A DNA stretch of 64,000 nt, taken from positions 1,472,612 through 1,536,611 of the forward strand of contig NC_015320.1 of the NCBI RefSeq assembly GCF_000194625.1. The letters run 5' to 3'. Positions 1 to 64,000 of the stretch are shown here, in pieces. The DNA is from Archaeoglobus veneficus SNP6. Its GTDB lineage: Archaea > Halobacteriota > Archaeoglobi > Archaeoglobales > Archaeoglobaceae. Made by a program: the position numbers and the translations under genes. How positions within the stretch are numbered: the stretch's first letter is position 1; every line of letters starts with the position of its first letter. The notes under the pieces were generated by a model. The model was not told the DNA's origin, did no database searches, and saw only the letters and a program-made list of their open reading frames with translations.

Positions 1-43
1 AGGCAACCAAAACCAGAGCGGCAAGTTTCATCAGTTTCTTCAT
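1..43 (-). CDS. Start of an exported protein (partial, signal peptide only)
   Basis: Only the first 14 codons lie in the window, reading MKKLMKLAALVLVA, which is a positively charged n-region followed by a hydrophobic core as in a Sec signal peptide. An AGGGGTGATT ribosome binding site sits about five bases before the ATG. The remainder runs off the left edge, so the function of the mature protein cannot be told. The upstream leader holds a small CCTCA/TGAGG hairpin and an AT-rich promoter region. Confidence 0.7.
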   Translation of the reverse strand, partial: MKKLMKLAALVLVA

Positions 44-182
44 TCAATCACCCCTGTACTAAGCCCTCACATATGAGGTCTGTCATTCTATCGCAACGCA
101 TTCAGCCTTAGCTCATACATTCTCATAAAAATCTTTCGATTTTTAATACTTATTGATAAGATTAGTAATAAAATATCAATCA

Positions 183-929
183 TTACACCCTCTTAAAACC
201 CTCAATCATAAAGTAGTTCCTGCCACCCCATGCAAGACGATAAACGAAGGGCTGGCTGTTCAGCATCATCTCCCTTATCCAGCTCAGGTCCTTTACCGAG
301 ATGTCAGACAGACCTGCCCTTCCAAACATCTCAGCAACTTTCTCTGGATCTGAGCCGCCGTAGAAGGGGAGCATCTTGTTTATCTCCTTTCTGTAGTGGT
401 AGTTCTTCCATGGATTTCTCCTTTCGTAAACTGCAACTGCTATTCTCCCGATGAACCTCCTGAGCTTCGCAGGCGGAGAACTATCAAGCCATTTGCCATC
501 TATTGCAACAACTTTTCCCCCATCCCTTACAACCCTGCTCCACTCTTCTATGGCTTTCTGCGGATTTGGAAGAGTCCAGAGCAAATGTCTGCAAATCACT
601 GCATCAAAAGAACAATCGTCGAATGGCAGGTTTTCCGCATCTCCAAGCTTGAATTCTACATCAACTCCAAGCTTTCTCGCTTTTTTCTTTGCAACTTCAA
701 GCATGCCCTTCGATAAATCAATTCCAACAACTTCGTGACCTAACTCAGCCAGTATCAAAGCGAGAAAGCCAGTTCCCGTTCCAACATCGAGAATTTGCAT
801 CCTTCTTTCGAACACGCTGGCCAGAACATCTCTCCAGACTTCTGGCAGGCTTGCATGTCCTGGAGACTTATCGTAGTCTTTTCCTCTCAAATCCCAGTAC
901 TCCCTTATTTTTTCTTTTACGTCAGACAT
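183..929 (-). CDS. Class I SAM-dependent methyltransferase
   Basis: This is a Rossmann-fold methyltransferase of the UbiE/Methyltransf_11 type. Motif I is DVGTGTGFLALILAELG near residue 50, followed by the acidic end of strand 2 (VVGID), DAENLPF and DAVICRHLLWTLPNP, the usual SAM-binding series. I chose the ATG at 929 because GGGGATTG lies just upstream of it; an in-frame ATG at 941 precedes that site and would add only MGIE. The substrate is not evident from sequence. Such enzymes act on small molecules, quinones or lipids, and its neighbours give no pathway link. Confidence 0.85.
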   Translation of the reverse strand: MSDVKEKIREYWDLRGKDYDKSPGHASLPEVWRDVLASVFERRMQILDVGTGTGFLALILAELGHEVVGIDLSKGMLEVAKKKARKLGVDVEFKLGDAENLPFDDCSFDAVICRHLLWTLPNPQKAIEEWSRVVRDGGKVVAIDGKWLDSSPPAKLRRFIGRIAVAVYERRNPWKNYHYRKEINKMLPFYGGSDPEKVAEMFGRAGLSDISVKDLSWIREMMLNSQPFVYRLAWGGRNYFMIEGFKRV

Positions 930-1304
930 CTCAATCCCCATTTATTCGGTTACAATCATCAATGTCGTCGTTATTGTTTCCCTTATCGCAAATCTTCGTC
1001 AATTCGTCTGCATATACCGTAAGCCTACCAAATATCTTCCACGCTCCGTGATTAACAAGTCTGAACGTTCTTCGAATACCATATAACACCATTTGAATTG
1101 CAAGTATTAACAATGAAATAAATAATTTTCGAAATTTCGGAAAAATCTCAATCCTTTCCTGAGTACTGATAACAAATAGCAAATTTTTTAAAGCATAGCT
1201 CGTCGCCAGAATTCCAAAAAAATTAACACGAAATGTGAAGAAAGCAGAAAAATTTCTAAATCAAAAAAATTGGTAGATTCGTCAAGGAAAGTTGAGGTGA
1301 TGAA
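930..1304. other. AT-rich intergenic region between divergent genes
   Basis: This 375-base stretch separates the methyltransferase (minus) and the S-layer-like gene (plus). It contains an open frame on the minus strand from a TTG at 1182 to 931 (83 codons, one hydrophobic segment LFISLLILAIQMVLYGI), but it has no ribosome binding site and overlaps the methyltransferase start. A TTTAAAAAATTT box at 1183-1194 (minus) and AT-rich boxes around 1245-1265 (plus) are plausible promoters. GAGGTG at 1294-1299 is the ribosome binding site of the plus-strand gene. Confidence 0.4.
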
Positions 1305-4300
1305 ATGGAAAAGAATATCGTAAAACTGCTGACTGCATGCATGGTGATTTTCGCAGCAATGTCTGCCGCGAGTGCAAGTGAGGGCAGCTACGGAAACGTG
1401 ACAGCGAGCATACAGGACGTCGTCACAGTTGGCGATACTCCGGCAACGATTTACTTCAACATATCCATCAAAGATACGACCAACGCTACCGCCTGGTTCA
1501 ATGTGAGCTTTCCAACGTGCTTTGACCTCAACAGTGCAACAGTTAACATTACGATAAACGGTACAGCAGATCCAGCAGACTGGGATAAGACAACAAGTGG
1601 CAACTACATCAACGTCTCGTCTTCAACAGCCTCGGCAAACGCAAACGAAACTCACTGGATTAACATAACGTTTAACCTGAACAGTTTCTCAAGCATTGAG
1701 GGAATCCTCGGAGAGCACAGCATAGTGGTTACTACGAACAACAGCGCGAGCATAACGCTGACGACGAGGGTTACGTGTGAGATAAACACAGGCGATGTTA
1801 CCCTGGAGAATTCGACGACACCGTACATCCTCGTCAAGTTCAAAAATGCAAAGCAGAACGTCGCACTCAATAAGATAGAGTACTACTATGGCGATAGTAT
1901 ATCCTTCGCTGTCGATACGGCCGATGAAGCAACAATCAAGCTCGTTGACCTTGACACTGGCGACGTCGTAAAGGCTGCGAGCGTCTCTGGCCACGGAGAT
2001 TTTGAGTGGGCCACGACGGACGAAATAATGCCCGGAAGGTACACAATCGAGGTCTATGCAAGCTACGGCTCTGATAAGAACTACATGAACCTGACAGACA
2101 AAGCAACAGTAAACAGCGTTACAGGTGATGACCTTACAAGCGATGAAAGGGGCTACGTAATAGAGGTCAGCCCGAGGGACATAAACAAGCCCATCGTCAA
2201 GATAGAAATGCTAAACCCCTCTAACCAAGTAGCTAAAGGTGACCTTGCCATCTTCGATGTTTACGTTTACGGAGCAGACAGCGGAACATACAGCGTTACC
2301 GGTCCGTACGACACCACCGAACTCACAGAATACGTAAACAAACCTCTCTCGCTCTCAGGACACAGGTGCAGAGTCGTTGTTGACACAACAAAGATCGTGA
2401 ACGCCGGTGGCCAGACCGGTACGTCAAAAGGAGCATACAAGCTCGTGGTGAGCAGCCTGAACACTGAGGTTGAAAAGGTATTCTACATAGTAAGTCCAGA
2501 CATCAGCCTTTACTGCAATGCTGAGGAAGTTTACCTCGGGCAGAAAGTAACGTTCTACGGTACCACCAACGTGGCCCCAAGCGACGACGTGTGCGATGGA
2601 GGAGAAGAGAACTATGTAAAAATCATAGTCTACAACAGCACGAGCGAAGAACATGTAATGGATGAAAAGAGCGTTAAGGTCGACGCTGACGGAAACTTCT
2701 CCGCTGACGTGAGATTCAATATTAGCTGGAGTACGGGCACGTATAAGGTCGTCGCAAAGGTCTACACGACTTCGAGCTATTCGGGCAGTGATGACATAAC
2801 GATCACGGTTGAGAAGCCGAGCTTCGACATATACCTGAGCAAGTACAGCTACCAGCCAGGCAAGTCTATAAGCGTGAAGGGAACCACAAGCCTGCCCGAG
2901 AACACAGAAGTTATAATAGAGGTGCCTTCGGAACTCGCTTCAACAACGAGCTACACGGTTAAGGTTGACGCAAACGGAAAGTTCTGCAAGAGTATTACAG
3001 TAAAGAGCGACGCTCCGTATTCAACTTACACAATAAAGGCATACGTCCTCCAGAATGGAGAGATTTTCGTTGAGGATAGCATTGATGTTGAAATCGTCCC
3101 CCACGAGCTGGACGCGAGCATAGACAGGACGAGCGTTGCAAAGGGTGGTAAGCTCACTATAAGCGGTACTGCCACTTCAAGCAAGGTTTACGTGTTTGCA
3201 GACGAAGCAGGGATCTTCGAAGACGACGAAGGAAGAGATGTAGAAGAGTTGCCATCGAAGACCGAGGTATTCAGTACTGCTGGAGCTTACGCAAAAGTGT
3301 CAGGCGGTAACTTTTCAATCACACTCAAAGCCAAACTGTCAGCCTCAACTGGATCGTACAGGCTCTACGTCTTTGCTCCGGCGAGCAGCAGCGAGATTGA
3401 TCCGGTAAGCGACGCCCAGACGACATTCATCGTTAAGGTAACGGAAATAGGCTTTACTGAAGTTCCGTCCAGCGTTGAATTCGTGAAGGGCGAAGCGACA
3501 ACGGTTGAAGTTAGAGTTAGCGAGAGTGTTGCCGACGACGTCAGCGTTAAAGCTACGCTCAAGGGGTACGGAGTCAGTGTGACAAAGGAGCTTACGAAAG
3601 GTAGCGAAAAAGGTCTGTTCAAGCTCAAGCTGTATCCATTCTACAATGAAAGCAGCGACAGCCTCGTCGCATCTGGTTCGCCAAACGAGCTTCTTCCAGC
3701 AGGAACGTACTCCCTCACACTCAAGCTCTACTGCAATGGAGAGGAAGTGAAAGACGCAAGAACAGAAATCCCCGTCATCGTGAAGGAGCCCACGCTCGAT
3801 GCAGAAGTGCCGGTGGAAGTTAAACAGGGAGAGTGGCTCAAAGTAACAGTTAAGACAAACAGAGGTAGCGGATACAGTGGAATATACGTCGTTCTGAAGA
3901 CACCCGTTGAAGTCTACGCGAAGAAGGTTAGCACGGATGAGAACGGAATAGCCTTTGCACTCTTCGAAACCGAAATGCTCGAACTTGGAGAGTACGATGT
4001 CTACATCAGAGACACGATGGGCAGTATTAACGGCAATATTGAGGACTTCTACAGCATACCGCCGTCGGACGCATACGCGAAGAAGTACTACGCTCAGGAT
4101 GACATTCTCGTCGCGAAAACAGTAAAGGTCGTGGAAGAACTCTCCACGACGCCGGTTGAGACTGTGGAGACTGTAGAAACCGTGGAAACTGTAGCCACTG
4201 AAACTGCCAAACCTCAGGCAACACCAGTAGTTACTGAGACTGTGGAAACCGTGGCTGTTGAGACCACCGAGACTGCTGAACCATCAACACAAGCAGCAAG

Positions 4301-4385
4301 CAAGGAAACCGAAACACCAGGATTCGAGGTTGTTTTCGCCATCACCGGCCTGCTCGCAGTGGCGTACCTGCTGAGGAGGCACTAA
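1305..4385 (+). CDS. Large S-layer-like surface protein with PGF-CTERM anchor
   Basis: The 1026-residue product starts with a Sec signal peptide (residues 1-25, ending MSAASASEG), has a long series of beta-rich Ig-like segments such as VEKPSFDIYLSKYSYQPGKSISVKG (split by short linkers) and many Asn-X-Ser/Thr sequons, then a Thr/Glu/Val-rich stalk of VET repeats (about residues 935-1002). It ends with TPGFEVVFAITG, a hydrophobic stretch and RRH. That tripartite C-terminus is the PGF-CTERM sorting signal recognised by archaeosortase A, so the mature protein is probably lipid-anchored on the outside of the membrane. GAGGTG lies five bases before the ATG. It is monocistronic and long enough to be a major cell-surface glycoprotein, but whether it forms the S-layer lattice is inference. 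Confidence 0.82.
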   Translation: MEKNIVKLLTACMVIFAAMSAASASEGSYGNVTASIQDVVTVGDTPATIYFNISIKDTTNATAWFNVSFPTCFDLNSATVNITINGTADPADWDKTTSGNYINVSSSTASANANETHWINITFNLNSFSSIEGILGEHSIVVTTNNSASITLTTRVTCEINTGDVTLENSTTPYILVKFKNAKQNVALNKIEYYYGDSISFAVDTADEATIKLVDLDTGDVVKAASVSGHGDFEWATTDEIMPGRYTIEVYASYGSDKNYMNLTDKATVNSVTGDDLTSDERGYVIEVSPRDINKPIVKIEMLNPSNQVAKGDLAIFDVYVYGADSGTYSVTGPYDTTELTEYVNKPLSLSGHRCRVVVDTTKIVNAGGQTGTSKGAYKLVVSSLNTEVEKVFYIVSPDISLYCNAEEVYLGQKVTFYGTTNVAPSDDVCDGGEENYVKIIVYNSTSEEHVMDEKSVKVDADGNFSADVRFNISWSTGTYKVVAKVYTTSSYSGSDDITITVEKPSFDIYLSKYSYQPGKSISVKGTTSLPENTEVIIEVPSELASTTSYTVKVDANGKFCKSITVKSDAPYSTYTIKAYVLQNGEIFVEDSIDVEIVPHELDASIDRTSVAKGGKLTISGTATSSKVYVFADEAGIFEDDEGRDVEELPSKTEVFSTAGAYAKVSGGNFSITLKAKLSASTGSYRLYVFAPASSSEIDPVSDAQTTFIVKVTEIGFTEVPSSVEFVKGEATTVEVRVSESVADDVSVKATLKGYGVSVTKELTKGSEKGLFKLKLYPFYNESSDSLVASGSPNELLPAGTYSLTLKLYCNGEEVKDARTEIPVIVKEPTLDAEVPVEVKQGEWLKVTVKTNRGSGYSGIYVVLKTPVEVYAKKVSTDENGIAFALFETEMLELGEYDVYIRDTMGSINGNIEDFYSIPPSDAYAKKYYAQDDILVAKTVKVVEELSTTPVETVETVETVETVATETAKPQATPVVTETVETVAVETTETAEPSTQAASKETETPGFEVVFAITGLLAVAYLLRRH
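4150..4315 (+). repeat. Short degenerate tandem repeats coding for the VET stalk
   Basis: Units of about 12 bases such as GAGACTGTGGAG and GAAACCGTGGAA recur several times and encode Val-Glu-Thr-Val runs in the surface-protein stalk. They lie just before the PGF-CTERM anchor. Such repeats can change copy number by slippage and so alter stalk length. Confidence 0.7.
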
Positions 4386-4389
4386 AGAA

Positions 4390-4420
4390 TTAAATTCTTA
4401 ATTTTTTATTAAATTTAATC
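4390..4420 (+). terminator. T-rich terminator after the surface-protein gene
   Basis: The run AATTCTTAATTTTTTATT follows the stop codon closely. Archaeal transcription commonly ends at such T-rich tracts. The next gene converges from the other strand, so the tract may serve both. Confidence 0.4.
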
Positions 4421-4429
4421 AAAGTTCCA

Positions 4430-7400
4430 TCAAACTTCAATGTCTTCAAGGTGTCCCTCGATTTCTCCGTAAATCTCTTCGAGTTCTTCAATCACCTTGT
4501 CGCTTGCGCTCCACAGGTTCCTCCTGTACGCTTCGAGCAGCCTCCTCGCTATCTCCTCGGCGGCGTGGGGGTTTACTTTCATGAACCACTCCCGCACTGC
4601 GTCGTCGAGCACATACTTCTCTGCAATCCTGTCGAAAATCCAGTCGTCCACGAGCTTCGTCGTTGCCTGCCAGCCAAACAGGTTGACGACCCTCTTCATG
4701 ATGTCTCCCGCACCCTTGTAGCCGTGCTTTTTCATTCCTTCGAGCCATTTTTCGTTCAGGAGAGTCTTTCTTGCAACTCTCTCTATTTCATCTCGAGCAT
4801 CAACTACCTTCGCAGCTTCCGGCTTCCTTGTATCCCCAATCAGAACCTTAACGTCTCTGCCCGAAACGTGCTTCACAGCAAGAGCCATGCCACCCTGAAA
4901 CGCGTAGGGACAGTCATCGTCGAATATGTCCCACTCATCGGTGTAGTGATTTCTGACTACTGCTTCGACCGTTTTTAGACATGCTTTCAGCTCTTCTTCG
5001 TTCCTCTCTCCGTAGGAGTTCTTTCCGTAGACGTAACAGCCCCAGTTCATAAAAATCTCCGCAAGTTCCTCCTCTTTCTCCCAGTAAGACGTGTTTATCG
5101 CGTGGTTAACGCCAGCTCCGTACGCTCCAGGCATGTCGCCGAAAATTCTGTGTTTTATGCCTTCAAGGAAGTGCTTCCTGACGTAGTTCATTTCCAAGGG
5201 CTCGTCGAGGGTTGCAACTTTCATGACCGCATCATCAATCAGCTCCACGAGGTTCATGAAGACGTCCCTGAAGAGTCCGCTTATTCTCACAACAACGTCT
5301 ATGCGGGGCCTTTTCAGCTCTTCGAGTGGGATTACCCTCAGACCGGAAACTCTACTGCCATCCCATACCGGTTCGACTCCGAGCAGGTACAGTATTTCCG
5401 CAATCTGTTCGCCGTCGGTGTTCATCGGGTCGCTGCTCCACTGCACGAACGCAATGCTTTCCGGCATTTTACCCTCTTCGGCAAACTTTTGAATCAACTG
5501 GTCTGCAAGCTTCTTTCCAACTTCCCACGCAGTTTTCGATGGGATTGCCTTGGGATCGACAGAATAGAAGTTGAAACCAGTCGGTATTGCCTCTATTCTC
5601 CCCCTCGTTACATCACCCGATGCGGCGGGTTCAATGAATTTGCCCTCAAGACATTCAAGCAGGTTTTCAATTTCCTGTATGCTCTCGAGTCTCGTGCGGA
5701 CGTCCTCCCACAGCTTCATTACATCTCTGGCATCGAGCACGGCCCTTAGCAGAAATTCTGGCACGTCCGGAGAGCTCCTGCACACTCCATCCTCTCTGGC
5801 AATAGCCACGAATGCACTTCTACTCATTCTGACGAGCTCTCCAAGAGTGTAGCCATTATAGAGTTTAGACGGGTTGTTTGTTGCTTCGCTGTAATCTACG
5901 CCGAGCTTTTCGAGTATGAATCTCTCGGGCCTCACGATAGATGCGATGAAGTCGTCGATATCTCCATCAAGCCTGCCAAAGGTATGTAAGCCATAGTTGT
6001 ACAGAGAGTCGTTTAATTCCGCGAGTTTAGAGTGAAGCTGTAGTATTTCATCGTCGAAGTTTTCCTCAGCTATGTTGAAGTTGTGCCTTGCTGCGAGTTC
6101 AACGATTCTGCGCTTCGCTTCCTTACACTGCTCCTCCAGCCCTCTTTCCCTTGCTTTTAAGTATTCCTCAACCGCCGTTTCAAGCTCCACATACCTTTGA
6201 GAGGATTGCATGGGTGGTGGCAGGTGATCGATGATCGTCGCGTATCCCCTTCGCTTTGCCTGCGTGCCTTCCGCAGGGTTGTTGACTATGTAGATGTACG
6301 CGTTGGGTATGCTCCGAAGGCAGACGTCAGGAAAACAAGCATCCGATAACCCGACAGACTTGCCGGGTAACCACTCAACACTTCCATGCTTACCCACGTG
6401 AATTACCGCATCGAAGAACTCGTTGATGAAGCGGTAGAACGCATAGTAGTAGTGCGGTACTGGCAGTGTTGGATTGTGTATCAGCTTATGGCAGTCCTCA
6501 GGCTCAAAAACAGGAGTGCGATGAGGTTGTATCGTAACAAAGACGTTTCCAAAGAGCAGTCCTGGGATTGGTATATCGTCGTAATCGCCCCACTCTTCGA
6601 GCATCGAAATCCTGACTTTCTCAGGCAATTCTTCAAACCACTGTTCGTACGTCTTTTTTTCTACAAGAAACGCGTAGCTGGTGTTTAAACTCCAGTTTCC
6701 CTGCCAGATTTGCTTACTCTCCACAAATAGCCTTGCAAGTTCTTCACCGTTTGACGGGATATTCTCGACTGCGTATCCTCTCTCATTCATAGCCCTCAGA
6801 ATCTCGACGACGCTTTCAAAAGAGTCAAGGCCAAGAGCAGTTCCTATATTTGCCTCGCTGTTACCTATCGTCGAGGAGTGAAGGACTATCGCAATCTTCT
6901 TCTCCGAATTTGGCTTATCTCTAAGCTTGAGCCATCTCTCTACCTGCTCCGCAATCCTCTTTATTCTCTCGCTTATGGGCACGGCCTTCAGAATCGTTGG
7001 CGTTCTAATTTCGGCCGAGAAGACCGTCGGATTGATTACACCATCGAACTCCGGCATCGCTACCGCCATCGAGATAGTTGCGATGTTAAGCCCCTGCTGG
7101 TTTTCGGCCCACTCTTCGGGGCTGTTTGCGTAGATTTCTATTGCATTCAGAACCGGCACGTTCAGTCTCCTCAGCAGCTCCGGCTTTCTGCTCACCCTGA
7201 AGTACAGCCCCCACAGGAGAAGGGAAATAATGGGTTTATTTTCGATGAAGAAGTACCTCTCTATCGCATCTTCAACTCCAGGCATCCCAACGCTCGGATC
7301 AGGGAAAGTCAGGCAGAAGACGGGAATAACGCCGATGTTATGCTTCTCGAGCTCCCTGATCAGGCTATCAACATGGGCCGTATTTCTGAAGAGATACCTT

Positions 7401-7924
7401 GCTCTGTAAAAAAGCAAACCCACAAGCTTCTGAAAGGGATACTTATTCAGATACCACTCCAAATAATCCTCAACACTCTGAAAAAGTCCACCTTCTGGAT
7501 GATATATCCCGTTCCAGGGCATAGGTTTTGGCTCTTCAGTGTTAATGCCCCTGTCAAAGTACTTCATGCAGAACTTCACAAAGTTCTTCAGATTTTCCAG
7601 CCCGTCATATGCGAGGTATCTTGCGAGAGTTTCGTAGTCCTTTCGGGATACGTTCGAGTAGTTGTCGATGCCCGACTTGAAGGCTACTATCAGCTTATCG
7701 CCGGCTTTACTTACAAGCTCATTCTCCCAGTCACCCTTTCCCATCTGGTTGACCACAATCGCATCGTATACGCTTACATCAGGCAGTACGTTTGTCCTGT
7801 TGAGCGTCTGAACGTCGATTACATCTATTCTGAACTTCCCCGCTTCCCTGCACTCTTTCTTCACCTCCTCCACAGCCATGTGAATGTGCTGGTAGTTCCA
7901 GACGATGAACAGAATTGCTGGCAT
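4430..7924 (-). CDS. cobN: CobN-type cobaltochelatase large subunit
   Basis: The 1164-residue product matches the CobN/BchH/ChlH large chelatase subunit in length and order: an N-terminal part with GVIPVFCLTFPDP, a central part with FGNVFVTIQPHRTPVFEPEDCHK and HVGKHGSVEWLPGKSVGLSD, and a C-terminal part with PGAYGAGVNHAINTSYW and AFQGGMALAV. CobN inserts cobalt into (hydrogeno)byrinate diamide with the help of AAA+ ChlI/ChlD-like partners, which are not encoded in this window. GGGGTCTGAG precedes the ATG. It faces the nitrilase gene divergently; the corrinoid-type importer beginning at 8.7 kb and CbiA at 43.8 kb fit a cobalamin role. Related archaeal proteins may serve other tetrapyrroles, so the metal is inferred. 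Confidence 0.85.
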   Translation of the reverse strand: MPAILFIVWNYQHIHMAVEEVKKECREAGKFRIDVIDVQTLNRTNVLPDVSVYDAIVVNQMGKGDWENELVSKAGDKLIVAFKSGIDNYSNVSRKDYETLARYLAYDGLENLKNFVKFCMKYFDRGINTEEPKPMPWNGIYHPEGGLFQSVEDYLEWYLNKYPFQKLVGLLFYRARYLFRNTAHVDSLIRELEKHNIGVIPVFCLTFPDPSVGMPGVEDAIERYFFIENKPIISLLLWGLYFRVSRKPELLRRLNVPVLNAIEIYANSPEEWAENQQGLNIATISMAVAMPEFDGVINPTVFSAEIRTPTILKAVPISERIKRIAEQVERWLKLRDKPNSEKKIAIVLHSSTIGNSEANIGTALGLDSFESVVEILRAMNERGYAVENIPSNGEELARLFVESKQIWQGNWSLNTSYAFLVEKKTYEQWFEELPEKVRISMLEEWGDYDDIPIPGLLFGNVFVTIQPHRTPVFEPEDCHKLIHNPTLPVPHYYYAFYRFINEFFDAVIHVGKHGSVEWLPGKSVGLSDACFPDVCLRSIPNAYIYIVNNPAEGTQAKRRGYATIIDHLPPPMQSSQRYVELETAVEEYLKARERGLEEQCKEAKRRIVELAARHNFNIAEENFDDEILQLHSKLAELNDSLYNYGLHTFGRLDGDIDDFIASIVRPERFILEKLGVDYSEATNNPSKLYNGYTLGELVRMSRSAFVAIAREDGVCRSSPDVPEFLLRAVLDARDVMKLWEDVRTRLESIQEIENLLECLEGKFIEPAASGDVTRGRIEAIPTGFNFYSVDPKAIPSKTAWEVGKKLADQLIQKFAEEGKMPESIAFVQWSSDPMNTDGEQIAEILYLLGVEPVWDGSRVSGLRVIPLEELKRPRIDVVVRISGLFRDVFMNLVELIDDAVMKVATLDEPLEMNYVRKHFLEGIKHRIFGDMPGAYGAGVNHAINTSYWEKEEELAEIFMNWGCYVYGKNSYGERNEEELKACLKTVEAVVRNHYTDEWDIFDDDCPYAFQGGMALAVKHVSGRDVKVLIGDTRKPEAAKVVDARDEIERVARKTLLNEKWLEGMKKHGYKGAGDIMKRVVNLFGWQATTKLVDDWIFDRIAEKYVLDDAVREWFMKVNPHAAEEIARRLLEAYRRNLWSASDKVIEELEEIYGEIEGHLEDIEV

Positions 7925-8025
7925 CTCAGACCCCTGCTATTGATAAATTTGTAAAATATACTTTAGCTGAAATCAAGCAAATTTTAAAAAGCTTTCGATG
8001 CGTTAAGCTCGAAACAGGTGGGCAC

Positions 8026-8718
8026 ATGAGGATTTGCATTTACCAGATGAAGGACAGGGGGAGTGTCGAAGGTAATATCAGGGCGGCATGCAAAACCATA
8101 CCAAAGGTGAGAGCAGATTTTCTTTGCCTACCAGAGTTCTTTGCTCTTCCCGCAGACTACATAAAAATGCCCGTCGAAAGAGTTTACGAGAAAAGCAAGC
8201 ATACACTGGACGAAATTGTCAGAGCGAGTAGAGAATTCAGTGGATACATTATAGCAGGAACCGTCATCGAGAGAGACGATGCGTTTTACAATACGTGCTA
8301 CGTGCTCAGGAAAGGAGAAATCATCGCAAAGTACCGGAAAATCAATATCACTGAAGAAGAAAGGCTGATAGGTATTTCTCCAGGCGAAGAAACTGTTGTA
8401 TTCGATACGGAATTCTGCAGAATCGGCCTGCTTATCTGTGCAGACTGTCTCAGTAGTAAAGTTGTGAAAAGCGTTGCAAACCGAAGCGATGTCGTCTTTC
8501 TTCCGATCTCGCTCACTTCGCCATCTCATCCAAAGGTTGAGGGACATCCCGTATCGGAGCGTATAGCAAGAGAGTACGGAGTAACAGTTGTAAAGATTTC
8601 CAGAATCGGTCTTTTCAACGGCGTGAAGTTTGGCGTTAAAAGTGCTGCAATTGCGCCGGATGGAGTTGTTGTAGAGGCAGGCGGTGCAGAGGAGGAAATA
8701 ATCTACGTTGACCTTTAG
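8026..8718 (+). CDS. Carbon-nitrogen hydrolase (nitrilase superfamily)
   Basis: This 230-residue enzyme has the Glu-Lys-Cys triad of the nitrilase superfamily: Glu in FLCLPEFFALP, Lys in AKYRKINI, and Cys in GLLICADCLSS. The family hydrolyses nitriles, amides or carbamoyl groups, or transfers the acyl group; the substrate here is unknown. I start at the ATG at 8026 (MRICIYQMKD), because the family begins right at the first beta strand; the open frame extends to 7915 but that segment overlaps the divergent cobN start and is not conserved-looking. A TATA-like TTTTAAAAAGC lies about 40 bases upstream. Confidence 0.85.
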   Translation: MRICIYQMKDRGSVEGNIRAACKTIPKVRADFLCLPEFFALPADYIKMPVERVYEKSKHTLDEIVRASREFSGYIIAGTVIERDDAFYNTCYVLRKGEIIAKYRKINITEEERLIGISPGEETVVFDTEFCRIGLLICADCLSSKVVKSVANRSDVVFLPISLTSPSHPKVEGHPVSERIAREYGVTVVKISRIGLFNGVKFGVKSAAIAPDGVVVEAGGAEEEIIYVDL

Positions 8719-8738
8719 GCTGACTTATCTGCGGATGG

Positions 8739-9971
8739 TCATAGCCCAAGCTCCTTTAAAAGCTGGGTGATACTGCCTACCGGCTTTGCATCGATTCCCA
8801 ATTCTCCGAGTTCGTCCTTACTCCTCAAACTGAGCACGTTGCTGGCTGAATTTAGCAGTTCCAGATTTCTTCTGTTTATGCTGCCAATGACAAAGCCTGT
8901 ATCAATAACCAGATCGCAACTTTCAGCAAGCTTCAGGGCTTTCTCGAATGCCTTATCGCCTATCTCCGTGTAAGGTCTCTCGCATACTGTGTTGAGAGCT
9001 GTGAGCTTTGCAACGCAGCAGTCAACGTCACCTTCGTGAACGACTCCAGCAGTGAAGGGTATACCCTTCTTCGCCAGCAATCGCATGATGTTGGCTCCAC
9101 TCCCCCCTCCGCAAACCACATGAACTCTTGTTTTTGTACTGCCATTTTTACAAGTTAGCTCAAAAGAGCCAATGGATGGATCAAACCTTGCGCTGCCCAC
9201 GTCGTATATATCTCCCACAACCTCTCCAGTTATTACCTCTTCCGGAAGGCCCTCCACGGCGATCCTTCCATCTCTGACCATAACGACTCTATCGCATATC
9301 CTCAAAGCAAGCTCAATATCGTGCGTCGTTAGCACTATCGCTATGCCCTTCTCGTTTGCTATTCTGCGGAGCAATAGCATTATCTCGACCTTGTGTTTTG
9401 CGTCGAGAAAGCTCGTTGGCTCGTCAAGGAGCATGATGCGAGGCTGTTGGGCTAAGGCTCTTGCTATCATAATTTTCTGTCTCTCTCCATCGCTCATCTC
9501 AGAAAATAGTTTATTTGCGAGGTTTTCGGCATTCACGAGTCTCAGAGACCCCATTACCGCCTCCACGTCTGCATCGTTGAGTCTCCCAATGGCATCGACA
9601 TATGGATACCTGCCCAGACTTACTACTTCAAATCCTGTAAGGAAGCCAGCATCGACTCTTTCCGTAAGTGTTATGGAAATGAGCTTTGCAAGTTCTCCCG
9701 GTTTTATCCCATGAACTTCCCGGCCATCAACGTAAACAGCCCCTCCCAGAGGTTTCAGACCTGCTGCAAGGGTCTTGAGCAGAGTGGACTTTCCGCTACC
9801 GTTTGGGCCGAGAATGCCGAGAATTTCTCCAGCTCTGACCTCGAAAGAAACATTCTTCAGAATTTCGTTTGTGTAACCAACGGAGAGGCCGGCAGCGTTC
9901 ATGCTGCTGTTATTCGTGCTGCACACATTCCCCACACTACCCCTTGCAGTCTTTACGCGTTCAATCTTCAT
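8739..9971 (-). CDS. btuD: ABC importer ATPase, BtuD/FecE type, with C-terminal extension
   Basis: Residues 25-260 are a FecE/BtuD-like ATPase: Walker A GPNGSGKST at 55-63, signature MSDGERQ, Walker B IMLLDEPTSFLDA and switch histidine TTHD. Residues from about 265 to 410 form a separate domain (VHVVCGGGSGANIMRLL, VIDTGFVIGSINRRNLELL) absent from standard BtuD. The gene is last in the operon substrate-binding protein, permease, ATPase. AAGGTG precedes the ATG. The likely cargo is a corrinoid, given cobN next door, but iron-siderophore uptake is an equally family-consistent alternative. Confidence 0.85.
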   Translation of the reverse strand: MKIERVKTARGSVGNVCSTNNSSMNAAGLSVGYTNEILKNVSFEVRAGEILGILGPNGSGKSTLLKTLAAGLKPLGGAVYVDGREVHGIKPGELAKLISITLTERVDAGFLTGFEVVSLGRYPYVDAIGRLNDADVEAVMGSLRLVNAENLANKLFSEMSDGERQKIMIARALAQQPRIMLLDEPTSFLDAKHKVEIMLLLRRIANEKGIAIVLTTHDIELALRICDRVVMVRDGRIAVEGLPEEVITGEVVGDIYDVGSARFDPSIGSFELTCKNGSTKTRVHVVCGGGSGANIMRLLAKKGIPFTAGVVHEGDVDCCVAKLTALNTVCERPYTEIGDKAFEKALKLAESCDLVIDTGFVIGSINRRNLELLNSASNVLSLRSKDELGELGIDAKPVGSITQLLKELGL

Positions 9972-10001
9972 ATTCTACACCTTCGATGTCTCCAAACTTC
10001 A

Positions 10002-10973
10002 TCACACTCTCTTCCTCCTCATGACAAGGAATATGACAATTGGAGCGCCGAATATCGACGTTATCACACTCACAGGCAGCTCGATTGGAGAGAGAAGTGC
10101 TCTCGCAACCACATCACATAACACCGCAATCGATGCCCCGAGTAGAATTGTCGCAGGAGTTAAAATCCTGTGATCTGAAGTCCTGAACAGCAGCCTTGCG
10201 ATGTGTGGCGTTGCAAGCCCTATGAAAGCAACAACGCCGGAAAAAGCCGTTACAAGAGATGCGAGAAAGCTCGAAGTCGCAACTACAGCGATCCTGAGGA
10301 GTCTAACATCAACGCCCATGCTTCTGGCGTAGTCCTCCCCGAGCAGCATCGCATTGAGGGGTTTTGATAGCAGGAACGTAAGCACAAAAACTGGAATTGA
10401 GAGTGTGAAAAGAACTCGCAAATCGTCCCACGTTATTCCAGAAAAGCTCCCGAATGTCCATAGAACAAACTCATGAACCTTCTCGCTCTCAGCGAGAGTT
10501 ATTAAAATCCTCTCGAAGGCTGAAAATACATAGCCGAGCATGAGACCCGCAATGAGCAGGGTTACGGCACTTCTCACCCTCGCGGCGATGTAGAGGATAA
10601 GGACAGTTGCAATCGCTGAACCTGCAAAGGCCGCACCCACAATTCCGTAACCCGCTCCAATGCCCGCGAGTATGTAGAGTGCTACACCAAAAGCTGCCGC
10701 GGAGGATATGCCAAGAACATATGGACCTGCGAGGGGGTTGCGGAAGTACGTCTGCAAAAGCAAACCGCTGACGGCTAATGCAGCGCCTCCAAAAAACGCT
10801 CCGAGTGTTCGGGGCATGCGAACATTTAGGATGATATAGCCCTTCATATTCTCCTTTCCATGCAGAGTGTCCATCAGGTCTCCAAGACCAGCATCTACCG
10901 AACCGACCAATATGCCTGAAATTAAGGAAAGAACGGCAATAAAAGACAATAGAGTGAAAACAATGGCCCTCAT
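10002..10973 (-). CDS. btuC: ABC importer permease, BtuC/FecCD family
   Basis: This 323-residue integral membrane protein has the FecCD family hallmarks: RMPRTLGAFFGGAALAVSG near residue 52, NPLAGPYVLGISSAAAFG, and GVVAFIGLATPHIARLL with the cytoplasmic coupling region followed by PIELPVSVITSIFGAPIVIFL. Members pass vitamin B12, heme or iron chelates through the membrane as dimers with two ATPases. It starts one base after the stop codon of the binding-protein gene and is followed by the ATPase gene 30 bases later, a complete importer operon. Confidence 0.9.
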   Translation of the reverse strand: MRAIVFTLLSFIAVLSLISGILVGSVDAGLGDLMDTLHGKENMKGYIILNVRMPRTLGAFFGGAALAVSGLLLQTYFRNPLAGPYVLGISSAAAFGVALYILAGIGAGYGIVGAAFAGSAIATVLILYIAARVRSAVTLLIAGLMLGYVFSAFERILITLAESEKVHEFVLWTFGSFSGITWDDLRVLFTLSIPVFVLTFLLSKPLNAMLLGEDYARSMGVDVRLLRIAVVATSSFLASLVTAFSGVVAFIGLATPHIARLLFRTSDHRILTPATILLGASIAVLCDVVARALLSPIELPVSVITSIFGAPIVIFLVMRRKRV

Positions 10974-10974
10974 C

Positions 10975-12063
10975 CTACGACAGCCTTACAAAGAACCTTG
11001 GAGTGTAGCCCTTGAAGAGGTCAGGGTGTGCTATGGCGGCAAGGTCTTTGATTACTACATCCGTATGCAGTAATCCAAGCTGCCAGTAGTCTGGCGTTAT
11101 ATTGTAAATTCTTCCTTCCCTGAATACTTTAAGGTCTGCAAGCCTGCTGTCTATGTCCTCGATGTCCTTCAAACTTTTGACCCTGTAAGACGAATAGACC
11201 ATTACATCAGCCTTCTCACCCCTCACAAGCAGGTCTTCGAGACTTATGACTTCGCTGCCTGTACCCGGCATGTTGAAGAGGTAGTTGCAGCCCGCGTATT
11301 CAGCCATCTTCGCCACGTAGCTGTCACCCCTCGGAACGTACACCTTGCCCCGGTATATTGTTGCCCACAGGAGATTCACCTTCTCTGTCGAATTCACAGT
11401 ATTCCTTATCGCTTTAACGTTCTCCTCAATCCTGCTGAAGTACTTCTCTGCTTCATCTTCTTTATCAAGCAAGGCTGCAAAGAACTTGACCCACTCAGCC
11501 CTCGCGAGAGGGTCTTTTTCGAGCCACTCGCTGTTAGCAATATACGGAATTCCCAGTTCTTCAAGCTTGTTCTTAACCTCCTCGTTGTAACCGGAAACGC
11601 AGACCACGAGGTCAGGATGCAGCTCTATGAGCTTCTCGTAGTCCGGAGCCTTCGAAGAACCAAGGTCGATGATTTCTCCCGATTTGAGTTTCTTTGCGAC
11701 GTCAGAGAAGTAAACTTTGTACTTTCCGCCGTACGTGTAGCCCACGACACAATCTGTTGCATTTATTGCCTCAAGCAAAGCGAGATGAGTCGAAGACATT
11801 ACAACAAGCCTTTTCACCGGGACTTTTATCGCTATACCTTCTAAATCCGGCCTTTTGTCGTGGTAGAGAATGTACATTTTCCAGATATTGCCATCCTTTA
11901 CCTTCAGAACCTTGTAATCCCCATGGTACTCTATGGCAAAGTTTTCCGCATACTTCACGAGTTCTGAGTTGCCTGCAACCTGCTGCTTTTCAGCGCATCC
12001 TGCTGCAACTACAGCAAGTACCAGTATCTCAATGAAAACCTTTAACGTCTTGTTCGATATCAT
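10975..12063 (-). CDS. btuF: ABC importer substrate-binding lipoprotein, BtuF/FecB type
   Basis: The product begins MISNKTLKVFIEILVLAVVAAGC, a lipoprotein signal with lipobox VAAGC, then a class III periplasmic-binding fold (VKRLVVMSSTHLALLEAINATDCVVGYT, PDLVVCVSGYN, EELGIPYIA). Such proteins hold chelates between two lobes outside the membrane. The open frame extends much further upstream, but a TATA box CTTATATC at 12086-12093 is centred 26 bases before the ATG at 12063, which indicates a leaderless transcript starting here. An ATG at 12069 is the alternative. It is the first gene of the importer operon. Confidence 0.85.
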   Translation of the reverse strand: MISNKTLKVFIEILVLAVVAAGCAEKQQVAGNSELVKYAENFAIEYHGDYKVLKVKDGNIWKMYILYHDKRPDLEGIAIKVPVKRLVVMSSTHLALLEAINATDCVVGYTYGGKYKVYFSDVAKKLKSGEIIDLGSSKAPDYEKLIELHPDLVVCVSGYNEEVKNKLEELGIPYIANSEWLEKDPLARAEWVKFFAALLDKEDEAEKYFSRIEENVKAIRNTVNSTEKVNLLWATIYRGKVYVPRGDSYVAKMAEYAGCNYLFNMPGTGSEVISLEDLLVRGEKADVMVYSSYRVKSLKDIEDIDSRLADLKVFREGRIYNITPDYWQLGLLHTDVVIKDLAAIAHPDLFKGYTPRFFVRLS

Positions 12064-12085
12064 TGACATTGCGTCAAACATACTT

Positions 12086-12093
12086 GATATAAG
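12086..12093 (-). promoter_or_regulatory. TATA box of the importer operon
   Basis: CTTATATC preceded by a purine-rich BRE-like CGAAATC lies with its centre 26 bases before the ATG at 12063. That is the archaeal TATA-to-start spacing, so the operon is probably transcribed without a leader. Confidence 0.55.
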
Positions 12094-12187
12094 GATTTCG
12101 ATGTGCCAGCACAGTACTACCCCTATCGTACTACCAGCAGCCAACGCAGACAAAGAAAATAAATAGACTGCAGTGAGATCGATATCC

Positions 12188-12739
12188 ATGCAGAGAGACG
12201 AAGCTCTTTCCATTCTCAAAAAGTACGTGAAAGACGAGAAGCTCGTCAAACACTGCATCGCTACTGCTGCAATAATGCGAGAAGTTGCTGAGGAGCTTGG
12301 AGAAAACGCGGACAAGTGGGAGCTCATTGGAATTCTGCACGACATAGACTACGAAGTTGTGGAAGGGGACATGCAGAAGCACGGCCCGACAGGTTACGAG
12401 ATTCTCAAGGAGCATGGAGTCGATGAGGAGATAGCAGAGGTCGTGAAGAGACACAATCACACCCTGTTCGGCGACTACGAAAAGCCGGTCGAAATTGCTT
12501 TACAGGCAGCAGACAGCGTCTCCGGGCTCATTATAGCGTGTGCACTTGTGAAGGGTGGCAAGATTACGGATGTGACTCCGAAGACCGTAAAGAAGAAGTT
12601 TAAAGAGAAGAGCTTTGCCGCTGGCTGTGACAGAGATAGGATCAGGCAGGCTGAAAGGCTCGGCTTTGAACTGCCGAAGTTCTACGAGATCGCCATAAGG
12701 GGGCTTGTCAAGGTTAAGGATGAGCTTGGTTTGCATTAG
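12188..12739 (+). CDS. HD-domain phosphohydrolase
   Basis: This 183-residue protein carries an HDIG-type HD domain: His in VKHCIATAAIM, HDID near residue 52, and downstream HNHTLFG, with TGYEILKEHG between them. These residues hold one or two metal ions and hydrolyse phosphomonoesters or nucleotides; the substrate is not known. The ATG at 12188 (MQRDEAL) is favoured because the AT-rich box AAAATAAATAGA lies about 27 bases upstream; a GTG at 12173 is in frame. Its 3' end overlaps the convergent DHPS-like gene by 26 bases. Confidence 0.8.
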   Translation: MQRDEALSILKKYVKDEKLVKHCIATAAIMREVAEELGENADKWELIGILHDIDYEVVEGDMQKHGPTGYEILKEHGVDEEIAEVVKRHNHTLFGDYEKPVEIALQAADSVSGLIIACALVKGGKITDVTPKTVKKKFKEKSFAAGCDRDRIRQAERLGFELPKFYEIAIRGLVKVKDELGLH

Positions 12740-14156
12740 TGTAAATCCCAAAATTCAACTCAGCATCCTGTACATAGTTCTTACCGAGCATTGCTGCGAT
12801 CTCCGCTTTTTTTAGCTCCCTTCCTAAATACGCTGCGTGATCAAGGCGTGAAACGAGGCCTTTTGCGATTACCGTATCGGCAATACTCTTCGCATCCCCC
12901 ACAACCGTCAGCTTTTCGTGACTGCAGACAACTTTGCCGTTGTAAATCCATATTCTGAAGTCACCCATCGGATCTCTTTCGAACCTCCCGGGCTTTGCCT
13001 CGACTGCATTCTCAGGTTTGCACGTTTCGTAGATTACTTTCTCCTTCAAAGCAAGGAGGTTGAAGCCCAGATCTTTTGGAGGAGTCCTGCGAAGTTTGGC
13101 AGCCTTAGCCATGTAGCTCGCGACTCTCAGCTCCCTAATGCAGCCTCTCGTTTTCGGGCTCGCTTCCGTAGTAAACAGCAGATCTACTCCAATCTCCTCG
13201 GCCATAAAGGCAAGCAAAGCGTTCATCCCAATCGAATCTGCATCGCTCAACTCCGTTACGTTCCCCACACCAAACAGGAGGGGAGTTTCAGCATCAAGCT
13301 GTCTGAAATGAATATACCTCATAATAGATTCTGCTGTCTTGAGGGGAGCATCAAGGATACAGTCTGCTATCACCTTCTCCGTATGCTTTTTTGCAAACTC
13401 TACAAGCTTCACGAGTTTTCCAACATCTCTCTCAACCACTACAACCGCCGCGTTACCGATCTTCTCGAGGGCTCTGATATTCTCCCCTCCAACACTCATA
13501 ACCATGTGCACTCCCGCTTTAACACAGGCTTCGATTATCTTCTCGCTGAAGGTATCAACACTCACGGCATTACAGTAATCAAGAGCAACCTTTACCGACT
13601 TGACAGCGCTGTCAACATCGCATTCGAGAGGAATGCCTATATCCACTATATCAGCCCCGCTCTCTAAATAGTATTCAATCCGCTGAATGAGCTCGTCCCT
13701 CGAAAGTACTGGCGCGTCAACTATCTCTGCAACTACTTTCATTCTCGAGTTGCGACCAACCTTAATACTGCCGATTTCAAACGCATAATCTTCAATTCCG
13801 TCAACTGCCGAGATGTTCTCCTCCGCCATAACAGCATTCAATAGCCTGCACGCCGGAGTTTCGTGGGACAGTTCGATGCGGTCGATGTTCCTCAAAACCA
13901 TTGCAAGATCGGCTGCGTGTATCGGGCCAAGCCTTATCTTTACTCCTCTCTCCCTCTCCAGCTTCTCCCAATCTCCCCTGGCAAGGCCGGGAACGAGAAC
14001 GAGGTCGTAACCATTTAAGTCAATATCTTTGAGGTGAGATGGCGTGATGAACGCAGCGACATCAACGTTTGTAACGTAGACATCACAATCATAGCCTTTA
14101 ACCGCCCTTCTCACATCCTTTTCTGCAAGTCTGCCGGTAACTGCGAGAATCCGCAT
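12714..14156 (-). CDS. Dihydropteroate synthase-like protein of archaeal type
   Basis: About 480 residues. An N-terminal Rossmann-like part (MRILAVTGRLAEKDVRRAV, DLVLVPGLARGDW) precedes a TIM-barrel with DHPS features (ESGADIVDIGIPLE, AVSVDTFSEKIIEACVKAGVHMV, FGVGNVTELSDADSIGMNALLAFMAEE). This is the archaeal DHPS-related family (the TIGR00284 type), thought to act in pterin or methanopterin metabolism, but its reaction is not proven. The ATG at 14156 is chosen over the upstream frame start at 14195 because the recognised family start is MRILAVTGR. Convergent overlap with the HD gene. Confidence 0.78.
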   Translation of the reverse strand: MRILAVTGRLAEKDVRRAVKGYDCDVYVTNVDVAAFITPSHLKDIDLNGYDLVLVPGLARGDWEKLERERGVKIRLGPIHAADLAMVLRNIDRIELSHETPACRLLNAVMAEENISAVDGIEDYAFEIGSIKVGRNSRMKVVAEIVDAPVLSRDELIQRIEYYLESGADIVDIGIPLECDVDSAVKSVKVALDYCNAVSVDTFSEKIIEACVKAGVHMVMSVGGENIRALEKIGNAAVVVVERDVGKLVKLVEFAKKHTEKVIADCILDAPLKTAESIMRYIHFRQLDAETPLLFGVGNVTELSDADSIGMNALLAFMAEEIGVDLLFTTEASPKTRGCIRELRVASYMAKAAKLRRTPPKDLGFNLLALKEKVIYETCKPENAVEAKPGRFERDPMGDFRIWIYNGKVVCSHEKLTVVGDAKSIADTVIAKGLVSRLDHAAYLGRELKKAEIAAMLGKNYVQDAELNFGIYTNANQAHP

Positions 14157-14221
14157 GAGTTCATGTTCTCTCAATCTGAAAAATACTTTGCCCACATTTT
14201 TTAATAACCCACGCCATTAGA

Positions 14222-14878
14222 ATGCGCATGCTCATAGCAGACCTTCATGTTCATTCCGACCACAGCAATGATGGGCTGGATAGTATCAAAGCTCTCATAG
14301 CTGCTGCTCTCGAAAAAGGGCTCAACTGCATATCAATTACTGATCACAATACCGTAAACGGTTCTCTCGAAGCGATTGAGTACGTTGAAGAAGAAGGGCT
14401 TCCAATTCTCATAATTCCAGGAGTGGAAATATCAACAAGCGATGGTCACCTGCTCGCTTACGGTATAACTGAGGACGTGGATCCAGGCATGAGCATGAAA
14501 GAAACGGCAATTGCAGTAAAAAAGCTTGGGGGTGTCACGGCAATGGCCCACCCATTCCAGTTTTACAGGCACGGAATTGTCAGGTTCTGGAAAGCGATAG
14601 ACGTCGTTGATGCCGTTGAAATATTTAACGCAAAGTTTTATATAGGGTTATGCAACGTTATGTCAGGTATTATCGCGGAGAAGTACCACAAGCCAGGCAT
14701 CGCGGGAAGCGATGCCCATAGCAGAAGTGCGGTAGGGTATGGAATAACGGTAATTGACGCTTTCGACGTGTCTTCCGCGCTCCATAGTATAAAAAAAGGC
14801 AAAACTTGCGTGAAGGGCAGGCGAATTCCGATATCCCTCCAGATTCGCACAACCCTCGAGAAACTGAAGAGAGGTTAA
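14222..14878 (+). CDS. PHP-domain metal-dependent phosphoesterase
   Basis: The protein begins MRMLIADLHVHSDHSNDGLDS with the first PHP metal motif HxH, followed by ISITDHNTVNGS, PGVEIST, AMAHPFQF and GSDAHSRSAVG, the ordered His/Asp/Glu set of a PHP hydrolase. These enzymes cleave phosphate esters, including nucleotides and histidinol phosphate; the substrate here is unknown. A TATA-like TTTTTTAATAA about 20-28 bases upstream suggests a leaderless start at 14222 (or 14228). The KaiC-like gene follows after four bases, so the two are probably co-transcribed. Confidence 0.85.
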   Translation: MRMLIADLHVHSDHSNDGLDSIKALIAAALEKGLNCISITDHNTVNGSLEAIEYVEEEGLPILIIPGVEISTSDGHLLAYGITEDVDPGMSMKETAIAVKKLGGVTAMAHPFQFYRHGIVRFWKAIDVVDAVEIFNAKFYIGLCNVMSGIIAEKYHKPGIAGSDAHSRSAVGYGITVIDAFDVSSALHSIKKGKTCVKGRRIPISLQIRTTLEKLKRG

Positions 14879-14882
14879 GCAG

Positions 14883-15608
14883 ATGGAGATAGAGCGAGTT
14901 GGGACTGGTGTTCCAGGGCTTGACACATTTATGGGGGGCGGGATACCAAAAGGTATCGATGTTGTGGTCCACGGTGATCCGGGGAGTGGAAAGACTTCCT
15001 TTGCAATTCAGTTTGCAAAAAATGGGCTGGAGAACGGTGAAAGTTGCATATTCGTCGAACTCGATATTCTACCGGGAGAACTCAGGAAAAAAATGCACAT
15101 GTTAGGACTTGATGCAGAGAAGTACGAGGAAGACGGCAGACTAATCATTGTTGACGGTGTGAGCGGAAAAAGAGTCGGAACGTGTAGCAGAGAGAGATAC
15201 GTTATAAAAGATCCGAGAGACCTCAACTCCATCGCAAAGACCATAAGCGATGCAAGACAGTATCTCGGAGAGGGTGGAAGAATAATAATTGATTCGTGGG
15301 CGTCCATAGCATTGAACTTTACAAGCGAGTATAGGGGGCTTATAAGGTTTACAGAGGCTTTTGTAGTGGAATCACGAAATTCAAACTACACCACCCTTCT
15401 CATAACGGATTTTTCGGTGGAAGACAGGTTGATGAAGATTCTGAGGCACATAGCCTCAGGCTATATAGAGTTCCTAACGAGGTTTGAAGGAAATTCAAAA
15501 CGCAGATACATTCTGATACACAATCTCAGATTTACTTCCCACGTCGAGACACCGATTCCGTACACAATAAACAGCAAAGGACTAAGAGTTATTGAAAGTA
15601 GACTTTAG
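14883..15608 (+). CDS. KaiC/RadA-like RecA-fold ATPase
   Basis: This 241-residue, single-domain RecA-fold ATPase has the KaiC opening RVGTGVPGLDTFMGGGIPKG, Walker A GDPGSGKTS at 31-39 and Walker B GGRIIIDSWAS. There is one domain only, in contrast to the double-domain clock KaiC. Archaeal members are linked to signalling and motility (ArlH-like) or to DNA repair, and the role here is not known. GAGGTTAAG precedes the ATG. It follows the PHP gene closely and its end overlaps the convergent trm10 gene by 27 bases. Confidence 0.82.
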   Translation: MEIERVGTGVPGLDTFMGGGIPKGIDVVVHGDPGSGKTSFAIQFAKNGLENGESCIFVELDILPGELRKKMHMLGLDAEKYEEDGRLIIVDGVSGKRVGTCSRERYVIKDPRDLNSIAKTISDARQYLGEGGRIIIDSWASIALNFTSEYRGLIRFTEAFVVESRNSNYTTLLITDFSVEDRLMKILRHIASGYIEFLTRFEGNSKRRYILIHNLRFTSHVETPIPYTINSKGLRVIESRL

Positions 15609-16619
15609 AATGTATCTGTTCTTCCTGCTGTCGTAGCTCGAATTTGCCACTATTTCGTCAACGATCCTATCATCCACAACAACAAATTCAAGCTGTCTGC
15701 ACACTTCGAAAAAGTCTTTCCAGCCGAGGTTCAGCCAGTTAAATTCTGCAAAGGTAGACTTCTTGACAAGTCTGAACGGTCTTGACGTGTCAACTCGTAT
15801 CGTGTATTTGGGAAGCTCCTTTTTCAGTCGCCATCTGGCAACAACGTGACTCTGAACAGCCCTTATTGCATCCTCAATGTATTCTCCATCGAGAACAGTT
15901 CTTAGAATTATCTCGGTTATGCTGTTGATTCTGTCCGGCACCCCAATGACATCACCCCTAAGAAGTATCTTTCTCGCCTCGAAGTCGATTCCAGCTTTTT
16001 CGAGCCTCTTTCCTATTTCAGTCGTCAGACCTTTCTTGTTGCCGGACATGTCAACTATTCCTCCGATTATGTAGCAGTCAGCTCTCTGGCCATCAAAAAC
16101 GTTTTCAGCGTTTGGATCGAGAAGAATGACTTTATCAAACCTCTTTTCTGTGAGGAAATCCTCGAGAGACGAATAGTACAACACGTTTAGCTCCTCAAAT
16201 CTCGCTCCAGTTATTACCATCTTTTCATCCCACATGAACTCCCTCACGACGCCCAGCGCGCACTTGAGCTGGAGAACGAGCTTTTTCCTTTCCTTTTCGC
16301 TGTGGAGGTGGAAGTATGAACAGTCAACGGCTATGTAGGGAAACCTGTACTTTCTACATTTCTCAACGAGTTCTTTGCCCGTCAGGATGACTTCATCACA
16401 TCCACTTGTACTGCTCGCATCACCAACGTACGCTTGGGCTGGCTCGTTCAGGAAGTTGCCATTCAGATCTATAGAGCATCTGCAGCCTTTCGCCCTACAA
16501 ACAACAGCTTTTCCAGTGGCGACGAGTACAGCAAGCTTTTGCAGGCTTTTCTCCGGTCCCCAGATTCTCTCGATTCCTCTCTCCCTGAGAAGTTCTGCAA
16601 ACACGTCCCTGAGTCTCAC
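15582..16619 (-). CDS. trm10: tRNA m1 position-9 methyltransferase, archaeal Trm10 type
   Basis: The 345-residue product has the SPOUT/Trm10 core: YRFPYIAVDCSYFHLHSEKERKKL, then the knot region ADCYIIGGIVDMSGNKKG followed by a basic stretch and the C-terminal LKKELPKYTIRVD. Trm10 methylates N1 of purine 9 in tRNA using SAM; archaeal members differ in choosing G9, A9 or both, which cannot be told here. The N-terminal region includes CRAKGCRCSID, a possible metal or RNA-binding Cys cluster. It lies 60 bases downstream of the secretion ATPase gene on the same strand. Confidence 0.82.
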   Translation of the reverse strand: MRLRDVFAELLRERGIERIWGPEKSLQKLAVLVATGKAVVCRAKGCRCSIDLNGNFLNEPAQAYVGDASSTSGCDEVILTGKELVEKCRKYRFPYIAVDCSYFHLHSEKERKKLVLQLKCALGVVREFMWDEKMVITGARFEELNVLYYSSLEDFLTEKRFDKVILLDPNAENVFDGQRADCYIIGGIVDMSGNKKGLTTEIGKRLEKAGIDFEARKILLRGDVIGVPDRINSITEIILRTVLDGEYIEDAIRAVQSHVVARWRLKKELPKYTIRVDTSRPFRLVKKSTFAEFNWLNLGWKDFFEVCRQLEFVVVDDRIVDEIVANSSYDSRKNRYILKSTFNNS

Positions 16620-16678
16620 GGCAGTAGGGTTGAGAGAAGGGGTATTCTTTTTTACGCTCTATACTTGCTCTCAAAACC

Positions 16679-18247
16679 CTACTCCAAAATCCCCAGGATT
16701 CTCATAGCCCTATCCGGATCCGCCTGATACGTATATATAACGTTAGCAACGTCTTTGAAGGCCATTATGTTGTTTTCCGCCATGTATTCGAGAATTTGCC
16801 GTCTCCTCTCCAGCTCCTCCTGCAGCTCCCTGACACTCCATCCCCTATTCTTCCTGATGTCTTCCAGAGCCTTCGACGCACCAACCATCACGTGTTCGTC
16901 CTTTACGCTGTCCCACTGAAACACCGTCGTGGTTCTCAACATCTTTGTATGCGGATCAAGTCCGACTATTTCCGCAATCTCTGTATTTCTCCTGACTCTT
17001 TTATCGTTGACGTACGTCTGAGCCTGAATACTCACTATGTCGAGGGCTTCAATCATCGGGCGGGGGACGTTTATGGGTGGGTTTTCGAGACGGTGTATGA
17101 CTCCGTTAACTGAGTCGGCGTGTAGGGTTGAGTACGTGGTGTGACCTGTTGACATGGCCTGGAAGAGAGTTAGGGCTTCTTTGCCCCTGACCTCACCGAC
17201 TATTATGTATTCAGGTCTCTGCCTGAGTGCTGCTCGCAGCAAGTCGTACATGTCTATGGAGCGCGCCTCAGCCTGAAAAGCCTCTCTCGTAACGGCGGGA
17301 ATCCAGTTCTTGTGTGGAAGCATGAGTTCTCTTGTATCTTCGATGGTTACTATTTTGGCCTTTCTCGGAATGAAGAGGGCAACAGCATTTGTTGAGGTTG
17401 TTTTACCGCTTGCAGTGCCTCCAGCAAAAATCAGGCTCTTCTTGTTCTCTATACAGAGCCAGAGGTACGCCATCTGCTCCGCTGAGAAAGTACCCCATTT
17501 TATGAGATTTATGGGAGTGAGAGGTTCCTGTCTGAACTTTCTGATTGTGAACGTTGAACCGTGGTCTGTGACCTCCTTTCCAAGGGTCATCTGAATTCTG
17601 CTGCCATCCGGCATTGTCGCATCAACCATTGGCTCTGCAATGCTTATGTGCTTTCCGCACTGCTGAGCGAGTTTTATCACAAATCTGTCGAGTTCATCGC
17701 TCTGAAAGGTTATGTTCGTTCTCAGGTTCGCGTAACTTCTGTGGAAAATGTAGATAGGCTTCTCATAGCCGTTACAGGATATATCCTCAATCATCGGATC
17801 GTACATCAGAGGTGTTATCGGGCCGTAAAAGATCGTGTCTCTAAGCAGATAGTAGAAGACCCTGTAATAGCTTTTCTCATCCAGTTTTATTCTGAAGTCT
17901 CTCAGGACACCATCCATCTTCTCCCTTAGAACCTCAGCCTTTGACTTAACTCTCATCTCATCCGGAGTTACCGGGAGGTAGTGAAGCTTCGAGAGAAGAT
18001 CGTTTACAACGAGTCTTTCTTCATCATTCAGCGGGGGCTCTCTCAGGAAGTAGAGCAGGTCGTCCTCTTCTTCTTTTGCGAGAATGTGTACACTCGAGAA
18101 GACATACTTCCCATAAACGGGATAACTCTCAAGCTGAACCCATCCCTCAGGAGGCTGAAAGTCTTTCTCAAGCTCTTTTGCAAGCTCTTCAAAGCTAACC
18201 TCCGCCTGAGGTGCCGCCTCTTCTCTGAACTTTAGCTTTAATCTCAT
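16679..18247 (-). CDS. Type II/IV secretion ATPase (GspE/VirB11 superfamily)
   Basis: This is a 522-residue motor ATPase with Walker A FAGGTASGKTTS at about residue 275-285, an Asp box KIVTIEDTRELMLP, Walker B PEYIIVGEVRGKEALTLFQAMSTGHTTYSTLHADS (in parts) and His box. Archaeal members drive pilus, archaellum or related filament assembly. The usual partner, a TadC/FlaJ membrane platform protein, is not adjacent; trm10 follows instead. The ATG at 18247 (MRLKLKFREE) was preferred over an in-frame start at 18358 that would run into the amphi-Trp gene. Confidence 0.85.
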   Translation of the reverse strand: MRLKLKFREEAAPQAEVSFEELAKELEKDFQPPEGWVQLESYPVYGKYVFSSVHILAKEEEDDLLYFLREPPLNDEERLVVNDLLSKLHYLPVTPDEMRVKSKAEVLREKMDGVLRDFRIKLDEKSYYRVFYYLLRDTIFYGPITPLMYDPMIEDISCNGYEKPIYIFHRSYANLRTNITFQSDELDRFVIKLAQQCGKHISIAEPMVDATMPDGSRIQMTLGKEVTDHGSTFTIRKFRQEPLTPINLIKWGTFSAEQMAYLWLCIENKKSLIFAGGTASGKTTSTNAVALFIPRKAKIVTIEDTRELMLPHKNWIPAVTREAFQAEARSIDMYDLLRAALRQRPEYIIVGEVRGKEALTLFQAMSTGHTTYSTLHADSVNGVIHRLENPPINVPRPMIEALDIVSIQAQTYVNDKRVRRNTEIAEIVGLDPHTKMLRTTTVFQWDSVKDEHVMVGASKALEDIRKNRGWSVRELQEELERRRQILEYMAENNIMAFKDVANVIYTYQADPDRAMRILGILE

Positions 18248-18329
18248 TATTATAATTGTTTCACGAAAAGATAGAAAAACATTTTGATTGGTGCCATGAT
18301 TATCACGATTTACGCTGTGCAGCGTAAAA

Positions 18330-18575
18330 TTACAGCATTCTTCTGCTTTTGAGAACAACCTTAAGTTTCAGCTTCTTATCCTTCTCGCCCTCCTCAAACA
18401 CCACTTTGAACTTGACAGGCTCGGTATACTCCAGCTCAACCTCCCAGTCTTTTCCGGAAACATATATCTTTGTTCCTTTCTCAAGCTGTTCCGCAATGTT
18501 TCTAAGGATTCCGGCCACTTCGGTTCTTGAAAGATGGTACTCTCTCTCAAATTCACCAAACTCAATTTGTCCCAT
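18330..18575 (-). CDS. Amphi-Trp domain small protein
   Basis: This 81-residue protein (MGQIEFGEFEREYHLSRTEVAGILRN, then GKDWEVELEYTEPVKFKVVFEEGEKDKKLKLKVV in parts) fits the amphi-Trp domain, a short helix followed by amphipathic strands with Trp and Glu/Lys alternation. Its function is unknown. It is divergent from the endonuclease V gene, with an AT-rich TATA-like box midway between the two starts, and its 3' part approaches the secretion ATPase. Confidence 0.75.
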   Translation of the reverse strand: MGQIEFGEFEREYHLSRTEVAGILRNIAEQLEKGTKIYVSGKDWEVELEYTEPVKFKVVFEEGEKDKKLKLKVVLKSRRML

Positions 18576-18591
18576 ACATACAGTTATCTTC

Positions 18592-18606
18592 GAAAAGATA
18601 AAGTTC
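18592..18606. promoter_or_regulatory. Probable shared TATA region, amphi-Trp / endonuclease V
   Basis: AAAAGATAAAGTTC lies about 25 bases from both the minus-strand ATG at 18575 and the plus-strand ATGs at 18621/18627. With no ribosome binding sites before either start, both genes look leaderless and served by one central AT-rich box. Confidence 0.4.
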
Positions 18607-18620
18607 TTACGAGCTATACT

Positions 18621-19274
18621 ATGGCAATGCAGCTCGAAGAGCTTAAGAAAAAGCAGGAAAAAATGGCCAAACGAGTCGTTTTGAGAGACTTGTACAGTAT
18701 AGACGAAATTAAGTACGTGCTTGGTGTGGATCAGGCTTTTTCAGGAGAGACCGTCGTATCCGCCTGTGTTCTTCTGACATTTCCGGAGCTTGAGCACGTT
18801 GACAGCAACGTCAGCATCGCAGAAGCACCAATGCCGTACATCCCAACCTTTCTCATGTTCAGAGAGGGCGAACCCGCAGTTGAGGCTGTAAAAAAGCTTC
18901 TTCGCAGAAAAGCTATCATAATGGTCGATGGCAGCGGAATTGCGCATCCAAGGAAGTGTGGCCTTGCAACGTACGTGGGGTTAAAGCTTGCCACACCAAG
19001 CATCGGCATAACGAAAAAAAGGCTCTACGGCAGAGTCAATGAACCGCAGGAAGTAATGGAAAGTTCACCGATTTACGACGAAGCTGACGGAAGTGTGATA
19101 GGCTACGCTATAAAAACGTGTAAGAGATGCAGGCCAATATACGTGTCCCCCGGTCACGGCTTTACACCAGAAACAGCGCTCGAAATCGTAAAAATGTGCC
19201 TCAGAAGACATAAACTGCCTGAACCGGTAAGGTTTGCACATGAACTTGCATCGAAAGCTAAAAAGAGCCTCTAA
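18621..19274 (+). CDS. nfi: Endonuclease V (deoxyinosine-specific)
   Basis: The 217-residue product has the family order: GVDQAFSGETVVSACVLLTFPELEHV with the first metal Asp, PYIPTFLMFREGEPAVEA, IIMVDGSGIAHPRKCGLATYVGL with the second Asp and His, and GITKKRLYG. Endonuclease V nicks DNA (and RNA) one base 3' to inosine, which matters at high temperature where adenine deaminates quickly. I begin at ATG 18621 (MAMQLEEL); an in-frame start at 18534 overlaps the amphi-Trp gene and is unlikely. Confidence 0.9.
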   Translation: MAMQLEELKKKQEKMAKRVVLRDLYSIDEIKYVLGVDQAFSGETVVSACVLLTFPELEHVDSNVSIAEAPMPYIPTFLMFREGEPAVEAVKKLLRRKAIIMVDGSGIAHPRKCGLATYVGLKLATPSIGITKKRLYGRVNEPQEVMESSPIYDEADGSVIGYAIKTCKRCRPIYVSPGHGFTPETALEIVKMCLRRHKLPEPVRFAHELASKAKKSL

Positions 19275-19849
19275 CGCCTTTCGAGTATAATTTTAGAAGC
19301 GAGTTTTTCTGATAGTCTTACGGACTCCCCCTCTATTTCTACCTCGCCACCCTCTCCAACGATAATCTCAACATCCGGGAATATACCAATAGCAGAAGCA
19401 GCAGACGGGCACGCAACCACGACGTATCTTCCGGGTTCAGCCTCACTGAGGCGGACGATTCTGTACTCACAGCTCTCGCAAAGGCTGCAACTGCTCGCAA
19501 TTATTTCACATACTTTCTCCACAATCTCGTCGGTTACGTGGTGCTCAAGTTCGCAGCTTATCCTGTGAGCTTCGCTTTCATCAATCCCGAGGAAATCTCT
19601 GAAGAATGCCTCGAATATGCGATGGTACCTCTTTATCCTTCTCGCCACCTCTTCACCCTTTCGGGTAAGGATCGCTCCTCTGTAAGGCTGGTACTCCACG
19701 TATCCTTTTTCACTGAGCTTGGAGAGCATTTCCGTTACACTCGAAGGTCTAACGCTGAGCTTCTTTGCGAGGTCGCTCGTCTTGGCTGCCCTTTTTTTCT
19801 CGCTCTGAATGTCGTAGATTGCCTCGAGATACTCTTCTACCCTCTCCAC
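19271..19849 (-). CDS. DtxR/MntR-family metal-dependent regulator
   Basis: The N-terminal winged helix (VEEYLEAIYDIQSEKKRAAKTSDLAKKLSVRPSSVTEMLSKLSEKGYVEY in parts) and dimerisation region with RYHRIFEAFFRDFLGI, ESEAHRISCELEHHVTDE are typical of DtxR/IdeR/MntR, which bind Fe(II) or Mn(II) and repress uptake or sulfur genes. The C-terminal FeoA/SH3-like region is present. An added CSLCESCEY motif (three Cys spaced by two residues) sits between the domains and is not a usual metal ligand set of the family. It converges with endonuclease V, overlapping by four bases. Confidence 0.85.
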   Translation of the reverse strand: MERVEEYLEAIYDIQSEKKRAAKTSDLAKKLSVRPSSVTEMLSKLSEKGYVEYQPYRGAILTRKGEEVARRIKRYHRIFEAFFRDFLGIDESEAHRISCELEHHVTDEIVEKVCEIIASSCSLCESCEYRIVRLSEAEPGRYVVVACPSAASAIGIFPDVEIIVGEGGEVEIEGESVRLSEKLASKIILERR

Positions 19850-19889
19850 ATACTGACTTTGCAGAAGTCAAATTAAAAGTTTTTGAAAT

Positions 19890-20474
19890 TCAGATTATCC
19901 CGGATTCAGTGTTCGATAGCCTCAAAAGAAAATCTCCAACGATTTCCGCAAGAACGTCATGTTTCCCGGTGTAGAGGTGGTCTGTTTCAAGCGTAACAAC
20001 TTCCTTTGGTGGAGATAGCATCGCTGCAATCCGTTCCGATTCATCTACTGTAGCAATCTCATCTCTTGTTGCCACCACTATGAGCTTTGGAGGTCTTGAA
20101 TCTTTAATGGTCAGTCCGTCGATTCTTAGAAGAGGTGAAATAAGGACGACGGCATCACATCCCGTGCTCGAGGCCACGTTTGATGCCACAACTGCTCCGA
20201 AGGAATATCCCACAACTGCTACAAAGCTGTGCCGCTCTCTAAGATAGCGCAAACACAGTACCGCGTCTTCAACCGCCTTTTTCGCGCAGAATGGCTTGCT
20301 GTAGTCAAAGCGAAGCGTTGAGAAACCTACAGGGTGTAGCCTGCTTGCTATTCTCTCGAGTCTTACGTCGTACCTACTACCGCCAAACTCCGGGTGAGGT
20401 GGGCATAGAAGGGTTGCATTCGAGCCAGCTTCCTCGTAATCCCCAAAAATCCTTCCTATGGCGACAGTGGCCAT
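19890..20474 (-). CDS. Alpha/beta hydrolase
   Basis: The 194-residue protein has the short alpha/beta hydrolase pattern: LLCPPHPEFGGSRYD (HP-x-GG oxyanion region), VAVVGYSFGAVVA with the Ser nucleophile elbow G-Y-S-F-G, an Asp in VVATRDEIA, and a late His in ETDHLYTGK. It belongs to the small COG2945-like group. The natural substrate is unknown. It stands alone between the DtxR regulator and the thioredoxin-HEAT gene, all on the minus strand. Confidence 0.8.
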   Translation of the reverse strand: MATVAIGRIFGDYEEAGSNATLLCPPHPEFGGSRYDVRLERIASRLHPVGFSTLRFDYSKPFCAKKAVEDAVLCLRYLRERHSFVAVVGYSFGAVVASNVASSTGCDAVVLISPLLRIDGLTIKDSRPPKLIVVATRDEIATVDESERIAAMLSPPKEVVTLETDHLYTGKHDVLAEIVGDFLLRLSNTESGII

Positions 20475-20516
20475 AACCTCCCTTTTAGATTGTCAGGTTT
20501 AACGTTAAGATAAACT

Positions 20517-21464
20517 TCAGTTTCTACCCTCGATTTCCTCAATGGCCTCCTTGGCAGCTTCCCTGACATCACTGTCCTCGCTTTTGAGGAGCGATTCAAG
20601 AGCTGATATGTCTTTCTTCTCGCCGATTTTGCCGAGTATAAAGGCCGCATCCTGGAGAACTGTTGAATCCTCGCTTTGCAGGAGTTTCATTATCTTCTCC
20701 TTTACAGCCCTGACTTTCTCTGGGTCTTCCCTGAATAACCTCTCGAGAAGAACCATTGCTCCAACCCTTGCCATTATCTCCGGCTGTTTGAGTACATCCC
20801 CCAGAACATCCAAGTCCTCCGGGTTTCTCTCAACCATTTCCCTCACTTCATCGATTCTTCCTTCTCTGAGGAGCGTAACGATGTAATCGAGCTTATAGTC
20901 CTTGTTAGCCTTTGCGACCCATTCAACGAGCTCGTTTTCGCTCAGCTCACCCACGAGTTTTATTTCTCCATTTATAATTACGGTGGGGGCGGACGTTACA
21001 CCATACTTGCCCCCGAGGTCGGGAAGGACTGAAACGTCAACTATTCTGACTTTTATGTCTGGATTTGCTATGGCCATTTTGTTCGCTATCTCGACGACCT
21101 TCGCACAGTGGGGGCAGAAGGGAGCTACGAAAACGATGACCTCTGCTTTGCATCCTTCAAGCTTTTTAACATTCTCATCACTGAGCCCGCTGTTCATTTC
21201 CGCAAGCCTTGATAAAGTCCTTAGAAACGGCTCGAACTCCATCTGAAGTGGCGCTGCGTTGTACGTTATGGAGATACCGTCTCTCTGAAGAATGATTGCT
21301 GGTTCTCCACCGTCCTCCTGAACTTCTACCTTTACTCCAAACTCCTCCAGCTTCGCAAATTCCTCCATCTCCGGAGTTGGATTTACGAGGTACACTACCA
21401 CGTTTTCGAGTCCCTTTACGTTCTCGAGAACCTTCTTAACTTTTCCCAGATCTAACCCCGACAA
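20517..21464 (-). CDS. Thioredoxin-fold redox protein fused to HEAT-like repeats
   Basis: The first ~210 residues resemble archaeal protein disulfide oxidoreductase with a single active CxxC in VFVAPFCPHCAKVVEIANKM and a cis-Pro loop SAPTVIING; the first thioredoxin-like half lacks a CxxC. The last ~110 residues form HEAT/PBS-like helices (STVLQDAAFILGKIGEKKDISALESLLKSEDSDVREAAKEA in parts). The likely start is TTG at 21464, six bases after the TPR gene stop and behind GGAGGG; the frame runs further up into the TPR gene. It may reduce or oxidise partner disulfides, with the HEAT part as a docking platform. Coupled with the TPR gene. Confidence 0.75.
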   Translation of the reverse strand: MSGLDLGKVKKVLENVKGLENVVVYLVNPTPEMEEFAKLEEFGVKVEVQEDGGEPAIILQRDGISITYNAAPLQMEFEPFLRTLSRLAEMNSGLSDENVKKLEGCKAEVIVFVAPFCPHCAKVVEIANKMAIANPDIKVRIVDVSVLPDLGGKYGVTSAPTVIINGEIKLVGELSENELVEWVAKANKDYKLDYIVTLLREGRIDEVREMVERNPEDLDVLGDVLKQPEIMARVGAMVLLERLFREDPEKVRAVKEKIMKLLQSEDSTVLQDAAFILGKIGEKKDISALESLLKSEDSDVREAAKEAIEEIEGRN

Positions 21465-21469
21465 GCCGC

Positions 21470-22138
21470 TCAGCCCTCCTTTTCCATCAGCCTTTTCAGG
21501 ATAAGAAGGTTGTAAGTTGCAGCAGAGTTCTCGGGATCGATTTCGAGGATTCTGTTGAAACACTCCATGGCCATTTCATACTGCCTGAGCTTTCCGTAAA
21601 CTATACCAAGGTTGTTCAGAGTATCAACAGACTCATCCAGCTCGAGGGCTTTCTTAAAGCTCTCCTCTGCTTTGTTGAACCTTCCAGATTCGTAGTATGC
21701 AAGACCCATGTTGTACCACGCTGCAGCGTGCTCTTCGTCAATGCTGACGCACTTCCTGTAGCACTCAATTGCCTTTCCCATATTTCCTGATTCATAGTAC
21801 GCAAGACCCATATTATTCCACGCAGCCGCATCATCGGGGTTTAAAGCAATGGCCTTTTCAAAGCAGGCAATCGCTTCATCATACTTTCCCGCATCTGATA
21901 GCACAATACCTCTATTATACCATGCATCAGCGTAATCGGGATTGAGTTCGAGCGCTCTATCTATGTATGATATAGCCTCATCAATTCTTCCGAGTTCGTA
22001 AAGAGCTATTCCAAGATTATTCAGGACATATATGTTCTCGGGCTCCATTTCAAGACACTTCGAGAAAAATTCGACTTCTTCTTCCGGATTTCTCGCATTC
22101 ATGGCTTTCTCAAACAATTTCTGAAATTCTTCATCCAT
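21470..22138 (-). CDS. TPR-repeat protein
   Basis: Residues 5-215 are about six tetratricopeptide repeats with the pattern AWYNRGIVLSDAGKYDEAIACFEKAIALNPDD, each near 34 residues (written here below the limit in parts: AWNNMGLAYYESGNMGKAI). No enzymatic motif is present, so it is a protein-protein scaffold, cytoplasmic as there is no signal peptide. AGGTGAT lies before the ATG at 22138. The downstream thioredoxin-HEAT gene starts almost at its stop codon, which suggests the two work together. Confidence 0.85.
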   Translation of the reverse strand: MDEEFQKLFEKAMNARNPEEEVEFFSKCLEMEPENIYVLNNLGIALYELGRIDEAISYIDRALELNPDYADAWYNRGIVLSDAGKYDEAIACFEKAIALNPDDAAAWNNMGLAYYESGNMGKAIECYRKCVSIDEEHAAAWYNMGLAYYESGRFNKAEESFKKALELDESVDTLNNLGIVYGKLRQYEMAMECFNRILEIDPENSAATYNLLILKRLMEKEG

Positions 22139-22194
22139 CAAATCACCTGCTCACACTTGCTACGAGCAGTTAAAAACTTTGCTAATATCCATAA

Positions 22195-22575
22195 ATGAAA
22201 CCCCGAAAAACCTATTTACCATCGATGAACTTTGTAGTTCATAGAACGATGGCGGTGAACAGCATGCTCGACACGGTAAACAGACTTCTGAGGTCAATGA
22301 TTTTCCACACGTCGGAGGTCGAAATCTACAAGCTACTCCTACAGAAGGGAGGAATGACCGTAAGCGAGATTGCGAGAGAGCTACAGCTCTCAACGAGAAT
22401 AGTCCGCACAAGGCTCAAAAGAATGCTCGAGGAAGGAATCGTAAAAAGGAAGCTCATTCAAAGAGGTTGGGTCGGGTACGTTTATTTCGCAGAACGACCA
22501 GAAAGGGTTGCAGAAATTATTAAGCTAAGGCTTGCAAAAGCAATCCACACAATAGACAAAGAAGTAAAAGGATAA
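22195..22575 (+). CDS. Winged-helix transcription regulator (TrmB/ArsR-like)
   Basis: The 126-residue protein contains a winged helix: SEVEIYKLLLQKGGMTVSEIARELQLSTRIVRTRLKRMLEEGIVKR in parts, then a wing VGYVYFAERPERVAEIIKLRLA. There is no effector domain. Two starts are possible: ATG at 22195 (an AT-rich box lies about 22 bases before it) and ATG at 22249 (MAVNSMLD), with TATA-like CCTATTTACC before it. It faces the TPR gene divergently and meets rpl11 convergently with a five-base gap. The target genes are unknown. Confidence 0.75.
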   Translation: MKPRKTYLPSMNFVVHRTMAVNSMLDTVNRLLRSMIFHTSEVEIYKLLLQKGGMTVSEIARELQLSTRIVRTRLKRMLEEGIVKRKLIQRGWVGYVYFAERPERVAEIIKLRLAKAIHTIDKEVKG

Positions 22576-22579
22576 AAAA

Positions 22580-23050
22580 TTATTCTTCCGGAATCTCAAT
22601 AAGACCTTCGTCGATTTCTTTCTGTACGTCCTTTGGATGCTTGCCCTCAACGGTCACACCCATGGAAACACACGTGCCGAGGACTTCCTTTACCGCTGCT
22701 TTCACTGTGTAGCTGAGCATTTCGTCCTTCTTCATCTTTGCAATCTTTATGACCTGCTCCATCGTCAGATCGCCGACGAACTCCCTTCCCGTCTTGCTTG
22801 AACCTTTCTCAATTTTCAGCTCTCGTTTTACGAGGGCGGACGTTGGTGGAATACCTACCTCTATATCGAAAGTTCTGTCTTCCTTTACTATGATCTTAAC
22901 GGGAACTGAAAGCCCATCAAACTCCTTGGTAGCTTCGTTGATCCTGTCAACGACCTGCTTGACATTCAGACCGAGAGGACCGATTACCGGGCCAAGGGGC
23001 GGTCCCGGTGTTGCCTTTCCGCCAGGAACGAGAACTTCAACTACCCTCAT
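22580..23050 (-). CDS. rpl11: Ribosomal protein uL11
   Basis: The 156-residue product has the L11 rRNA-binding and flexible domains: [41 protein letters not shown], then [31 protein letters not shown] in parts. It sits at the GTPase centre of the large subunit. GGAGGTG precedes ATG 23050, overlapping the end of spt5; an in-frame GTG at 23056 is inside that site. Genes for L1, P0 and P1 that often follow L11 are not present downstream here. Confidence 0.96.
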
Positions 23051-23052
23051 TG

Positions 23053-23508
23053 TCACACCTCCTCTTCTTTCTTATCCACGACTCTGACGTGGTCTGCCTT
23101 AACCGTGACCGGTATTGGAACTACCGCCTCGATAAGTTCGACGGTTATCTCGTTCTTCGCTTCGTCAACGCGCTTCACAACTGCAAGCTCCCCTTTGAAG
23201 GGGCCTGAAATAATTTCGACCGTAAAGCCTTCCTTAATCTGCTCAGCGGCCTTCCTTGGTGTGAGGAAGTGTTCGATTTCAGAGAAGTTTACTTCGCCCT
23301 TAACAACACCCTTCACGTGTGGAAGGCCCCTTATTGCCTTGAGCAAATCTTCCATTTTCTCTGCTTCGACAATCACGTATCCCTTCAGCTCTTTGGGGGC
23401 GAGAATCGAGTACACTCCAAGCTCGTACTTTTTAACAGCCATTTCCATCAGGTTCGCCACAACCCTCTCCTGGTTCGCTGTCGTCTTTATTGCAAAGAAC
23501 CTATTCAT
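23053..23508 (-). CDS. spt5: Transcription elongation factor Spt5 (NusG-like)
   Basis: The 151-residue protein has an NGN domain ([39 protein letters not shown]) followed by a KOW domain ([29 protein letters not shown] in parts). Spt5 binds the RNA polymerase clamp with Spt4 and raises processivity. It lies between secE and rpl11 in the conserved archaeal order, with four-base overlaps at the junction with secE. Confidence 0.95.
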
Positions 23509-23705
23509 CGCAGTGCCCCCGGCAGCACATCCATAAGCAGGTAGATCACGAAGCCCAGAAAGCCTATAGTGAACATCACTGCGATAGCTACTTTTGCGGT
23601 CATCAGGAACTCCTCTCTATCCGGCTTCCTTGTCATCTTGAGGACGTTGATGTACTCCTTGAGTTTCTCTCTGAAACTACCGACGTTGACGTTTGTGTCG
23701 ATCAT
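23505..23705 (-). CDS. secE: SecE/Sec61-gamma translocase subunit
   Basis: The 66-residue protein has an amphipathic helix with the family motif (LKEYINVLKMTRKPDREEF) and one membrane segment (VAIAVMFTIGFLGFVIYLL). It clamps the SecYE protein channel. It overlaps the start of spt5 by four bases and follows ftsZ by nine bases. Confidence 0.94.
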   Translation of the reverse strand: MIDTNVNVGSFREKLKEYINVLKMTRKPDREEFLMTAKVAIAVMFTIGFLGFVIYLLMDVLPGALR

Positions 23706-23714
23706 ATTCCATGA

Positions 23715-24806
23715 TCACCTTACGAAGTCTATTCCAAACTTCTTGGTCACCTGGGTCTTCTTCCCGAGTATCTGCGGCGACCTGACGCCGGTAATAATTA
23801 CCAGCGTCCTCATTGTGTTCTCGAGTTCGGGGTCAACCATGGCACCCCATATAATTCTTGCGTCTGGATCGACCTTGCTGTAGATTTCCTCGACCACACT
23901 CTCTGCCTCTTCTATGGTCATGTCAGGGCCGCCAGTAACGTTCACGAGCGCAGCCTTCGCTCCCGACACATCCACTTCAAGCAGTGGACTCTTCAAAGCC
24001 TTTCTAACCGATTCTGCTGCCTTGTCCTCGCCGCTTGCTTCTCCAAGACCTATCATCGCTACGCCGCCCTTCTCCATTATTGTGCGCACATCCGCAAAGT
24101 CGAGGTTAACGAGCGCTGGTTTGGTGATAAGTTCGGTTATGCCCTTAACAGCTCTCATAAGGATTTCGTCTGCAACCTTAAATGCAAGCTGCAGCGGGTA
24201 GTTGGGGACTACCTCAAGCAGGCGGTCGTTGGGGATTACTATTACGGTATCGGCTACTTCCCTCAGCCTTTCAAGGCCTGCTTCGGCGTTAGCCCTTCTG
24301 ATTGCACCCTCAGCAGAGAACGGGAATGTAACAATAGCAATAGTGAGTGCTCCTGCATCCTGAGCAGCCTCACATACAACTGGAGCAGCTCCAGTTCCGG
24401 TTCCACCACCCAGACCGCACGTAACGAAAACGAGGTCCGCTCCTTCAACAAGTCCCTTGATTTCCTCCTCATTTTCTCTCGCCGCTTCCTCACCTACCTG
24501 CGGCAGGCTTCCAGCTCCGAGACCTCTCGTTCGCCTTTTTCCAATCAGGAGCCTCTTATGAGCCCTTGTATAGTAAAGGTGCTGGACATCTGTGTTTATT
24601 GCGATGAGTTCCGCGCCGGCAATACCCTCCTCAAACATTCTCGAAATTGTGTTGCAACCACTGCCACCAATACCGATTACCTTGATTTCGGTCTTCAGTT
24701 CGTGCAGCATCTGCAGTATCTCGTCTTCTACATTCTCAGCCGGCTCGTATCGTCTCTCCTTCTCTCTTTCAGCCCTTGCCAGAGCCTCCTCAACTATTGA
24801 TTTCAT
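23715..24806 (-). CDS. ftsZ: Cell-division GTPase FtsZ
   Basis: The 363-residue product has the FtsZ GTPase core: [26 protein letters not shown], tubulin signature GGGTGTG at 133-139, and the T7 loop [13 protein letters not shown]. FtsZ polymerises at mid-cell. A charged N-terminal tail (first 40 residues) is typical of archaeal FtsZ. GGGGAGAAT lies before the ATG, and a tandem repeat carrying two TATA-like boxes lies just upstream. First gene of ftsZ-secE-spt5-rpl11. Confidence 0.96.
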
Positions 24807-24821
24807 GATATTCTCCCCTCA

Positions 24822-24855
24822 CCCAGATATATTACATTCCCAGCATATTACATTC
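24822..24855 (-). promoter_or_regulatory. Tandem duplicated TATA-like element before ftsZ
   Basis: Two near-identical 17-18 base units, GAATGTAATATATCTGGG and GAATGTAATATGCTGGG when read on the minus strand, lie head to tail 16 to 50 bases before the ftsZ ATG. Each contains a TATA-like TGTAATAT. This could give two start sites or a paired regulator site. Confidence 0.5.
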
Positions 24856-24952
24856 TCCGTTCCGGTATTCTCGCCATCACACATTTCCGGCATAAAACTA
24901 CTTTCGAAACTTTACGGAATAGTATATAAATCTTTGTTCCCTATGACCCTAA

Positions 24953-26164
24953 ATGATTCTCAGAGGGAAAATCCTCTACCACGGCGAGATTGTTGAGGCG
25001 GGAATCGAGTTTGAAGAGAGAATCCTCCAGATAAGAAAAGAACTCGACGGTAAAAATGTAAGAGGAATTATTCTACCTGCTGCAATAGATGTTCACGTTC
25101 ACTTCAGAGACTTCAAAGAAAAGCACAAGGAAACGATTGAAACTGGCTCACTCTCAGCACTTCATGGAGGAGTTTGTCTCGCAGTAGACCAGCCCAACTG
25201 CAATCCAGCGATAACGGATGCAGACGCGTACTTAGAGAGGGTAAAGAGGGCAGAGAAGAAATCATACATCGACTACGGCCTGAACGTTGCCCTGACCGAA
25301 GAAAACGCCGAGAAAATAGGAGTAATTCTGAAGAAAATCGAGGAGAAAGGTTACGTTATTCCGGCAGTTGGAGAGGTTTTCCTCCAGCATTCAACGATGC
25401 AGGTTAGCTACGAGACCTTAAAGAAAGTCGCGGGTATTCACAGAATAACAGTCCACGCAGAGGATGCAGAACTCGTGAAGTGCAACGACATCCCCAACTT
25501 CGATTGCAGGCCTCCGGAAGCAGAGATTAAGGCTGTGAAGAAGTGTGTTGAAATGGATAGTTTCCACTTCTGCCACATTTCGACTGTAGAAAGCGTGGAA
25601 CTTATAGGTAGCTCGAGTTCTACGGCAGAAGTAACACCGCATCACCTGCTGCTCTCCATTGCCGACGCGGAAAGGCTGAACGGCTTTGTCAACGTTAATC
25701 CACCACTCAGGAGCAAGGAAAATGCCATAGCCTTGCTCGAAAATATCGCAGCAGTGGACATAATAGCCTCTGACCACGCCCCACACACACCAGAAGAGAA
25801 AAAAGAGGGTGTGCCAGGATTTCCCGGAGTCGAAACGATGTACCCACTCATGCTCGCCCTCGTAAGAAAAGGAGTTGTGGGAATAAAAACTGTCACCGAA
25901 AGACTGTCCACGAATCCGGCTGCGATATTCGGACTGAGAGGGTACGGAGGAATAGAAGTCGGAAACTATGCGAACTTGGCCATCTTCGATTTCTCCAAGG
26001 TTGAAAAGATCAGAGGAAGTACCCTCCATTCCATGGCTGGATGGACGCCCTACGAGGGGTTTGAAGCAATATTTCCATCTCAGGTTTACGTACGGGGCGT
26101 TAAAGCTCTTGAGGGGGGCGAGGTCCTGATAGAGCCGGGCTTCGGTCGGACCTTAAGGGAGTAG
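24953..26164 (+). CDS. pyrC: Dihydroorotase
   Basis: The 403-residue amidohydrolase has DVHVHFRDF (metal HxH), DQPNCNPA, AVGEVFLQ (the family's Lys is absent at this site), TVHAEDAEL, FCHISTVESVE and IIASDHAPHTPEEK with the catalytic Asp. It closes N-carbamoyl-aspartate to dihydroorotate in pyrimidine synthesis. TATAAATC lies about 26 bases before the ATG, so it is probably leaderless. It stands alone; the end of the gene is followed by the IS481-family element. Confidence 0.92.
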   Translation: MILRGKILYHGEIVEAGIEFEERILQIRKELDGKNVRGIILPAAIDVHVHFRDFKEKHKETIETGSLSALHGGVCLAVDQPNCNPAITDADAYLERVKRAEKKSYIDYGLNVALTEENAEKIGVILKKIEEKGYVIPAVGEVFLQHSTMQVSYETLKKVAGIHRITVHAEDAELVKCNDIPNFDCRPPEAEIKAVKKCVEMDSFHFCHISTVESVELIGSSSSTAEVTPHHLLLSIADAERLNGFVNVNPPLRSKENAIALLENIAAVDIIASDHAPHTPEEKKEGVPGFPGVETMYPLMLALVRKGVVGIKTVTERLSTNPAAIFGLRGYGGIEVGNYANLAIFDFSKVEKIRGSTLHSMAGWTPYEGFEAIFPSQVYVRGVKALEGGEVLIEPGFGRTLRE

Positions 26165-26207
26165 CCTCACAAGGTATTTCAAAAATAACCTGTAACTTCA
26201 AACGCTA

Positions 26208-26260
26208 AGAGAGTTTTACGATGGTAGAAATCCTCCCAACGACTCTCTATACCCATTTTT
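26208..26260 (+). terminator. Hairpin and T-tract after pyrC
   Basis: AGAGAGT at 26208-26214 can pair with ACTCTCT at 26242-26248, and a run of six T follows at 26256-26261. This may end the pyrC transcript. The loop is long (27 bases), so the hairpin may instead be incidental and the T-tract alone the signal. Confidence 0.35.
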
Positions 26261-26272
26261 TAGAAACACGCA

Positions 26273-26287
26273 CAGTACATCAACAAC
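26273..26287 (+). repeat. Left 15-base target duplication of the IS element
   Basis: CAGTACATCAACAAC abuts the left inverted repeat and is repeated exactly at 27254-27268. Preceding CA is also shared, so the identity extends to 17 bases if the terminal bases are counted differently. Confidence 0.88.
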
Positions 26288-27253
26288 TGTGGTATCCCGA
26301 AATAATTTCACTCCTCAATCAACCACCTCCCGCTAAACTCAAACACCCTTTCAGCGGGCAACTTTCTCAGAAACGCCTGATAAGGAATCTCCAGTTCATC
26401 AAAATTCAGGCTCATGTGAGGCTTCACGTAATTATACCAGTAAACAAACTCATCCAGCGATTCAAAAAGACCAATTTTCTGCTCCATCAAACCAAAGAAC
26501 CTCTCTATCTTTCCATTGGTTTGAGGGTGGTTTACCCTCGCCAGAATGTGCCTTATTCCATTCTCCTTCAAGAATTCTTTAAACTTGTGCCTAGCCTTCT
26601 CTCTGCTTTTTGCAGCAACAAATTGGGTTCCGTGATCAGTAAGAATCTCATCTGGAATGCCATATTCAGCGAATCCCTTTCTCAGAACTCTGATTGTGTT
26701 CTCAGTTGTAGCGGAATCAAAAACACCGTAGCAGGTTATGAAGCGAGAAGCATCATCCATAAAGGCTATTATCCACTTCTCTCCAAGCATTTTCCAGTCT
26801 CCCTGCCATAAGGACATGGAGTGTTTTCTCTCGTATCTAACCCATTTCCTCCTCTTCTTCTTGTTCATGTTCTCCTCCACCAAACCGTGTTTGAGTAAAA
26901 CTTTGTATATGGTGTTGTGCGGAATGTGAATTCCATAATCTCTTTCTATCAGCTTTTCCAGTGGAACTGGGCTGAGTCTGTATTTGTTGTAGGTTTGCAG
27001 GATTATTTGTTCTATCTCTTTGTCTATCTGTTTGGGTTTTCTTCCCGATTGTCTCAGTTCTGGAATTTCTCCTGTTTCCTCGTATTGTTTTTTAATCTGG
27101 TAGATTCTTCTTGGTGTTACTCTCATCACAGCAGCTATTTCCTTCACTGGAGTTCCTCTGTCAAGTTGTCTGATTATCCACCTGATCTTTTTGTTCGTTA
27201 GTTTTCTCACAAGAGTTGGGTTTAGGGTTGTGAAATAATTTTGGGATACTACA
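26288..27253 (-). mobile_element. IS481-family insertion sequence, complete
   Basis: The 966-base element is bounded by imperfect 24-base inverted repeats (26288-26311 and 27230-27253; 21 of 24 positions match; both begin TGT and end ATTTCAC) and flanked by an exact 15-base direct repeat. It holds one transposase gene with an intact DDE triad. Intact ends, intact gene and perfect target duplication point to a recent and possibly still active insertion. It lies between pyrC and the H/ACA-like RNA. Confidence 0.9.
26308..27210 (-). CDS. IS481-family DDE transposase
   Basis: An N-terminal helix-turn-helix (GTPVKEIAAVMRVTPRRIYQ) is followed by a linker and an rve catalytic core with D in WQGDWKM, D in LTDHGTQF and E in TNGKIERFFG (about residues 138, 192, 236). 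The frame is open out to a TTG at 27267 and an ATG at 27261, but both lie in the flanking target duplication outside the element; GTG at 27210 is the first start inside it and gives 300 residues. The stop codon lies in the left inverted repeat. Confidence 0.9.
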   Translation of the reverse strand: MRKLTNKKIRWIIRQLDRGTPVKEIAAVMRVTPRRIYQIKKQYEETGEIPELRQSGRKPKQIDKEIEQIILQTYNKYRLSPVPLEKLIERDYGIHIPHNTIYKVLLKHGLVEENMNKKKRRKWVRYERKHSMSLWQGDWKMLGEKWIIAFMDDASRFITCYGVFDSATTENTIRVLRKGFAEYGIPDEILTDHGTQFVAAKSREKARHKFKEFLKENGIRHILARVNHPQTNGKIERFFGLMEQKIGLFESLDEFVYWYNYVKPHMSLNFDELEIPYQAFLRKLPAERVFEFSGRWLIEE

Positions 27254-27268
27254 CAGTACATCAACAAC
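27254..27268 (+). repeat. Right 15-base target duplication of the IS element
   Basis: Exact copy of 26273-26287, immediately outside the right inverted repeat. It ends about ten bases before the presumed promoter of the H/ACA-like RNA. Confidence 0.88.
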
Positions 27269-27273
27269 CAATA

Positions 27274-27286
27274 AAGCTAAAATACT
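27274..27286 (+). promoter_or_regulatory. TATA-like box before the H/ACA-like RNA
   Basis: GCTAAAATACTTC lies about 25 bases before the basal stem that begins at 27305. It is outside the insertion element and its target duplication, so the insertion spared it by a few bases. Confidence 0.4.
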
Positions 27287-27304
27287 TCGAAGTGCAACAG
27301 TACA

Positions 27305-27366
27305 TTGCTCCGCTCCCACGCCCGGGTGATGAAGCATGATCCCGGGTCGGTTAGCGGAGCAACAAT
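27305..27366 (+). ncRNA. Candidate archaeal H/ACA box guide RNA
   Basis: A 9-10 bp basal stem pairs 27305-27314 (TTGCTCCGCT) with 27353-27362 (AGCGGAGCAA) and is followed at once by ACA at 27362-27364. An internal loop (CCCACG at 27315-27320; TCGGTT at 27347-27352) forms the pocket. A 6 bp upper stem CCCGGG/CCCGGG (27321-27326, 27341-27346) is capped by a kink-loop, GTGATGA at 27326-27332 with ATGA at 27336-27339, the L7Ae-type box C/D-like motif. The distance from the upper stem to ACA is 15 bases, inside the 14-16 window known for these guides. The expected target has the form 5'-AACCGA-U-N-CGUGGG-3', allowing partial pairing. Open frames over it are not coding. The target was not identified. 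Confidence 0.8.
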
Positions 27367-27382
27367 CTTCAATAGCTTCAGC

Positions 27383-27400
27383 AAATATTTAATATATATC
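27383..27400 (+). promoter_or_regulatory. TATA region of the Yip1-like gene
   Basis: AATATTTAATATATATC lies 20-35 bases before the ATG at 27419, which has no ribosome binding site. The gene is therefore probably leaderless, transcribed separately from the RNA just upstream. Confidence 0.5.
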
Positions 27401-27418
27401 TGCAACACATTATTTTGT

Positions 27419-28054
27419 ATGCTTGATTTGCTTTTCAATCCTGACGAGTTCTTCAGAGTGGAAAAGGAGCAGAAGTTCTGGAGGGGTTTCGCAATCGTAC
27501 TGATTTCGGCAATTTTAGCATCGATAAACGGATATCTGATCGCGGAACCTATTTCAGAGTCAATCTACGAACAAATGGTGGAAAAAGTGCCAGCAGAGCA
27601 GGCAAGGATTGTTGCAGATACCACATATGTTGCATCCATAATCTCGCCAGCAGTAGGAGTGTTCATAATGTGGAGTGTTATAGCGGCAATTTTCCACGGA
27701 ATCACTGCAATTTTTGATGGAAAAGGTGAGTTTAAGAGCACGCTGAAGCTGACAGCCTACAGTTTCGTTCCCTCGATAGCCCTTTTCCCGGCGAACTTCT
27801 ACATTACTCTCGAAAACGCAAGACTCGTAGAGCAGTATGGCCTGGAGGCTTTAAAGAGCAGCGATATGGTGCTTGCATCCACCCTGCTCGGGCTCGCAGC
27901 CCTTATGTGGCAGTTCACCCTGTGGAGATTCGGGATAATGCACGCAAGGAATCTGGACAGAAGAAGTGCAACCATAGTTGCTGCTCTTCCAGCGCTGGCA
28001 CTGGCAGCTATAAGCGTCAATTCACTGCTCAATCTTCGCTCGCTGACTCCCTGA
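27419..28054 (+). CDS. Yip1-domain integral membrane protein
   Basis: The 211-residue product opens with MLDLLFNPDEFFRVEKE, the typical start of archaeal Yip1/YIPF proteins, and has about five hydrophobic segments including GFAIVLISAILASINGYLI, SPAVGVFIMWSVIAAIFH and STLLGLAALMWQFTLW. Function in archaea is unknown. The frame is open upstream to 27305, but that portion is the H/ACA-like RNA. Its last 26 bases overlap the convergent PhoU-like gene. Confidence 0.75.
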   Translation: MLDLLFNPDEFFRVEKEQKFWRGFAIVLISAILASINGYLIAEPISESIYEQMVEKVPAEQARIVADTTYVASIISPAVGVFIMWSVIAAIFHGITAIFDGKGEFKSTLKLTAYSFVPSIALFPANFYITLENARLVEQYGLEALKSSDMVLASTLLGLAALMWQFTLWRFGIMHARNLDRRSATIVAALPALALAAISVNSLLNLRSLTP

Positions 28055-28934
28055 CGGCCTTGTTGAAAGCTACCTCTCCAACCCCCCTCACCAGCATCGA
28101 AACGCACAGAAGCTCTCCGCTCGCAACTTTCTGGAGCTGTTCGGCGGCGTTTATTGCATCTTCGGCCATCAGAACATCACTGCCCGTGTACGCAGCGTAG
28201 GCTCTTTCAAAGACTCGTTTCGCTTCCACAAGAATTGGGACGAAGCTGGAAAAAGCAGACGGGGAAGCAGAAACTTTAATGGAAAAGCTGTAAAGCAAAT
28301 CTGCTATGTCCTCGAGATGCTTTGATACTACTCTCGTACCGAGGACGAAGCGCAGGTCACTCCACTTGCTTGGACAAGAAAGTTCCTTCAAAAGTTTGTT
28401 TTCCTGTCTCACTGCAAGCATGTAGAGCCTATCAGCATCCCTTTCGAGTTTAGTGACCTCAAGGAGTTCACGGGGGTTGTTTTTCTTTATACCAGTTTCG
28501 AGAAGCTGGAACATCGTGGATACAATCTGAGAGAGCCTGTTGAGCACATCTACAAGTTCCACCTCAGCAATACACTTGAGAGTAACTTTGTTCGGTTTTG
28601 CGTCGATTATCTCCATTCCTATCAGATTTCTCGCTATGTCGCTCATCCTCGTAATAAAACCCTGATTAAAGTCCCCTTCAACAATAATCTCGTCAAGCCC
28701 CTGAACATAGAGGGAATGCATGAAACGCTTTAAAAAACTGAAATCACATCGAGGGAGCTTTACATGGCCTTTTGACACCGAACTGCACTTCTTCGGGTGA
28801 ATTCTGATGTGATTCGTATCAACGTGGAGAACGAGTTCGTCACCTTTTCTGAGAGAGTTGGCCGTAATCCAGCTCTTGGGCAGGCTCACCATATAGCTTG
28901 AGCCGCCGATAAGCTGGAGTTTTCTAATTTCCAT
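28029..28934 (-). CDS. PhoU-like regulator with N-terminal AbrB-type domain
   Basis: Residues 1-45 (MEIRKLQLIGGSSYMVSLPKSWITANSLRKGDELVL in parts) form a SpoVT/AbrB swapped-hairpin DNA-binding domain; the rest is helical with two PhoU-type repeats (KLERDADRLYMLAVRQENKL, HLEDIADLLYSF). This archaeal architecture is thought to control phosphate transport, but no pst gene is nearby. The ATG at 28934 is chosen because a TTTTAATG box lies about 26 bases upstream and the AbrB domain starts there; the frame extends to 29102. Confidence 0.82.
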   Translation of the reverse strand: MEIRKLQLIGGSSYMVSLPKSWITANSLRKGDELVLHVDTNHIRIHPKKCSSVSKGHVKLPRCDFSFLKRFMHSLYVQGLDEIIVEGDFNQGFITRMSDIARNLIGMEIIDAKPNKVTLKCIAEVELVDVLNRLSQIVSTMFQLLETGIKKNNPRELLEVTKLERDADRLYMLAVRQENKLLKELSCPSKWSDLRFVLGTRVVSKHLEDIADLLYSFSIKVSASPSAFSSFVPILVEAKRVFERAYAAYTGSDVLMAEDAINAAEQLQKVASGELLCVSMLVRGVGEVAFNKAVRESASED

Positions 28935-29016
28935 GAACAGTGATATTTCGAATTCATTAAAATCTTTTGCCCTCGAATGAGCAAGGTTAATAAACTCCCC
29001 TGCCCCGCAATATACG

Positions 29017-29613
29017 ATGAGGTACGACATTAAAGTCAATGATAAAAAATTCAACGTCGAAATTATAAGCGCAAAACCACCGCTTTTTGAAGTGTCTGTC
29101 AATGGAAAGCGTGCTACGCTGATAATAGAGGAAACTCAGGAAGTTGAGGCCATTAGTGGTAACGAAGTGAGGGCGGAAATGGCCGGAACGATAGTCAGGA
29201 TCGTCGTCGAAGAGGGAGAGAAGGTCGAAAAGGGACAGCCACTTCTCGTTCTCGAAGCGATGAAGATGGAAAGTGAGATTGCTGCTCCTTCAAGCGGCGT
29301 CGTGAAGAAGATACTCGTAAAAGAGGGAGAAAAAGTAAACGCCGGCACACCCCTCATTCTCCTCGATTCTGGAGAGGCTGGAGAGTCAGGCGATGGAGAA
29401 GCTATTACAGTTGCGATGGCAGGAATCGTTACAAAGGTGCTAAAGAACCCTGGCGAGGAGGTAAAGGAGGGTGAGGCAATACTGATTCTCGAAGCAATGA
29501 AAATGGAAAACCCCATAACCACTCCCTTCGATGGGGTCGTCGAATCCGTGAACGTCACAGAGGGGAGCAAGGTCTCCCCGGGAGACGTTGTGGCGAGGGT
29601 AAGGAGAAAGTAG
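29017..29613 (+). CDS. Protein with two biotinyl (biotin/lipoyl attachment) domains
   Basis: The 198-residue product carries two biotinyl domains in series, each with the EAMKM acceptor motif (Lys 83 and Lys 162), preceded by a 45-residue lead resembling the N-terminus of oxaloacetate decarboxylase or propionyl-CoA carboxylase carriers. The domains are joined by a Gly/Glu-rich linker (DSGEAGESGDGE). Biotin carriers usually have one such domain per chain. It is probably leaderless (TTAATAAAC about 26 bases upstream). No carboxylase gene is in the window; the iron alcohol dehydrogenase follows on the same strand 17 bases later. Confidence 0.85.
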   Translation: MRYDIKVNDKKFNVEIISAKPPLFEVSVNGKRATLIIEETQEVEAISGNEVRAEMAGTIVRIVVEEGEKVEKGQPLLVLEAMKMESEIAAPSSGVVKKILVKEGEKVNAGTPLILLDSGEAGESGDGEAITVAMAGIVTKVLKNPGEEVKEGEAILILEAMKMENPITTPFDGVVESVNVTEGSKVSPGDVVARVRRK

Positions 29614-29630
29614 TAAGTTCAGGGAAAAAC

Positions 29631-30779
29631 ATGCTCTCTTTCAGGTTTAGAGCAGCGAAGGCAATCATCGGATTTGACACAGTTTCTGTTCTGGGTAGTG
29701 AGTTGAAAAAGCTCGGAGCAGAGCGTGTAATGGTTGTCACGGGAAAAAACGTTGGAAAAAGCGATGTGTGTAGAAAAGCCATTAAAAGCATCGAGGCTGA
29801 AGGTGTTGAGTTTGTTCTGTGGGATGGTGTTAAGCCGGAGCCGGATGTGTACGTGATAGAGGAGGGAGTCTGTGCGGCAAAGGAGATCAAACCAGATGTT
29901 TTCATAGCAGTAGGCGGCGGTAGCTCAATCGACGCGGCAAAGCTCATAAATCTCTGCACGAACGGTCAAGCAGATATCTATGACTACATCCCTGAACCTA
30001 TTGGAAAGGGAAAGCAGGTAGAAAAGCTTAAACCGCTTATTGCAATCCCCACGACCTTTGGAACGGGAAGCGAAACCACATGCGCTGCGGTCGTTAAATT
30101 GCCAGAGCTGAACATGAAGGTAGGGATAATTCAGGAGAGTATGCTTCCAAGCCTGGCGATTATAGATGGAAGCATCGAGGCTCCGAAGAGCGTTGCGGCC
30201 AGTGCAGGGATGGATGCGCTGATGCACGCGATTGAAGCTTACACGTGCAGACCATACGGCGAGGTTGAAACGTACTTTTACTCCGGCTCAACTCCTTTGA
30301 GCGATGCTACTGCCGAGAAGGCAATAGAGCTGATAGGTGAGAACTTTATCGCATCCATGAACGGCAACGCCACAGCAAGACTCAACATGGCCATTGCGAG
30401 CTACATGGCTGGAATGGCCTTTGGAAACGCCGGTGTTCACATCCCTCACGCAGCATCCCACGCAATAGGCGGGTTAAAGCACGCTCCGCATGGAGTTTGC
30501 GTCGCTTCAACAGCCCGGGCAGTCCTTGAATTCATAGAGAGTGCAGTCCCTGAGAAGGTGAGAAGAATTGCCGAATTACTCAAAGCCGATTCTGCTGCTG
30601 AAGGAATCAGCAGGCTGATGGAGGAAGCAGGAATACCGTCGCTGCCAGAACTCGGAATAAGCAGAGATGATATCCCCGAACTCGTGGATAAAACACTCAA
30701 GCTAAAGAGGTTACTCGTCCTCTGTCCCAAACCCGTTGGCGAGACAGAACTGAGAAAGATTTTCGAGAAGAGTCTTTAA
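29631..30779 (+). CDS. Iron-containing alcohol dehydrogenase
   Basis: The 382-residue product shows the Fe-ADH family (type III): VMVVTGKNVGKSD, FIAVGGGSSIDAAKLIN (NAD binding), IPTTFGTGSETT, and metal ligands Asp/His in AGMDALMHAIEAY, HAASHAIGG and HAPHGVCVA. It reduces aldehydes or ketones or oxidises alcohols with NAD(P). The substrate is unknown. It lies 17 bases after the biotinyl gene and may be in the same transcript. Confidence 0.9.
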   Translation: MLSFRFRAAKAIIGFDTVSVLGSELKKLGAERVMVVTGKNVGKSDVCRKAIKSIEAEGVEFVLWDGVKPEPDVYVIEEGVCAAKEIKPDVFIAVGGGSSIDAAKLINLCTNGQADIYDYIPEPIGKGKQVEKLKPLIAIPTTFGTGSETTCAAVVKLPELNMKVGIIQESMLPSLAIIDGSIEAPKSVAASAGMDALMHAIEAYTCRPYGEVETYFYSGSTPLSDATAEKAIELIGENFIASMNGNATARLNMAIASYMAGMAFGNAGVHIPHAASHAIGGLKHAPHGVCVASTARAVLEFIESAVPEKVRRIAELLKADSAAEGISRLMEEAGIPSLPELGISRDDIPELVDKTLKLKRLLVLCPKPVGETELRKIFEKSL

Positions 30780-30803
30780 TTTTTGCTAACACGCTAAAGG
30801 CAG

Positions 30804-31724
30804 TCAATCCCTACCGAGGTCGTCCAGCAGATCTCTCGTTGCGAGTCTTACTGCTTCCTCCGAAGAGTACTTCGGCCTCCACCCAATGGCCTTGAGCTTT
30901 TCTATCGAAAGCAGCATAACCGGAACATCGCCCTTCCAGCCCCTCCTGCCTCCAGTGAACCTGAAAACAGGATTCAGGCCCATTTCCTCGCAGACGATTT
31001 CTGCAATCCTCTTCACCTTTACCTGATCCTCGCTACCAATGTTGAAAATGTTGACAACCTCGTTGCTCTTCAAACCGTAAAACATCCCGTCAACGCAGTC
31101 GGATATGTATATGTACGACTTGTTCTGCTCCCCATCGCCAAGTATCTCAAGTTCGTTTGGATTTCTCTTTAGCTTCATGATAAAGTCATATATTACTCCG
31201 TGGTTACTCCTTTTGCCAATAACGTTGGCGAATCGATAAATCCAGCTCTGCATTTCGAATGTGTGACAATACGATGCTATAAGAGCCTCGCACGCAACTT
31301 TCGAAGCACCGTAGATGGATATAGGTATCGTGGGGTAGTCTTCAGGCGTTGGTGTCGGAGCCTCGCCGTAAACGGTTGAGGTTGATGTGAAAACAATCCT
31401 GCCAACCCCAACCTTTCTCATCGCCTCGAGCAGGCGGTAGGTTGCGAGCACATTGTTGTCATATATTGCCTGAGGGTTCTCGCTTCCAATCCTTACGTCC
31501 GGATTTGCGGCGATGTGCCAGACTTCCTCCACTCCTCTCATAACCTCTTCAAGCTTTTCAGAATCCGTCAAGTCTATAACGTGAAGGTCAGCTTCAGGAT
31601 TAACGTACTCCTTACTGCCGGATGAAAGGTTATCTACAATGATTACATCCTCACCCATTTCAACGAGCCTATCTACAACATGGCTACCGATGAAGCCTGC
31701 TCCTCCTGTAACAAGAATTGACAT
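30804..31724 (-). CDS. NAD-dependent sugar epimerase/dehydratase (GalE type)
   Basis: A short-chain extended Rossmann protein of 306 residues: MSILVTGGAGFIGSHVVDRL, IIVDNLSSGSKEYV, WHIAANPDVRIGSENP, FTSTSTVYGEAP and the catalytic YGASK motif. Most similar in pattern to archaeal UDP-glucose 4-epimerases, used for surface sugars and N-glycans. The ATG at 31724 is set by TATATATATC about 25-33 bases upstream; the longer frame to 31802 overlaps the divergent Sm gene leader. Confidence 0.85.
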   Translation of the reverse strand: MSILVTGGAGFIGSHVVDRLVEMGEDVIIVDNLSSGSKEYVNPEADLHVIDLTDSEKLEEVMRGVEEVWHIAANPDVRIGSENPQAIYDNNVLATYRLLEAMRKVGVGRIVFTSTSTVYGEAPTPTPEDYPTIPISIYGASKVACEALIASYCHTFEMQSWIYRFANVIGKRSNHGVIYDFIMKLKRNPNELEILGDGEQNKSYIYISDCVDGMFYGLKSNEVVNIFNIGSEDQVKVKRIAEIVCEEMGLNPVFRFTGGRRGWKGDVPVMLLSIEKLKAIGWRPKYSSEEAVRLATRDLLDDLGRD

Positions 31725-31844
31725 AGCCGTAGGGGTAGCAGAAGATATATATACGGTTTTTGATATTCTGTTGTCTCGCTGGTCAAATTGTTGGCAAGGC
31801 AAACTATAAAATATATGGTCGCCAAAAATAGGGAGGTGATTACT

Positions 31845-32069
31845 ATGCTTCCGAATCAGATGGTCAGGTCACTCGTAGGCAAGACGATCAGGGTCGAAAT
31901 GAAGGGTGAGGAAAGCGATCTTGTTGGAAGACTCGAAAGCGTTGACGATTACATGAACATCTACATGTCGAATGCCGTGGAGTACAAAAACGGAGAGAAA
32001 CTGAGAAACCTTGGAAATCTCGTCCTCAGGGGTAACAACGTGATACTGATTCAGCCCTTTGAAGAGTAA
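31845..32069 (+). CDS. Sm-like archaeal protein (SmAP/LSm)
   Basis: The 74-residue protein has the Sm1 motif (LVGKTIRVEMKGEESDLVGRLESVDDYMNIYMSNA in parts) and Sm2 motif (NLVLRGNNVILIQP). SmAPs form heptameric rings that bind U-rich RNA. A strong GGGAGGTGATT precedes the ATG at 31845, with TATAAAATATAT about 35 bases further upstream. The frame is open to 31788 but the ribosome site decides. No ribosomal L37e gene follows, unlike many archaeal SmAP1 genes. Confidence 0.93.
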   Translation: MLPNQMVRSLVGKTIRVEMKGEESDLVGRLESVDDYMNIYMSNAVEYKNGEKLRNLGNLVLRGNNVILIQPFEE

Positions 32070-32099
32070 TTTATTTTAAAAAAAGAAGGAGAACCCCTG

Positions 32100-32462
32100 A
32101 TGGATACAAGAGAAGAGATTCTACAGATTCTCGAGGAGAAAGGGGCTATTCTCCAGAAAGACCTGTGGAAAGAACTCAAAATAGATAGCAGCAAGTGCTC
32201 GAGAATACTGAGAAAGCTCGAAAAAGAAGGACTGATAAGAAGAGTAGAGGTTGTAGTTGACGGAGTTAAAACCTTCAAAATAGTCCCGGCCGGAGCAGAG
32301 GAGGAAGAGGAAGAGGAGGAAGAGCTAAGCCTCCAGGCAATAATGGAGAGAATGGAAGATCTGACGGGTCTTCCTCCCTGCTTCGGCTGCCTCGAAAAAG
32401 ATTGTGAGGCAAGAAACTGTCTCAAGCTCGAAGTGTGGTTTTTGAAGAAGGCCAAATTTTAG
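32100..32462 (+). CDS. Winged-helix regulator with C-terminal Cys cluster
   Basis: The N-terminal half is a MarR-like winged helix (REEILQILEEKGAILQKDLW, KLEKEGLIRRVEVVVDG). A stretch of Glu (residues 64-74) separates it from a C-terminal CFGCLEKDCEARNC motif, that is C-x2-C-x4-C-x4-C, fit to bind zinc or an iron-sulfur cluster. This would be a sensor of metal or redox state, by inference. GAAGGAGAA precedes the ATG. Four-base convergent overlap with the YjbQ gene; 30 bases after the Sm gene. Confidence 0.78.
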   Translation: MDTREEILQILEEKGAILQKDLWKELKIDSSKCSRILRKLEKEGLIRRVEVVVDGVKTFKIVPAGAEEEEEEEEELSLQAIMERMEDLTGLPPCFGCLEKDCEARNCLKLEVWFLKKAKF

Positions 32463-32860
32463 AGGATCTGTAGAATTACTCGCCTTCGTCTCCTTCCCGT
32501 GTCAAAGTTCACAACAACTATCTGCTGCCATGTGCCCAGCAAAAGTTCGCCATTGCTGAAGGGCACAACCAAGCTTGGACCGACGATGCTCGCCTTGATG
32601 TGACTCGAACCGTTGTCGTCGTGCCAGGTCTTGTGGTGCTCGTAATCCTCGCCATACGGCGCTATTCTGTCCATTATGCGCGGAAAATCTTTCTTCAAGC
32701 CTGGTTCATACTCTATAGTCGTTATCGCTCCAGTTGAGCCAACGTTGAAGATGAGAACTGCTCCTTCGTTTTTGCCACTCTCCTTTACGAATTTCCTTAC
32801 CTCATCCGTTATGTCAGCCATCTCGTTCATGCCCAGCTCCACAGAAATCTCCCTAATCAT
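32459..32860 (-). CDS. YjbQ/UPF0047 family protein
   Basis: The 133-residue product shows the UPF0047 signature: EGAVLIFNVGSTGAITTIEYEPG, then the His-rich EDYEHHKTWHDDNGSSHIKASIVGPS in parts, then ELLLGTWQQIVVVNFD. The family folds as a trimer with a metal-binding His cluster; some members have thiamine phosphate synthase side activity, but the true role is not settled. Its start overlaps the end of the SLOG gene by four bases, so they are co-transcribed. Confidence 0.9.
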   Translation of the reverse strand: MIREISVELGMNEMADITDEVRKFVKESGKNEGAVLIFNVGSTGAITTIEYEPGLKKDFPRIMDRIAPYGEDYEHHKTWHDDNGSSHIKASIVGPSLVVPFSNGELLLGTWQQIVVVNFDTGRRRRRVILQIL

Positions 32861-33306
32861 TCGAACCCCTCCAGAGCTTTTTCAACCGCCTCCTCGGGCG
32901 TTTCGGCAACTATCAGCCCGGGAAGCACGACAGGGGGTTGTATAGCCACCACGCGCTTTCCTTCCTTCAGAGCTATTGCCATCTCAGAAATTGTTCCGTA
33001 CTCGCCACCTATAGCAATGAGAGCATCGCTGGAATGAACGATTATCATGTTCCTCGCATGCCCCATATTCGTCGCGATGGTGACACTTACGTAGGGATTC
33101 GCGTACTTTTTATCGGCAGTGGGGAGTATACCGATGACTGTTCCGCCTTTTCTTCTTGCTCCCTTGGCGCTCGCCTCCATAACTCCCCCAAGTCCGCCGT
33201 TAATGACAATGCAGCCTCTTTCAGCTAAAATCTCGCCAACTCTCTCCGCAATGCTGAATAACTCGCCATCACAATTTCCCGAACCAATAACCCCTACCTG
33301 AACCAT
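32857..33306 (-). CDS. SLOG/TIGR00725-type Rossmann protein
   Basis: The 149-residue product has VGVIGSGNCDGE, VINGGLGGVMEASAKGARRKGG and ALIAIGGEYGTISEMAIALKEGKRV, which are the nucleotide-binding motifs of the LOG/SLOG fold (lysine decarboxylase-like, TIGR00725). The PGGYGT-like motif here is GGEYGT. Relatives are molybdopterin carriers or cytokinin-type nucleotide hydrolases; the function here is unknown. First gene of the pair with yjbQ. Confidence 0.82.
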   Translation of the reverse strand: MVQVGVIGSGNCDGELFSIAERVGEILAERGCIVINGGLGGVMEASAKGARRKGGTVIGILPTADKKYANPYVSVTIATNMGHARNMIIVHSSDALIAIGGEYGTISEMAIALKEGKRVVAIQPPVVLPGLIVAETPEEAVEKALEGFE

Positions 33307-33515
33307 GCAAGAGCAGGACTGACTGCGAAGTTTTTACGCTTTTGGTTTCTGTGTTCAATCCTGCTGACTTCGTGTTTGCGGTTTCTGGTGTAGTACCCTA
33401 AGGCTATGATGTCGATACTGACTAATAACATTTTAAATAATTAACTTTAAGATTATGAATATCACAATTAAAAGGCCTAAAAACTTATAAATAATAGGAG
33501 AGTATCATCAATAGC

Positions 33516-34049
33516 ATGGAGGAAAAAGCTATCTTCTTCCTCTGCTGCACATCATGTCAAAGCCACATACCCGATCACTTCTGCATAATCACCCCCGATA
33601 GACCTTCACCCTGCGGAATTACCTACGAGAGAGCTCTGCGCTCAAAACTCTTCATAAGGGTTCCGAAAGGTAGACAGCTTGGCGTTGACGAGTTTGAAGG
33701 TGTAAACGAGTTTGCCAGGAAATTCGGGATCGAAAGAGTTAAGCTGCACTCGGTACTTAGCTACCCGCCACTGACGGCACTTCACCAGCTCATAATTTTC
33801 TACATACCTGAGCTTGATGGATTCGGCATAGTTGATCGAAGTTACAAAAAGATGACGCCCATTGGCCTCACATTTCAGGAAATGGAGAAAATCATGCCCG
33901 GCAGACAGGTGGAAGGGTTCATAGGCGCAAGCTTCGCATACCTCAAAAGCAGAAAGTTTCTCGCCGGGGAGAACAAGCCGGTAGTCTGGGCGAGCCCAAA
34001 GGTGGAACAGAAATTAAAGTCCGTTCATCTGACCTTTTCCCACTTGTAG
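33516..34049 (+). CDS. Short acetyl-CoA-synthase-like protein lacking the nickel motif
   Basis: The 177 residues align end to end with the A-cluster domain of CdhC/AcsB (acetyl-CoA synthase beta subunit): CTSCQSHIPDHFCIITPDR with Cys 11, 14, 23 and 33 in the exact C-x2-C-x8-C-x9-C spacing that holds the [4Fe-4S] cluster, then FEGVNEFARKFG, VKLHSV, FYIPELDGFGIVDR and VEGFIGASFAYLKSRKF. The Cys-Gly-Cys that binds the two nickel sites is missing: the matching stretch is PLTALHQLIIF. It is much shorter than CdhC and probably binds a cluster without making acetyl-CoA. No cdh genes are in the window. No strong ribosome site; an AT-rich promoter region lies upstream. Confidence 0.8.
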   Translation: MEEKAIFFLCCTSCQSHIPDHFCIITPDRPSPCGITYERALRSKLFIRVPKGRQLGVDEFEGVNEFARKFGIERVKLHSVLSYPPLTALHQLIIFYIPELDGFGIVDRSYKKMTPIGLTFQEMEKIMPGRQVEGFIGASFAYLKSRKFLAGENKPVVWASPKVEQKLKSVHLTFSHL

Positions 34050-35317
34050 AGTTCCACGACTTCTGCAAGCGTCCTGCCTTTTTCTTCTATCTCCGCCCTG
34101 ACTCGTTCCTCGTGCTTTTTAACCTCCAGCGCCCTCCTCGCAATCTCATACGCCCTCTGCTCTGGAATTACCATTACCCCGTTATCATCGGCAACTATCC
34201 AGTCCCCGGGGTTTACCTCAATGCCCCCACACACAATCCTGACGTTTATCTCCCCAAAGCCCTTGGGCTCGCCAGCATTTGGCACTTCGCGCTTTGCAAA
34301 AACAGGATAACCAAGAGCTCTGATGTCGTCAACATCTCTCACAGCCCCGTCAATCACAACACCCTCAATTCCCTTGTTCAGACAGCTCCTCGTTGCCAGC
34401 TCTCCCCAGACCGCTGTGGTGTCTCCGGAGCACTTTATCACTATAACATCACCCTTCCCGGCAGCATCTATGGCTTCTACAGGCTTCGCCCAGTCCCCAT
34501 CCATTGTCAGAACCGTAACAGCCTTCCCAACTATTTTCTTCCCCCTGACAATCGGATAAATGTCTCTCATAGCCGGGCTCCTGTGCATGGCATCGCTGAT
34601 GTTAGGTGTGGAAACCTCAAGCAGAATTTTCCTCGTTTCTTCTTCCAGAGTCCTTCTTTCAATCTCAAACTTTCCACCTCGAAAAGCTGCATCTATCGCT
34701 TCTCTAACCTTCCTTGCGGCACTTCTCACGTCTCTCGACTTTATCACGTTGCTGCCAACAATGACGATACTTGCCCCCTTCGAAACGCAAAAGGCTGCTT
34801 TTTCCGCATCAAGCCCTCCAGCAACGGCAACGGGAACGTTAACCTCCCTAACAATCTTCTCCATTATTTCAACGGGATCGAATCCGAGCATCTGCTGGTC
34901 TATGCCCACGTGAACATTTATATAGTCGGCAAACTCTTCAACCTCCTTTGCCCTTTCAAGAGGATTAGGATGGTTAATCAGATCAACCATCAGCTTGCAG
35001 CCGTACTTTCTTGCTGCTCTGAGAGCCTCGCCTATCGTTGAGTCAGAGCTAAGGGCAAGTACGACGACAATATCAGCCCCGCTTTTTGCAGCCATCTCAA
35101 CCTCTACGCTCCCCACATCCACGGTCTTCATGTCTGCAACAACTGTGCAGCCATAACTCCTCTTAATCTCCCGAATAGCATTCATTCCCTCACTCTTGAT
35201 GAGGGGCGTACCGACTTCAATCCAGTCAGCTCCCCCCTCAAGGGCTTCCCCAGCAATTTCAACTGCCCTTTTCAACTCGAGGAGGTCGAGGGCAACCTGG
35301 AGTACAGGCTTATCCAT
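34025..35317 (-). CDS. 3-hexulose-6-phosphate synthase fused to an RraA-like domain
   Basis: Residues 1-205 are an HPS/KGPDC TIM barrel (LQVALDLLELKRAVEIA, DWIEVGTPLIKSEG, VVADMKTVDVGSVE, LINHPNP, VHVGIDQQ, AVAGGLDAEKAAFCVSKGASIVIVGSNV in parts). Residues 215-430 are an RraA-like domain (TPNISDAMHRSP, GEPKGFGEINVRIVCGGIEVNPGDWIVADDNGVMVIP in parts). In archaea without the pentose phosphate pathway HPS runs in reverse to make ribulose 5-phosphate and formaldehyde. The role of the RraA part is not known. A T/A-rich box lies about 26 bases before ATG 35317, with no ribosome site. Confidence 0.9.
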   Translation of the reverse strand: MDKPVLQVALDLLELKRAVEIAGEALEGGADWIEVGTPLIKSEGMNAIREIKRSYGCTVVADMKTVDVGSVEVEMAAKSGADIVVVLALSSDSTIGEALRAARKYGCKLMVDLINHPNPLERAKEVEEFADYINVHVGIDQQMLGFDPVEIMEKIVREVNVPVAVAGGLDAEKAAFCVSKGASIVIVGSNVIKSRDVRSAARKVREAIDAAFRGGKFEIERRTLEEETRKILLEVSTPNISDAMHRSPAMRDIYPIVRGKKIVGKAVTVLTMDGDWAKPVEAIDAAGKGDVIVIKCSGDTTAVWGELATRSCLNKGIEGVVIDGAVRDVDDIRALGYPVFAKREVPNAGEPKGFGEINVRIVCGGIEVNPGDWIVADDNGVMVIPEQRAYEIARRALEVKKHEERVRAEIEEKGRTLAEVVELYKWEKVR

Positions 35318-35428
35318 GCTAAAAGTTGGTCAGAGGGCTTAAAAAAATTCCCTACGATTGTTTTGAAGCAAGTTTTATTCAGTTTAAATATCTGGATAAA
35401 AAATTATCAGATAACATGACGATGGAGA

Positions 35429-35442
35429 AAAGATTATATAGT
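35429..35442 (+). promoter_or_regulatory. TATA box of the glutamine synthetase gene
   Basis: AAGATTATATAGTG lies about 50 bases before the ATG at 35485. That leaves a short leader with GGGTGATG, and argues against starts at 35416 or 35326. Confidence 0.5.
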
Positions 35443-35484
35443 GAGGCACTTCGTTTGCTGAAAAAGTATAGAAAGGGTGATGAA

Positions 35485-36927
35485 ATGACAGAGGAAGCTG
35501 TAAAAATCCTTAAGGAGAACAATGTAAAGCAAGTTTTGTGTGCTTTCTGCGATGTCCGTGGCTATCTGCAGATGTTCTCCATTCCAGCAAGAGAATTCAC
35601 GGATGGCAGTGCATTCGAGGGAATTGGCTTTGACGGCTCTTCTGTAAGGGGTTTCAAGACCATTGAGCAGAGTGACATGGTCTGGGTGCCAGATCCATCA
35701 ACAATAAAAATAATCCCATGGATTGACGACCCCGTTCAGAAGACTGCCATAATGTTTGGAGACTGTTATGAAGCGTGGGGAACGGAAGTTGCAAACTGTG
35801 ACCCGAGAGGATACGTTGCAAAGCGCCTGCAGAAGATGCTGGGCGATGAGGGCAAGACTGCCATCTTCGGACCAGAAATCGAGTTCTTCGTTTTCGATTC
35901 CGCTGACCCCACAAGGCTCACATGGGACATGTGGGTCTCGCCAAATGGCGGTGCTGGAGACTCATGGGGCCCGCCAAGAGTAATGCCAGACAGCCCCGAG
36001 GTTACACCGGGAGGATTTATAATAAGGCCCAAGGAGGGTTACTTCAGGGCTCCACCTGAGGACACGACCGTAGAATACAGAAATGAGCTGGTTTACTACC
36101 TCGAGCAGCTTGGCGTTGATGTAGAGTACCACCACCACGAGGTTGCTACTGCAGGCCAGGTTGAGCTCGACTTCAAGCCAAAGCAGCTCGTTGATGTTGG
36201 AGATGCGTTCTACCTCTACAAGTTCGCAGCAAAGAACATCGCAGCAATGTACGGAATGGTCGCCACGTTCATGCCAAAGCCGCTCTACCTCGACAACGCA
36301 AGCGGAATGCACACCCACCAGAGCCTGTGGAAGGGCGAGCCGTTCAGCGGAGAGGCACTGTTCGCTGATCCCGACGACGAGTTCATGCTGAGCCAGACTG
36401 CCCGCTACTACATCGGTGGTCTGCTTGAGCACGCCAAGGCGCTGACTGCTCTCTGTGCCCCAACAGTGAACTCCTACAAGCGCCTCGTTCCGGGCTTCGA
36501 GGCTCCGATTTACATCTGCTGGAGCCCGCGCAACAGGTCTGCACTGGTTAGAGTGCCAATGTACCTGAAGAAGCCATCTGCGATCAGAGTTGAGTACAGA
36601 GGTGCAGATCCGAGCTGCAACCCGTACCTTGCATTTGCAGCAATGCTCGCTGCTGGTCTGGACGGCATAAAGAAGAAGATCGACCCCGGCGACCCGCTGA
36701 TGAAGGATGTCTACGAGCTCTCGCCAAAGGAGAAGAAGGAATTCGGTGTTGGAGAACTGCCAACGACTCTCAGAGATGCACTCGACCACCTCGCAAGCGA
36801 CGAGGTCATACAGAAGGTGCTCGGCAGCCACATATTCGATGCATTCATGGAGATAAAGATCGACGAGTGGAACCAGTACTGCCTCTACATCACGCCGTGG
36901 GAGTTCATGAAGTATCTCGACATCTAA
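35485..36927 (+). CDS. glnA: Glutamine synthetase type I
   Basis: The 480-residue enzyme has the GS I order: GFDGSSVRGF, IFGPEIEFFVFD (metal Glu), HHHEVATAGQVELDFK, MHTHQSLWKG (ATP-binding His), NSYKRLVPGFEAPIYICWSPRNRSALVRVP in parts, and RVEYRGADPSCNPYLAFAAM. It makes glutamine from glutamate and ammonia with ATP. GGGTGATG lies before ATG 35485; frames extend upstream to 35326. The adenylylation loop of bacterial GS I-beta is not clear here, consistent with the archaeal alpha type. A T-rich tract follows the stop. Confidence 0.95.
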   Translation: MTEEAVKILKENNVKQVLCAFCDVRGYLQMFSIPAREFTDGSAFEGIGFDGSSVRGFKTIEQSDMVWVPDPSTIKIIPWIDDPVQKTAIMFGDCYEAWGTEVANCDPRGYVAKRLQKMLGDEGKTAIFGPEIEFFVFDSADPTRLTWDMWVSPNGGAGDSWGPPRVMPDSPEVTPGGFIIRPKEGYFRAPPEDTTVEYRNELVYYLEQLGVDVEYHHHEVATAGQVELDFKPKQLVDVGDAFYLYKFAAKNIAAMYGMVATFMPKPLYLDNASGMHTHQSLWKGEPFSGEALFADPDDEFMLSQTARYYIGGLLEHAKALTALCAPTVNSYKRLVPGFEAPIYICWSPRNRSALVRVPMYLKKPSAIRVEYRGADPSCNPYLAFAAMLAAGLDGIKKKIDPGDPLMKDVYELSPKEKKEFGVGELPTTLRDALDHLASDEVIQKVLGSHIFDAFMEIKIDEWNQYCLYITPWEFMKYLDI

Positions 36928-36930
36928 TCT

Positions 36931-36953
36931 CTTTTTGTTTCTTTTTCACCTCC
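36931..36953 (+). terminator. T-rich terminator after glnA
   Basis: TCTTTTTGTTTCTTTTTC follows the stop codon by a few bases. Two runs of five T make a typical archaeal intrinsic terminator. Confidence 0.5.
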
Positions 36954-37165
36954 TAATATAGAGTCGTGCACATTACACCACAGGAATTGCGGAATTGACT
37001 GCAACCCACTATAATTTAGAAATTTTATTTTTAAAAATATTTTTCAGCAGAAGCCCCAACTTGAGATTCTAACCTCACGGCGCTCTTATTTTCTTTGCAA
37101 GATTTCATAATTTTAGCAAATAATAAATAGGAGGTTAAGCATAGTAAATATTGGAGGTGTCAAAA

Positions 37166-37486
37166 ATGGGTGTGCACCGCATTACAAGCGAGGTTGCGAA
37201 GTATTATGCAGCCCGTGAGCGGGTTCTCGGCTCTGGAATAACCCTGCTGGGCTATGCAAGCGAAAAGGTTAACGAACTCAGTAAAGAAGATCTCGAAGCC
37301 TTTGGCGATCTCGCGGCATCACTTCTCCCCCATGCACCGGGCTACGCAGGAAAGCTCATCGTTGTCGTTGCAAGACTCTTCTGGGCTCTCGCAGGTGTCG
37401 GCGTTAAAGAAATTGGATTCAAGGACATCGAAGAGCTTGAAAAGCAGATAGAAGAGCTGAAGAAAAAACTTGGCGTGGAAGAATAA
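37166..37486 (+). CDS. Small helical protein of unknown function
   Basis: I do not recognise this 106-residue protein. It has a well-placed GGAGGTG six bases before ATG 37166, a TATA-like AAATAATAAATAGG about 35 bases further up, and good coding character. It reads as mostly helical: MGVHRITSEVAKYYAARERVL, a hydrophobic middle KLIVVVARLFWALAGVGV, then a coiled-coil tail EELEKQIEELKKKLGVEE. The hydrophobic segment contains Arg and so is more likely amphipathic than membrane-spanning. It lies between glnA and the dsr region, on its own. Confidence 0.75.
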   Translation: MGVHRITSEVAKYYAARERVLGSGITLLGYASEKVNELSKEDLEAFGDLAASLLPHAPGYAGKLIVVVARLFWALAGVGVKEIGFKDIEELEKQIEELKKKLGVEE

Positions 37487-37487
37487 C

Positions 37488-37515
37488 CTAAATTTTTATT
37501 TTAGATTTTTTATCT
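37488..37515 (+). terminator. T-rich terminator between converging genes
   Basis: ATTTTTATTTTAGATTTTTTATC follows the small helical gene and faces the end of the lipoprotein gene. It can end the plus-strand transcript. Confidence 0.45.
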
Positions 37516-37519
37516 ATTT

Positions 37520-38080
37520 TCAACTTTTAAGACATTTGTATATCTCCTCAACGAAGCGAACTATTTCATCGCCAGACAGACCGTGTGGCATAATGTACAC
37601 CATGTATCGACCCTCAGCAAAGAAGTAGTGTTCCTTTTCCGGAACTCTATACGCTTCAACGTCGCCAAGCTTTACGGGTCTGACGGCTGCCCATATTCCG
37701 CCAAATTTCTTCATCGATTCCACCATCTTCTCCGTTTCGTTCTTTGCTACCTCTGGAGAGGGATATACAGTCACCCAGAGCACTACAAAGCTATCGTTGC
37801 CTGCGTAGTGAAGTACTGCAATATCCTCAACGTACTTTATCTCGCCAACGTGAGTCTTCTTTATAAATTCAAGTGCCTCTTCGCCTTTCATTACAACGAA
37901 CTTTTTCATACCTATAATCTCATCAGGCGTGACGTTTGCTGCATCGATGATCGATGGGTTTTGTTGCACGTCTGCAGTCGATGTATTGTCATCAGATGGT
38001 GCTGCATGCTCCGTAGACGCGCATGCAGTAACCAGAACAGATAGCAGCAATAGAACCGGCAGAATGCACTTCCGGAACAT
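37520..38080 (-). CDS. Lipoprotein of unknown function next to dsrJ
   Basis: The 186-residue product has a lipoprotein signal with lipobox LVTAC near residue 20, a low-complexity Ser/Asp/Thr linker, and one folded part (GEIKYVEDIAVLHYAGNDSFVVLWVTVYPSPEVAKNETEKMVES in parts). No heme or metal motif is seen. It follows dsrJ by 32 bases on the same strand and may be the last gene of the dsr operon, exposed on the same outer face as DsrO and DsrJ. The function is unknown. Confidence 0.75.
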   Translation of the reverse strand: MFRKCILPVLLLLSVLVTACASTEHAAPSDDNTSTADVQQNPSIIDAANVTPDEIIGMKKFVVMKGEEALEFIKKTHVGEIKYVEDIAVLHYAGNDSFVVLWVTVYPSPEVAKNETEKMVESMKKFGGIWAAVRPVKLGDVEAYRVPEKEHYFFAEGRYMVYIMPHGLSGDEIVRFVEEIYKCLKS

Positions 38081-38112
38081 TAAATAAAGAAACTAAAAAA
38101 GAATTAAAAAAG

Positions 38113-38502
38113 TTATTCGTTGTATTCTTTAACTATTTCAGGCGTGTTGTGGCACTCGAAGCAGTAGGGCTTAACTCCAGTGTACTCGTGGCACTTGTCA
38201 CAGAATTCAGCCTTTGACTCGTGGCATTCCCAGCACTGATATATCGTGGTCTCGTAGGGCTCGCCGTAGGCCTTGCTTATGTATATGAGCTGTCCGTCCC
38301 TGATATTTATCGTTCTCCATTCCTTCAGCAGCTCCATGTGGTTTGCTTCCATCCACTTCGCATCCTCGACGCAGTGCTCACCCTTCGGTGTGGCAAGCTC
38401 CGGAGGGGTCACCTCTCCGCTGGCAAGGTTGTACCACATGGGAGAGGTCATTATGGCGAGGAAGACTATAATTCCCGCTATTACGTATTTAGCGTTGTAC
38501 AT
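38113..38502 (-). CDS. dsrJ: DsrJ, triheme cytochrome c
   Basis: The protein has an N-terminal membrane anchor/signal (VIAGIIVFLAIMTSPMWY) and three CxxCH heme sites: CWECH, CDKCH and CFECH. The conserved Cys in GEHCVEDAKWM matches the unusual His/Cys heme ligand of DsrJ. It is the outward-facing cytochrome subunit of DsrMKJOP. GAGGAG precedes ATG 38502 (a GTG at 38505 is next to it), and the start overlaps the dsrK stop. Confidence 0.93.
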   Translation of the reverse strand: MYNAKYVIAGIIVFLAIMTSPMWYNLASGEVTPPELATPKGEHCVEDAKWMEANHMELLKEWRTINIRDGQLIYISKAYGEPYETTIYQCWECHESKAEFCDKCHEYTGVKPYCFECHNTPEIVKEYNE

Positions 38503-40109
38503 CACTCCTCACCTCTCCCAGGCAGTGGGTTGCCTCTAAGATCTGTCGTCCTCTCCTGATCCTCGTCCTTCATTATCAGTGCGTTGCCCACGAGTTCCAT
38601 CATGCCTCCAACCTCAACCGGCAGCTTCCAGAACTCGAGGAGGTGCGGGAACGCTGCCTTGTCGATAGCACAGATCGTACACAGGAAGTTTACACCAAAG
38701 CGCTTGTGTACATGCTTTAATGCCATCGCTCTTGGCATTCCACCGCGCATTCTGAGTTCCATGACTTCCTCCGTCAGCAATCCACCACCACTTCCGCAGC
38801 AGTATGTCTTCTCCCTTATTGTGTGCTCCGGCATCTCGTAGAAGTAGTTGCAGACGTTCTTTATGACATAGCGTGGCTCCTCAAAGAGACCCATACCTCT
38901 CGCGGTGTTGCAGGAGTCGTGGAATGTAACCTTCCAGTGGTCGTTCCTGCTTGGATCGAGCTTTATCTTCTTGTGCTTGATGAGGTCTGCAACGAATTCG
39001 GCAATGTGAACCATCTTTGTCTCGGCTGCATTCTCAAAGTAGGTGCCGGTTATGGGGTTAACGGGATCCTCAAGTGTCTTTGGTGGCGGATTCATTGTGG
39101 CCATGAACTGGTGCTTGTCTCTCCACATGTGTCCACACTCGCCTCCAAGAATCCACTTGACGCCGAGCCTCTCTGCTTCCTCGTATATCTTGTGGTTCAG
39201 TTTCTGTGCAAGCTCGTAGCTCTGGAACGTTCCGAAGTTACCACCTTCGCTGGCGTACGTGCTCCATGTGTAGTCGAGGCCAAGTTCGTGGAAGAGCATC
39301 AGGTAACCCATACAGACGTACCAGTGGGGTGTTGCAAAGAAGTCAGCCGAAGGTGACACGAAGAGAATTTCTGCTCCCTTCTTGTTTACCGGTACCTCAA
39401 TCTCGATGCCAGTGATGTCGTAAACGTCTTCTGCAACGCTCTGCAGTGCTCCGGCTACACCTCCAGGCAGCAGACCGAGGTGGTTACCTGTCCTCGCCGA
39501 AGCTGCAATGGATATGAAGCTGAATCTGTGCGAGACTCCTATTGAATTCAGAAGTTCTCTACCACGCCAGACGATTTCGGCAGTGTCGATGCCGTAGGGG
39601 CAGAAGGCTGAGCACCTTCTGCATAGAGAGCACTGATAGAAGTAATAGTAGAGCTCCTTTATCACGTCCTCCGTCAGTTCCCTCGCTCCAGCCCACTCGC
39701 CGAAGATCTGGCCTATCTTGGTGAAGTACCTTCTGTATATGCTCCTTAGAGTCTCTGCCCTCGCAACAGGCATGTTCTTCGGGTCGCCGGTTCCAACATA
39801 GTAGTGGCATTTATCGGCGCAGGCTCCACAGCGGACACATATGTCCATGAAAACCTTCAGTGAGCGATACTTGTCAAGAAGCTCCTTGAACTTGTTGAGG
39901 AAGGTCTCCTTCCAGTCCGGCGGGAGCTTCCAGTCCTTGTCAAGGGGATCCCAGTCACGGTAGGGTATGCCGAGCGCCTGGGCATCCTTTTCAAGGATCG
40001 GGTAGTGGTAAAAGCCCGGCTTGAAATCTTTCTCCGTTACAGGCTTAAGCATATCTCTCCAGCTCGGGAACTTCTGCTCAATCTTCAGCACTTCAGGGTG
40101 CTCCTCCAT
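38502..40109 (-). CDS. dsrK: DsrK, iron-sulfur catalytic subunit
   Basis: The 535-residue protein has two [4Fe-4S] motifs (CVRCGACADKC and CSLCRRCSAFCP) and a C-terminal Cys-rich CCG region (HDSCNTARGMG, YCCGSGGGL, LCTICAIDK) that holds the noncubane cluster known from HdrB/HdrD. DsrK sits on the cytoplasmic face of DsrMKJOP and reduces the DsrC trisulfide with electrons from menaquinol. It overlaps dsrJ by a base or a few and follows dsrM by three. Confidence 0.94.
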   Translation of the reverse strand: MEEHPEVLKIEQKFPSWRDMLKPVTEKDFKPGFYHYPILEKDAQALGIPYRDWDPLDKDWKLPPDWKETFLNKFKELLDKYRSLKVFMDICVRCGACADKCHYYVGTGDPKNMPVARAETLRSIYRRYFTKIGQIFGEWAGARELTEDVIKELYYYFYQCSLCRRCSAFCPYGIDTAEIVWRGRELLNSIGVSHRFSFISIAASARTGNHLGLLPGGVAGALQSVAEDVYDITGIEIEVPVNKKGAEILFVSPSADFFATPHWYVCMGYLMLFHELGLDYTWSTYASEGGNFGTFQSYELAQKLNHKIYEEAERLGVKWILGGECGHMWRDKHQFMATMNPPPKTLEDPVNPITGTYFENAAETKMVHIAEFVADLIKHKKIKLDPSRNDHWKVTFHDSCNTARGMGLFEEPRYVIKNVCNYFYEMPEHTIREKTYCCGSGGGLLTEEVMELRMRGGMPRAMALKHVHKRFGVNFLCTICAIDKAAFPHLLEFWKLPVEVGGMMELVGNALIMKDEDQERTTDLRGNPLPGRGEE

Positions 40110-40112
40110 CCT

Positions 40113-41042
40113 TCACACCTCCGGTCTAACTTTATATCCCTCTTCAGCAATCTCGTCAAGCTGATCCTTGTACATCTCATAGTACTCCTGCCATGTGATA
40201 CCCTTGTACGGCGGGTTCCACGGATTGACATGGGTGCGAGCCCTGTTGTCGTTGGGCATGTTCCTCGTTGGTGAGAATAGAACTCCGGCAGCGTGCATGA
40301 GCTTGCTGAACGGGAAGTATGCAAGAGCTGTGCACGCAAGAAGCAGGTGGAGCAGGAAGAGTGGGTGGACATCAGTTGCGACCGGGTGGAACGTTACAAG
40401 ACCAATTGCCAGCTCCTTCACGGGCTCAATTGGTACTTTGATTATATATCTCATCAGCAGCCCCGTGGCGATTACCGAAATCAGCAATATCAGAGCAAGG
40501 TAGTCGGAAGGCAGTGAAATCGTGCGCTCCTTACCCAGAAACAGCCTTCTGCCAAAGAGGCAAAGCAAGCCTACGAAGGCTGTGATGCCCGGAATGTAAA
40601 TCTCAGGTACAAAGGCACCCTTCAGCCCAGACACTTCCATGTAGAATTCAAGCCATCCAGGCACTGGCTCGAGGAAGAATCTGAGGTGGCTTATAAGCAC
40701 CAGAAGGAACGACCAGTGGAACAGTATCGCGAAGAACCACAGAAATCTCGTGTCGCGGTGCTCGTGTCTGGTGTAGTAGTACCTCGTGTTTCTGAACAGG
40801 CTCCTGAAGAAGAACACCTCGAAGAACATCCTGCCTATAGTCTCCCATTTAGTATACGGGCTGTCGAAGCGGTCGTATATTGTCCTCCTTATGAATGGCA
40901 GAGTGTACTGCTGTCCGCACGTCGTGGGGATTTTGAGCGGTACCGGACTCTTTGCCCAGTTGATTGCCCTGTAGATAACTCCAATCAGGAATATTGCGAA
41001 TGCCACGTAGGGTACAGCTATCTCGAGCAGCGGGACGATCAT
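40113..41042 (-). CDS. dsrM: DsrM, diheme cytochrome b
   Basis: A NarI-like membrane protein of 309 residues with five to six membrane segments. The two heme-ligand pairs of NarI are both kept: His-x9-His in LFHWSFLLVLISHLRFF, and His-x17-His in LLHLLLACTALAYFPFSKLMH (in parts). It oxidises menaquinol and passes electrons to DsrK. ATGA overlap with dsrP; three bases to dsrK. Confidence 0.93.
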   Translation of the reverse strand: MIVPLLEIAVPYVAFAIFLIGVIYRAINWAKSPVPLKIPTTCGQQYTLPFIRRTIYDRFDSPYTKWETIGRMFFEVFFFRSLFRNTRYYYTRHEHRDTRFLWFFAILFHWSFLLVLISHLRFFLEPVPGWLEFYMEVSGLKGAFVPEIYIPGITAFVGLLCLFGRRLFLGKERTISLPSDYLALILLISVIATGLLMRYIIKVPIEPVKELAIGLVTFHPVATDVHPLFLLHLLLACTALAYFPFSKLMHAAGVLFSPTRNMPNDNRARTHVNPWNPPYKGITWQEYYEMYKDQLDEIAEEGYKVRPEV

Positions 41043-42241
41043 TGTTCGTTCACCTCCCCAGTCTCTGGAAGGAGCTCAAACACCTTCAGTCCAATGAGGA
41101 ACAGCAGGAATATCAGCGCGAAGGTTCCTGCCACAAGCGCAACCTCTGGCCATCCCGGTACGTAGGGTGCTCCGTATTCGAAGGGCGGTATGTGTGCCAT
41201 CTCGTAACCGGGCGGGAATACCTCCTTCGGATATGCAAGACCTGGTACAACGAGGATGTATCTCTCCGCAAACACACCTATTGCGTGGATTATACCAGCA
41301 ACGCAGAGCCAGTTAACTGAGCGCCAGGTTCTTGGGTAGAGCAGTATTGCAAGCGGTATCAGCATGCCCATGAATATCTGGATGAACCAGAAGACCTTGG
41401 GGAATGGCTGGCTCCAGTCGAAGAGAGACATGTAGATTGCCTCTGCATGTGCCGGAACGTATCCCCTCTCGAGGTTTTCAACCGTGAAGCAGTAGAGCAG
41501 CAGGATGATCATTGCACCCATGATCTTTGCAAGCCCTCTAATGAGATTCTCGTCGAGGTACCTGTTAGTATATCTGAACGTCAGAACGAGTATTGGAATC
41601 ATTATACCAATACCACTCGCAATAGCAGATATGATGAACAGCGGAGCTGTCAGCGGAGAGTGCCAGAGGTCCATGGAGTAGATGAAACCGATGATACCTC
41701 CAGTACCGCTGTGAACAAGAACTGCCCACGCAACAGCCACAATCGCGAGAATCTTAACAAGCTTATCCTTCCTCTCCATCTGAGCCAGAAGGTAGATGCA
41801 ACAGAGTGCAAAGTAGCTCGTGTACAGGAAGGCGTTCCATGAGAAGATCGATGAGAAGTTGAAGTATCTGATGACGTTCATTCCGTGCTCCACCTTACCG
41901 AGGTCCAGGAAGATGTCAAGCAGTGCTCCAACAATCATCAGGGCTGCAAGGTATGCTGCCATCCTTGAGAAGATCTTGTACTCCTCCTTGCCAAAGACTC
42001 CTGCAAGGGCAGATATGATCAGAGAACCTGCACTGGCTCCTATCAGGTAAACAACAGAGACAATCGGTAATCCCCAGATTACCTGATTGGTCATTCCTGT
42101 TACCCAGTGACCCTGCCTGAACATTACCCAGAATCCGTAGGCTCCCCATGCCACAATTAACGCGAGAAATATCAGCAACGCAAAATACTCCTTTGAATCT
42201 CCCTTTATCTTACTAAAATACAGCTCTGCCAATTCAACCAC
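41039..42241 (-). CDS. dsrP: DsrP, NrfD-like quinone-interacting membrane subunit
   Basis: The 400-residue protein has about ten membrane segments with the NrfD/PsrC family pattern (VIWGLPIVSVVYLIGASAGSL, HSGTGGIIGFIYSMDLWHSP). It pairs with DsrO in exchanging electrons with the quinone pool. ATGA overlap with dsrM; its start follows the dsrO stop by one base. Confidence 0.93.
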   Translation of the reverse strand: MVELAELYFSKIKGDSKEYFALLIFLALIVAWGAYGFWVMFRQGHWVTGMTNQVIWGLPIVSVVYLIGASAGSLIISALAGVFGKEEYKIFSRMAAYLAALMIVGALLDIFLDLGKVEHGMNVIRYFNFSSIFSWNAFLYTSYFALCCIYLLAQMERKDKLVKILAIVAVAWAVLVHSGTGGIIGFIYSMDLWHSPLTAPLFIISAIASGIGIMIPILVLTFRYTNRYLDENLIRGLAKIMGAMIILLLYCFTVENLERGYVPAHAEAIYMSLFDWSQPFPKVFWFIQIFMGMLIPLAILLYPRTWRSVNWLCVAGIIHAIGVFAERYILVVPGLAYPKEVFPPGYEMAHIPPFEYGAPYVPGWPEVALVAGTFALIFLLFLIGLKVFELLPETGEVNEQ

Positions 42242-42242
42242 C

Positions 42243-43028
42243 TCACATCAGATAGTATACTCTCGGATTTGTACCGAGGTTCGCTCTAAGCTGAATAACC
42301 TTAGACGTCCTGACTATCTTCGCCACCTCGCTGTTCGGATCGTTCAGGTTGCCAAACACAAGTGCGTTGTACGGGCACGCTTCGACACAGGCAGGGATTG
42401 GCTCCTCGCCCTTGGCCATGGCCTCGTCAATTCTGTGGACACAGAACGTGCACTTCTCGGGCACACCGTGACTCCTTCTCGGCACCTTCGGATTTATGTG
42501 GTCAAGGCCTTCGAGCGGGTCTTTGAAGTTGAAGGTTCTTGCGTTGTACGGGCACGCAACAATACAGTACCTGCACCCTATGCAGCGGTGGAAGTCTATC
42601 ATAACAATACCGTCTTTCCTGACAAACGTCGCTTTCGTCAGACAAACCTGAGCACATGCCGGATGTCTGCAGTGGTTACACAAAAGAGGCACATAAAGTT
42701 CCTTTGATCCCTCAAGCTCGTTCCTCACCTTCAGGATCTTCAACCACTGCGGGTCTATGCGCTTGTTCTCGAACTCAGGCACGTTGTTTTCTGTATCACA
42801 TGCAACAACACAAGGCGGCTTGATCTCGTGCCAGTCTTCTTTTGTCTTCTCTATGAGCTCTTCCATGCACTCAGTGCACTTGTCTATGTCCACAACCATT
42901 GCCCACTGGGGTACGTTGGGGTCTACAACATGTTCTTCCTTCTCTTCTCCTGCAAGCGCGTTGATACCGGTCAGCGTCGCCGCTGCAGCCGATCCAGCCA
43001 GAATTAGTAACCTTCTCCGGGAAATCAT
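42243..43028 (-). CDS. dsrO: DsrO, Tat-exported ferredoxin-like subunit
   Basis: The 261-residue protein opens with a Tat signal (MISRRRLLILAGSAAAA) and holds four [4Fe-4S] motif sets: DKCTECM with later PPCVVAC, CNHCRHPACAQVC, CIGCRYCIVACPYNA, and CTFCVHRIDE with ACVEACPYNA. It sits on the outside of the membrane with DsrJ and DsrP. First gene of dsrOPMKJ. GGAGGT lies nine bases before the ATG; a TTAATATATTTC box about 130 bases upstream is the candidate promoter. Confidence 0.94.
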   Translation of the reverse strand: MISRRRLLILAGSAAAATLTGINALAGEEKEEHVVDPNVPQWAMVVDIDKCTECMEELIEKTKEDWHEIKPPCVVACDTENNVPEFENKRIDPQWLKILKVRNELEGSKELYVPLLCNHCRHPACAQVCLTKATFVRKDGIVMIDFHRCIGCRYCIVACPYNARTFNFKDPLEGLDHINPKVPRRSHGVPEKCTFCVHRIDEAMAKGEEPIPACVEACPYNALVFGNLNDPNSEVAKIVRTSKVIQLRANLGTNPRVYYLM

Positions 43029-43427
43029 AATGCATCTACCTCCGTAGCGCTTAGAAAGCAGTCTCTGTCCTCCATTTTCAAACCCCCCATCTTTTATTTC
43101 TCCAACTTCGGGCTTTTTAACTATTAGAACTTCCCTATTTTCCCAGCGTGGTATCAGATATGAAATATATTAAGTTTTTGGTTTTTGAGGCGTATTTTGG
43201 CCGGATTAATTCAGTAAATACCATCTAAATCGTTTTATAACAGATAGAACCCGGCAGACTGGAGTAAAGTAAAGCCCAGAAGTACCGAGTCTATAACAAC
43301 CCTGGCGATCACTTTTAATTCTACAGAAGATAATAGATTACCAATAATCCGCGAAAAATAACACTGATAATACCGTAAATTATTTATGCGGAAAGTTTAA
43401 GAGCACGATAAAGCGAGGTGAAATGAA
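43029..43427. promoter_or_regulatory. Divergent control region, dsrOPMKJ / dsrC
   Basis: This 399-base gene-free stretch lies between the two divergent dsr units. It carries TTAATATATTTC at about 43157-43172 (minus, for dsrO) and AAATTATTTATG at about 43377-43388 (plus, for dsrC), the latter about 25 bases before the expected start and followed by GAGGTG. The middle is AT-rich with no convincing gene or long palindrome. Its size leaves room for shared regulator sites. Confidence 0.5.
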
Positions 43428-43778
43428 ATGCCCGAGTTAGAGGTAAAAGGAAAGAAGCTGACGCTTGATGAAGACGGATTTTTGCAGGACTGGGAAGAAT
43501 GGGACGAGGAAGTTGCTGAAGCTATTGCAAAAGACACGAGATTCAGCCCCCAGCCGATTGAACTGACCGAAGACCACTGGGTAATTATCAAATACCTGAG
43601 AGACTACTTCCTGAAGTATGGTGTTGCTCCGCCAATAAGAATGGTCGTTAAGCACATGAAGAAGGAGCTTGGCAAGGAGAAGGGTACTCTCGAGTACCTG
43701 TATCAGCTGTTCCCTCAGGGTCCTGCTAAGGACGCCTGTAGAATTGCTGGTCTGCCCAAGCCAACAGGATGTGTCTAA
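43428..43778 (+). CDS. dsrC: DsrC, trisulfide carrier protein
   Basis: The 116-residue protein matches DsrC/TusE: MPELEVKGKKLTLDEDGFLQDWEEWDEEVAEAIA in parts, RDYFLKYGVAPPIRMVVKHM, and the C-terminal arm DACRIAGLPKPTGCV with Cys 104 and Cys 115 (C-x10-C), the two Cys that form the trisulfide with sulfite-derived sulfur. It takes product from DsrAB (not in this window) and is recycled by DsrK. GAGGTG precedes the ATG. It is divergent from dsrO. Confidence 0.96.
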   Translation: MPELEVKGKKLTLDEDGFLQDWEEWDEEVAEAIAKDTRFSPQPIELTEDHWVIIKYLRDYFLKYGVAPPIRMVVKHMKKELGKEKGTLEYLYQLFPQGPAKDACRIAGLPKPTGCV

Positions 43779-43792
43779 TCCAAAAATTCATT

Positions 43793-45175
43793 TCATTCCT
43801 TTTTACTTTTGGTCTTTTTTGCCGTTTCTATAAACTTGTTGACCATCATTGGGTATGACAGCACATGCAGGTGTATGTAGTTGACGAGTGTCTGCTTCTT
43901 AATTGCCCCATCCTGCTCACCGTTGATACCTTTGCCTCTCTTCACCCTGAAGACAAACTCGAGCCTTTCTTTCGGAATGACCTTCGAGTAGTGAAACTCG
44001 TGACCGAGAAGAGTGTCGCCTCTCCTGCTAATAGGATTGTTTTTCGCAACACGATATATTGAATATCCAAGGGCTTGAAAGCGCTTGTGCATTTCCGTTT
44101 CGTATGGCATGAATCCAACCATCTCATATTCACTACCATCAATTAGCCTGAGCTTCTCTCCAAGAAACATGAGCCCGCCGCATTCAGCATAGACGGGCTT
44201 CCCGGAGTCGCAGAAGTCGTAGATATCTCTTCTAAGACTCGCATTCTTCTCGAGTTCTTCTGCAAAGATTTCAGGAAATCCGCCGCCAATGTAAAGTGCA
44301 TCGACGTCTGGAAGTTTTCTGTCCTCCAGCGAATCGATGAAAACCACTTCGGCCTTCGACGCGAGTGCATCTATGTTGTCCTCATAGTAGAAGTTGAATG
44401 AACGGTCTCTGAGAACACCAATTCTGATACCAGATGGCTTTGGTTTAAAAACAGGATGCTCCAAGGCATTATCGAGTGGTGGGGCTTTGCGGGCTATCTC
44501 AACTATTGCGTCAACGTCGATGTACTTCTCAACTAGTTCCGCGAGCCTGTCGAAGAGTTCTTCGAACTCCTCCTTTCTTTCATAAGCAGGAATTAAGCCG
44601 AGGTGTCTGTCTGGAATCACAACATCCCCTCTTCGAGGTACGACGCCAACGACGCGAACCTTTGCAAGTTTCTCGGCTGCAAGTCTTGCTTTCATCGCAT
44701 GCCTTTCACTGCCAACCCTGTTCAGAATGACACCTTCAATCCTTACTTCGGGGTCGAAGACCTTGTAGCCGTATATGAAGGGAGCAACAGTTCTCGACAT
44801 CCTCTCAACGTTGGCTATGAGAATGACGGGGCACTTCAGAATCTTGCTAACTTCAGCCGTACTTCCTTTCTCGTCTGTAGCATGGTGAGAATCGTGCAAA
44901 CCCATCGTACCTTCAATAACCGCAATATCGGCATTTCTAAAATTCCGCTCAAATGTCTCAAGTATATCCTCCCTCGTAAGCATGAAGCTGTCAAGGTTTC
45001 TGCTGTACCTTCCAGTGGCGAAGTAGTGAAAGCTTGGATCGATAAAATCCGGCCCAACCTTGTAGGGCTGAACCTTGTAGCCGCGATTAACGAGAGCTCG
45101 CATCAGGCCTATGGAGAGCATGGTCTTGCCTACTCTGCTGCTCGTTCCGCTGAGTATTATGCGAGGGATGTCCAT
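43793..45175 (-). CDS. cbiA: CbiA-type a,c-diamide synthase (possible DsrN)
   Basis: The 460-residue enzyme has the CbiA pattern: LSGTSSRVGKTMLSIGLMRAL with P-loop, QPYKVGPDFIDP, IEGTMGLHDS, and a C-terminal class I glutaminase region with IGGGFPEIFAEEL, AECGGLMFLGEKL (Cys nucleophile) and LGHEFHYSK. It amidates the a and c acetates of cobyrinate using glutamine and ATP. The location beside dsrC suggests it may instead be DsrN, which amidates siroheme for sulfite reductase. The sequence alone does not decide. Convergent with dsrC, 14 bases apart. Confidence 0.85.
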   Translation of the reverse strand: MDIPRIILSGTSSRVGKTMLSIGLMRALVNRGYKVQPYKVGPDFIDPSFHYFATGRYSRNLDSFMLTREDILETFERNFRNADIAVIEGTMGLHDSHHATDEKGSTAEVSKILKCPVILIANVERMSRTVAPFIYGYKVFDPEVRIEGVILNRVGSERHAMKARLAAEKLAKVRVVGVVPRRGDVVIPDRHLGLIPAYERKEEFEELFDRLAELVEKYIDVDAIVEIARKAPPLDNALEHPVFKPKPSGIRIGVLRDRSFNFYYEDNIDALASKAEVVFIDSLEDRKLPDVDALYIGGGFPEIFAEELEKNASLRRDIYDFCDSGKPVYAECGGLMFLGEKLRLIDGSEYEMVGFMPYETEMHKRFQALGYSIYRVAKNNPISRRGDTLLGHEFHYSKVIPKERLEFVFRVKRGKGINGEQDGAIKKQTLVNYIHLHVLSYPMMVNKFIETAKKTKSKKE

Positions 45176-45237
45176 GGCATGGCTTCGAATGGTAGCTTAA
45201 AATAGTTTTCTAAAAGATTTGAAAATAAAATAAAAAA

Positions 45238-46614
45238 TTAGTCGTAAACGAGGGCGTTGGCCACAAGCTCACTCACACCCATGAACTTTACCGGCAGGTT
45301 GTAGTAGTTGATGACCTCTCTGAGCTGCCCCTTGCAGTTCGCACAAATTGTTGCCACGATTTTCGCACCCGTCGCCTTGATCTGTTCCGCCTTAATCTTG
45401 CCGTACGTCTCCATTCTGAACTTCAGGAAATCGTCCTTGTTCATGATGGCAAATCCGCTTCCTCCACCGCAGCAGTAGCTCATCTCCCTGTTGGGGTACA
45501 TCTCTCGGAAGTCCTTGCAAACAGCTTTCAGAATTCTCCTCGGCTCCTCGTAAATTCCTGCACACCTACCCCACTTGCACGAATCGTGGAACGTTACAGG
45601 CTCGGGGTTCTTTTCAGGATCAACTTTCAATCTACCTTCTCTTATCCACTTGTCCGTAAGTTCTGTAATGCTCGTCACTTCAAACGGCATGTCATCCTTG
45701 AAAATCGCCTTATAGAAGAACTTGAAAGAGTCATACGCGTGACCACACTCACCAATAACAACAACCTTTGGTTTCAGCCTCTTGAGTGTCTCGAGGTGAG
45801 CTTTTGCAACTGCCACAAATTCAGTATCGCTGTAGAACAGTCCGTAGTTTACGACATCGTTAATTCCAGTCTCCGGTGAGTTCAGAGTCCAGTCAACGCC
45901 TGCGTAGTTCATTATCTCAACGATACCCATTACAGTTTCCGTGAACGCGATGTAGTCTCCGGCGTTGTTTATAACGAGGTAATCCGCCCCCACCTTATCC
46001 ACGGGTATCTCGACTTCAACACCTTTTTCATCCTCAATGTCCTCTTTTATGAACTCAATCATGTCCAGAAACGCTTCAGTTGGTGTATTGGTGGCGTTAC
46101 CTGCCTTTATCTGTGTCCTCGTTCCGTTCTCCTTCAGTTCATCGGGAGATATACCTATTGCATCAAGCATTTTCCTTATTTCCCTCGTTATCACTCCGTT
46201 GTCAATTGCAAGGGGGCAAACGTAAGCACATCGCCTGCAGATTGTGCACCTCCATACAGCTTCTGCCATCGCGTTCAGATCCTCTTCCGTCAAATCCTTC
46301 GCTCCAACCAAACCGCGGAATATCTTTCCGGTCAGAGTAAAGTACCTCTTGTATACCCTCCTGAGCATTTCGGAACGATAAACAGGATGATAAATCTCCT
46401 TCCTGCCGCTTGCGGTGTAAACCGGGCACGCTTCAGCACACGTTCCGCACTTCACACAGAGGTCAAGGGTGAGAACGTAAGGAAGCCAGAACGTCCAGTT
46501 ATCCTTCTTGCTGAGGGATTTTTTCATCGCTTCCAAGAATTTACTGACCTTTGGTTCGTCAGGCCTCAGGACATCATCCGAAAGCGCCCTATACTCGTCA
46601 AATACCCTCCTCAT
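45238..46614 (-). CDS. HdrD/DsrK-like iron-sulfur protein
   Basis: The 458-residue protein parallels DsrK: CVKCGTCAEACP and CTICRRCAYVCP [4Fe-4S] motifs, then HDSCKWGRCAG, CCGGGSGFAI and CANCKGQL of the CCG region. It probably reduces or oxidises a disulfide substrate in the cytoplasm, coupled to its membrane partner. The partner's end overlaps its start by four bases. Substrate unknown; heterodisulfide-type or DsrC-type thiols are candidates. Confidence 0.88.
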   Translation of the reverse strand: MRRVFDEYRALSDDVLRPDEPKVSKFLEAMKKSLSKKDNWTFWLPYVLTLDLCVKCGTCAEACPVYTASGRKEIYHPVYRSEMLRRVYKRYFTLTGKIFRGLVGAKDLTEEDLNAMAEAVWRCTICRRCAYVCPLAIDNGVITREIRKMLDAIGISPDELKENGTRTQIKAGNATNTPTEAFLDMIEFIKEDIEDEKGVEVEIPVDKVGADYLVINNAGDYIAFTETVMGIVEIMNYAGVDWTLNSPETGINDVVNYGLFYSDTEFVAVAKAHLETLKRLKPKVVVIGECGHAYDSFKFFYKAIFKDDMPFEVTSITELTDKWIREGRLKVDPEKNPEPVTFHDSCKWGRCAGIYEEPRRILKAVCKDFREMYPNREMSYCCGGGSGFAIMNKDDFLKFRMETYGKIKAEQIKATGAKIVATICANCKGQLREVINYYNLPVKFMGVSELVANALVYD

Positions 46615-47276
46615 TCTTCTTCACCCCACTTGACCTTGTGGTACGTGAAGTACTTGCCGACAAAATGCGCCATTCTGCTGAGCGGTAGACAGATGACGAA
46701 AAACTGCACGAGGAGCAGTGTGAGCAAAAGAGATGGCGAGCTTACGAGTTCGTACTTCGGAGCAAAAGACACTAAGCTCAGCAGATATTCTCTAAACCAC
46801 ATTCCGAAGAAGTTCGTGTAGAGTCCAAGGGTAGATATCGCAAGCAACAGCAGCAGGTTGAAGTATTCGACGAATTCTGAAATTGCCCTGAGTTCACTGT
46901 TGGTAATTCTTACTACAAGCAGCAGGAGTGCCCCAACTGCAACTGCTGCCGCTCCAATAACACCAATATAGTACGAAAACTGAACATTGAAAATCAAAAG
47001 TACAAACCAGATGCCAAGAAGATACAAACCCCAGTGCATAAGGAGAGACTGGAACCATATCTTCCTGTTGTTCTTGTATATGCTGTGGAGCGTGGTTATC
47101 TCCGTTACAAGCTCTTTGATTTGCTCACCGAATGTTTTGGGATGGGGAAATAGCTCCCAAGGCAGATGCTGTGGCGCTGTGAACCACTGCAGAACCCTGT
47201 ACAGTAAAGCCAGCACCAATACAATAGCCGTCAGATAAGGCAGTATTCCGCCAATTAGATATTCCAAACCGGCCAT
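46611..47276 (-). CDS. DsrM/TmcC-like membrane cytochrome b
   Basis: A NarI/DsrM-like protein of about 221 residues with five membrane segments. It keeps one His in LLMHWGLYLLG and one in SRMAHFVGKYF, which match NarI His56 and His205; the residues matching His66 and His187 are Phe and Thr. At most one heme b site remains. AGGAGGT precedes the ATGs at 47276 and 47279; the frame is open to 47333 but the ribosome site decides. It forms a pair with the HdrD-like gene downstream. Confidence 0.82.
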   Translation of the reverse strand: MAGLEYLIGGILPYLTAIVLVLALLYRVLQWFTAPQHLPWELFPHPKTFGEQIKELVTEITTLHSIYKNNRKIWFQSLLMHWGLYLLGIWFVLLIFNVQFSYYIGVIGAAAVAVGALLLLVVRITNSELRAISEFVEYFNLLLLLAISTLGLYTNFFGMWFREYLLSLVSFAPKYELVSSPSLLLTLLLVQFFVICLPLSRMAHFVGKYFTYHKVKWGEEE

Positions 47277-47579
47277 CATGCAACCTCCTAGTTTTTTATA
47301 GGCCATTTTCAAAAACCTATCATATTTAAGCATTTTGGAATTTAGACCTATTTTAGATACGTATTATCTTAAAAACAATCATTCAATAAATCAGAAGTAT
47401 CTGAGAATTGGTTTTAAATTGTTTTTAAAAACTAATTAAATCTAAAGCTATCCTTAATTGAGCTTATTTTAATTAGGAAATATCTTAAAAAATATTGTCA
47501 AAAATCAAAACAAAAATCTTATAAAGATTGCGTGTTGTAAGTTGAAGCCATAAAAGAAAAATGGAGGTGCTAAAAGCGT
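47277..47579. promoter_or_regulatory. AT-rich divergent control region between two DsrMK-like pairs
   Basis: This 303-base gene-free region lies between two paralogous membrane/iron-sulfur gene pairs pointing away from each other. CTTATAAAGATT at about 47517-47528 fits as the plus promoter, followed by GGAGGTG before ATG 47580. The minus side has several TTTTTAAAA-type boxes and AGGAGGT. No gene or RNA is seen; short AT repeats dominate. Confidence 0.45.
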
Positions 47580-48485
47580 ATGGGCATTTCAGCATTGCAG
47601 CTGTCTTCATACGTGGCTTTTGCTGTTTTCGTGATTGTTGTTGCGGCAAAATGGAGAAAGTGGGCATCGATGCCACTCCACCTTAGATGGGAGCTGTATC
47701 CCGTCCCGCATGAAGCAGGAAAGCACCACTATGGAGGTAGCTACCTCGAAGAGGTAGACTGGTGGAAGAAACCTCGCCATACAACGCTTGCCGGCGAGCT
47801 TAAAGACATGCTCGCAGAGATGCTTTTCATAAAAAGGGTGTATGTTTACAAGCGCCCACTGTGGTGGCTGACATACCCCTTCCATGCGGGAATCTATCTG
47901 ATACTCGTCTGGTTTGCACTGCTTGTCGTGCATGGAATTCTGAACGTCTATGTGAGCATTCCAGCCCTTGACTCGATCGTTAAGGTTCTGATACAGATTA
48001 CAGGAACAATAGGAATTATTGCCGCAACACTCGGTTGCCTTGGTCTGCTGTTCAGAAGACTTAGCGATTCGGCAATGAAAAAGTACTCCTCAGGAGTCGA
48101 GTACTTCAATCTGCTGTTTATCCTTGTTGTTCTGCTTACCGGAATTGCCGTATGGATGAACGACACAAGCTTCGAAAACGCTATGGCCTATATGACTGCC
48201 CTCGTTAGCTTTGGTAGTGTTGAGGCTCCGCAGCTCAGCCAGCTTGCACAGTTCCACGTTGTGCTGATGGCTTTACTGTGGATGTACATCCCATTCACGA
48301 AGATGTCCCACTTCGTTGGAAAGTACTTCACCTTCCACAAGGTGCTCTGGGAGGATGAGCCCAATCTGAGAGGTAGCAAGCTCGAGGCAAAGGTCAGGGA
48401 AGCTGTCAGACAGAGAATGCCGTGGAGCGCTCCTCACCTGAAGAAGGGTAAGACTTGGCTCGAAAACGCTGCGGAGGTGGAATAA
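47580..48485 (+). CDS. DsrM/TmcC-like cytochrome b, second paralogue
   Basis: The 301-residue protein has about six membrane segments and a C-terminal cytoplasmic tail. His pair His-x17-His is kept (QFHVVLMALLWMYIPFTKMSH, in parts) and the first His of the other pair is kept (YPFHAGIYLIL), but the position ten residues later is Phe; a His appears six residues further on (LLVVHG). GGAGGTG precedes the ATG. The iron-sulfur partner gene starts directly after its stop. Confidence 0.85.
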   Translation: MGISALQLSSYVAFAVFVIVVAAKWRKWASMPLHLRWELYPVPHEAGKHHYGGSYLEEVDWWKKPRHTTLAGELKDMLAEMLFIKRVYVYKRPLWWLTYPFHAGIYLILVWFALLVVHGILNVYVSIPALDSIVKVLIQITGTIGIIAATLGCLGLLFRRLSDSAMKKYSSGVEYFNLLFILVVLLTGIAVWMNDTSFENAMAYMTALVSFGSVEAPQLSQLAQFHVVLMALLWMYIPFTKMSHFVGKYFTFHKVLWEDEPNLRGSKLEAKVREAVRQRMPWSAPHLKKGKTWLENAAEVE

Positions 48486-50090
48486 ATGGCCGGAGATGAG
48501 ATCAAGATTGAAGATATCAGCAAGCCTTCAAAGCAGATGATCAAGCTCAGACTTGAAGACCTCATGCCACTCCCACCACCATATGACAAACCAGGAATGG
48601 AGCCGGAGCTGACCGACCCCAAGCCTGAATGGAGAGAAAAGTACGTTACGGAACTCGATGGATACATAGCAATAGACGTGCCCTTCAAGCCAAAAACAAA
48701 GGAGGAAGAGGAGAAACTCGTAAAGAGCTTCCTCGAAGGCTTACAAAAACTCGTTTCAAAGGAGGGTAACTGGACGTTCCTTCAGCCACTGCTGCTCTCC
48801 CTTGAGTACTGTGCAAAGTGCCACACATGCAGCGAAGCGTGCCCCATTTACGTGTCGAGTGGTAGGAAGGAGATATACCGCCCGACTTACAGGGCAGAGG
48901 TACTCAGGAGAATATGGAAGCGCTACCTGACTCCTGCCGGAAAAACCTTCGGTAAGTTCGTGAGTGGAGATATAGAACTGAACGGCACGACGATAATGAG
49001 ACTTGCAGAACTTGCGTACCGCTGCACCCTCTGCAGGCGCTGCACTCAGACCTGCCCGATAGGTGTAGACAACGGACTGATTACTCACGAGATCAGAAAG
49101 CTGTTCAGTCAGGAGATGGGTATCGCACCCAAGGCCATTCACGAGCTCGGAACTGTGCAGCACCTTAAAGTTGGTTCTTCGACGGGAATGACTCCGGATG
49201 GTATAAAAGACATCATCGAGTTTATAGAGGACGACATTGAAGAGAAGCTCGGTAGGAGAATAGAGATACCCGTCGATGAGAAGGGTGCGGACATCCTCCT
49301 GATACACAACGCCGGAGAATTCCTTTCATGGCCAGAAAACCCAGCAGCATTTGCTATTCTGTTCGAGGAAGCAGGCATAAGCTGGACGTTGAGCAGCGAG
49401 GCATTAGGTTACGATGGTGTTAACTACGGTGTATGGTACGATGACGTGCAGCTCGCAAGAATAGCTGTAAGACATGCAGAGATTGCAAGGAAGCTCGACG
49501 TCAACAAGATAGTCATAGGTGAGTGTGGACATGCGCACAAGGCTCTGACAGTTATAGCAGACAGAGTTCTCCACGACGAGCTTAACATTCCAAGGGAGAG
49601 TTGCCTGCCGATACTCTGGGACATCGTGAGAAAGAAGAAGCTCAACCTCGACCCGGAGAAGAACAACTTCCCCGTAACACTCCACGACCCGTGCAACATC
49701 GTGAGACTCATGGGTATCGTAGAACCGCAGAGGAAGATACTCAAGGAAATCTGCCCGCAGTTCAGAGAGATGTCCCCCAATGGAGTGTACAACTACTGCT
49801 GTGGTGGAGGAAGCGGATTCGCCATAATGAACTCCATGAACTTCCCGGAGTGGAGAGCAAAGGTTTCCGTGCGCATGAAGTGCAAGCAAATTCTATCAGC
49901 ATTCCAGGACTGCATCGATCCGAGCATAGACAAGTACGTCTGTGCTCCGTGCTCGAACTGCAAAGGAGCAATCAGAGATATCCTCGAGCACTACCAGCTT
50001 ACGCAGAACTGCAGCATATACTACGGCGGACTTGTGGAGCTAATGGTAAACGCAATGGTGGACCTGGAGGAGCCATTCCTCGAGTTTTAA
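48486..50090 (+). CDS. HdrD/DsrK-like iron-sulfur protein, second paralogue
   Basis: The 534-residue protein has CAKCHTCSEACP and CTLCRRCTQTCP [4Fe-4S] motifs and the CCG region HDPCNIVRLMG, CCGGGSGFAI and CAPCSNCKGAI. A 95-residue charged lead precedes the first cluster. It is longer than the minus-strand paralogue by this lead. It is tightly linked to the membrane gene before it. As with DsrK it should move electrons between the quinone pool and a cytoplasmic disulfide; its partner is unknown. Confidence 0.88.
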   Translation: MAGDEIKIEDISKPSKQMIKLRLEDLMPLPPPYDKPGMEPELTDPKPEWREKYVTELDGYIAIDVPFKPKTKEEEEKLVKSFLEGLQKLVSKEGNWTFLQPLLLSLEYCAKCHTCSEACPIYVSSGRKEIYRPTYRAEVLRRIWKRYLTPAGKTFGKFVSGDIELNGTTIMRLAELAYRCTLCRRCTQTCPIGVDNGLITHEIRKLFSQEMGIAPKAIHELGTVQHLKVGSSTGMTPDGIKDIIEFIEDDIEEKLGRRIEIPVDEKGADILLIHNAGEFLSWPENPAAFAILFEEAGISWTLSSEALGYDGVNYGVWYDDVQLARIAVRHAEIARKLDVNKIVIGECGHAHKALTVIADRVLHDELNIPRESCLPILWDIVRKKKLNLDPEKNNFPVTLHDPCNIVRLMGIVEPQRKILKEICPQFREMSPNGVYNYCCGGGSGFAIMNSMNFPEWRAKVSVRMKCKQILSAFQDCIDPSIDKYVCAPCSNCKGAIRDILEHYQLTQNCSIYYGGLVELMVNAMVDLEEPFLEF

Positions 50091-50161
50091 GTCGAATTAA
50101 CCCACTATTTTCTATTTTTGTATTAACAAATGCTTACAGGTCATCCGATTATTATCGCTGC

Positions 50162-50863
50162 TCAGCCCATCCTCTCAACTATCTGTCTCCTCACTGCCGG
50201 TTTTTTCTTTGCTATATCCCTGAGCACAGATTCAAAGCTTTCGCCAGGAGGAACACTCACACAAAGAAAAACACCAGTTCTTCCAACCTCGCGCCTTCTT
50301 TCGAGGACCCTCATCCGCTCCTCGACGATATCAATACTCACGTTGAGAATTTTCGCCACTTCACTGGGCTGCATTTCATTGATAGGTACCTCTTCGTGTC
50401 CGCGTTCGTTGGGGAGAATCAGAACGAGTCGCTTATCAACCCCCGCTGCCCGTACTCCTTTAAGCAGCTCATCGTAGCCAATGCAGCCCCCGAATCTGTA
50501 GAAATCGAGTTCTCTATCCTTCATTTTAACAAGGGGGAAACTAACAGTAATTGACTCATCAACGATTAGCTCACCCTTTATCGCGTAGTTTGGTGTGGCC
50601 TGAACTATCCGCCTGTCCATGTAATCGACGGCAAGCTCAATCAGGTACGAGGGGCAAAGTTGCGGGACAAATATATCTATGTCACTCGTCGGGCTTACAT
50701 CTCCTCTCGCGACACTACCATATAGAATTGGTCTGAACCCGGCCCTTACGAGGTTTTCCATTATTTTTTTCGCTTCCTCCCTCTTACGTTCGAGCAGCTT
50801 CCAGTGCTCCTCGCTGTAAACTACGTTCTTTCTGCTTCCAAAGGTTGCTGTCTTGCCTCTCAT
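50162..50863 (-). CDS. Predicted nucleotidyltransferase with helix-turn-helix
   Basis: The 233-residue protein has a Pol-beta-type nucleotidyltransferase motif, ILYGSVARGDVSPTSDIDIFV, with GS and two Asp, then VKMKDRELDFYRFGGCIGYDELLKG and a C-terminal helix-turn-helix (MQPSEVAKILNVSIDIVEERM). This is an archaeal family with no proven target; RNA or small-molecule adenylylation is possible. It overlaps the end of cutA by four bases and so is co-transcribed with it. Confidence 0.85.
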   Translation of the reverse strand: MRGKTATFGSRKNVVYSEEHWKLLERKREEAKKIMENLVRAGFRPILYGSVARGDVSPTSDIDIFVPQLCPSYLIELAVDYMDRRIVQATPNYAIKGELIVDESITVSFPLVKMKDRELDFYRFGGCIGYDELLKGVRAAGVDKRLVLILPNERGHEEVPINEMQPSEVAKILNVSIDIVEERMRVLERRREVGRTGVFLCVSVPPGESFESVLRDIAKKKPAVRRQIVERMG

Positions 50864-51174
50864 TCCTCCTCAACTGTCTCGTCTATCCAGTTCAGGAATT
50901 CTCTAAGGCCGTCCTCGACAGCGAAGGCACAGATACAAGGAGTTGAATAGCTGTGCAGGCTTTTTATCTCTTCCTTCAGCTCGCTAAGCTTCTCAGACTT
51001 TGTTTTTATAATCATGGCGAATTCGAGGGCATTCTCGATCCTGCCTTCCCACCAGAACATGGATGAGATCGGAAAGACATTAACACACGCAGCAAGCTTT
51101 TTTTCGAGTACATGCCTCGCTATCTTCCTCGCCTCCTCAAGACTCGAAGCTGTGACGTAAACGAAAACGTACAT
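50860..51174 (-). CDS. cutA: CutA divalent-cation tolerance protein
   Basis: The 104-residue product has the CutA trimer pattern: VYVTASSLEEARKIARHVLEKKLAACVNVFP in parts, SMFWWEGRIENALEFAMIIKT and LHSYSTPCICAF. CutA is widely conserved and binds copper or other cations; its role is not settled. The nucleotidyltransferase gene follows with an ATGA overlap. The region from 51175 to 51315 upstream carries only promoter-like AT-rich sequence. Confidence 0.95.
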   Translation of the reverse strand: MYVFVYVTASSLEEARKIARHVLEKKLAACVNVFPISSMFWWEGRIENALEFAMIIKTKSEKLSELKEEIKSLHSYSTPCICAFAVEDGLREFLNWIDETVEEE

Positions 51175-51315
51175 ACTCCTGCCTTAATCCCATGTTTTAA
51201 AACTCTTTGGATGCATAGGCCTATGGCATGAAGGTAATGCAGATAGCTGCGTCGAGAAAAAAGTCATTTAATAGAGGAGGGCAAGTATATAAACCCCTTC
51301 GATAAGCAAGTGCCA

Positions 51316-52806
51316 ATGCTCTCTCCAGCAGGTATTGCCATCGTCGTAATAATCGTGTACTGGAGCATCGTGGAGTATCTCAAATCGAAGGGTATTCTCG
51401 AGAAGTACGGGATATCCTCCATCGGCCCGGTACTCATGGTAAGAACGAAGAGGGGACTTGACACCCTCGAAAAACTCTCGAGACCAAAGAAGTTCTGGAG
51501 GATTGTTGCCGACGCAGGAATTCCTGCAGTTTTTGCGGGAATGATATTCATGTTCCTCTTAATAATCGCGATGGATGTCGTTCTGTTCACATCTCCTCCA
51601 CCACCATCGCCGGTAACCGAGCCGAGGAACATGCTGCTTATTCCGTGGGTAAACACCCTCTTCCCTCCCGAGTACCTGCTGTTAGGCCTTATTGTCACGC
51701 TTATAGTCCACGAACTCGGCCATGCGATACTTTGCAGGGTTGAGGGTGTGAGAGTCAAAGCTCTCGGCGTTCTGCTGGCAATCGTTCCCATTGGTGGCTT
51801 TGCAGAGCCGGACGAGAAGGAATTGGTGGAGAATACAACAAGGATACAGAGGATAAGGATATACTCCGCAGGTGTCATAAGCAACTTTATTGTTGCAATC
51901 ATAGCATTCTCGGCGTTCTTCTACCTCCTCAACTTCGTTTCACCCCTTGTAGTCGTTGTTGGAGCAGACAACACCACTGAGTTGAAGACGGGAGATATAA
52001 TCTACGAGATTAACGGCGTAAAAGTCAGAACTCCCGAGGACGTCACTGATGCGCTGCTTAAAGGAGATGATGTCATAATCAAGGCTGACGGAAAGGTAGT
52101 TACTCTCCCAAAGATAGCCGGAGTTAAAATAGTCGATCTGTACCCTGAGTACCCTGCTGCGAAGGCGGGACTGAAGAAAGGGATGATAATATACAGAATA
52201 AATGATACAGAAACGCCAACACTGTACGCCTTCAAGAAATTCATGGACTCCACTAAACCCGGCCAGACGCTTTCAGTGTTCGTTTACAATAACGGAAGTA
52301 AAGAAGTCTACAACGTAACTCTTGCCAAGTCTCCTTACGGCGATTCCGGCTTTCTCGGAGTCGTTATCGAGGAGTACATCTCTGGGGTTAGTCTTGGATA
52401 CTCAGAAGTTGTTTTAAGTCAGCTCAAGAGCCTTCCGTCAAAGCTGACAACAGTCCACGGCTGGCTTACCGTCGTTGCAATGCCTCTCGGTTTCAAGGGT
52501 TTTGGTGGCGAAGCGTCGAAGTACTTCGAGCCAGTAATCCTTGGAGATGGGCTGTTCTACATACTTAACACCCTCTACTGGATTGGTTGGATAAACTTCT
52601 ATGTCGGTCTGTTCAACTGCCTGCCGGCAATTCCCCTCGATGGTGGGAGGATATTTCATGAATCCTTTACTGCTCTGCTTAGCAGAAGATTCGGAGAGAG
52701 AGGAGAACAGATGTCTATGAAGACAGTCAGATACCTGGCCTACATCGTCTTCGCATCTATACTCCTCTCCGCAATTATACCAAACATCTCGGGGTTCCTC
52801 AAATGA
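51316..52806 (+). CDS. Site-2 membrane metalloprotease with PDZ domains
   Basis: The 496-residue membrane protein has HExxH in IVHELGHAILC near residue 137, two PDZ-like parts (about 215-330), and the second metal motif NCLPAIPLDGGRIFH. It should cleave membrane-spanning anti-regulators within the bilayer. ATG 51316 is set by AGTATATAAACC about 26 bases upstream and lack of a ribosome site; a GTG at 51310 is in frame. TtuA-like gene overlaps the end by four bases. Confidence 0.88.
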   Translation: MLSPAGIAIVVIIVYWSIVEYLKSKGILEKYGISSIGPVLMVRTKRGLDTLEKLSRPKKFWRIVADAGIPAVFAGMIFMFLLIIAMDVVLFTSPPPPSPVTEPRNMLLIPWVNTLFPPEYLLLGLIVTLIVHELGHAILCRVEGVRVKALGVLLAIVPIGGFAEPDEKELVENTTRIQRIRIYSAGVISNFIVAIIAFSAFFYLLNFVSPLVVVVGADNTTELKTGDIIYEINGVKVRTPEDVTDALLKGDDVIIKADGKVVTLPKIAGVKIVDLYPEYPAAKAGLKKGMIIYRINDTETPTLYAFKKFMDSTKPGQTLSVFVYNNGSKEVYNVTLAKSPYGDSGFLGVVIEEYISGVSLGYSEVVLSQLKSLPSKLTTVHGWLTVVAMPLGFKGFGGEASKYFEPVILGDGLFYILNTLYWIGWINFYVGLFNCLPAIPLDGGRIFHESFTALLSRRFGERGEQMSMKTVRYLAYIVFASILLSAIIPNISGFLK

Positions 52807-53705
52807 AGTGCAAGAAGTGCGGAAAGAGGGCAGTTGAAAAGCTGAAACCCTATGGTATCGCTCTCTGCAGAGATTGTTACGTTGAGTTCTATGAGGGACT
52901 CGTGGAAAGAAGCTTCAAGAAGTTCGGAATTGTGAAGAGAGGCGAAAAGGTGCTTGCATGTGTTTCGGGAGGCAAGGATAGCTCTGCAATGCTTGGAGTT
53001 CTGAGCAGGCTATCAGAAAAGCTCGACTTTGAGGTTGAAGCACTGCACATTGACCTTGGAATTGGAGAATATTCCAAGAAGTCCATGAAAACAGTCGAAG
53101 AGCTTTGCGGAGTTCTCGGCATTAAGCTCCATGTCATCAGCGTTGCAGAGTTCGGCTTCACCATCGATGACATACCGAAAAAAACCTGTTCTGCGTGCGG
53201 AATAGTAAAGCGTTACCTGATGAACCGCTACGCGAGGCTTAACGGGTTTGATGTTGTCGCTACGGGCCACACGGCTGAAGACATAATAAGCTTCTTCTTC
53301 AAGAACTGGCTCTCCGGAAACTTTTCTTGGAGTGAGAAGTTACTGCCGAGGACGGAAAGCTTCGACGAGAGAATTGTCACGAGGATAAGACCACTCTACG
53401 ACAGGAGCGAGAAGGAGAACCTCCTCTACGTCATCTGCAGGGGGCTGCCGTTTTTACTGGATGACTGCCCCCACGCGCCCCGGGACGAGTGGAAAGAGAT
53501 AGTTTATTACATAGAGTCGAGAAAACCCGGATTTAGAAGGAACTTCGTGCTGAACCTCGCCAAGTACCTGGAAGAGAGAGTGCATGGAACCGTGGAAGTT
53601 GAGGAGAAGGAAGAGTATGGATACTGCAAGCTTTGCGGAGAGGTGACCACTTTTGATGTCTGCGCCTTCTGCAGGCTTGTAAAGAAGTTTTCGGCTAAAC
53701 CCTAA
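52803..53705 (+). CDS. TtuA/Ncs6-type tRNA 2-thiolation enzyme
   Basis: The 300-residue protein has an N-terminal zinc ribbon (CKKCGKRA, LCRDCY), PP-loop ACVSGGKDSSAMLG, the central motif CSACGIVKRYLMN, TGHTAEDI, and a C-terminal zinc ribbon (CKLCGEV, CAFCRL). It thiolates a tRNA uridine (position 54 or 34), which stabilises tRNA at high temperature. The CxxC in the middle can hold the catalytic [4Fe-4S] cluster together with a later Cys (DDCPHAP). It overlaps the S2P gene by ATGA. Confidence 0.9.
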   Translation: MKCKKCGKRAVEKLKPYGIALCRDCYVEFYEGLVERSFKKFGIVKRGEKVLACVSGGKDSSAMLGVLSRLSEKLDFEVEALHIDLGIGEYSKKSMKTVEELCGVLGIKLHVISVAEFGFTIDDIPKKTCSACGIVKRYLMNRYARLNGFDVVATGHTAEDIISFFFKNWLSGNFSWSEKLLPRTESFDERIVTRIRPLYDRSEKENLLYVICRGLPFLLDDCPHAPRDEWKEIVYYIESRKPGFRRNFVLNLAKYLEERVHGTVEVEEKEEYGYCKLCGEVTTFDVCAFCRLVKKFSAKP

Positions 53706-54174
53706 TCCTGCTCTTCAACTCCTCTATAAATATCTGAGGGTCCTCAGGAGCGATGAGGTAGTTCCTGTCTGCTTTAATCAAAACGAGCCCTTTCGTTCTT
53801 CTGGCGTAAATCCTAACGACACCGATATCCGGAACACGAAATATCCCATACCAGCCAAAAAGCCCACCAGAGCCAAAGAGTCTTATAGTCCTCCGGCTGA
53901 GTTCTTCGACATACGACACGTCTTTGATGCTGCTGTAGGGTATGAATACTCGTCCAACAACTTTCTTTATCACCACTCCCCCATCTTCGAGCAGAACTTC
54001 TTTTGGCGAGAAAGCGTAGGCAATTCCAAACACCATTATGAGGGGAAGCGCGATGTAGACTGCTATCCTTTCTATGCCGGAAATCCAGAGCCAGCAGAAG
54101 ACTGCGATGGGCACGAGAACAGCAAAAAGCGTCAGAACCTTGACGCTCCTGCCAACGGGCAGTTCGTACCTCAT
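53695..54174 (-). CDS. Membrane protein with PH-like domain
   Basis: The 159-residue product has two membrane segments (VLTLFAVLVPIAVFCWLWISG, IAVYIALPLIMVFGIAYAF) then a bPH-type domain (FIPYSSIKDVSYVEELSRRTIRLFGSGGLFGWYGIF in parts). The function is unknown. Its end overlaps the TtuA-like gene by 11 bases, and its start is ten bases from the HyuA-like stop, so it is likely in the same transcript. Confidence 0.78.
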   Translation of the reverse strand: MRYELPVGRSVKVLTLFAVLVPIAVFCWLWISGIERIAVYIALPLIMVFGIAYAFSPKEVLLEDGGVVIKKVVGRVFIPYSSIKDVSYVEELSRRTIRLFGSGGLFGWYGIFRVPDIGVVRIYARRTKGLVLIKADRNYLIAPEDPQIFIEELKSRIRV

Positions 54175-54184
54175 TGCTCAACCC

Positions 54185-55666
54185 TCACCTGAATTCGCTG
54201 CTTATCCCAGGCTCAATCTGCACAACAACATCAGCAATCATGCCCCTTCTAACGCCGCCCCTCACGACAGTGTACGAGTTGAAGTAAACGAGCCTGACAT
54301 CTTCAACGTCCTCTTCATTAGCCCCGTGGGCTATTGCAATCTCCCTAACCTTCTCCTTAGCAACCTCCACCAGCCTTTCGTCGTCGTAAGCAGCCTGGAA
54401 TTTCACAACCTCTCCGTTAAAAACCGCCCTTCTACGCTCTGTATCAAATCTTGCATAGAGTGTCAGGCTTATCCTCGATACCGCGACACCAATTGCGTTT
54501 GCTGCCTCACTGTGTTCGGGAACTACGTACTTCACTCCTGCTTTCTTTGCTATCTCGGGAGCAAGATACTTTGCGAGGAAGCCTGTGCCAATTATTTTCT
54601 CCGCCCCGATTTCCCTTATCGTTTCTGCCACTATGGACAGGTAATCCTCGATGGCCTTCTCTGCAATGTCCCTGGACTTGCACGCTGAACGAGACGCCTT
54701 TGAATCTCCAATGTCAAAGCCCACACAGTTCAGCGCATCGGTTAAAGTGAAGTGAGAGCCATGAAAGGCGAAGGAGCTACCCATCCTTACCGGCCTCAGG
54801 AAGCTATCAACGACTGAATCTCCTCCAAAGGGTATGGAAATTGAATCGACACACCTTATGAGAGTCTTTCTTCCAGCTATCTCGACCTTCTCCATAATCT
54901 TCGGCTTTCCGTCCTCTATGACGACGAAGTCCGTCGTTGTTCCACCAATATCGACAACGATGGCGTTCTTCTCCCCTGTAAGATAGCTCGCCCCTATCGC
55001 TACCGCAGCGGGGCTTGAATTGTAGAGCAGCGAAGGATTCTGAATTGCTATATCCACAGGAATGATGCCGCCGTCTCCTTTGTAAAAAAAGAACTCCTTA
55101 GAGTACTTGCCGACGAGTTTTGCAAGATCTGTAACAGTCTTCTTTATCTTGGCATTAACCACAGCAGTGTTTACACGCAAAGGAAAGTTCAGCTCTCCGA
55201 TGGGGTAGCTTAGAGCTATGCAGTCTTCGTTGTAGCGGTTGAGTGCAATTCTATACACCTTCTTTTCGAGCTCTGGGTTCCTGACGGAGAATTTTCCAGC
55301 GATAGCAACGTTTTCCACCCTGCTTTCTTCAATTACCTTCCTCACTTCCGCCTCGTCAATGTCTTCAACGACATCGCCTCTGTGACTCGTAAAGCCTCGG
55401 AGCACGCTGCCGTATGAGGAATAGTTGAGTCCAGGGCCGGGGATAAGGAGGACGAGTGTGGGTATTTCGTGATACCTGCTCAGAATGAGGTTGAGTGGAA
55501 GAGATGTGCTTACGATGAGCTTTTCCTTCCCGAGGTCTGCAACGCCAGATAGCCTTTTCAACACTTCCCCGATACCAGCCTCGTTCGGGAGCTTGATTGT
55601 TGTTATCTCCTCATTAACGATGGCCGCATCGGTGTTTGTCCCCCCGATGTCTATGCCAACAACCAT
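54185..55666 (-). CDS. Hydantoinase/oxoprolinase-family (HyuA-like) protein
   Basis: The 493-residue product has the ASKHA phosphate motifs MVVGIDIGGTNTDAAIV and AIVVDIGGTTTDFVVIEDG, and is archaeal HyuA-like. Members hydrolyse hydantoins or 5-oxoproline with ATP, or act as acetone/acetophenone carboxylase subunits; substrate unknown. ATG 55666 is set by a TATA box centred 26 bases upstream that is also centred 27 bases before the divergent methyltransferase start. The open frame to 55831 covers that gene and is not used. Confidence 0.85.
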   Translation of the reverse strand: MVVGIDIGGTNTDAAIVNEEITTIKLPNEAGIGEVLKRLSGVADLGKEKLIVSTSLPLNLILSRYHEIPTLVLLIPGPGLNYSSYGSVLRGFTSHRGDVVEDIDEAEVRKVIEESRVENVAIAGKFSVRNPELEKKVYRIALNRYNEDCIALSYPIGELNFPLRVNTAVVNAKIKKTVTDLAKLVGKYSKEFFFYKGDGGIIPVDIAIQNPSLLYNSSPAAVAIGASYLTGEKNAIVVDIGGTTTDFVVIEDGKPKIMEKVEIAGRKTLIRCVDSISIPFGGDSVVDSFLRPVRMGSSFAFHGSHFTLTDALNCVGFDIGDSKASRSACKSRDIAEKAIEDYLSIVAETIREIGAEKIIGTGFLAKYLAPEIAKKAGVKYVVPEHSEAANAIGVAVSRISLTLYARFDTERRRAVFNGEVVKFQAAYDDERLVEVAKEKVREIAIAHGANEEDVEDVRLVYFNSYTVVRGGVRRGMIADVVVQIEPGISSEFR

Positions 55667-55686
55667 TGGCGAGGATGCTACATACT

Positions 55687-55698
55687 GGTATATAAACG
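55687..55698. promoter_or_regulatory. Shared palindromic TATA box for two divergent leaderless genes
   Basis: GGTATATAAAC contains TATATA at 55689-55694, centre 55691.5. The minus ATG is at 55666 and the plus ATG at 55719, so the box is midway, about 26-27 bases from each. Neither start has a ribosome binding site. Confidence 0.6.
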
Positions 55699-55718
55699 GA
55701 GCGATGGAAATAGCTGTG

Positions 55719-56309
55719 ATGAAGAAGGAACTGGCAATGGTCCTCGAGTCACTCGAAGGATTTCCACACCCCAAAATTAAACTTGAGCAGTATGTAACTC
55801 CTCCATCACTCGCTGCCGAGATGGCCGTCAACGCGAAGCTAATCGACGAACCAAGGCTTGTTTACGACCTTGGCTGCGGAACGGGAATGCTCGCCATTGC
55901 TGCCTCTCTTCTTGGAATGGATGCTGTTGGATTCGACATAGACATTGAAGCGCTTAAAGTGGCGAGAAAAAACGCGAAAAAGGTTGGTGTTTACGTTGAC
56001 TTCGTTGCGTGCAGAGTTAGCGACGTGAGCGTTAAAGTCAGAGCAGTAACGATAATGAACCCGCCCTTCGGAATCCAGCGGAGAAAGGCAGACAGGCCGT
56101 TTCTCGAGAAGGCCATGGAGATCTCGGACACAATCTACTCCGTGCATTCAGCAGGAAGCGAGCCATTTATTAGAAGGCTGTGTGAGGAAAAGCGCTTCGA
56201 AATAACGCACCTGTGGCGCTACAGCATACCGCTAAAGCGAACGTACTCATTCCATGAAAAAGAATTTAAGCATATTGCTGTAGAGGTCTACAGGTTGAGG
56301 AGATGCTGA
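55719..56309 (+). CDS. METTL5-like N6-adenine RNA methyltransferase
   Basis: The 196-residue protein has LEQYVTPPSLAAEMAV, motif I VYDLGCGTGMLAIAASLLG, VGFDIDIEA and catalytic NPPFGIQ (NPPF). Homologues methylate N6 of adenine in rRNA. ATG 55719 (MKKELAMV) was chosen since the TATA box is 27 bases upstream; the frame extends to 55485 over the divergent gene. The stop overlaps the csl4 start (TGATG). Confidence 0.88.
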   Translation: MKKELAMVLESLEGFPHPKIKLEQYVTPPSLAAEMAVNAKLIDEPRLVYDLGCGTGMLAIAASLLGMDAVGFDIDIEALKVARKNAKKVGVYVDFVACRVSDVSVKVRAVTIMNPPFGIQRRKADRPFLEKAMEISDTIYSVHSAGSEPFIRRLCEEKRFEITHLWRYSIPLKRTYSFHEKEFKHIAVEVYRLRRC

Positions 56310-56851
56310 TGAAATTTGTAATGCCCGGAGATAGAATCGGCCTTGTAGAGGAATACGTTACCGGAAGCGGCGTTTATGAGGAGAATGGAGAGATTTTCGC
56401 TGCCGTAGCCGGAAAGGTTGTTGTAAAGGATAGAACTGTAAGCGTCGAACCCGTGAAGAGGATTCCTCACATCAACAAAGGGGACGTTGTCCTCGGAAGG
56501 GTTGTCGATGTGAGAAACTCGATGGCCCTCATCGAGCTTGCAAGGAAGAAGGGTTTTGACCGCAGTTTGATGCACACCGGTATTGCTGCCCTGCACGTTT
56601 CAAATGTTCAGAGGGACTACCTCAAGGACATAAACGAGGCTATAAGGTACATGGACATAATCAAGGCGAGAGTCATTGACGCGGAAAACCTGAAGCTTTC
56701 CACAAAGGAGCCTGAGATGGGTGTGCTCAAGTCCCTCTGCAGTGTGTGCAAGCACGAACTCGTGAGAGAAGGGAATACTCTTAAATGCCCTAACTGCGGA
56801 AACGTGGAGAAGCGTAAGATGTCCACAGACTACGGGAAGGGTAAGTGGTAA
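56309..56851 (+). CDS. csl4: Exosome subunit Csl4
   Basis: The 180-residue protein has an N-terminal barrel (MPGDRIGLVEEYVTGSGVYEE), an S1 domain (KGDVVLGRVVDVRNSMALIEL) and a C-terminal zinc ribbon (CSVCKHEL, CPNCGN). Csl4 caps the archaeal RNA exosome. TTGAGGAG precedes ATG 56309; ATG 56303 lies inside that site. It is coupled with the METTL5-like gene before it and rpoL after it, an RNA-linked cluster. Confidence 0.94.
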   Translation: MKFVMPGDRIGLVEEYVTGSGVYEENGEIFAAVAGKVVVKDRTVSVEPVKRIPHINKGDVVLGRVVDVRNSMALIELARKKGFDRSLMHTGIAALHVSNVQRDYLKDINEAIRYMDIIKARVIDAENLKLSTKEPEMGVLKSLCSVCKHELVREGNTLKCPNCGNVEKRKMSTDYGKGKW

Positions 56852-56874
56852 CCCGTTGAGGGAGGGTGATAAGG

Positions 56875-57135
56875 ATGGAGGTTAAGATTATCGAGATGGG
56901 TGATGACTTCGTCAGGCTGCTCGTAAAAGGCGAAGACCACACGTTCCTGAACCTGCTCCAGCACTACCTGCTTGAAGATGAGGACGTCGTAGTTGCGAAA
57001 TATCACATATCTCACCCCCTCGTGGGTGAGCCAGAACTCTTCGTCAGGACGAACGGAAAGAATCCGCTGGACGCCATAAAGGAGGCCAATGAAAAGATAG
57101 CGAAGTACTGCGAGGAGCTAATTTCCCAGCTCTGA
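56875..57135 (+). CDS. rpoL: RNA polymerase subunit L
   Basis: The 86-residue protein has the Rpb11/RpoL pattern (MEVKIIEMGDDFVRLLVKGEDHTFLNLLQHYLLED in parts, HPLVGEPELFVRT, DAIKEANEKI). It forms the assembly platform with RpoD. GGAGGGTGAT precedes ATG 56875; a GTG at 56866 is inside it. It ends the METTL5-csl4-rpoL cluster. Confidence 0.96.
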   Translation: MEVKIIEMGDDFVRLLVKGEDHTFLNLLQHYLLEDEDVVVAKYHISHPLVGEPELFVRTNGKNPLDAIKEANEKIAKYCEELISQL

Positions 57136-57276
57136 TTTTTGAGTCCCATTATTGATTTTTATTACGTTTCTAAGATCCTACCAGAATCTGGGTCGAATTG
57201 AAAAAGGATGGATAGAATCGCCTCATCGCCGCGGCAATTAATAGATTTCCATTAACTCGTTTCTGAAATTTACAGC

Positions 57277-57678
57277 TTAGTCACACTCTTTATATAACCG
57301 TACACCCTTTACCCTCTCGAAATGCTTCACATTTCTCGTGTAAAGGATAGTATCGTTTTCCAGCACTATTCCTGCGATTATAACGTCTCTGAAATCCACC
57401 ACTTGTCCCTTTCTCTCCAGTTCGGCAATTATCTTCCCAGAAAGTTCTGCTGATTTGTCGGTAAATTTTAGTACTTCAAGTCGTGTTGCCAGCTCACTGA
57501 CTGCTCTAACATTCCTCTCTTTCCCGGTTTTATATGCGCCGTAGTAAAGTTCAAACAGATTTATCGTAGTTGTTGCAAGTTCAAATTCTTCTTCAAGCTT
57601 TTTGATCTTCTCTACTGCTGTAGAATCCCCTCTTAAAAAATCTATGAGAACGTCCGTATCTAAGCAGAGCGTTTCCAA
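57277..57678 (-). CDS. vapC: VapC-type PIN-domain toxin
   Basis: The product has the PIN acidic set: CLDTDVLIDFLRG (Asp), INLFELYYGAYKTG (Glu), VVDFRDVIIAGIVLEND (Asp) and YTRNVKHFERV. VapC cuts tRNA or rRNA. A TTG at 57678 after GGGGTGGGAAGC gives a start directly at the first PIN strand; a GTG at 57687 is the alternative. It overlaps the end of the vapB gene, as is usual for the pair. Confidence 0.88.
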   Translation of the reverse strand: METLCLDTDVLIDFLRGDSTAVEKIKKLEEEFELATTTINLFELYYGAYKTGKERNVRAVSELATRLEVLKFTDKSAELSGKIIAELERKGQVVDFRDVIIAGIVLENDTILYTRNVKHFERVKGVRLYKECD

Positions 57679-57893
57679 GCTTCCCACCCCTTTCTCAGCA
57701 ACTCTTTTATTTCCCGAACCTCTTCATCGCTGACTTCCCAAGAACCGGCAAGATCGCTTATCTTCCTCTTCATGAGGTACTTTATTGCATCTTCGATTGA
57801 AACGGGCTTCTTTAACTCAGCCTGCAGTTTGCCAGCTATTTCGACAAGTTTTCTGTAAGTCTCCTCACTCAATTTGATGGATTTTGTAGCCAT
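57660..57893 (-). CDS. vapB: VapB-type antitoxin
   Basis: The 77-residue protein opens MATKSIKLSEETYRKLVEIAG, a ribbon-helix-helix-like DNA-binding start, with a charged toxin-binding tail (DEEVREIKELLRKGWEAWKRS). ATG 57893 is set by AATATATTTATAC centred about 27 bases upstream, so it is probably leaderless; ATG 57902 is in frame. The longer frame to 58025 runs through the promoter. Confidence 0.82.
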   Translation of the reverse strand: MATKSIKLSEETYRKLVEIAGKLQAELKKPVSIEDAIKYLMKRKISDLAGSWEVSDEEVREIKELLRKGWEAWKRSA

Positions 57894-57894
57894 A

Positions 57895-57978
57895 GTAGTC
57901 ATTGTAGTTAAAGTAGTATAAATATATTCTGCATACCATATTGAAGAGTTTTTCGAAGACATAGATCTCATAGATCTC
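57895..57978 (-). promoter_or_regulatory. vapBC promoter with repeat elements
   Basis: The TATA box AATATATTTATAC (57917-57929, minus) has three ACTAC-like units between it and the ATG, and a tandem 9-base repeat CATAGATCT with palindromic AGATCT cores about 35-45 bases further upstream (57960-57978). Such elements are candidates for VapBC autoregulation. The rest of the region to 58085 has no gene that I can see. Confidence 0.4.
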
Positions 57979-58085
57979 AGTTTACCGGTAGAAGTTAACT
58001 TTAAACCCATACCTTCAAGAGGCAAGAATTGTAGGGAGTTCGAAAAAAGCTCGGGGAAAAATAGTCCACGTTTCGAATCGTCAAA

Positions 58086-58574
58086 TCAACCAAATATCAA
58101 TCTCAGGTAACCCACGTAGGGTATGCGGAACTTCGCAACGCCCACTATCCACTCTGGCTTTACGGGCATCGAAAGTCTGGGTTGATCGGGAATGGGATTG
58201 TGGTCACCCTTGGTTATGTAGCCGGAATGCGGTGCCGGGTCGCCATTGGGCATTTTTTCTCCCTTTTCAATCCAGTACATGGCCCTGTGGATTATTGGCG
58301 TCCTGCTTTTGTCTCCATTTGGATAGTATACTATAACATCACCGTAATCACCAAAGCTCTTATAGTCCATATTTTTTCCCTCTTCCCAAGTCACGATTTT
58401 CGTTCTTTCCGGGCTGACGAGGAAGATAACATCGCCGCGGTGCATGTGGGGTTCCATACTGCCCGATTCAACTGCAACCATGAATGGCCAAGTGCCGGTT
58501 ATGGCGATACCAACAGTAATAATAACCGCAACAGTAATTAGAGTTGAGGCAATATCCTTGATGATATCTTTCAT
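58086..58574 (-). CDS. Signal peptidase I, archaeal S26B type
   Basis: The 162-residue protein has one N-terminal membrane segment (LITVAVIITVGIAITGTW), then VESGSMEPHMHRGDVIF with the Ser nucleophile, IIHRAMYW with the His that replaces the bacterial Lys, and TKGDHNPIPD. It cuts Sec signal peptides outside the membrane. ATG 58574 is 18 bases from the divergent PolD start; its TATA box lies inside that gene. Longer frames to 58661 run into polD. Confidence 0.88.
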   Translation of the reverse strand: MKDIIKDIASTLITVAVIITVGIAITGTWPFMVAVESGSMEPHMHRGDVIFLVSPERTKIVTWEEGKNMDYKSFGDYGDVIVYYPNGDKSRTPIIHRAMYWIEKGEKMPNGDPAPHSGYITKGDHNPIPDQPRLSMPVKPEWIVGVAKFRIPYVGYLRLIFG

Positions 58575-58592
58575 GGTGGCGGAGGATGGAGA

Positions 58593-60101
58593 ATGGTAAT
58601 TAAAGATATCGACTCCAAGCTGATTATAACGAAATTCGCCATGCAGGGCTACAACGTCCACCCTTCAGCGGTGGAAGTGCTTCGAGGGCTTTCACCCTCC
58701 CGACTCGACAATATAATATCCGAAATCTGCAGACATGCCAACGGCAGCTTCATAATTACCGCCGAAGATGTGCTGCCCGTTTTGAACGGGCTCAAGAGCA
58801 GAACTGCAGAGGGAGATGGAAATGCAAGCGTAGCAGCGATTAATGTAGGTGTGTCAGATGTAGTAAAACCGGAAAAGCCACTGGAGAGCCGTACAACCCT
58901 TCAGAAAGAGCCAGAGATACGAGTTTTAAAGGATATCACGGGAAACTCGAGCTGTGAGGGTGGTGTCGAGGACTTCGTCGCCTACTTCAACTCCCGCTAC
59001 GAAAAGCTATCGAGGATGCTGCGCAACAGGATTAATCCTCTGCCCATAGCCTCCCTTAGAAAAGTGAGGACCGAGAAAGTAGATATTGTAGGAATTGTCA
59101 ACGACGTTAGAGAAACTTCCAACGGCAACGCGATCATAGAGCTCGAAGACAAGACGGGCTTCACGACGGTCATAGCCACCGGTAAGCTGAAGGACACGGC
59201 CATGGAACTTCTTGGGGATGAAGTCATAGGAGTCTCGGGAACATACAGGGGCAGGAGCATAATAGCAGACAGAATAATCTTCCCGGACGTCCCGATGAAT
59301 GGATCAAAGAAGAACTGGGGCTTCAACGTTGCGTTTATCTCAGACACGCACTTCGGCAGCAATACGTTCATGGAAGACGCGTGGAACCGCTTCGTAAGCT
59401 GGATAAACTGCGAGATTGGAGATGAAAGAAGCCAGCAACTCGCTGAAAGCGTGAAGTACATCGTTCTTGCGGGAGATGTCGTTGACGGCGTAGGTGTTTA
59501 CCCGGGGCAGGAGAAGGAACTCACAATAATGGACATTTATCAGCAGTATGAAGAGGCAGCCTATCAGCTTGACAAGCTGCCAAAGCGGGTAAAGGTCATC
59601 TTGTCTCCCGGAAACCACGACGCAGTAAGGCAGGCTGAACCCCAGCCGTGCTTGCCGAAGGAGTACGCAAGCCTGTTCTCCAACAACGTAATACATGTTG
59701 GAAACCCAGCCCTCATTGACATAGAAGGTGTAAAGATTCAGATATACCACGGAAGAAGTCTCGACGACCTGATGACGAAGATTCCAAGACTGAGCTACGA
59801 GGAACCGGCAAAAGCTATGGAAGAACTCCTTAAGAGGAGGCACCTCGCCCCATCCTACGGCAACCGCTCACCAATAGCTCCTGAGAAGGAGGACTACCTC
59901 GTAATCGATGAAGTGCCGGATGTTCTCCATTCTGGACACGTCCACACCTACGGAGCAACGTTCTACAGAGGTGTTTTCCTCGTGAACTCGAGCACCTGGC
60001 AGTCGCAGACGGAGTTCCAGAAGAAGATGAACCTGAATCCAATGCCGGGAATAGTTGCAGTTTACAACGGCAACAACCTGAGCAAGCTGAAGTTCTGCTG
60101 A
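58593..60101 (+). CDS. polB: DNA polymerase D small subunit DP1
   Basis: The 502-residue protein has an OB domain (VDIVGIVNDVRETSNGNAIIELEDKTG in parts) and a calcineurin-type phosphoesterase domain with SDTHFGS, AGDVVDG, SPGNHDA and SGHVHTYG, which is the 3'-5' exonuclease of PolD. A low-complexity linker covers residues 75-120. GGCGGAGGATGGAGA precedes the ATG. The large subunit DP2 is not in the window. Divergent from the signal peptidase gene with 18 bases between starts. Confidence 0.94.
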   Translation: MVIKDIDSKLIITKFAMQGYNVHPSAVEVLRGLSPSRLDNIISEICRHANGSFIITAEDVLPVLNGLKSRTAEGDGNASVAAINVGVSDVVKPEKPLESRTTLQKEPEIRVLKDITGNSSCEGGVEDFVAYFNSRYEKLSRMLRNRINPLPIASLRKVRTEKVDIVGIVNDVRETSNGNAIIELEDKTGFTTVIATGKLKDTAMELLGDEVIGVSGTYRGRSIIADRIIFPDVPMNGSKKNWGFNVAFISDTHFGSNTFMEDAWNRFVSWINCEIGDERSQQLAESVKYIVLAGDVVDGVGVYPGQEKELTIMDIYQQYEEAAYQLDKLPKRVKVILSPGNHDAVRQAEPQPCLPKEYASLFSNNVIHVGNPALIDIEGVKIQIYHGRSLDDLMTKIPRLSYEEPAKAMEELLKRRHLAPSYGNRSPIAPEKEDYLVIDEVPDVLHSGHVHTYGATFYRGVFLVNSSTWQSQTEFQKKMNLNPMPGIVAVYNGNNLSKLKFC

Positions 60102-60155
60102 AGAGTCTGAGCAGAGAAACGGTAGCAATATATCTACCCTACCCCATTTTTCTCC

Positions 60156-60668
60156 ATGGTACTCTATAAGGGTGTGGAAATTCTCGCCTACCACGGCGAC
60201 ATAACCAAGCTGGAAGTTGATGCCATCGTAAACGCAGCCAACACCCGTCTTATAATGGGTGGAGGTGTTGCGGGAGCAATAAAGAGGGCAGGAGGAAAAG
60301 AAATAGAAGATGAAGCTGTCGCAAAGGGCCCAATAAAGATTGGGGAAGCGGTAGCAACTACGGCAGGAAAGCTCAAGGCAAAGTACGTCATTCACTCGCC
60401 TACAATGGGCATGGATTTTAAAACCGATGAGAACAAGATAAGGCTATCAGTTCAGGCAGCACTGAAGAAAGCCGACGAGCTTGGTGTCGAAACTATAGCA
60501 TTTCCTGCAATGGGGACAGGAGTAGGGGGGTTTTCGAGAGAAGAAGCGGCGAAAATTATGATCGAAGAAATTAAGAAGCACATAGATAACGGAACTAACA
60601 TTAAAAAGATAATTCTCGCAGACGTGAACAGAGAGCAGGTTGAAGCGTTCGAGAGGGTGATTGGTTGA
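60156..60668 (+). CDS. Macro-domain ADP-ribose-binding protein
   Basis: The 170-residue protein has DITKLEVDAIVNAANTRLIMGGGVAGAIKRAGG in parts and AFPAMGTGVGGFS, the two loops that bind ADP-ribose. Macro domains remove ADP-ribose from proteins or process ADP-ribose phosphate. The PMDh small-subunit start overlaps its stop (TTGA), so it is in one transcript with that gene and the second site-2 protease gene. Confidence 0.9.
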   Translation: MVLYKGVEILAYHGDITKLEVDAIVNAANTRLIMGGGVAGAIKRAGGKEIEDEAVAKGPIKIGEAVATTAGKLKAKYVIHSPTMGMDFKTDENKIRLSVQAALKKADELGVETIAFPAMGTGVGGFSREEAAKIMIEEIKKHIDNGTNIKKIILADVNREQVEAFERVIG

Positions 60669-61153
60669 AGATCAGGGCGAGGGTGATTTCGAGGGGAGAT
60701 GCCGAGGGAGAAGTAATAGTAAGTAAAAGAAGTTTCTCCTTCCTCGGTGATGTTGATGCGGAAACGGGCGTTGTGGTTGCCGGGGACAGCGACATAGCTG
60801 GAGAAAACATAGCGGGCAAGATATTCGTTTTTCCTTCAGGAAGGGGTTCAACTGTCGGAACATACGTGCTGCTGAGAATGAAGAAAGCTGGAACTGCTCC
60901 GAAAGCCATAATAAACCTCGAGAGTGAAGCGATAATAGCGGTTGGGGCGATAATAGCCGGCATACCATTGCTTGATAGGCCAGAAGAAAACGTAATCGAA
61001 TTGCTTGAGAGTGGAGAAATCGTGAGGGTTCACGCTGGCAGGGAGGGTTGGATTGAGGTATTATCAAGGCTCCCGGATGGCCCGGACGGAAACGATTCCG
61101 GGGCAAGCAGGGGTAGTGGCAGACATAGCAGCAACTCAGAGGTCAGCAAATGA
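60665..61153 (+). CDS. Phosphomevalonate dehydratase small subunit (DUF126)
   Basis: The first ~130 residues match the small, swivelling subunit of aconitase X-type phosphomevalonate dehydratase (GDAEGEVIVSKRSFSFLGDVD, IFVFPSGRGSTVGTYVLLRM, IVAVG-like region AIIAVGAIIAGIPLLD). It takes part in the archaeal mevalonate route to isoprenoids. The large subunit is not here. The last 25 residues are a hydrophilic Asp/Gly/Ser tail not usual for the family. It starts at a TTG overlapping the macro-domain stop and its stop overlaps the next ATG. Confidence 0.88.
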   Translation: MKIRARVISRGDAEGEVIVSKRSFSFLGDVDAETGVVVAGDSDIAGENIAGKIFVFPSGRGSTVGTYVLLRMKKAGTAPKAIINLESEAIIAVGAIIAGIPLLDRPEENVIELLESGEIVRVHAGREGWIEVLSRLPDGPDGNDSGASRGSGRHSSNSEVSK

Positions 61154-62199
61154 CGGATGCTACGAGAGAGATAGAAGAAATAAAGAAGGAGATAGAGCGA
61201 AACTTCTACGTGTACGACGTCAGGGAAATTCCCGGAGGTTTGAGGTTCTACGTCCTCCCTGAAGATTCAGGAGATATACAATCCCAGATTGCCCTGGCAA
61301 GAATTGCCGCAATGGCGAGAAACTACGACGTCAGTGCTGGTTGGCATTTGGGTGAGGCTGTCATCGAGATCAAAAGGAGGAAGGAGAGGATATGGATCAA
61401 TATCGTTCTCCTAATAGCAACGTTCATATCAACAACACTGATAGGTTCGACGTTCTATGAAAATTTTGACATCGCTGGAGGTGTTGTATTTTCCCTATCC
61501 GTCCTCTTCGTGCTTGGAAGCCACGAAATGGGCCACTACTTTGCTGCTAAGCGGTGGGGGCTGAAGACTTCCCTTCCGTACTTCATACCCTTTCCGACGA
61601 TAATCGGCACGCTCGGAGCTGTGATAAAGCACAGAGGGCCAATTCCAAACAGAAGGGCTCTCTTCGACGTCGGCGTTTCCGGTCCGCTCGTTGGCATTGT
61701 TGCAGCCATAATAGTCACGTTTATCGGACTGAATCTCAAACACACGCCACCTTCTGCTGGCGGTTATGAGATAGGCATTCCCCCTCTATTCTACCTCATC
61801 ACAATGGCCACGGGATTCGAAGGAGGATATATTCACCCTGTGGCGTTTGCCGGCTGGGTCGGCATGTTCATCACTGCACTCAACATGCTGCCAGTTGGCC
61901 AGCTCGACGGCGGGCACGTGTTAAGGGCGATGATCGGCAAGAAAAGTGAGATGGTTTCGAAAATTGTTCCAATCTGCCTGATAATCCTCGGTTATGTTGT
62001 GGAAATTAACATGGGAACTGGTTCAGGCTCGATATGGGTTCTCTGGGGTCTCATAACCCTCTTCTTCTCCATGCACCCCCACCCTTCCCCCATTGACGAC
62101 GAAACACCCCTTGACAGGAAGAGAGTTGTTCTTGGAATCGTGGCATTCGTTATTGCTGCGCTCTGTTTCACACCAGCCCCGATACTTGCGATACGCTGA
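61150..62199 (+). CDS. Second site-2 membrane metalloprotease (EGY1-like)
   Basis: The 349-residue membrane protein has HEMGH in LGSHEMGHYFAAKRWG, GPIPNRRALFDVGVSGPLVG and the second metal motif LNMLPVGQLDGGH. An N-terminal soluble part (residues 1-75) precedes about seven membrane segments. No PDZ domain, unlike the first site-2 protease at 51.3 kb. ATGA overlap with the PMDh small subunit. Confidence 0.9.
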   Translation: MTDATREIEEIKKEIERNFYVYDVREIPGGLRFYVLPEDSGDIQSQIALARIAAMARNYDVSAGWHLGEAVIEIKRRKERIWINIVLLIATFISTTLIGSTFYENFDIAGGVVFSLSVLFVLGSHEMGHYFAAKRWGLKTSLPYFIPFPTIIGTLGAVIKHRGPIPNRRALFDVGVSGPLVGIVAAIIVTFIGLNLKHTPPSAGGYEIGIPPLFYLITMATGFEGGYIHPVAFAGWVGMFITALNMLPVGQLDGGHVLRAMIGKKSEMVSKIVPICLIILGYVVEINMGTGSGSIWVLWGLITLFFSMHPHPSPIDDETPLDRKRVVLGIVAFVIAALCFTPAPILAIR

Positions 62200-62236
62200 T
62201 TTCTGGTTTGTGTAGGTGATTCACAAACTCAAAAGA

Positions 62237-62890
62237 CTACAACATCTCAACCCTACCAAGCAGAGTGCCATCGAGGAGCATAGCTTCGGCTTTCCTATAA
62301 TCCCACCGTCTGAAAATAACTCCGGCAGGTTTCTCCACGTTTACCGCCGTTGAAGCACACAAGTCGTTGAAGGCAGGCATTACAATTACTTCAACTTCCC
62401 TCCCATCGAATTCAGCCTTTCCTTCGAGCCAGACTCGCTCCTTAACCCCACCAACCTTGTCTCTGATAAGAATTGCCGGATGCGCATGCCCTAAGATGAT
62501 AATGTCTGCCTGCAGAACATCGTCGCCCGGCAATGCATGGCCATGTATAATTCCGATTTTGCCAAATCTTATGCCGCGAGAGCTTGTAGTCTCGACGACG
62601 TCATCAATGCCTCCATCGTGGTTACCCTTCACAACGAGGAGTGGCACTCCCACTGCCTTTGCAAGCTCTTCTACAGCTCTTCTTTCCTTAATCCTCATTC
62701 CAATATCGTGCTTGACGTCTCCGGCAACGATTACCTCATCTGCCCCAACTCTATCCACGAGCCTTCTAAGCCTTTCTACAACAATTCTGTCGTCGATAAA
62801 GAGGCCTAAGTGCAAATCAGCAACCACAAGCCTTTTCGTCCTGCTTCCAAGCAGTAACGCTGCTTCATCTGCAACCCTCAGCAGTTTCAC
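62237..62890 (-). CDS. Calcineurin-like phosphoesterase (COG1407 type)
   Basis: The 217-residue protein has VVADLHLG, VIVAGDVKHD, VVKGNHDGG, IIHGHALPG and ILGHAHPA, the full metallophosphoesterase set. This archaeal family often lies beside Lhr helicases; none is here. Substrate unknown. An AT-rich box midway between its ATG and the divergent permease ATG may serve both. Confidence 0.88.
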   Translation of the reverse strand: MKLLRVADEAALLLGSRTKRLVVADLHLGLFIDDRIVVERLRRLVDRVGADEVIVAGDVKHDIGMRIKERRAVEELAKAVGVPLLVVKGNHDGGIDDVVETTSSRGIRFGKIGIIHGHALPGDDVLQADIIILGHAHPAILIRDKVGGVKERVWLEGKAEFDGREVEVIVMPAFNDLCASTAVNVEKPAGVIFRRWDYRKAEAMLLDGTLLGRVEML

Positions 62891-62907
62891 AAAAGCGAAT
62901 CTTTCGG

Positions 62908-62926
62908 CAGTTATAAATTTAAATCG
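62908..62926. promoter_or_regulatory. Shared AT-rich promoter, phosphoesterase / permease
   Basis: AGTTATAAATTTAAATCG lies midway between the minus ATG at 62890 and the plus ATG at 62945, about 26 bases from each. Overlapping TATA-like boxes on both strands could start two leaderless transcripts. Confidence 0.45.
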
Positions 62927-62944
62927 ATGCTGTCACGCAATAGC

Positions 62945-64000
62945 ATGTCACTAAGAAAGGACGTTACCCTCCTTCAGGCTGTAGGTATATTCGTTGCCGG
63001 AATTCTCGGCTCTGGCATCCTCATTCTCCCATCAATCGCAGCAAATGTTGCTGGAGAAGCATCTCTCATCGCCTGGCTTCTCATGACTGTTCTTGCAGCC
63101 CCTATTGCGCTCACCTTCGGCTATCTTGCCTCAGCATACCCCTCTGCCGGTGGGATCGCAGAGTACTCGAGGAGAGCATTCGGAAAACGAAGGCTGTGGC
63201 GTCTGAGCCTTGATGCTGAATTTACAACTGGGGTGATGTTTCTTTCTGTAATTCCAACGGCTATCCCCATCGTCCTTCTTGCAGGAGCCTCATACCTCGC
63301 AATGGTTCTCGGCCTCGGCGAAAAAGGAGCCATACTGATAGCCCTTACAATGCTGCTCGCAATCCTGCTCATGAATCTGAGAGGGGTTAAGTTTACCGGA
63401 GATGTGCAGCTCCTGCTCTCAGTAGCAGTGATAATCCTCCTTCTCTCCATATCCCTTTCAGCTCTGCCTTTAACGAGCTTTAGAGGTTATGGACTGAGCA
63501 GAGAAGTAAGCTGGAATGTCGGCAAGGCCATGGTTCTGATCTTCTGGTGCTATATGGGGTGGGAGGCTGCAACGCATCTATCCGAAGAGTTCAGGAATCC
63601 AAGGGACTTTCCCCTGAGTATACTCCTTTCTCTCGTTGTGATAGGGGCTGTGTACATGCTCGTGTCCTATGTTGTGGTTGGTTTGCACGCATACGGAGAG
63701 GGGCTCAGGGGACTTACGGGCCTGCTTTTTGTCGCAGAACGAACCTTTGGTGGATTTGGCAAGATTCTTGTAGCGATTCTTGGCTCCATGACGTGCTTCG
63801 CCAGTGCAAACGTCTACGTAGCCTCGTCTTCCCGGCTGCTCTACGCCATGTCAAGGAGGGGCTACTTTCCATCATTACTCTCAAAACTGAACTCCAGACG
63901 TGTTCCCGGCTACTCTCTTGCTCTTGCATCCACTTTCGTGGCCCTGACCCTCGTACTGATGCTTTTTTATGGAGAAGCTATAGAAGAACTCGTTTTACTC
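62945..64000 (+). CDS. Amino acid permease, APC superfamily (partial)
   Basis: The frame is open from ATG 62945 to the window edge (352 codons). It begins MSLRKDVTLLQAVGIFVAGILGSGILILPS with the GxGI-type first helix of APC transporters, then SAYPSAGGIAEYSRRAFG and MGWEAATHLSEEFRNPRDFP. Ten or so membrane segments are seen. The substrate is not clear; cationic or branched amino acids are typical. The 3' end is missing. Confidence 0.88.
   Translation, partial: MSLRKDVTLLQAVGIFVAGILGSGILILPSIAANVAGEASLIAWLLMTVLAAPIALTFGYLASAYPSAGGIAEYSRRAFGKRRLWRLSLDAEFTTGVMFLSVIPTAIPIVLLAGASYLAMVLGLGEKGAILIALTMLLAILLMNLRGVKFTGDVQLLLSVAVIILLLSISLSALPLTSFRGYGLSREVSWNVGKAMVLIFWCYMGWEAATHLSEEFRNPRDFPLSILLSLVVIGAVYMLVSYVVVGLHAYGEGLRGLTGLLFVAERTFGGFGKILVAILGSMTCFASANVYVASSSRLLYAMSRRGYFPSLLSKLNSRRVPGYSLALASTFVALTLVLMLFYGEAIEELVLL

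Follow-up and report, generated by a model that had tools for sequence, protein, structure and literature searches.

Pab91, the single-hairpin guide RNA of Pyrococcus and Thermococcus (Rfam RF02795), has been reported to modify U2690 of T. kodakarensis and U2685 of P. abyssi in the peptidyl-transferase centre, and Afu-46 (Af46) of Archaeoglobus fulgidus has L2639 of 23S rRNA as its target. In the productive fold of archaeal H/ACA RNAs, the GA stem is built of 10 stacked layers and terminates in sheared G-A pairs, the lower stem has about 9 bp, and 14-15 nt lie between the GA stem and the ANA box; on the target side, the 5' duplex contains no mismatch and at most one wobble, and positions n-1 and n+2 form Watson-Crick pairs (PMC4652768). 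We analysed a 64,000-nucleotide stretch of the A. veneficus SNP6 genome (the window), in which a first-pass annotation had proposed an H/ACA guide RNA at 27305-27366 (+) (G000:C1:1499916-1499977). This proposal is upheld by homology to the Pab91 family, by covariation, by the exact geometry of the fold and by the conservation of its rRNA target. We are highly confident that the locus encodes an archaeal box H/ACA guide RNA with a single hairpin, one that belongs to the Pab91/Afu-46 orthologous group and targets 23S U2660 (Rfam-start numbering). The RNA is not unprecedented, as its kin in Pyrococcus and A. fulgidus have already been characterised; it is a real, conserved and expected member of the family.

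The RNA folds into one stable hairpin of -34.6 kcal/mol, compared with -20.2 +/- 3.4 kcal/mol for shuffled sequences (z -4.19; 0/200 shuffles as good). Its basal stem, pocket, upper stem, kink-loop and ACA, all on the + strand, lie where the annotation had placed them. The lower stem P1 pairs UGCUCCGCU (27306-27314) with AGCGGAGCA (27353-27361) over 9 bp; 27305 and 27362 could add a tenth pair, at the cost of the first A of the ACA. Between the stems lie the 5' guide CCCAC (27315-27319) and the 3' guide CGGUU (27348-27352). The two strands of the GA stem, GCCCGGGUGA (27320-27329) and GAUCCCGGGU (27338-27347), form seven standard pairs (27320-27326/27341-27347) closed by G27320-U27347, followed by the U.U, G.A and A.G layers of the kink-loop, giving the 10 layers of the published rule (PMC4652768). 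The apical loop, UGAAGCAU (27330-27337), together with the UGA on either side of it, is a predicted L7Ae binding site. The 3HAX chimera presumably carries this GA stem. From the GA stem, CGGUU and a further 9 nt lead to the ACA box (27362-27364). This spacing had been given as 15 bases and has to be corrected to 14 nt once G27320-U27347 is counted, following the 10-bp GA-stem rule; the lower stem and the spacing then agree with the productive fold, and the RNA fits its '10/5/9' form, subfamily 55, exactly (PMC4652768).

Searching the window with Rfam at the gathering threshold returned no match. Below it, the Pab91 model RF02795 matched the RNA over its full length, with stem, pocket and ACA in exact register (30.5 bits, E 8e-4 in a 501-nt search). 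As this score does not reach the 71 bits of the RF02795 gathering threshold, the RNA is filed here in the Pab91/Afu-46 ortholog group and not as a called Rfam member; RF02795 matches were found in 29 of 59 genomes of the class Archaeoglobi, all of them under that threshold. We also used a covariance model, R1, made from 22 relatives with the window's own sequence left out. R1 scored the window copy at 76.5 bits, its sole strong match in the genome, and revealed orthologs in 48 of the 59 class genomes (E <= 1e-3), with one strong copy each; BLAST relatives were present in 14 of 40 genomes. When R1 was run on a 295-genome sample of the phylum, all matches among those listed fell within the Archaeoglobi. 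In a reverse test, R1 found the Thermococcus Pab91 at E 9e-10, the same RNA that Rfam calls at 77.9 bits, so that profile homology between Pab91 and the Archaeoglobi RNA holds both ways. The Pab91/Afu-46 guide now extends over the Archaeoglobi, including genomes missed at the Rfam cut-off.

In the alignment of the 22 relatives, 98% of cells were paired and two-sided changes occurred in 7 of 16 pairs (4 of the 9 in P1), with both P1 and the GA stem showing compensation. The covariation score was 0.315, compared with 0.189 +/- 0.015 for shuffles, none of 500 of which reached this value, and sliding the structure along the alignment dropped the paired fraction to 29-51%. Invariant in these relatives were the UGA/UGA of the kink-loop, the CAC of the 5' guide, the CGGU of the 3' guide and the ACA, while the full CGGUU occurred in all distinct orthologs except two. 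Related genomes thus show both the compensating stem changes and the fixed ACA on which the annotation had staked its proposal.

The annotation had also predicted from the pocket a target of the form AACCGA-U-N-CGUGGG. Leaving the closing G-U pair open had shifted this register by one base on both sides, and the 5' guide had been taken too literally; in that register, no site in rRNA passes the pairing rules. In the corrected register, a scan of 16S and 23S rRNA for the two-part target did succeed, the guides pairing with GACCG-U-C-GUGAG around 23S U2660. Upstream of the target U, GACCG is bound by the 3' guide with a single U-G wobble; downstream of it, GUG.G is bound by the 5' guide through three contiguous pairs, an A-C mismatch at n+5 and one further pair. 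The site conforms to the 5'-duplex rule and to the n-1/n+2 rule (PMC4652768). Of the five 16S and 23S sites that pass these rules, all have at most one contiguous 3' pair except U2660. Pairing energies were ranked by using the rRNA of the window genome for every ortholog guide. On this basis, U2660 ranked first among 659 uridines for 30 of 43 ortholog loci (UCAC-type guides) and between 2 and 6 for CCAC-type guides, being second for the A. veneficus RNA. It was also the best site on average over distinct guides, and 1 of 500 shuffled guides reached the energy of the best ortholog. U2660 corresponds to E. coli U2593, nine bases ahead of A2602, and the target region hardly differs among those class genomes in which it was recovered. 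Judged from sequence, the most likely target of the guide is U2660, which lies close to A2602 in the peptidyl-transferase centre, in the region of helix 93. An assignment to Hvo1-L2621 was rejected, the E. coli position being U2593.

The same U stands at about 2689 in Thermococcus 23S rRNA and is the only long match there for a Pab91-type guide; this site was read from relatives in the genus, the Pab91-bearing genome being without its 23S. In G040, which we take to be the A. fulgidus genome, numbering the U2660 equivalent as 2639 is the only choice among 47 U sites that leaves the reported positions 1364, 1970, 2601 and 2878 all U. By predicted pairing, the A. veneficus RNA therefore addresses the target uridine of the Pab91/Afu-46 group. 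Sharing its site with Pab91 (U2685) and, by numbering, with Afu-46 (L2639), it is an ortholog of Pab91, and very probably of Afu-46 as well. It resembles Pab91 in its single hairpin, pocket layout, 9-bp P1, 14 nt to the ACA, kink-loop and 23S target U. By contrast, its stem sequences differ, and its 5' guide has 5 nt with one mismatch where Pab91 has 6 paired nt. As for Afu-46, the likeness lies in the target U by numbering; an A. fulgidus-type ortholog, L045, shares the fold and the 3' guide, whereas its 5' guide, CCTCAC, is free of the A-C mismatch found in A. veneficus. Judging by its target, L045 is probably Afu-46 itself. Thermococcus and Archaeoglobus relatives thus have in common, usually as one strong copy, the guide for a pseudouridine of the peptidyl-transferase centre.

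Being GC-rich, intergenic and next to an insertion sequence, the hairpin might instead be a conserved structure of another kind, either an intrinsic terminator or a transposon-associated palindrome. However, no U-run follows it, relatives carry it without the insertion sequence and beside different genes, and the stems show compensated changes around a conserved pocket, kink-loop and ACA. It might also be coding, as a reading frame (27305-28054, TTG start) that extends the Yip1 gene is open through the hairpin. Yet the Yip1 domain is wholly covered from the ATG at 27419, and the orthologs, mostly in other surroundings, differ by single-base indels while their stem changes are compensatory. The earlier view that no protein frame explains the palindromes is thus confirmed, indels and stem covariation ruling out a coding role. 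Conservation of the pocket and ACA disposes of the terminator or transposon palindrome in the same way, and we regard both readings as already refuted, the probability left to each being negligible.

Another possibility retains the H/ACA guide but has its main target moved in A. veneficus and the relatives sharing its mismatch (to 23S U351, 16S U1464 or an mRNA, for example), the old site being weakly modified or not at all. The 5' guide is 5 nt long in A. veneficus and 6 or 7 nt in orthologs, and the A-C mismatch at n+5 occurs in all CCAC-type guides (A. veneficus, its relative G002, and genera g2, which is probably Geoglobus, g8 in part, g13 and g16), with the rRNA target region unchanged. 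Moreover, the raw energy of the A. veneficus guide is -14.3 kcal/mol at U351 versus -13.0 kcal/mol at U2660. Against such a move, the pairing with U351 is broken by a mismatch at n+3 and the 3' guide shows no variation in its CGGU, and the best alternative site varies by guide within the CCAC group while U2660 is always among the top six. We consider a moved target highly improbable. In the search of 59 genomes, R1 found no ortholog in six genomes of genus g4 (G005, G016 and G046-G049, one of them complete), nor in G001, G004, G066, G024 and G025. The 23S target region of g4 and G001, where recovered, is nearly unchanged despite the lack of a detectable guide, and loss of the guide in g4 is possible. 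It is improbable, in our estimate, that A. veneficus and its CCAC-type relatives (including g2) have a guide weakened at the ancestral site, partly retargeted and serving a second RNA, with g4 having lost the guide and either having lost the pseudouridine or making it otherwise. The guides of 5-7 nt, the A-C mismatch and the apparent loss in g4 offer natural test material for the pairing needs of Cbf5.

As a guide for U2660, the RNA would be transcribed, probably from its own promoter, at a length of about 60-75 nt. L7Ae would bind the kink-loop, and Cbf5, for which a gene is present in the genome, would bind P1 and the ACA together with Nop10 and Gar1. The pocket strands CCCAC (5') and CGGUU (3') would then present U2660 by pairing with GACCG-U-C-GUGAG, for isomerisation by Cbf5 (at E. 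coli U2593; Thermococcus about 2689; P. abyssi 2685; A. fulgidus 2639). Transcription, protein binding and U2660 modification in A. veneficus are all predictions from sequence. A TATA-like element, TAAAATA (27278-27284, +), 22-28 nt upstream of the hairpin, is the putative promoter; the A/T fraction at -28 to -22 is 0.82-0.97 across 33 distinct orthologs, and TTAAAATACTTCGAGTGCAAC is found likewise in the same-genus relative L002.

The fresh insertion element noted beside the RNA proved to be a 966-bp insertion sequence (26288-27253, -), outside the RNA, with an rve transposase ORF (26308-27267, -) and ends of the form TGT(G/A)GTATCCC. It is flanked on both sides by a 15-bp target-site duplication, CAGTACATCAACAAC (left copy 26273-26287, right copy 27254-27268). 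Three full-length copies, the other two at G000:C1:1129810-1130779 and 1419321-1420286, show a rounded 100% identity and each has a perfect 15-bp duplication, indicating that the insertion is recent; the genome further contains one full-length copy that has diverged (82%), along with partial copies that have diverged too. A gap of 9 bp separates the end of the right duplication from the TATA-like box, so the promoter of the RNA seems undamaged by the insertion. The relative G002 keeps the order pyrC, RNA, Yip1 gene and phoU-like gene without the insertion, and pyrC adjoins the RNA in g2 genomes; within 1.5 kb on each side of the RNA, the pyrC link was not seen elsewhere.

Elsewhere in the window, R1 gave a weak match at 43620-43670 (-) (11.5 bits, E 1.5; GCUCC...GGAGCAACA), which is probably due to chance. 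The same genome holds a second H/ACA-like hairpin some 9 kb ahead of the window, at G000:C1:1463480-1463540 (-) (L125:1501-1561, -), which matches none of the Rfam H/ACA families. It scores 29.7 bits with R1 and has a fold z of -4.5, and its guides, GAACCG and GGCUU, form 6+5 pairs at 16S U909 (E. coli 950).
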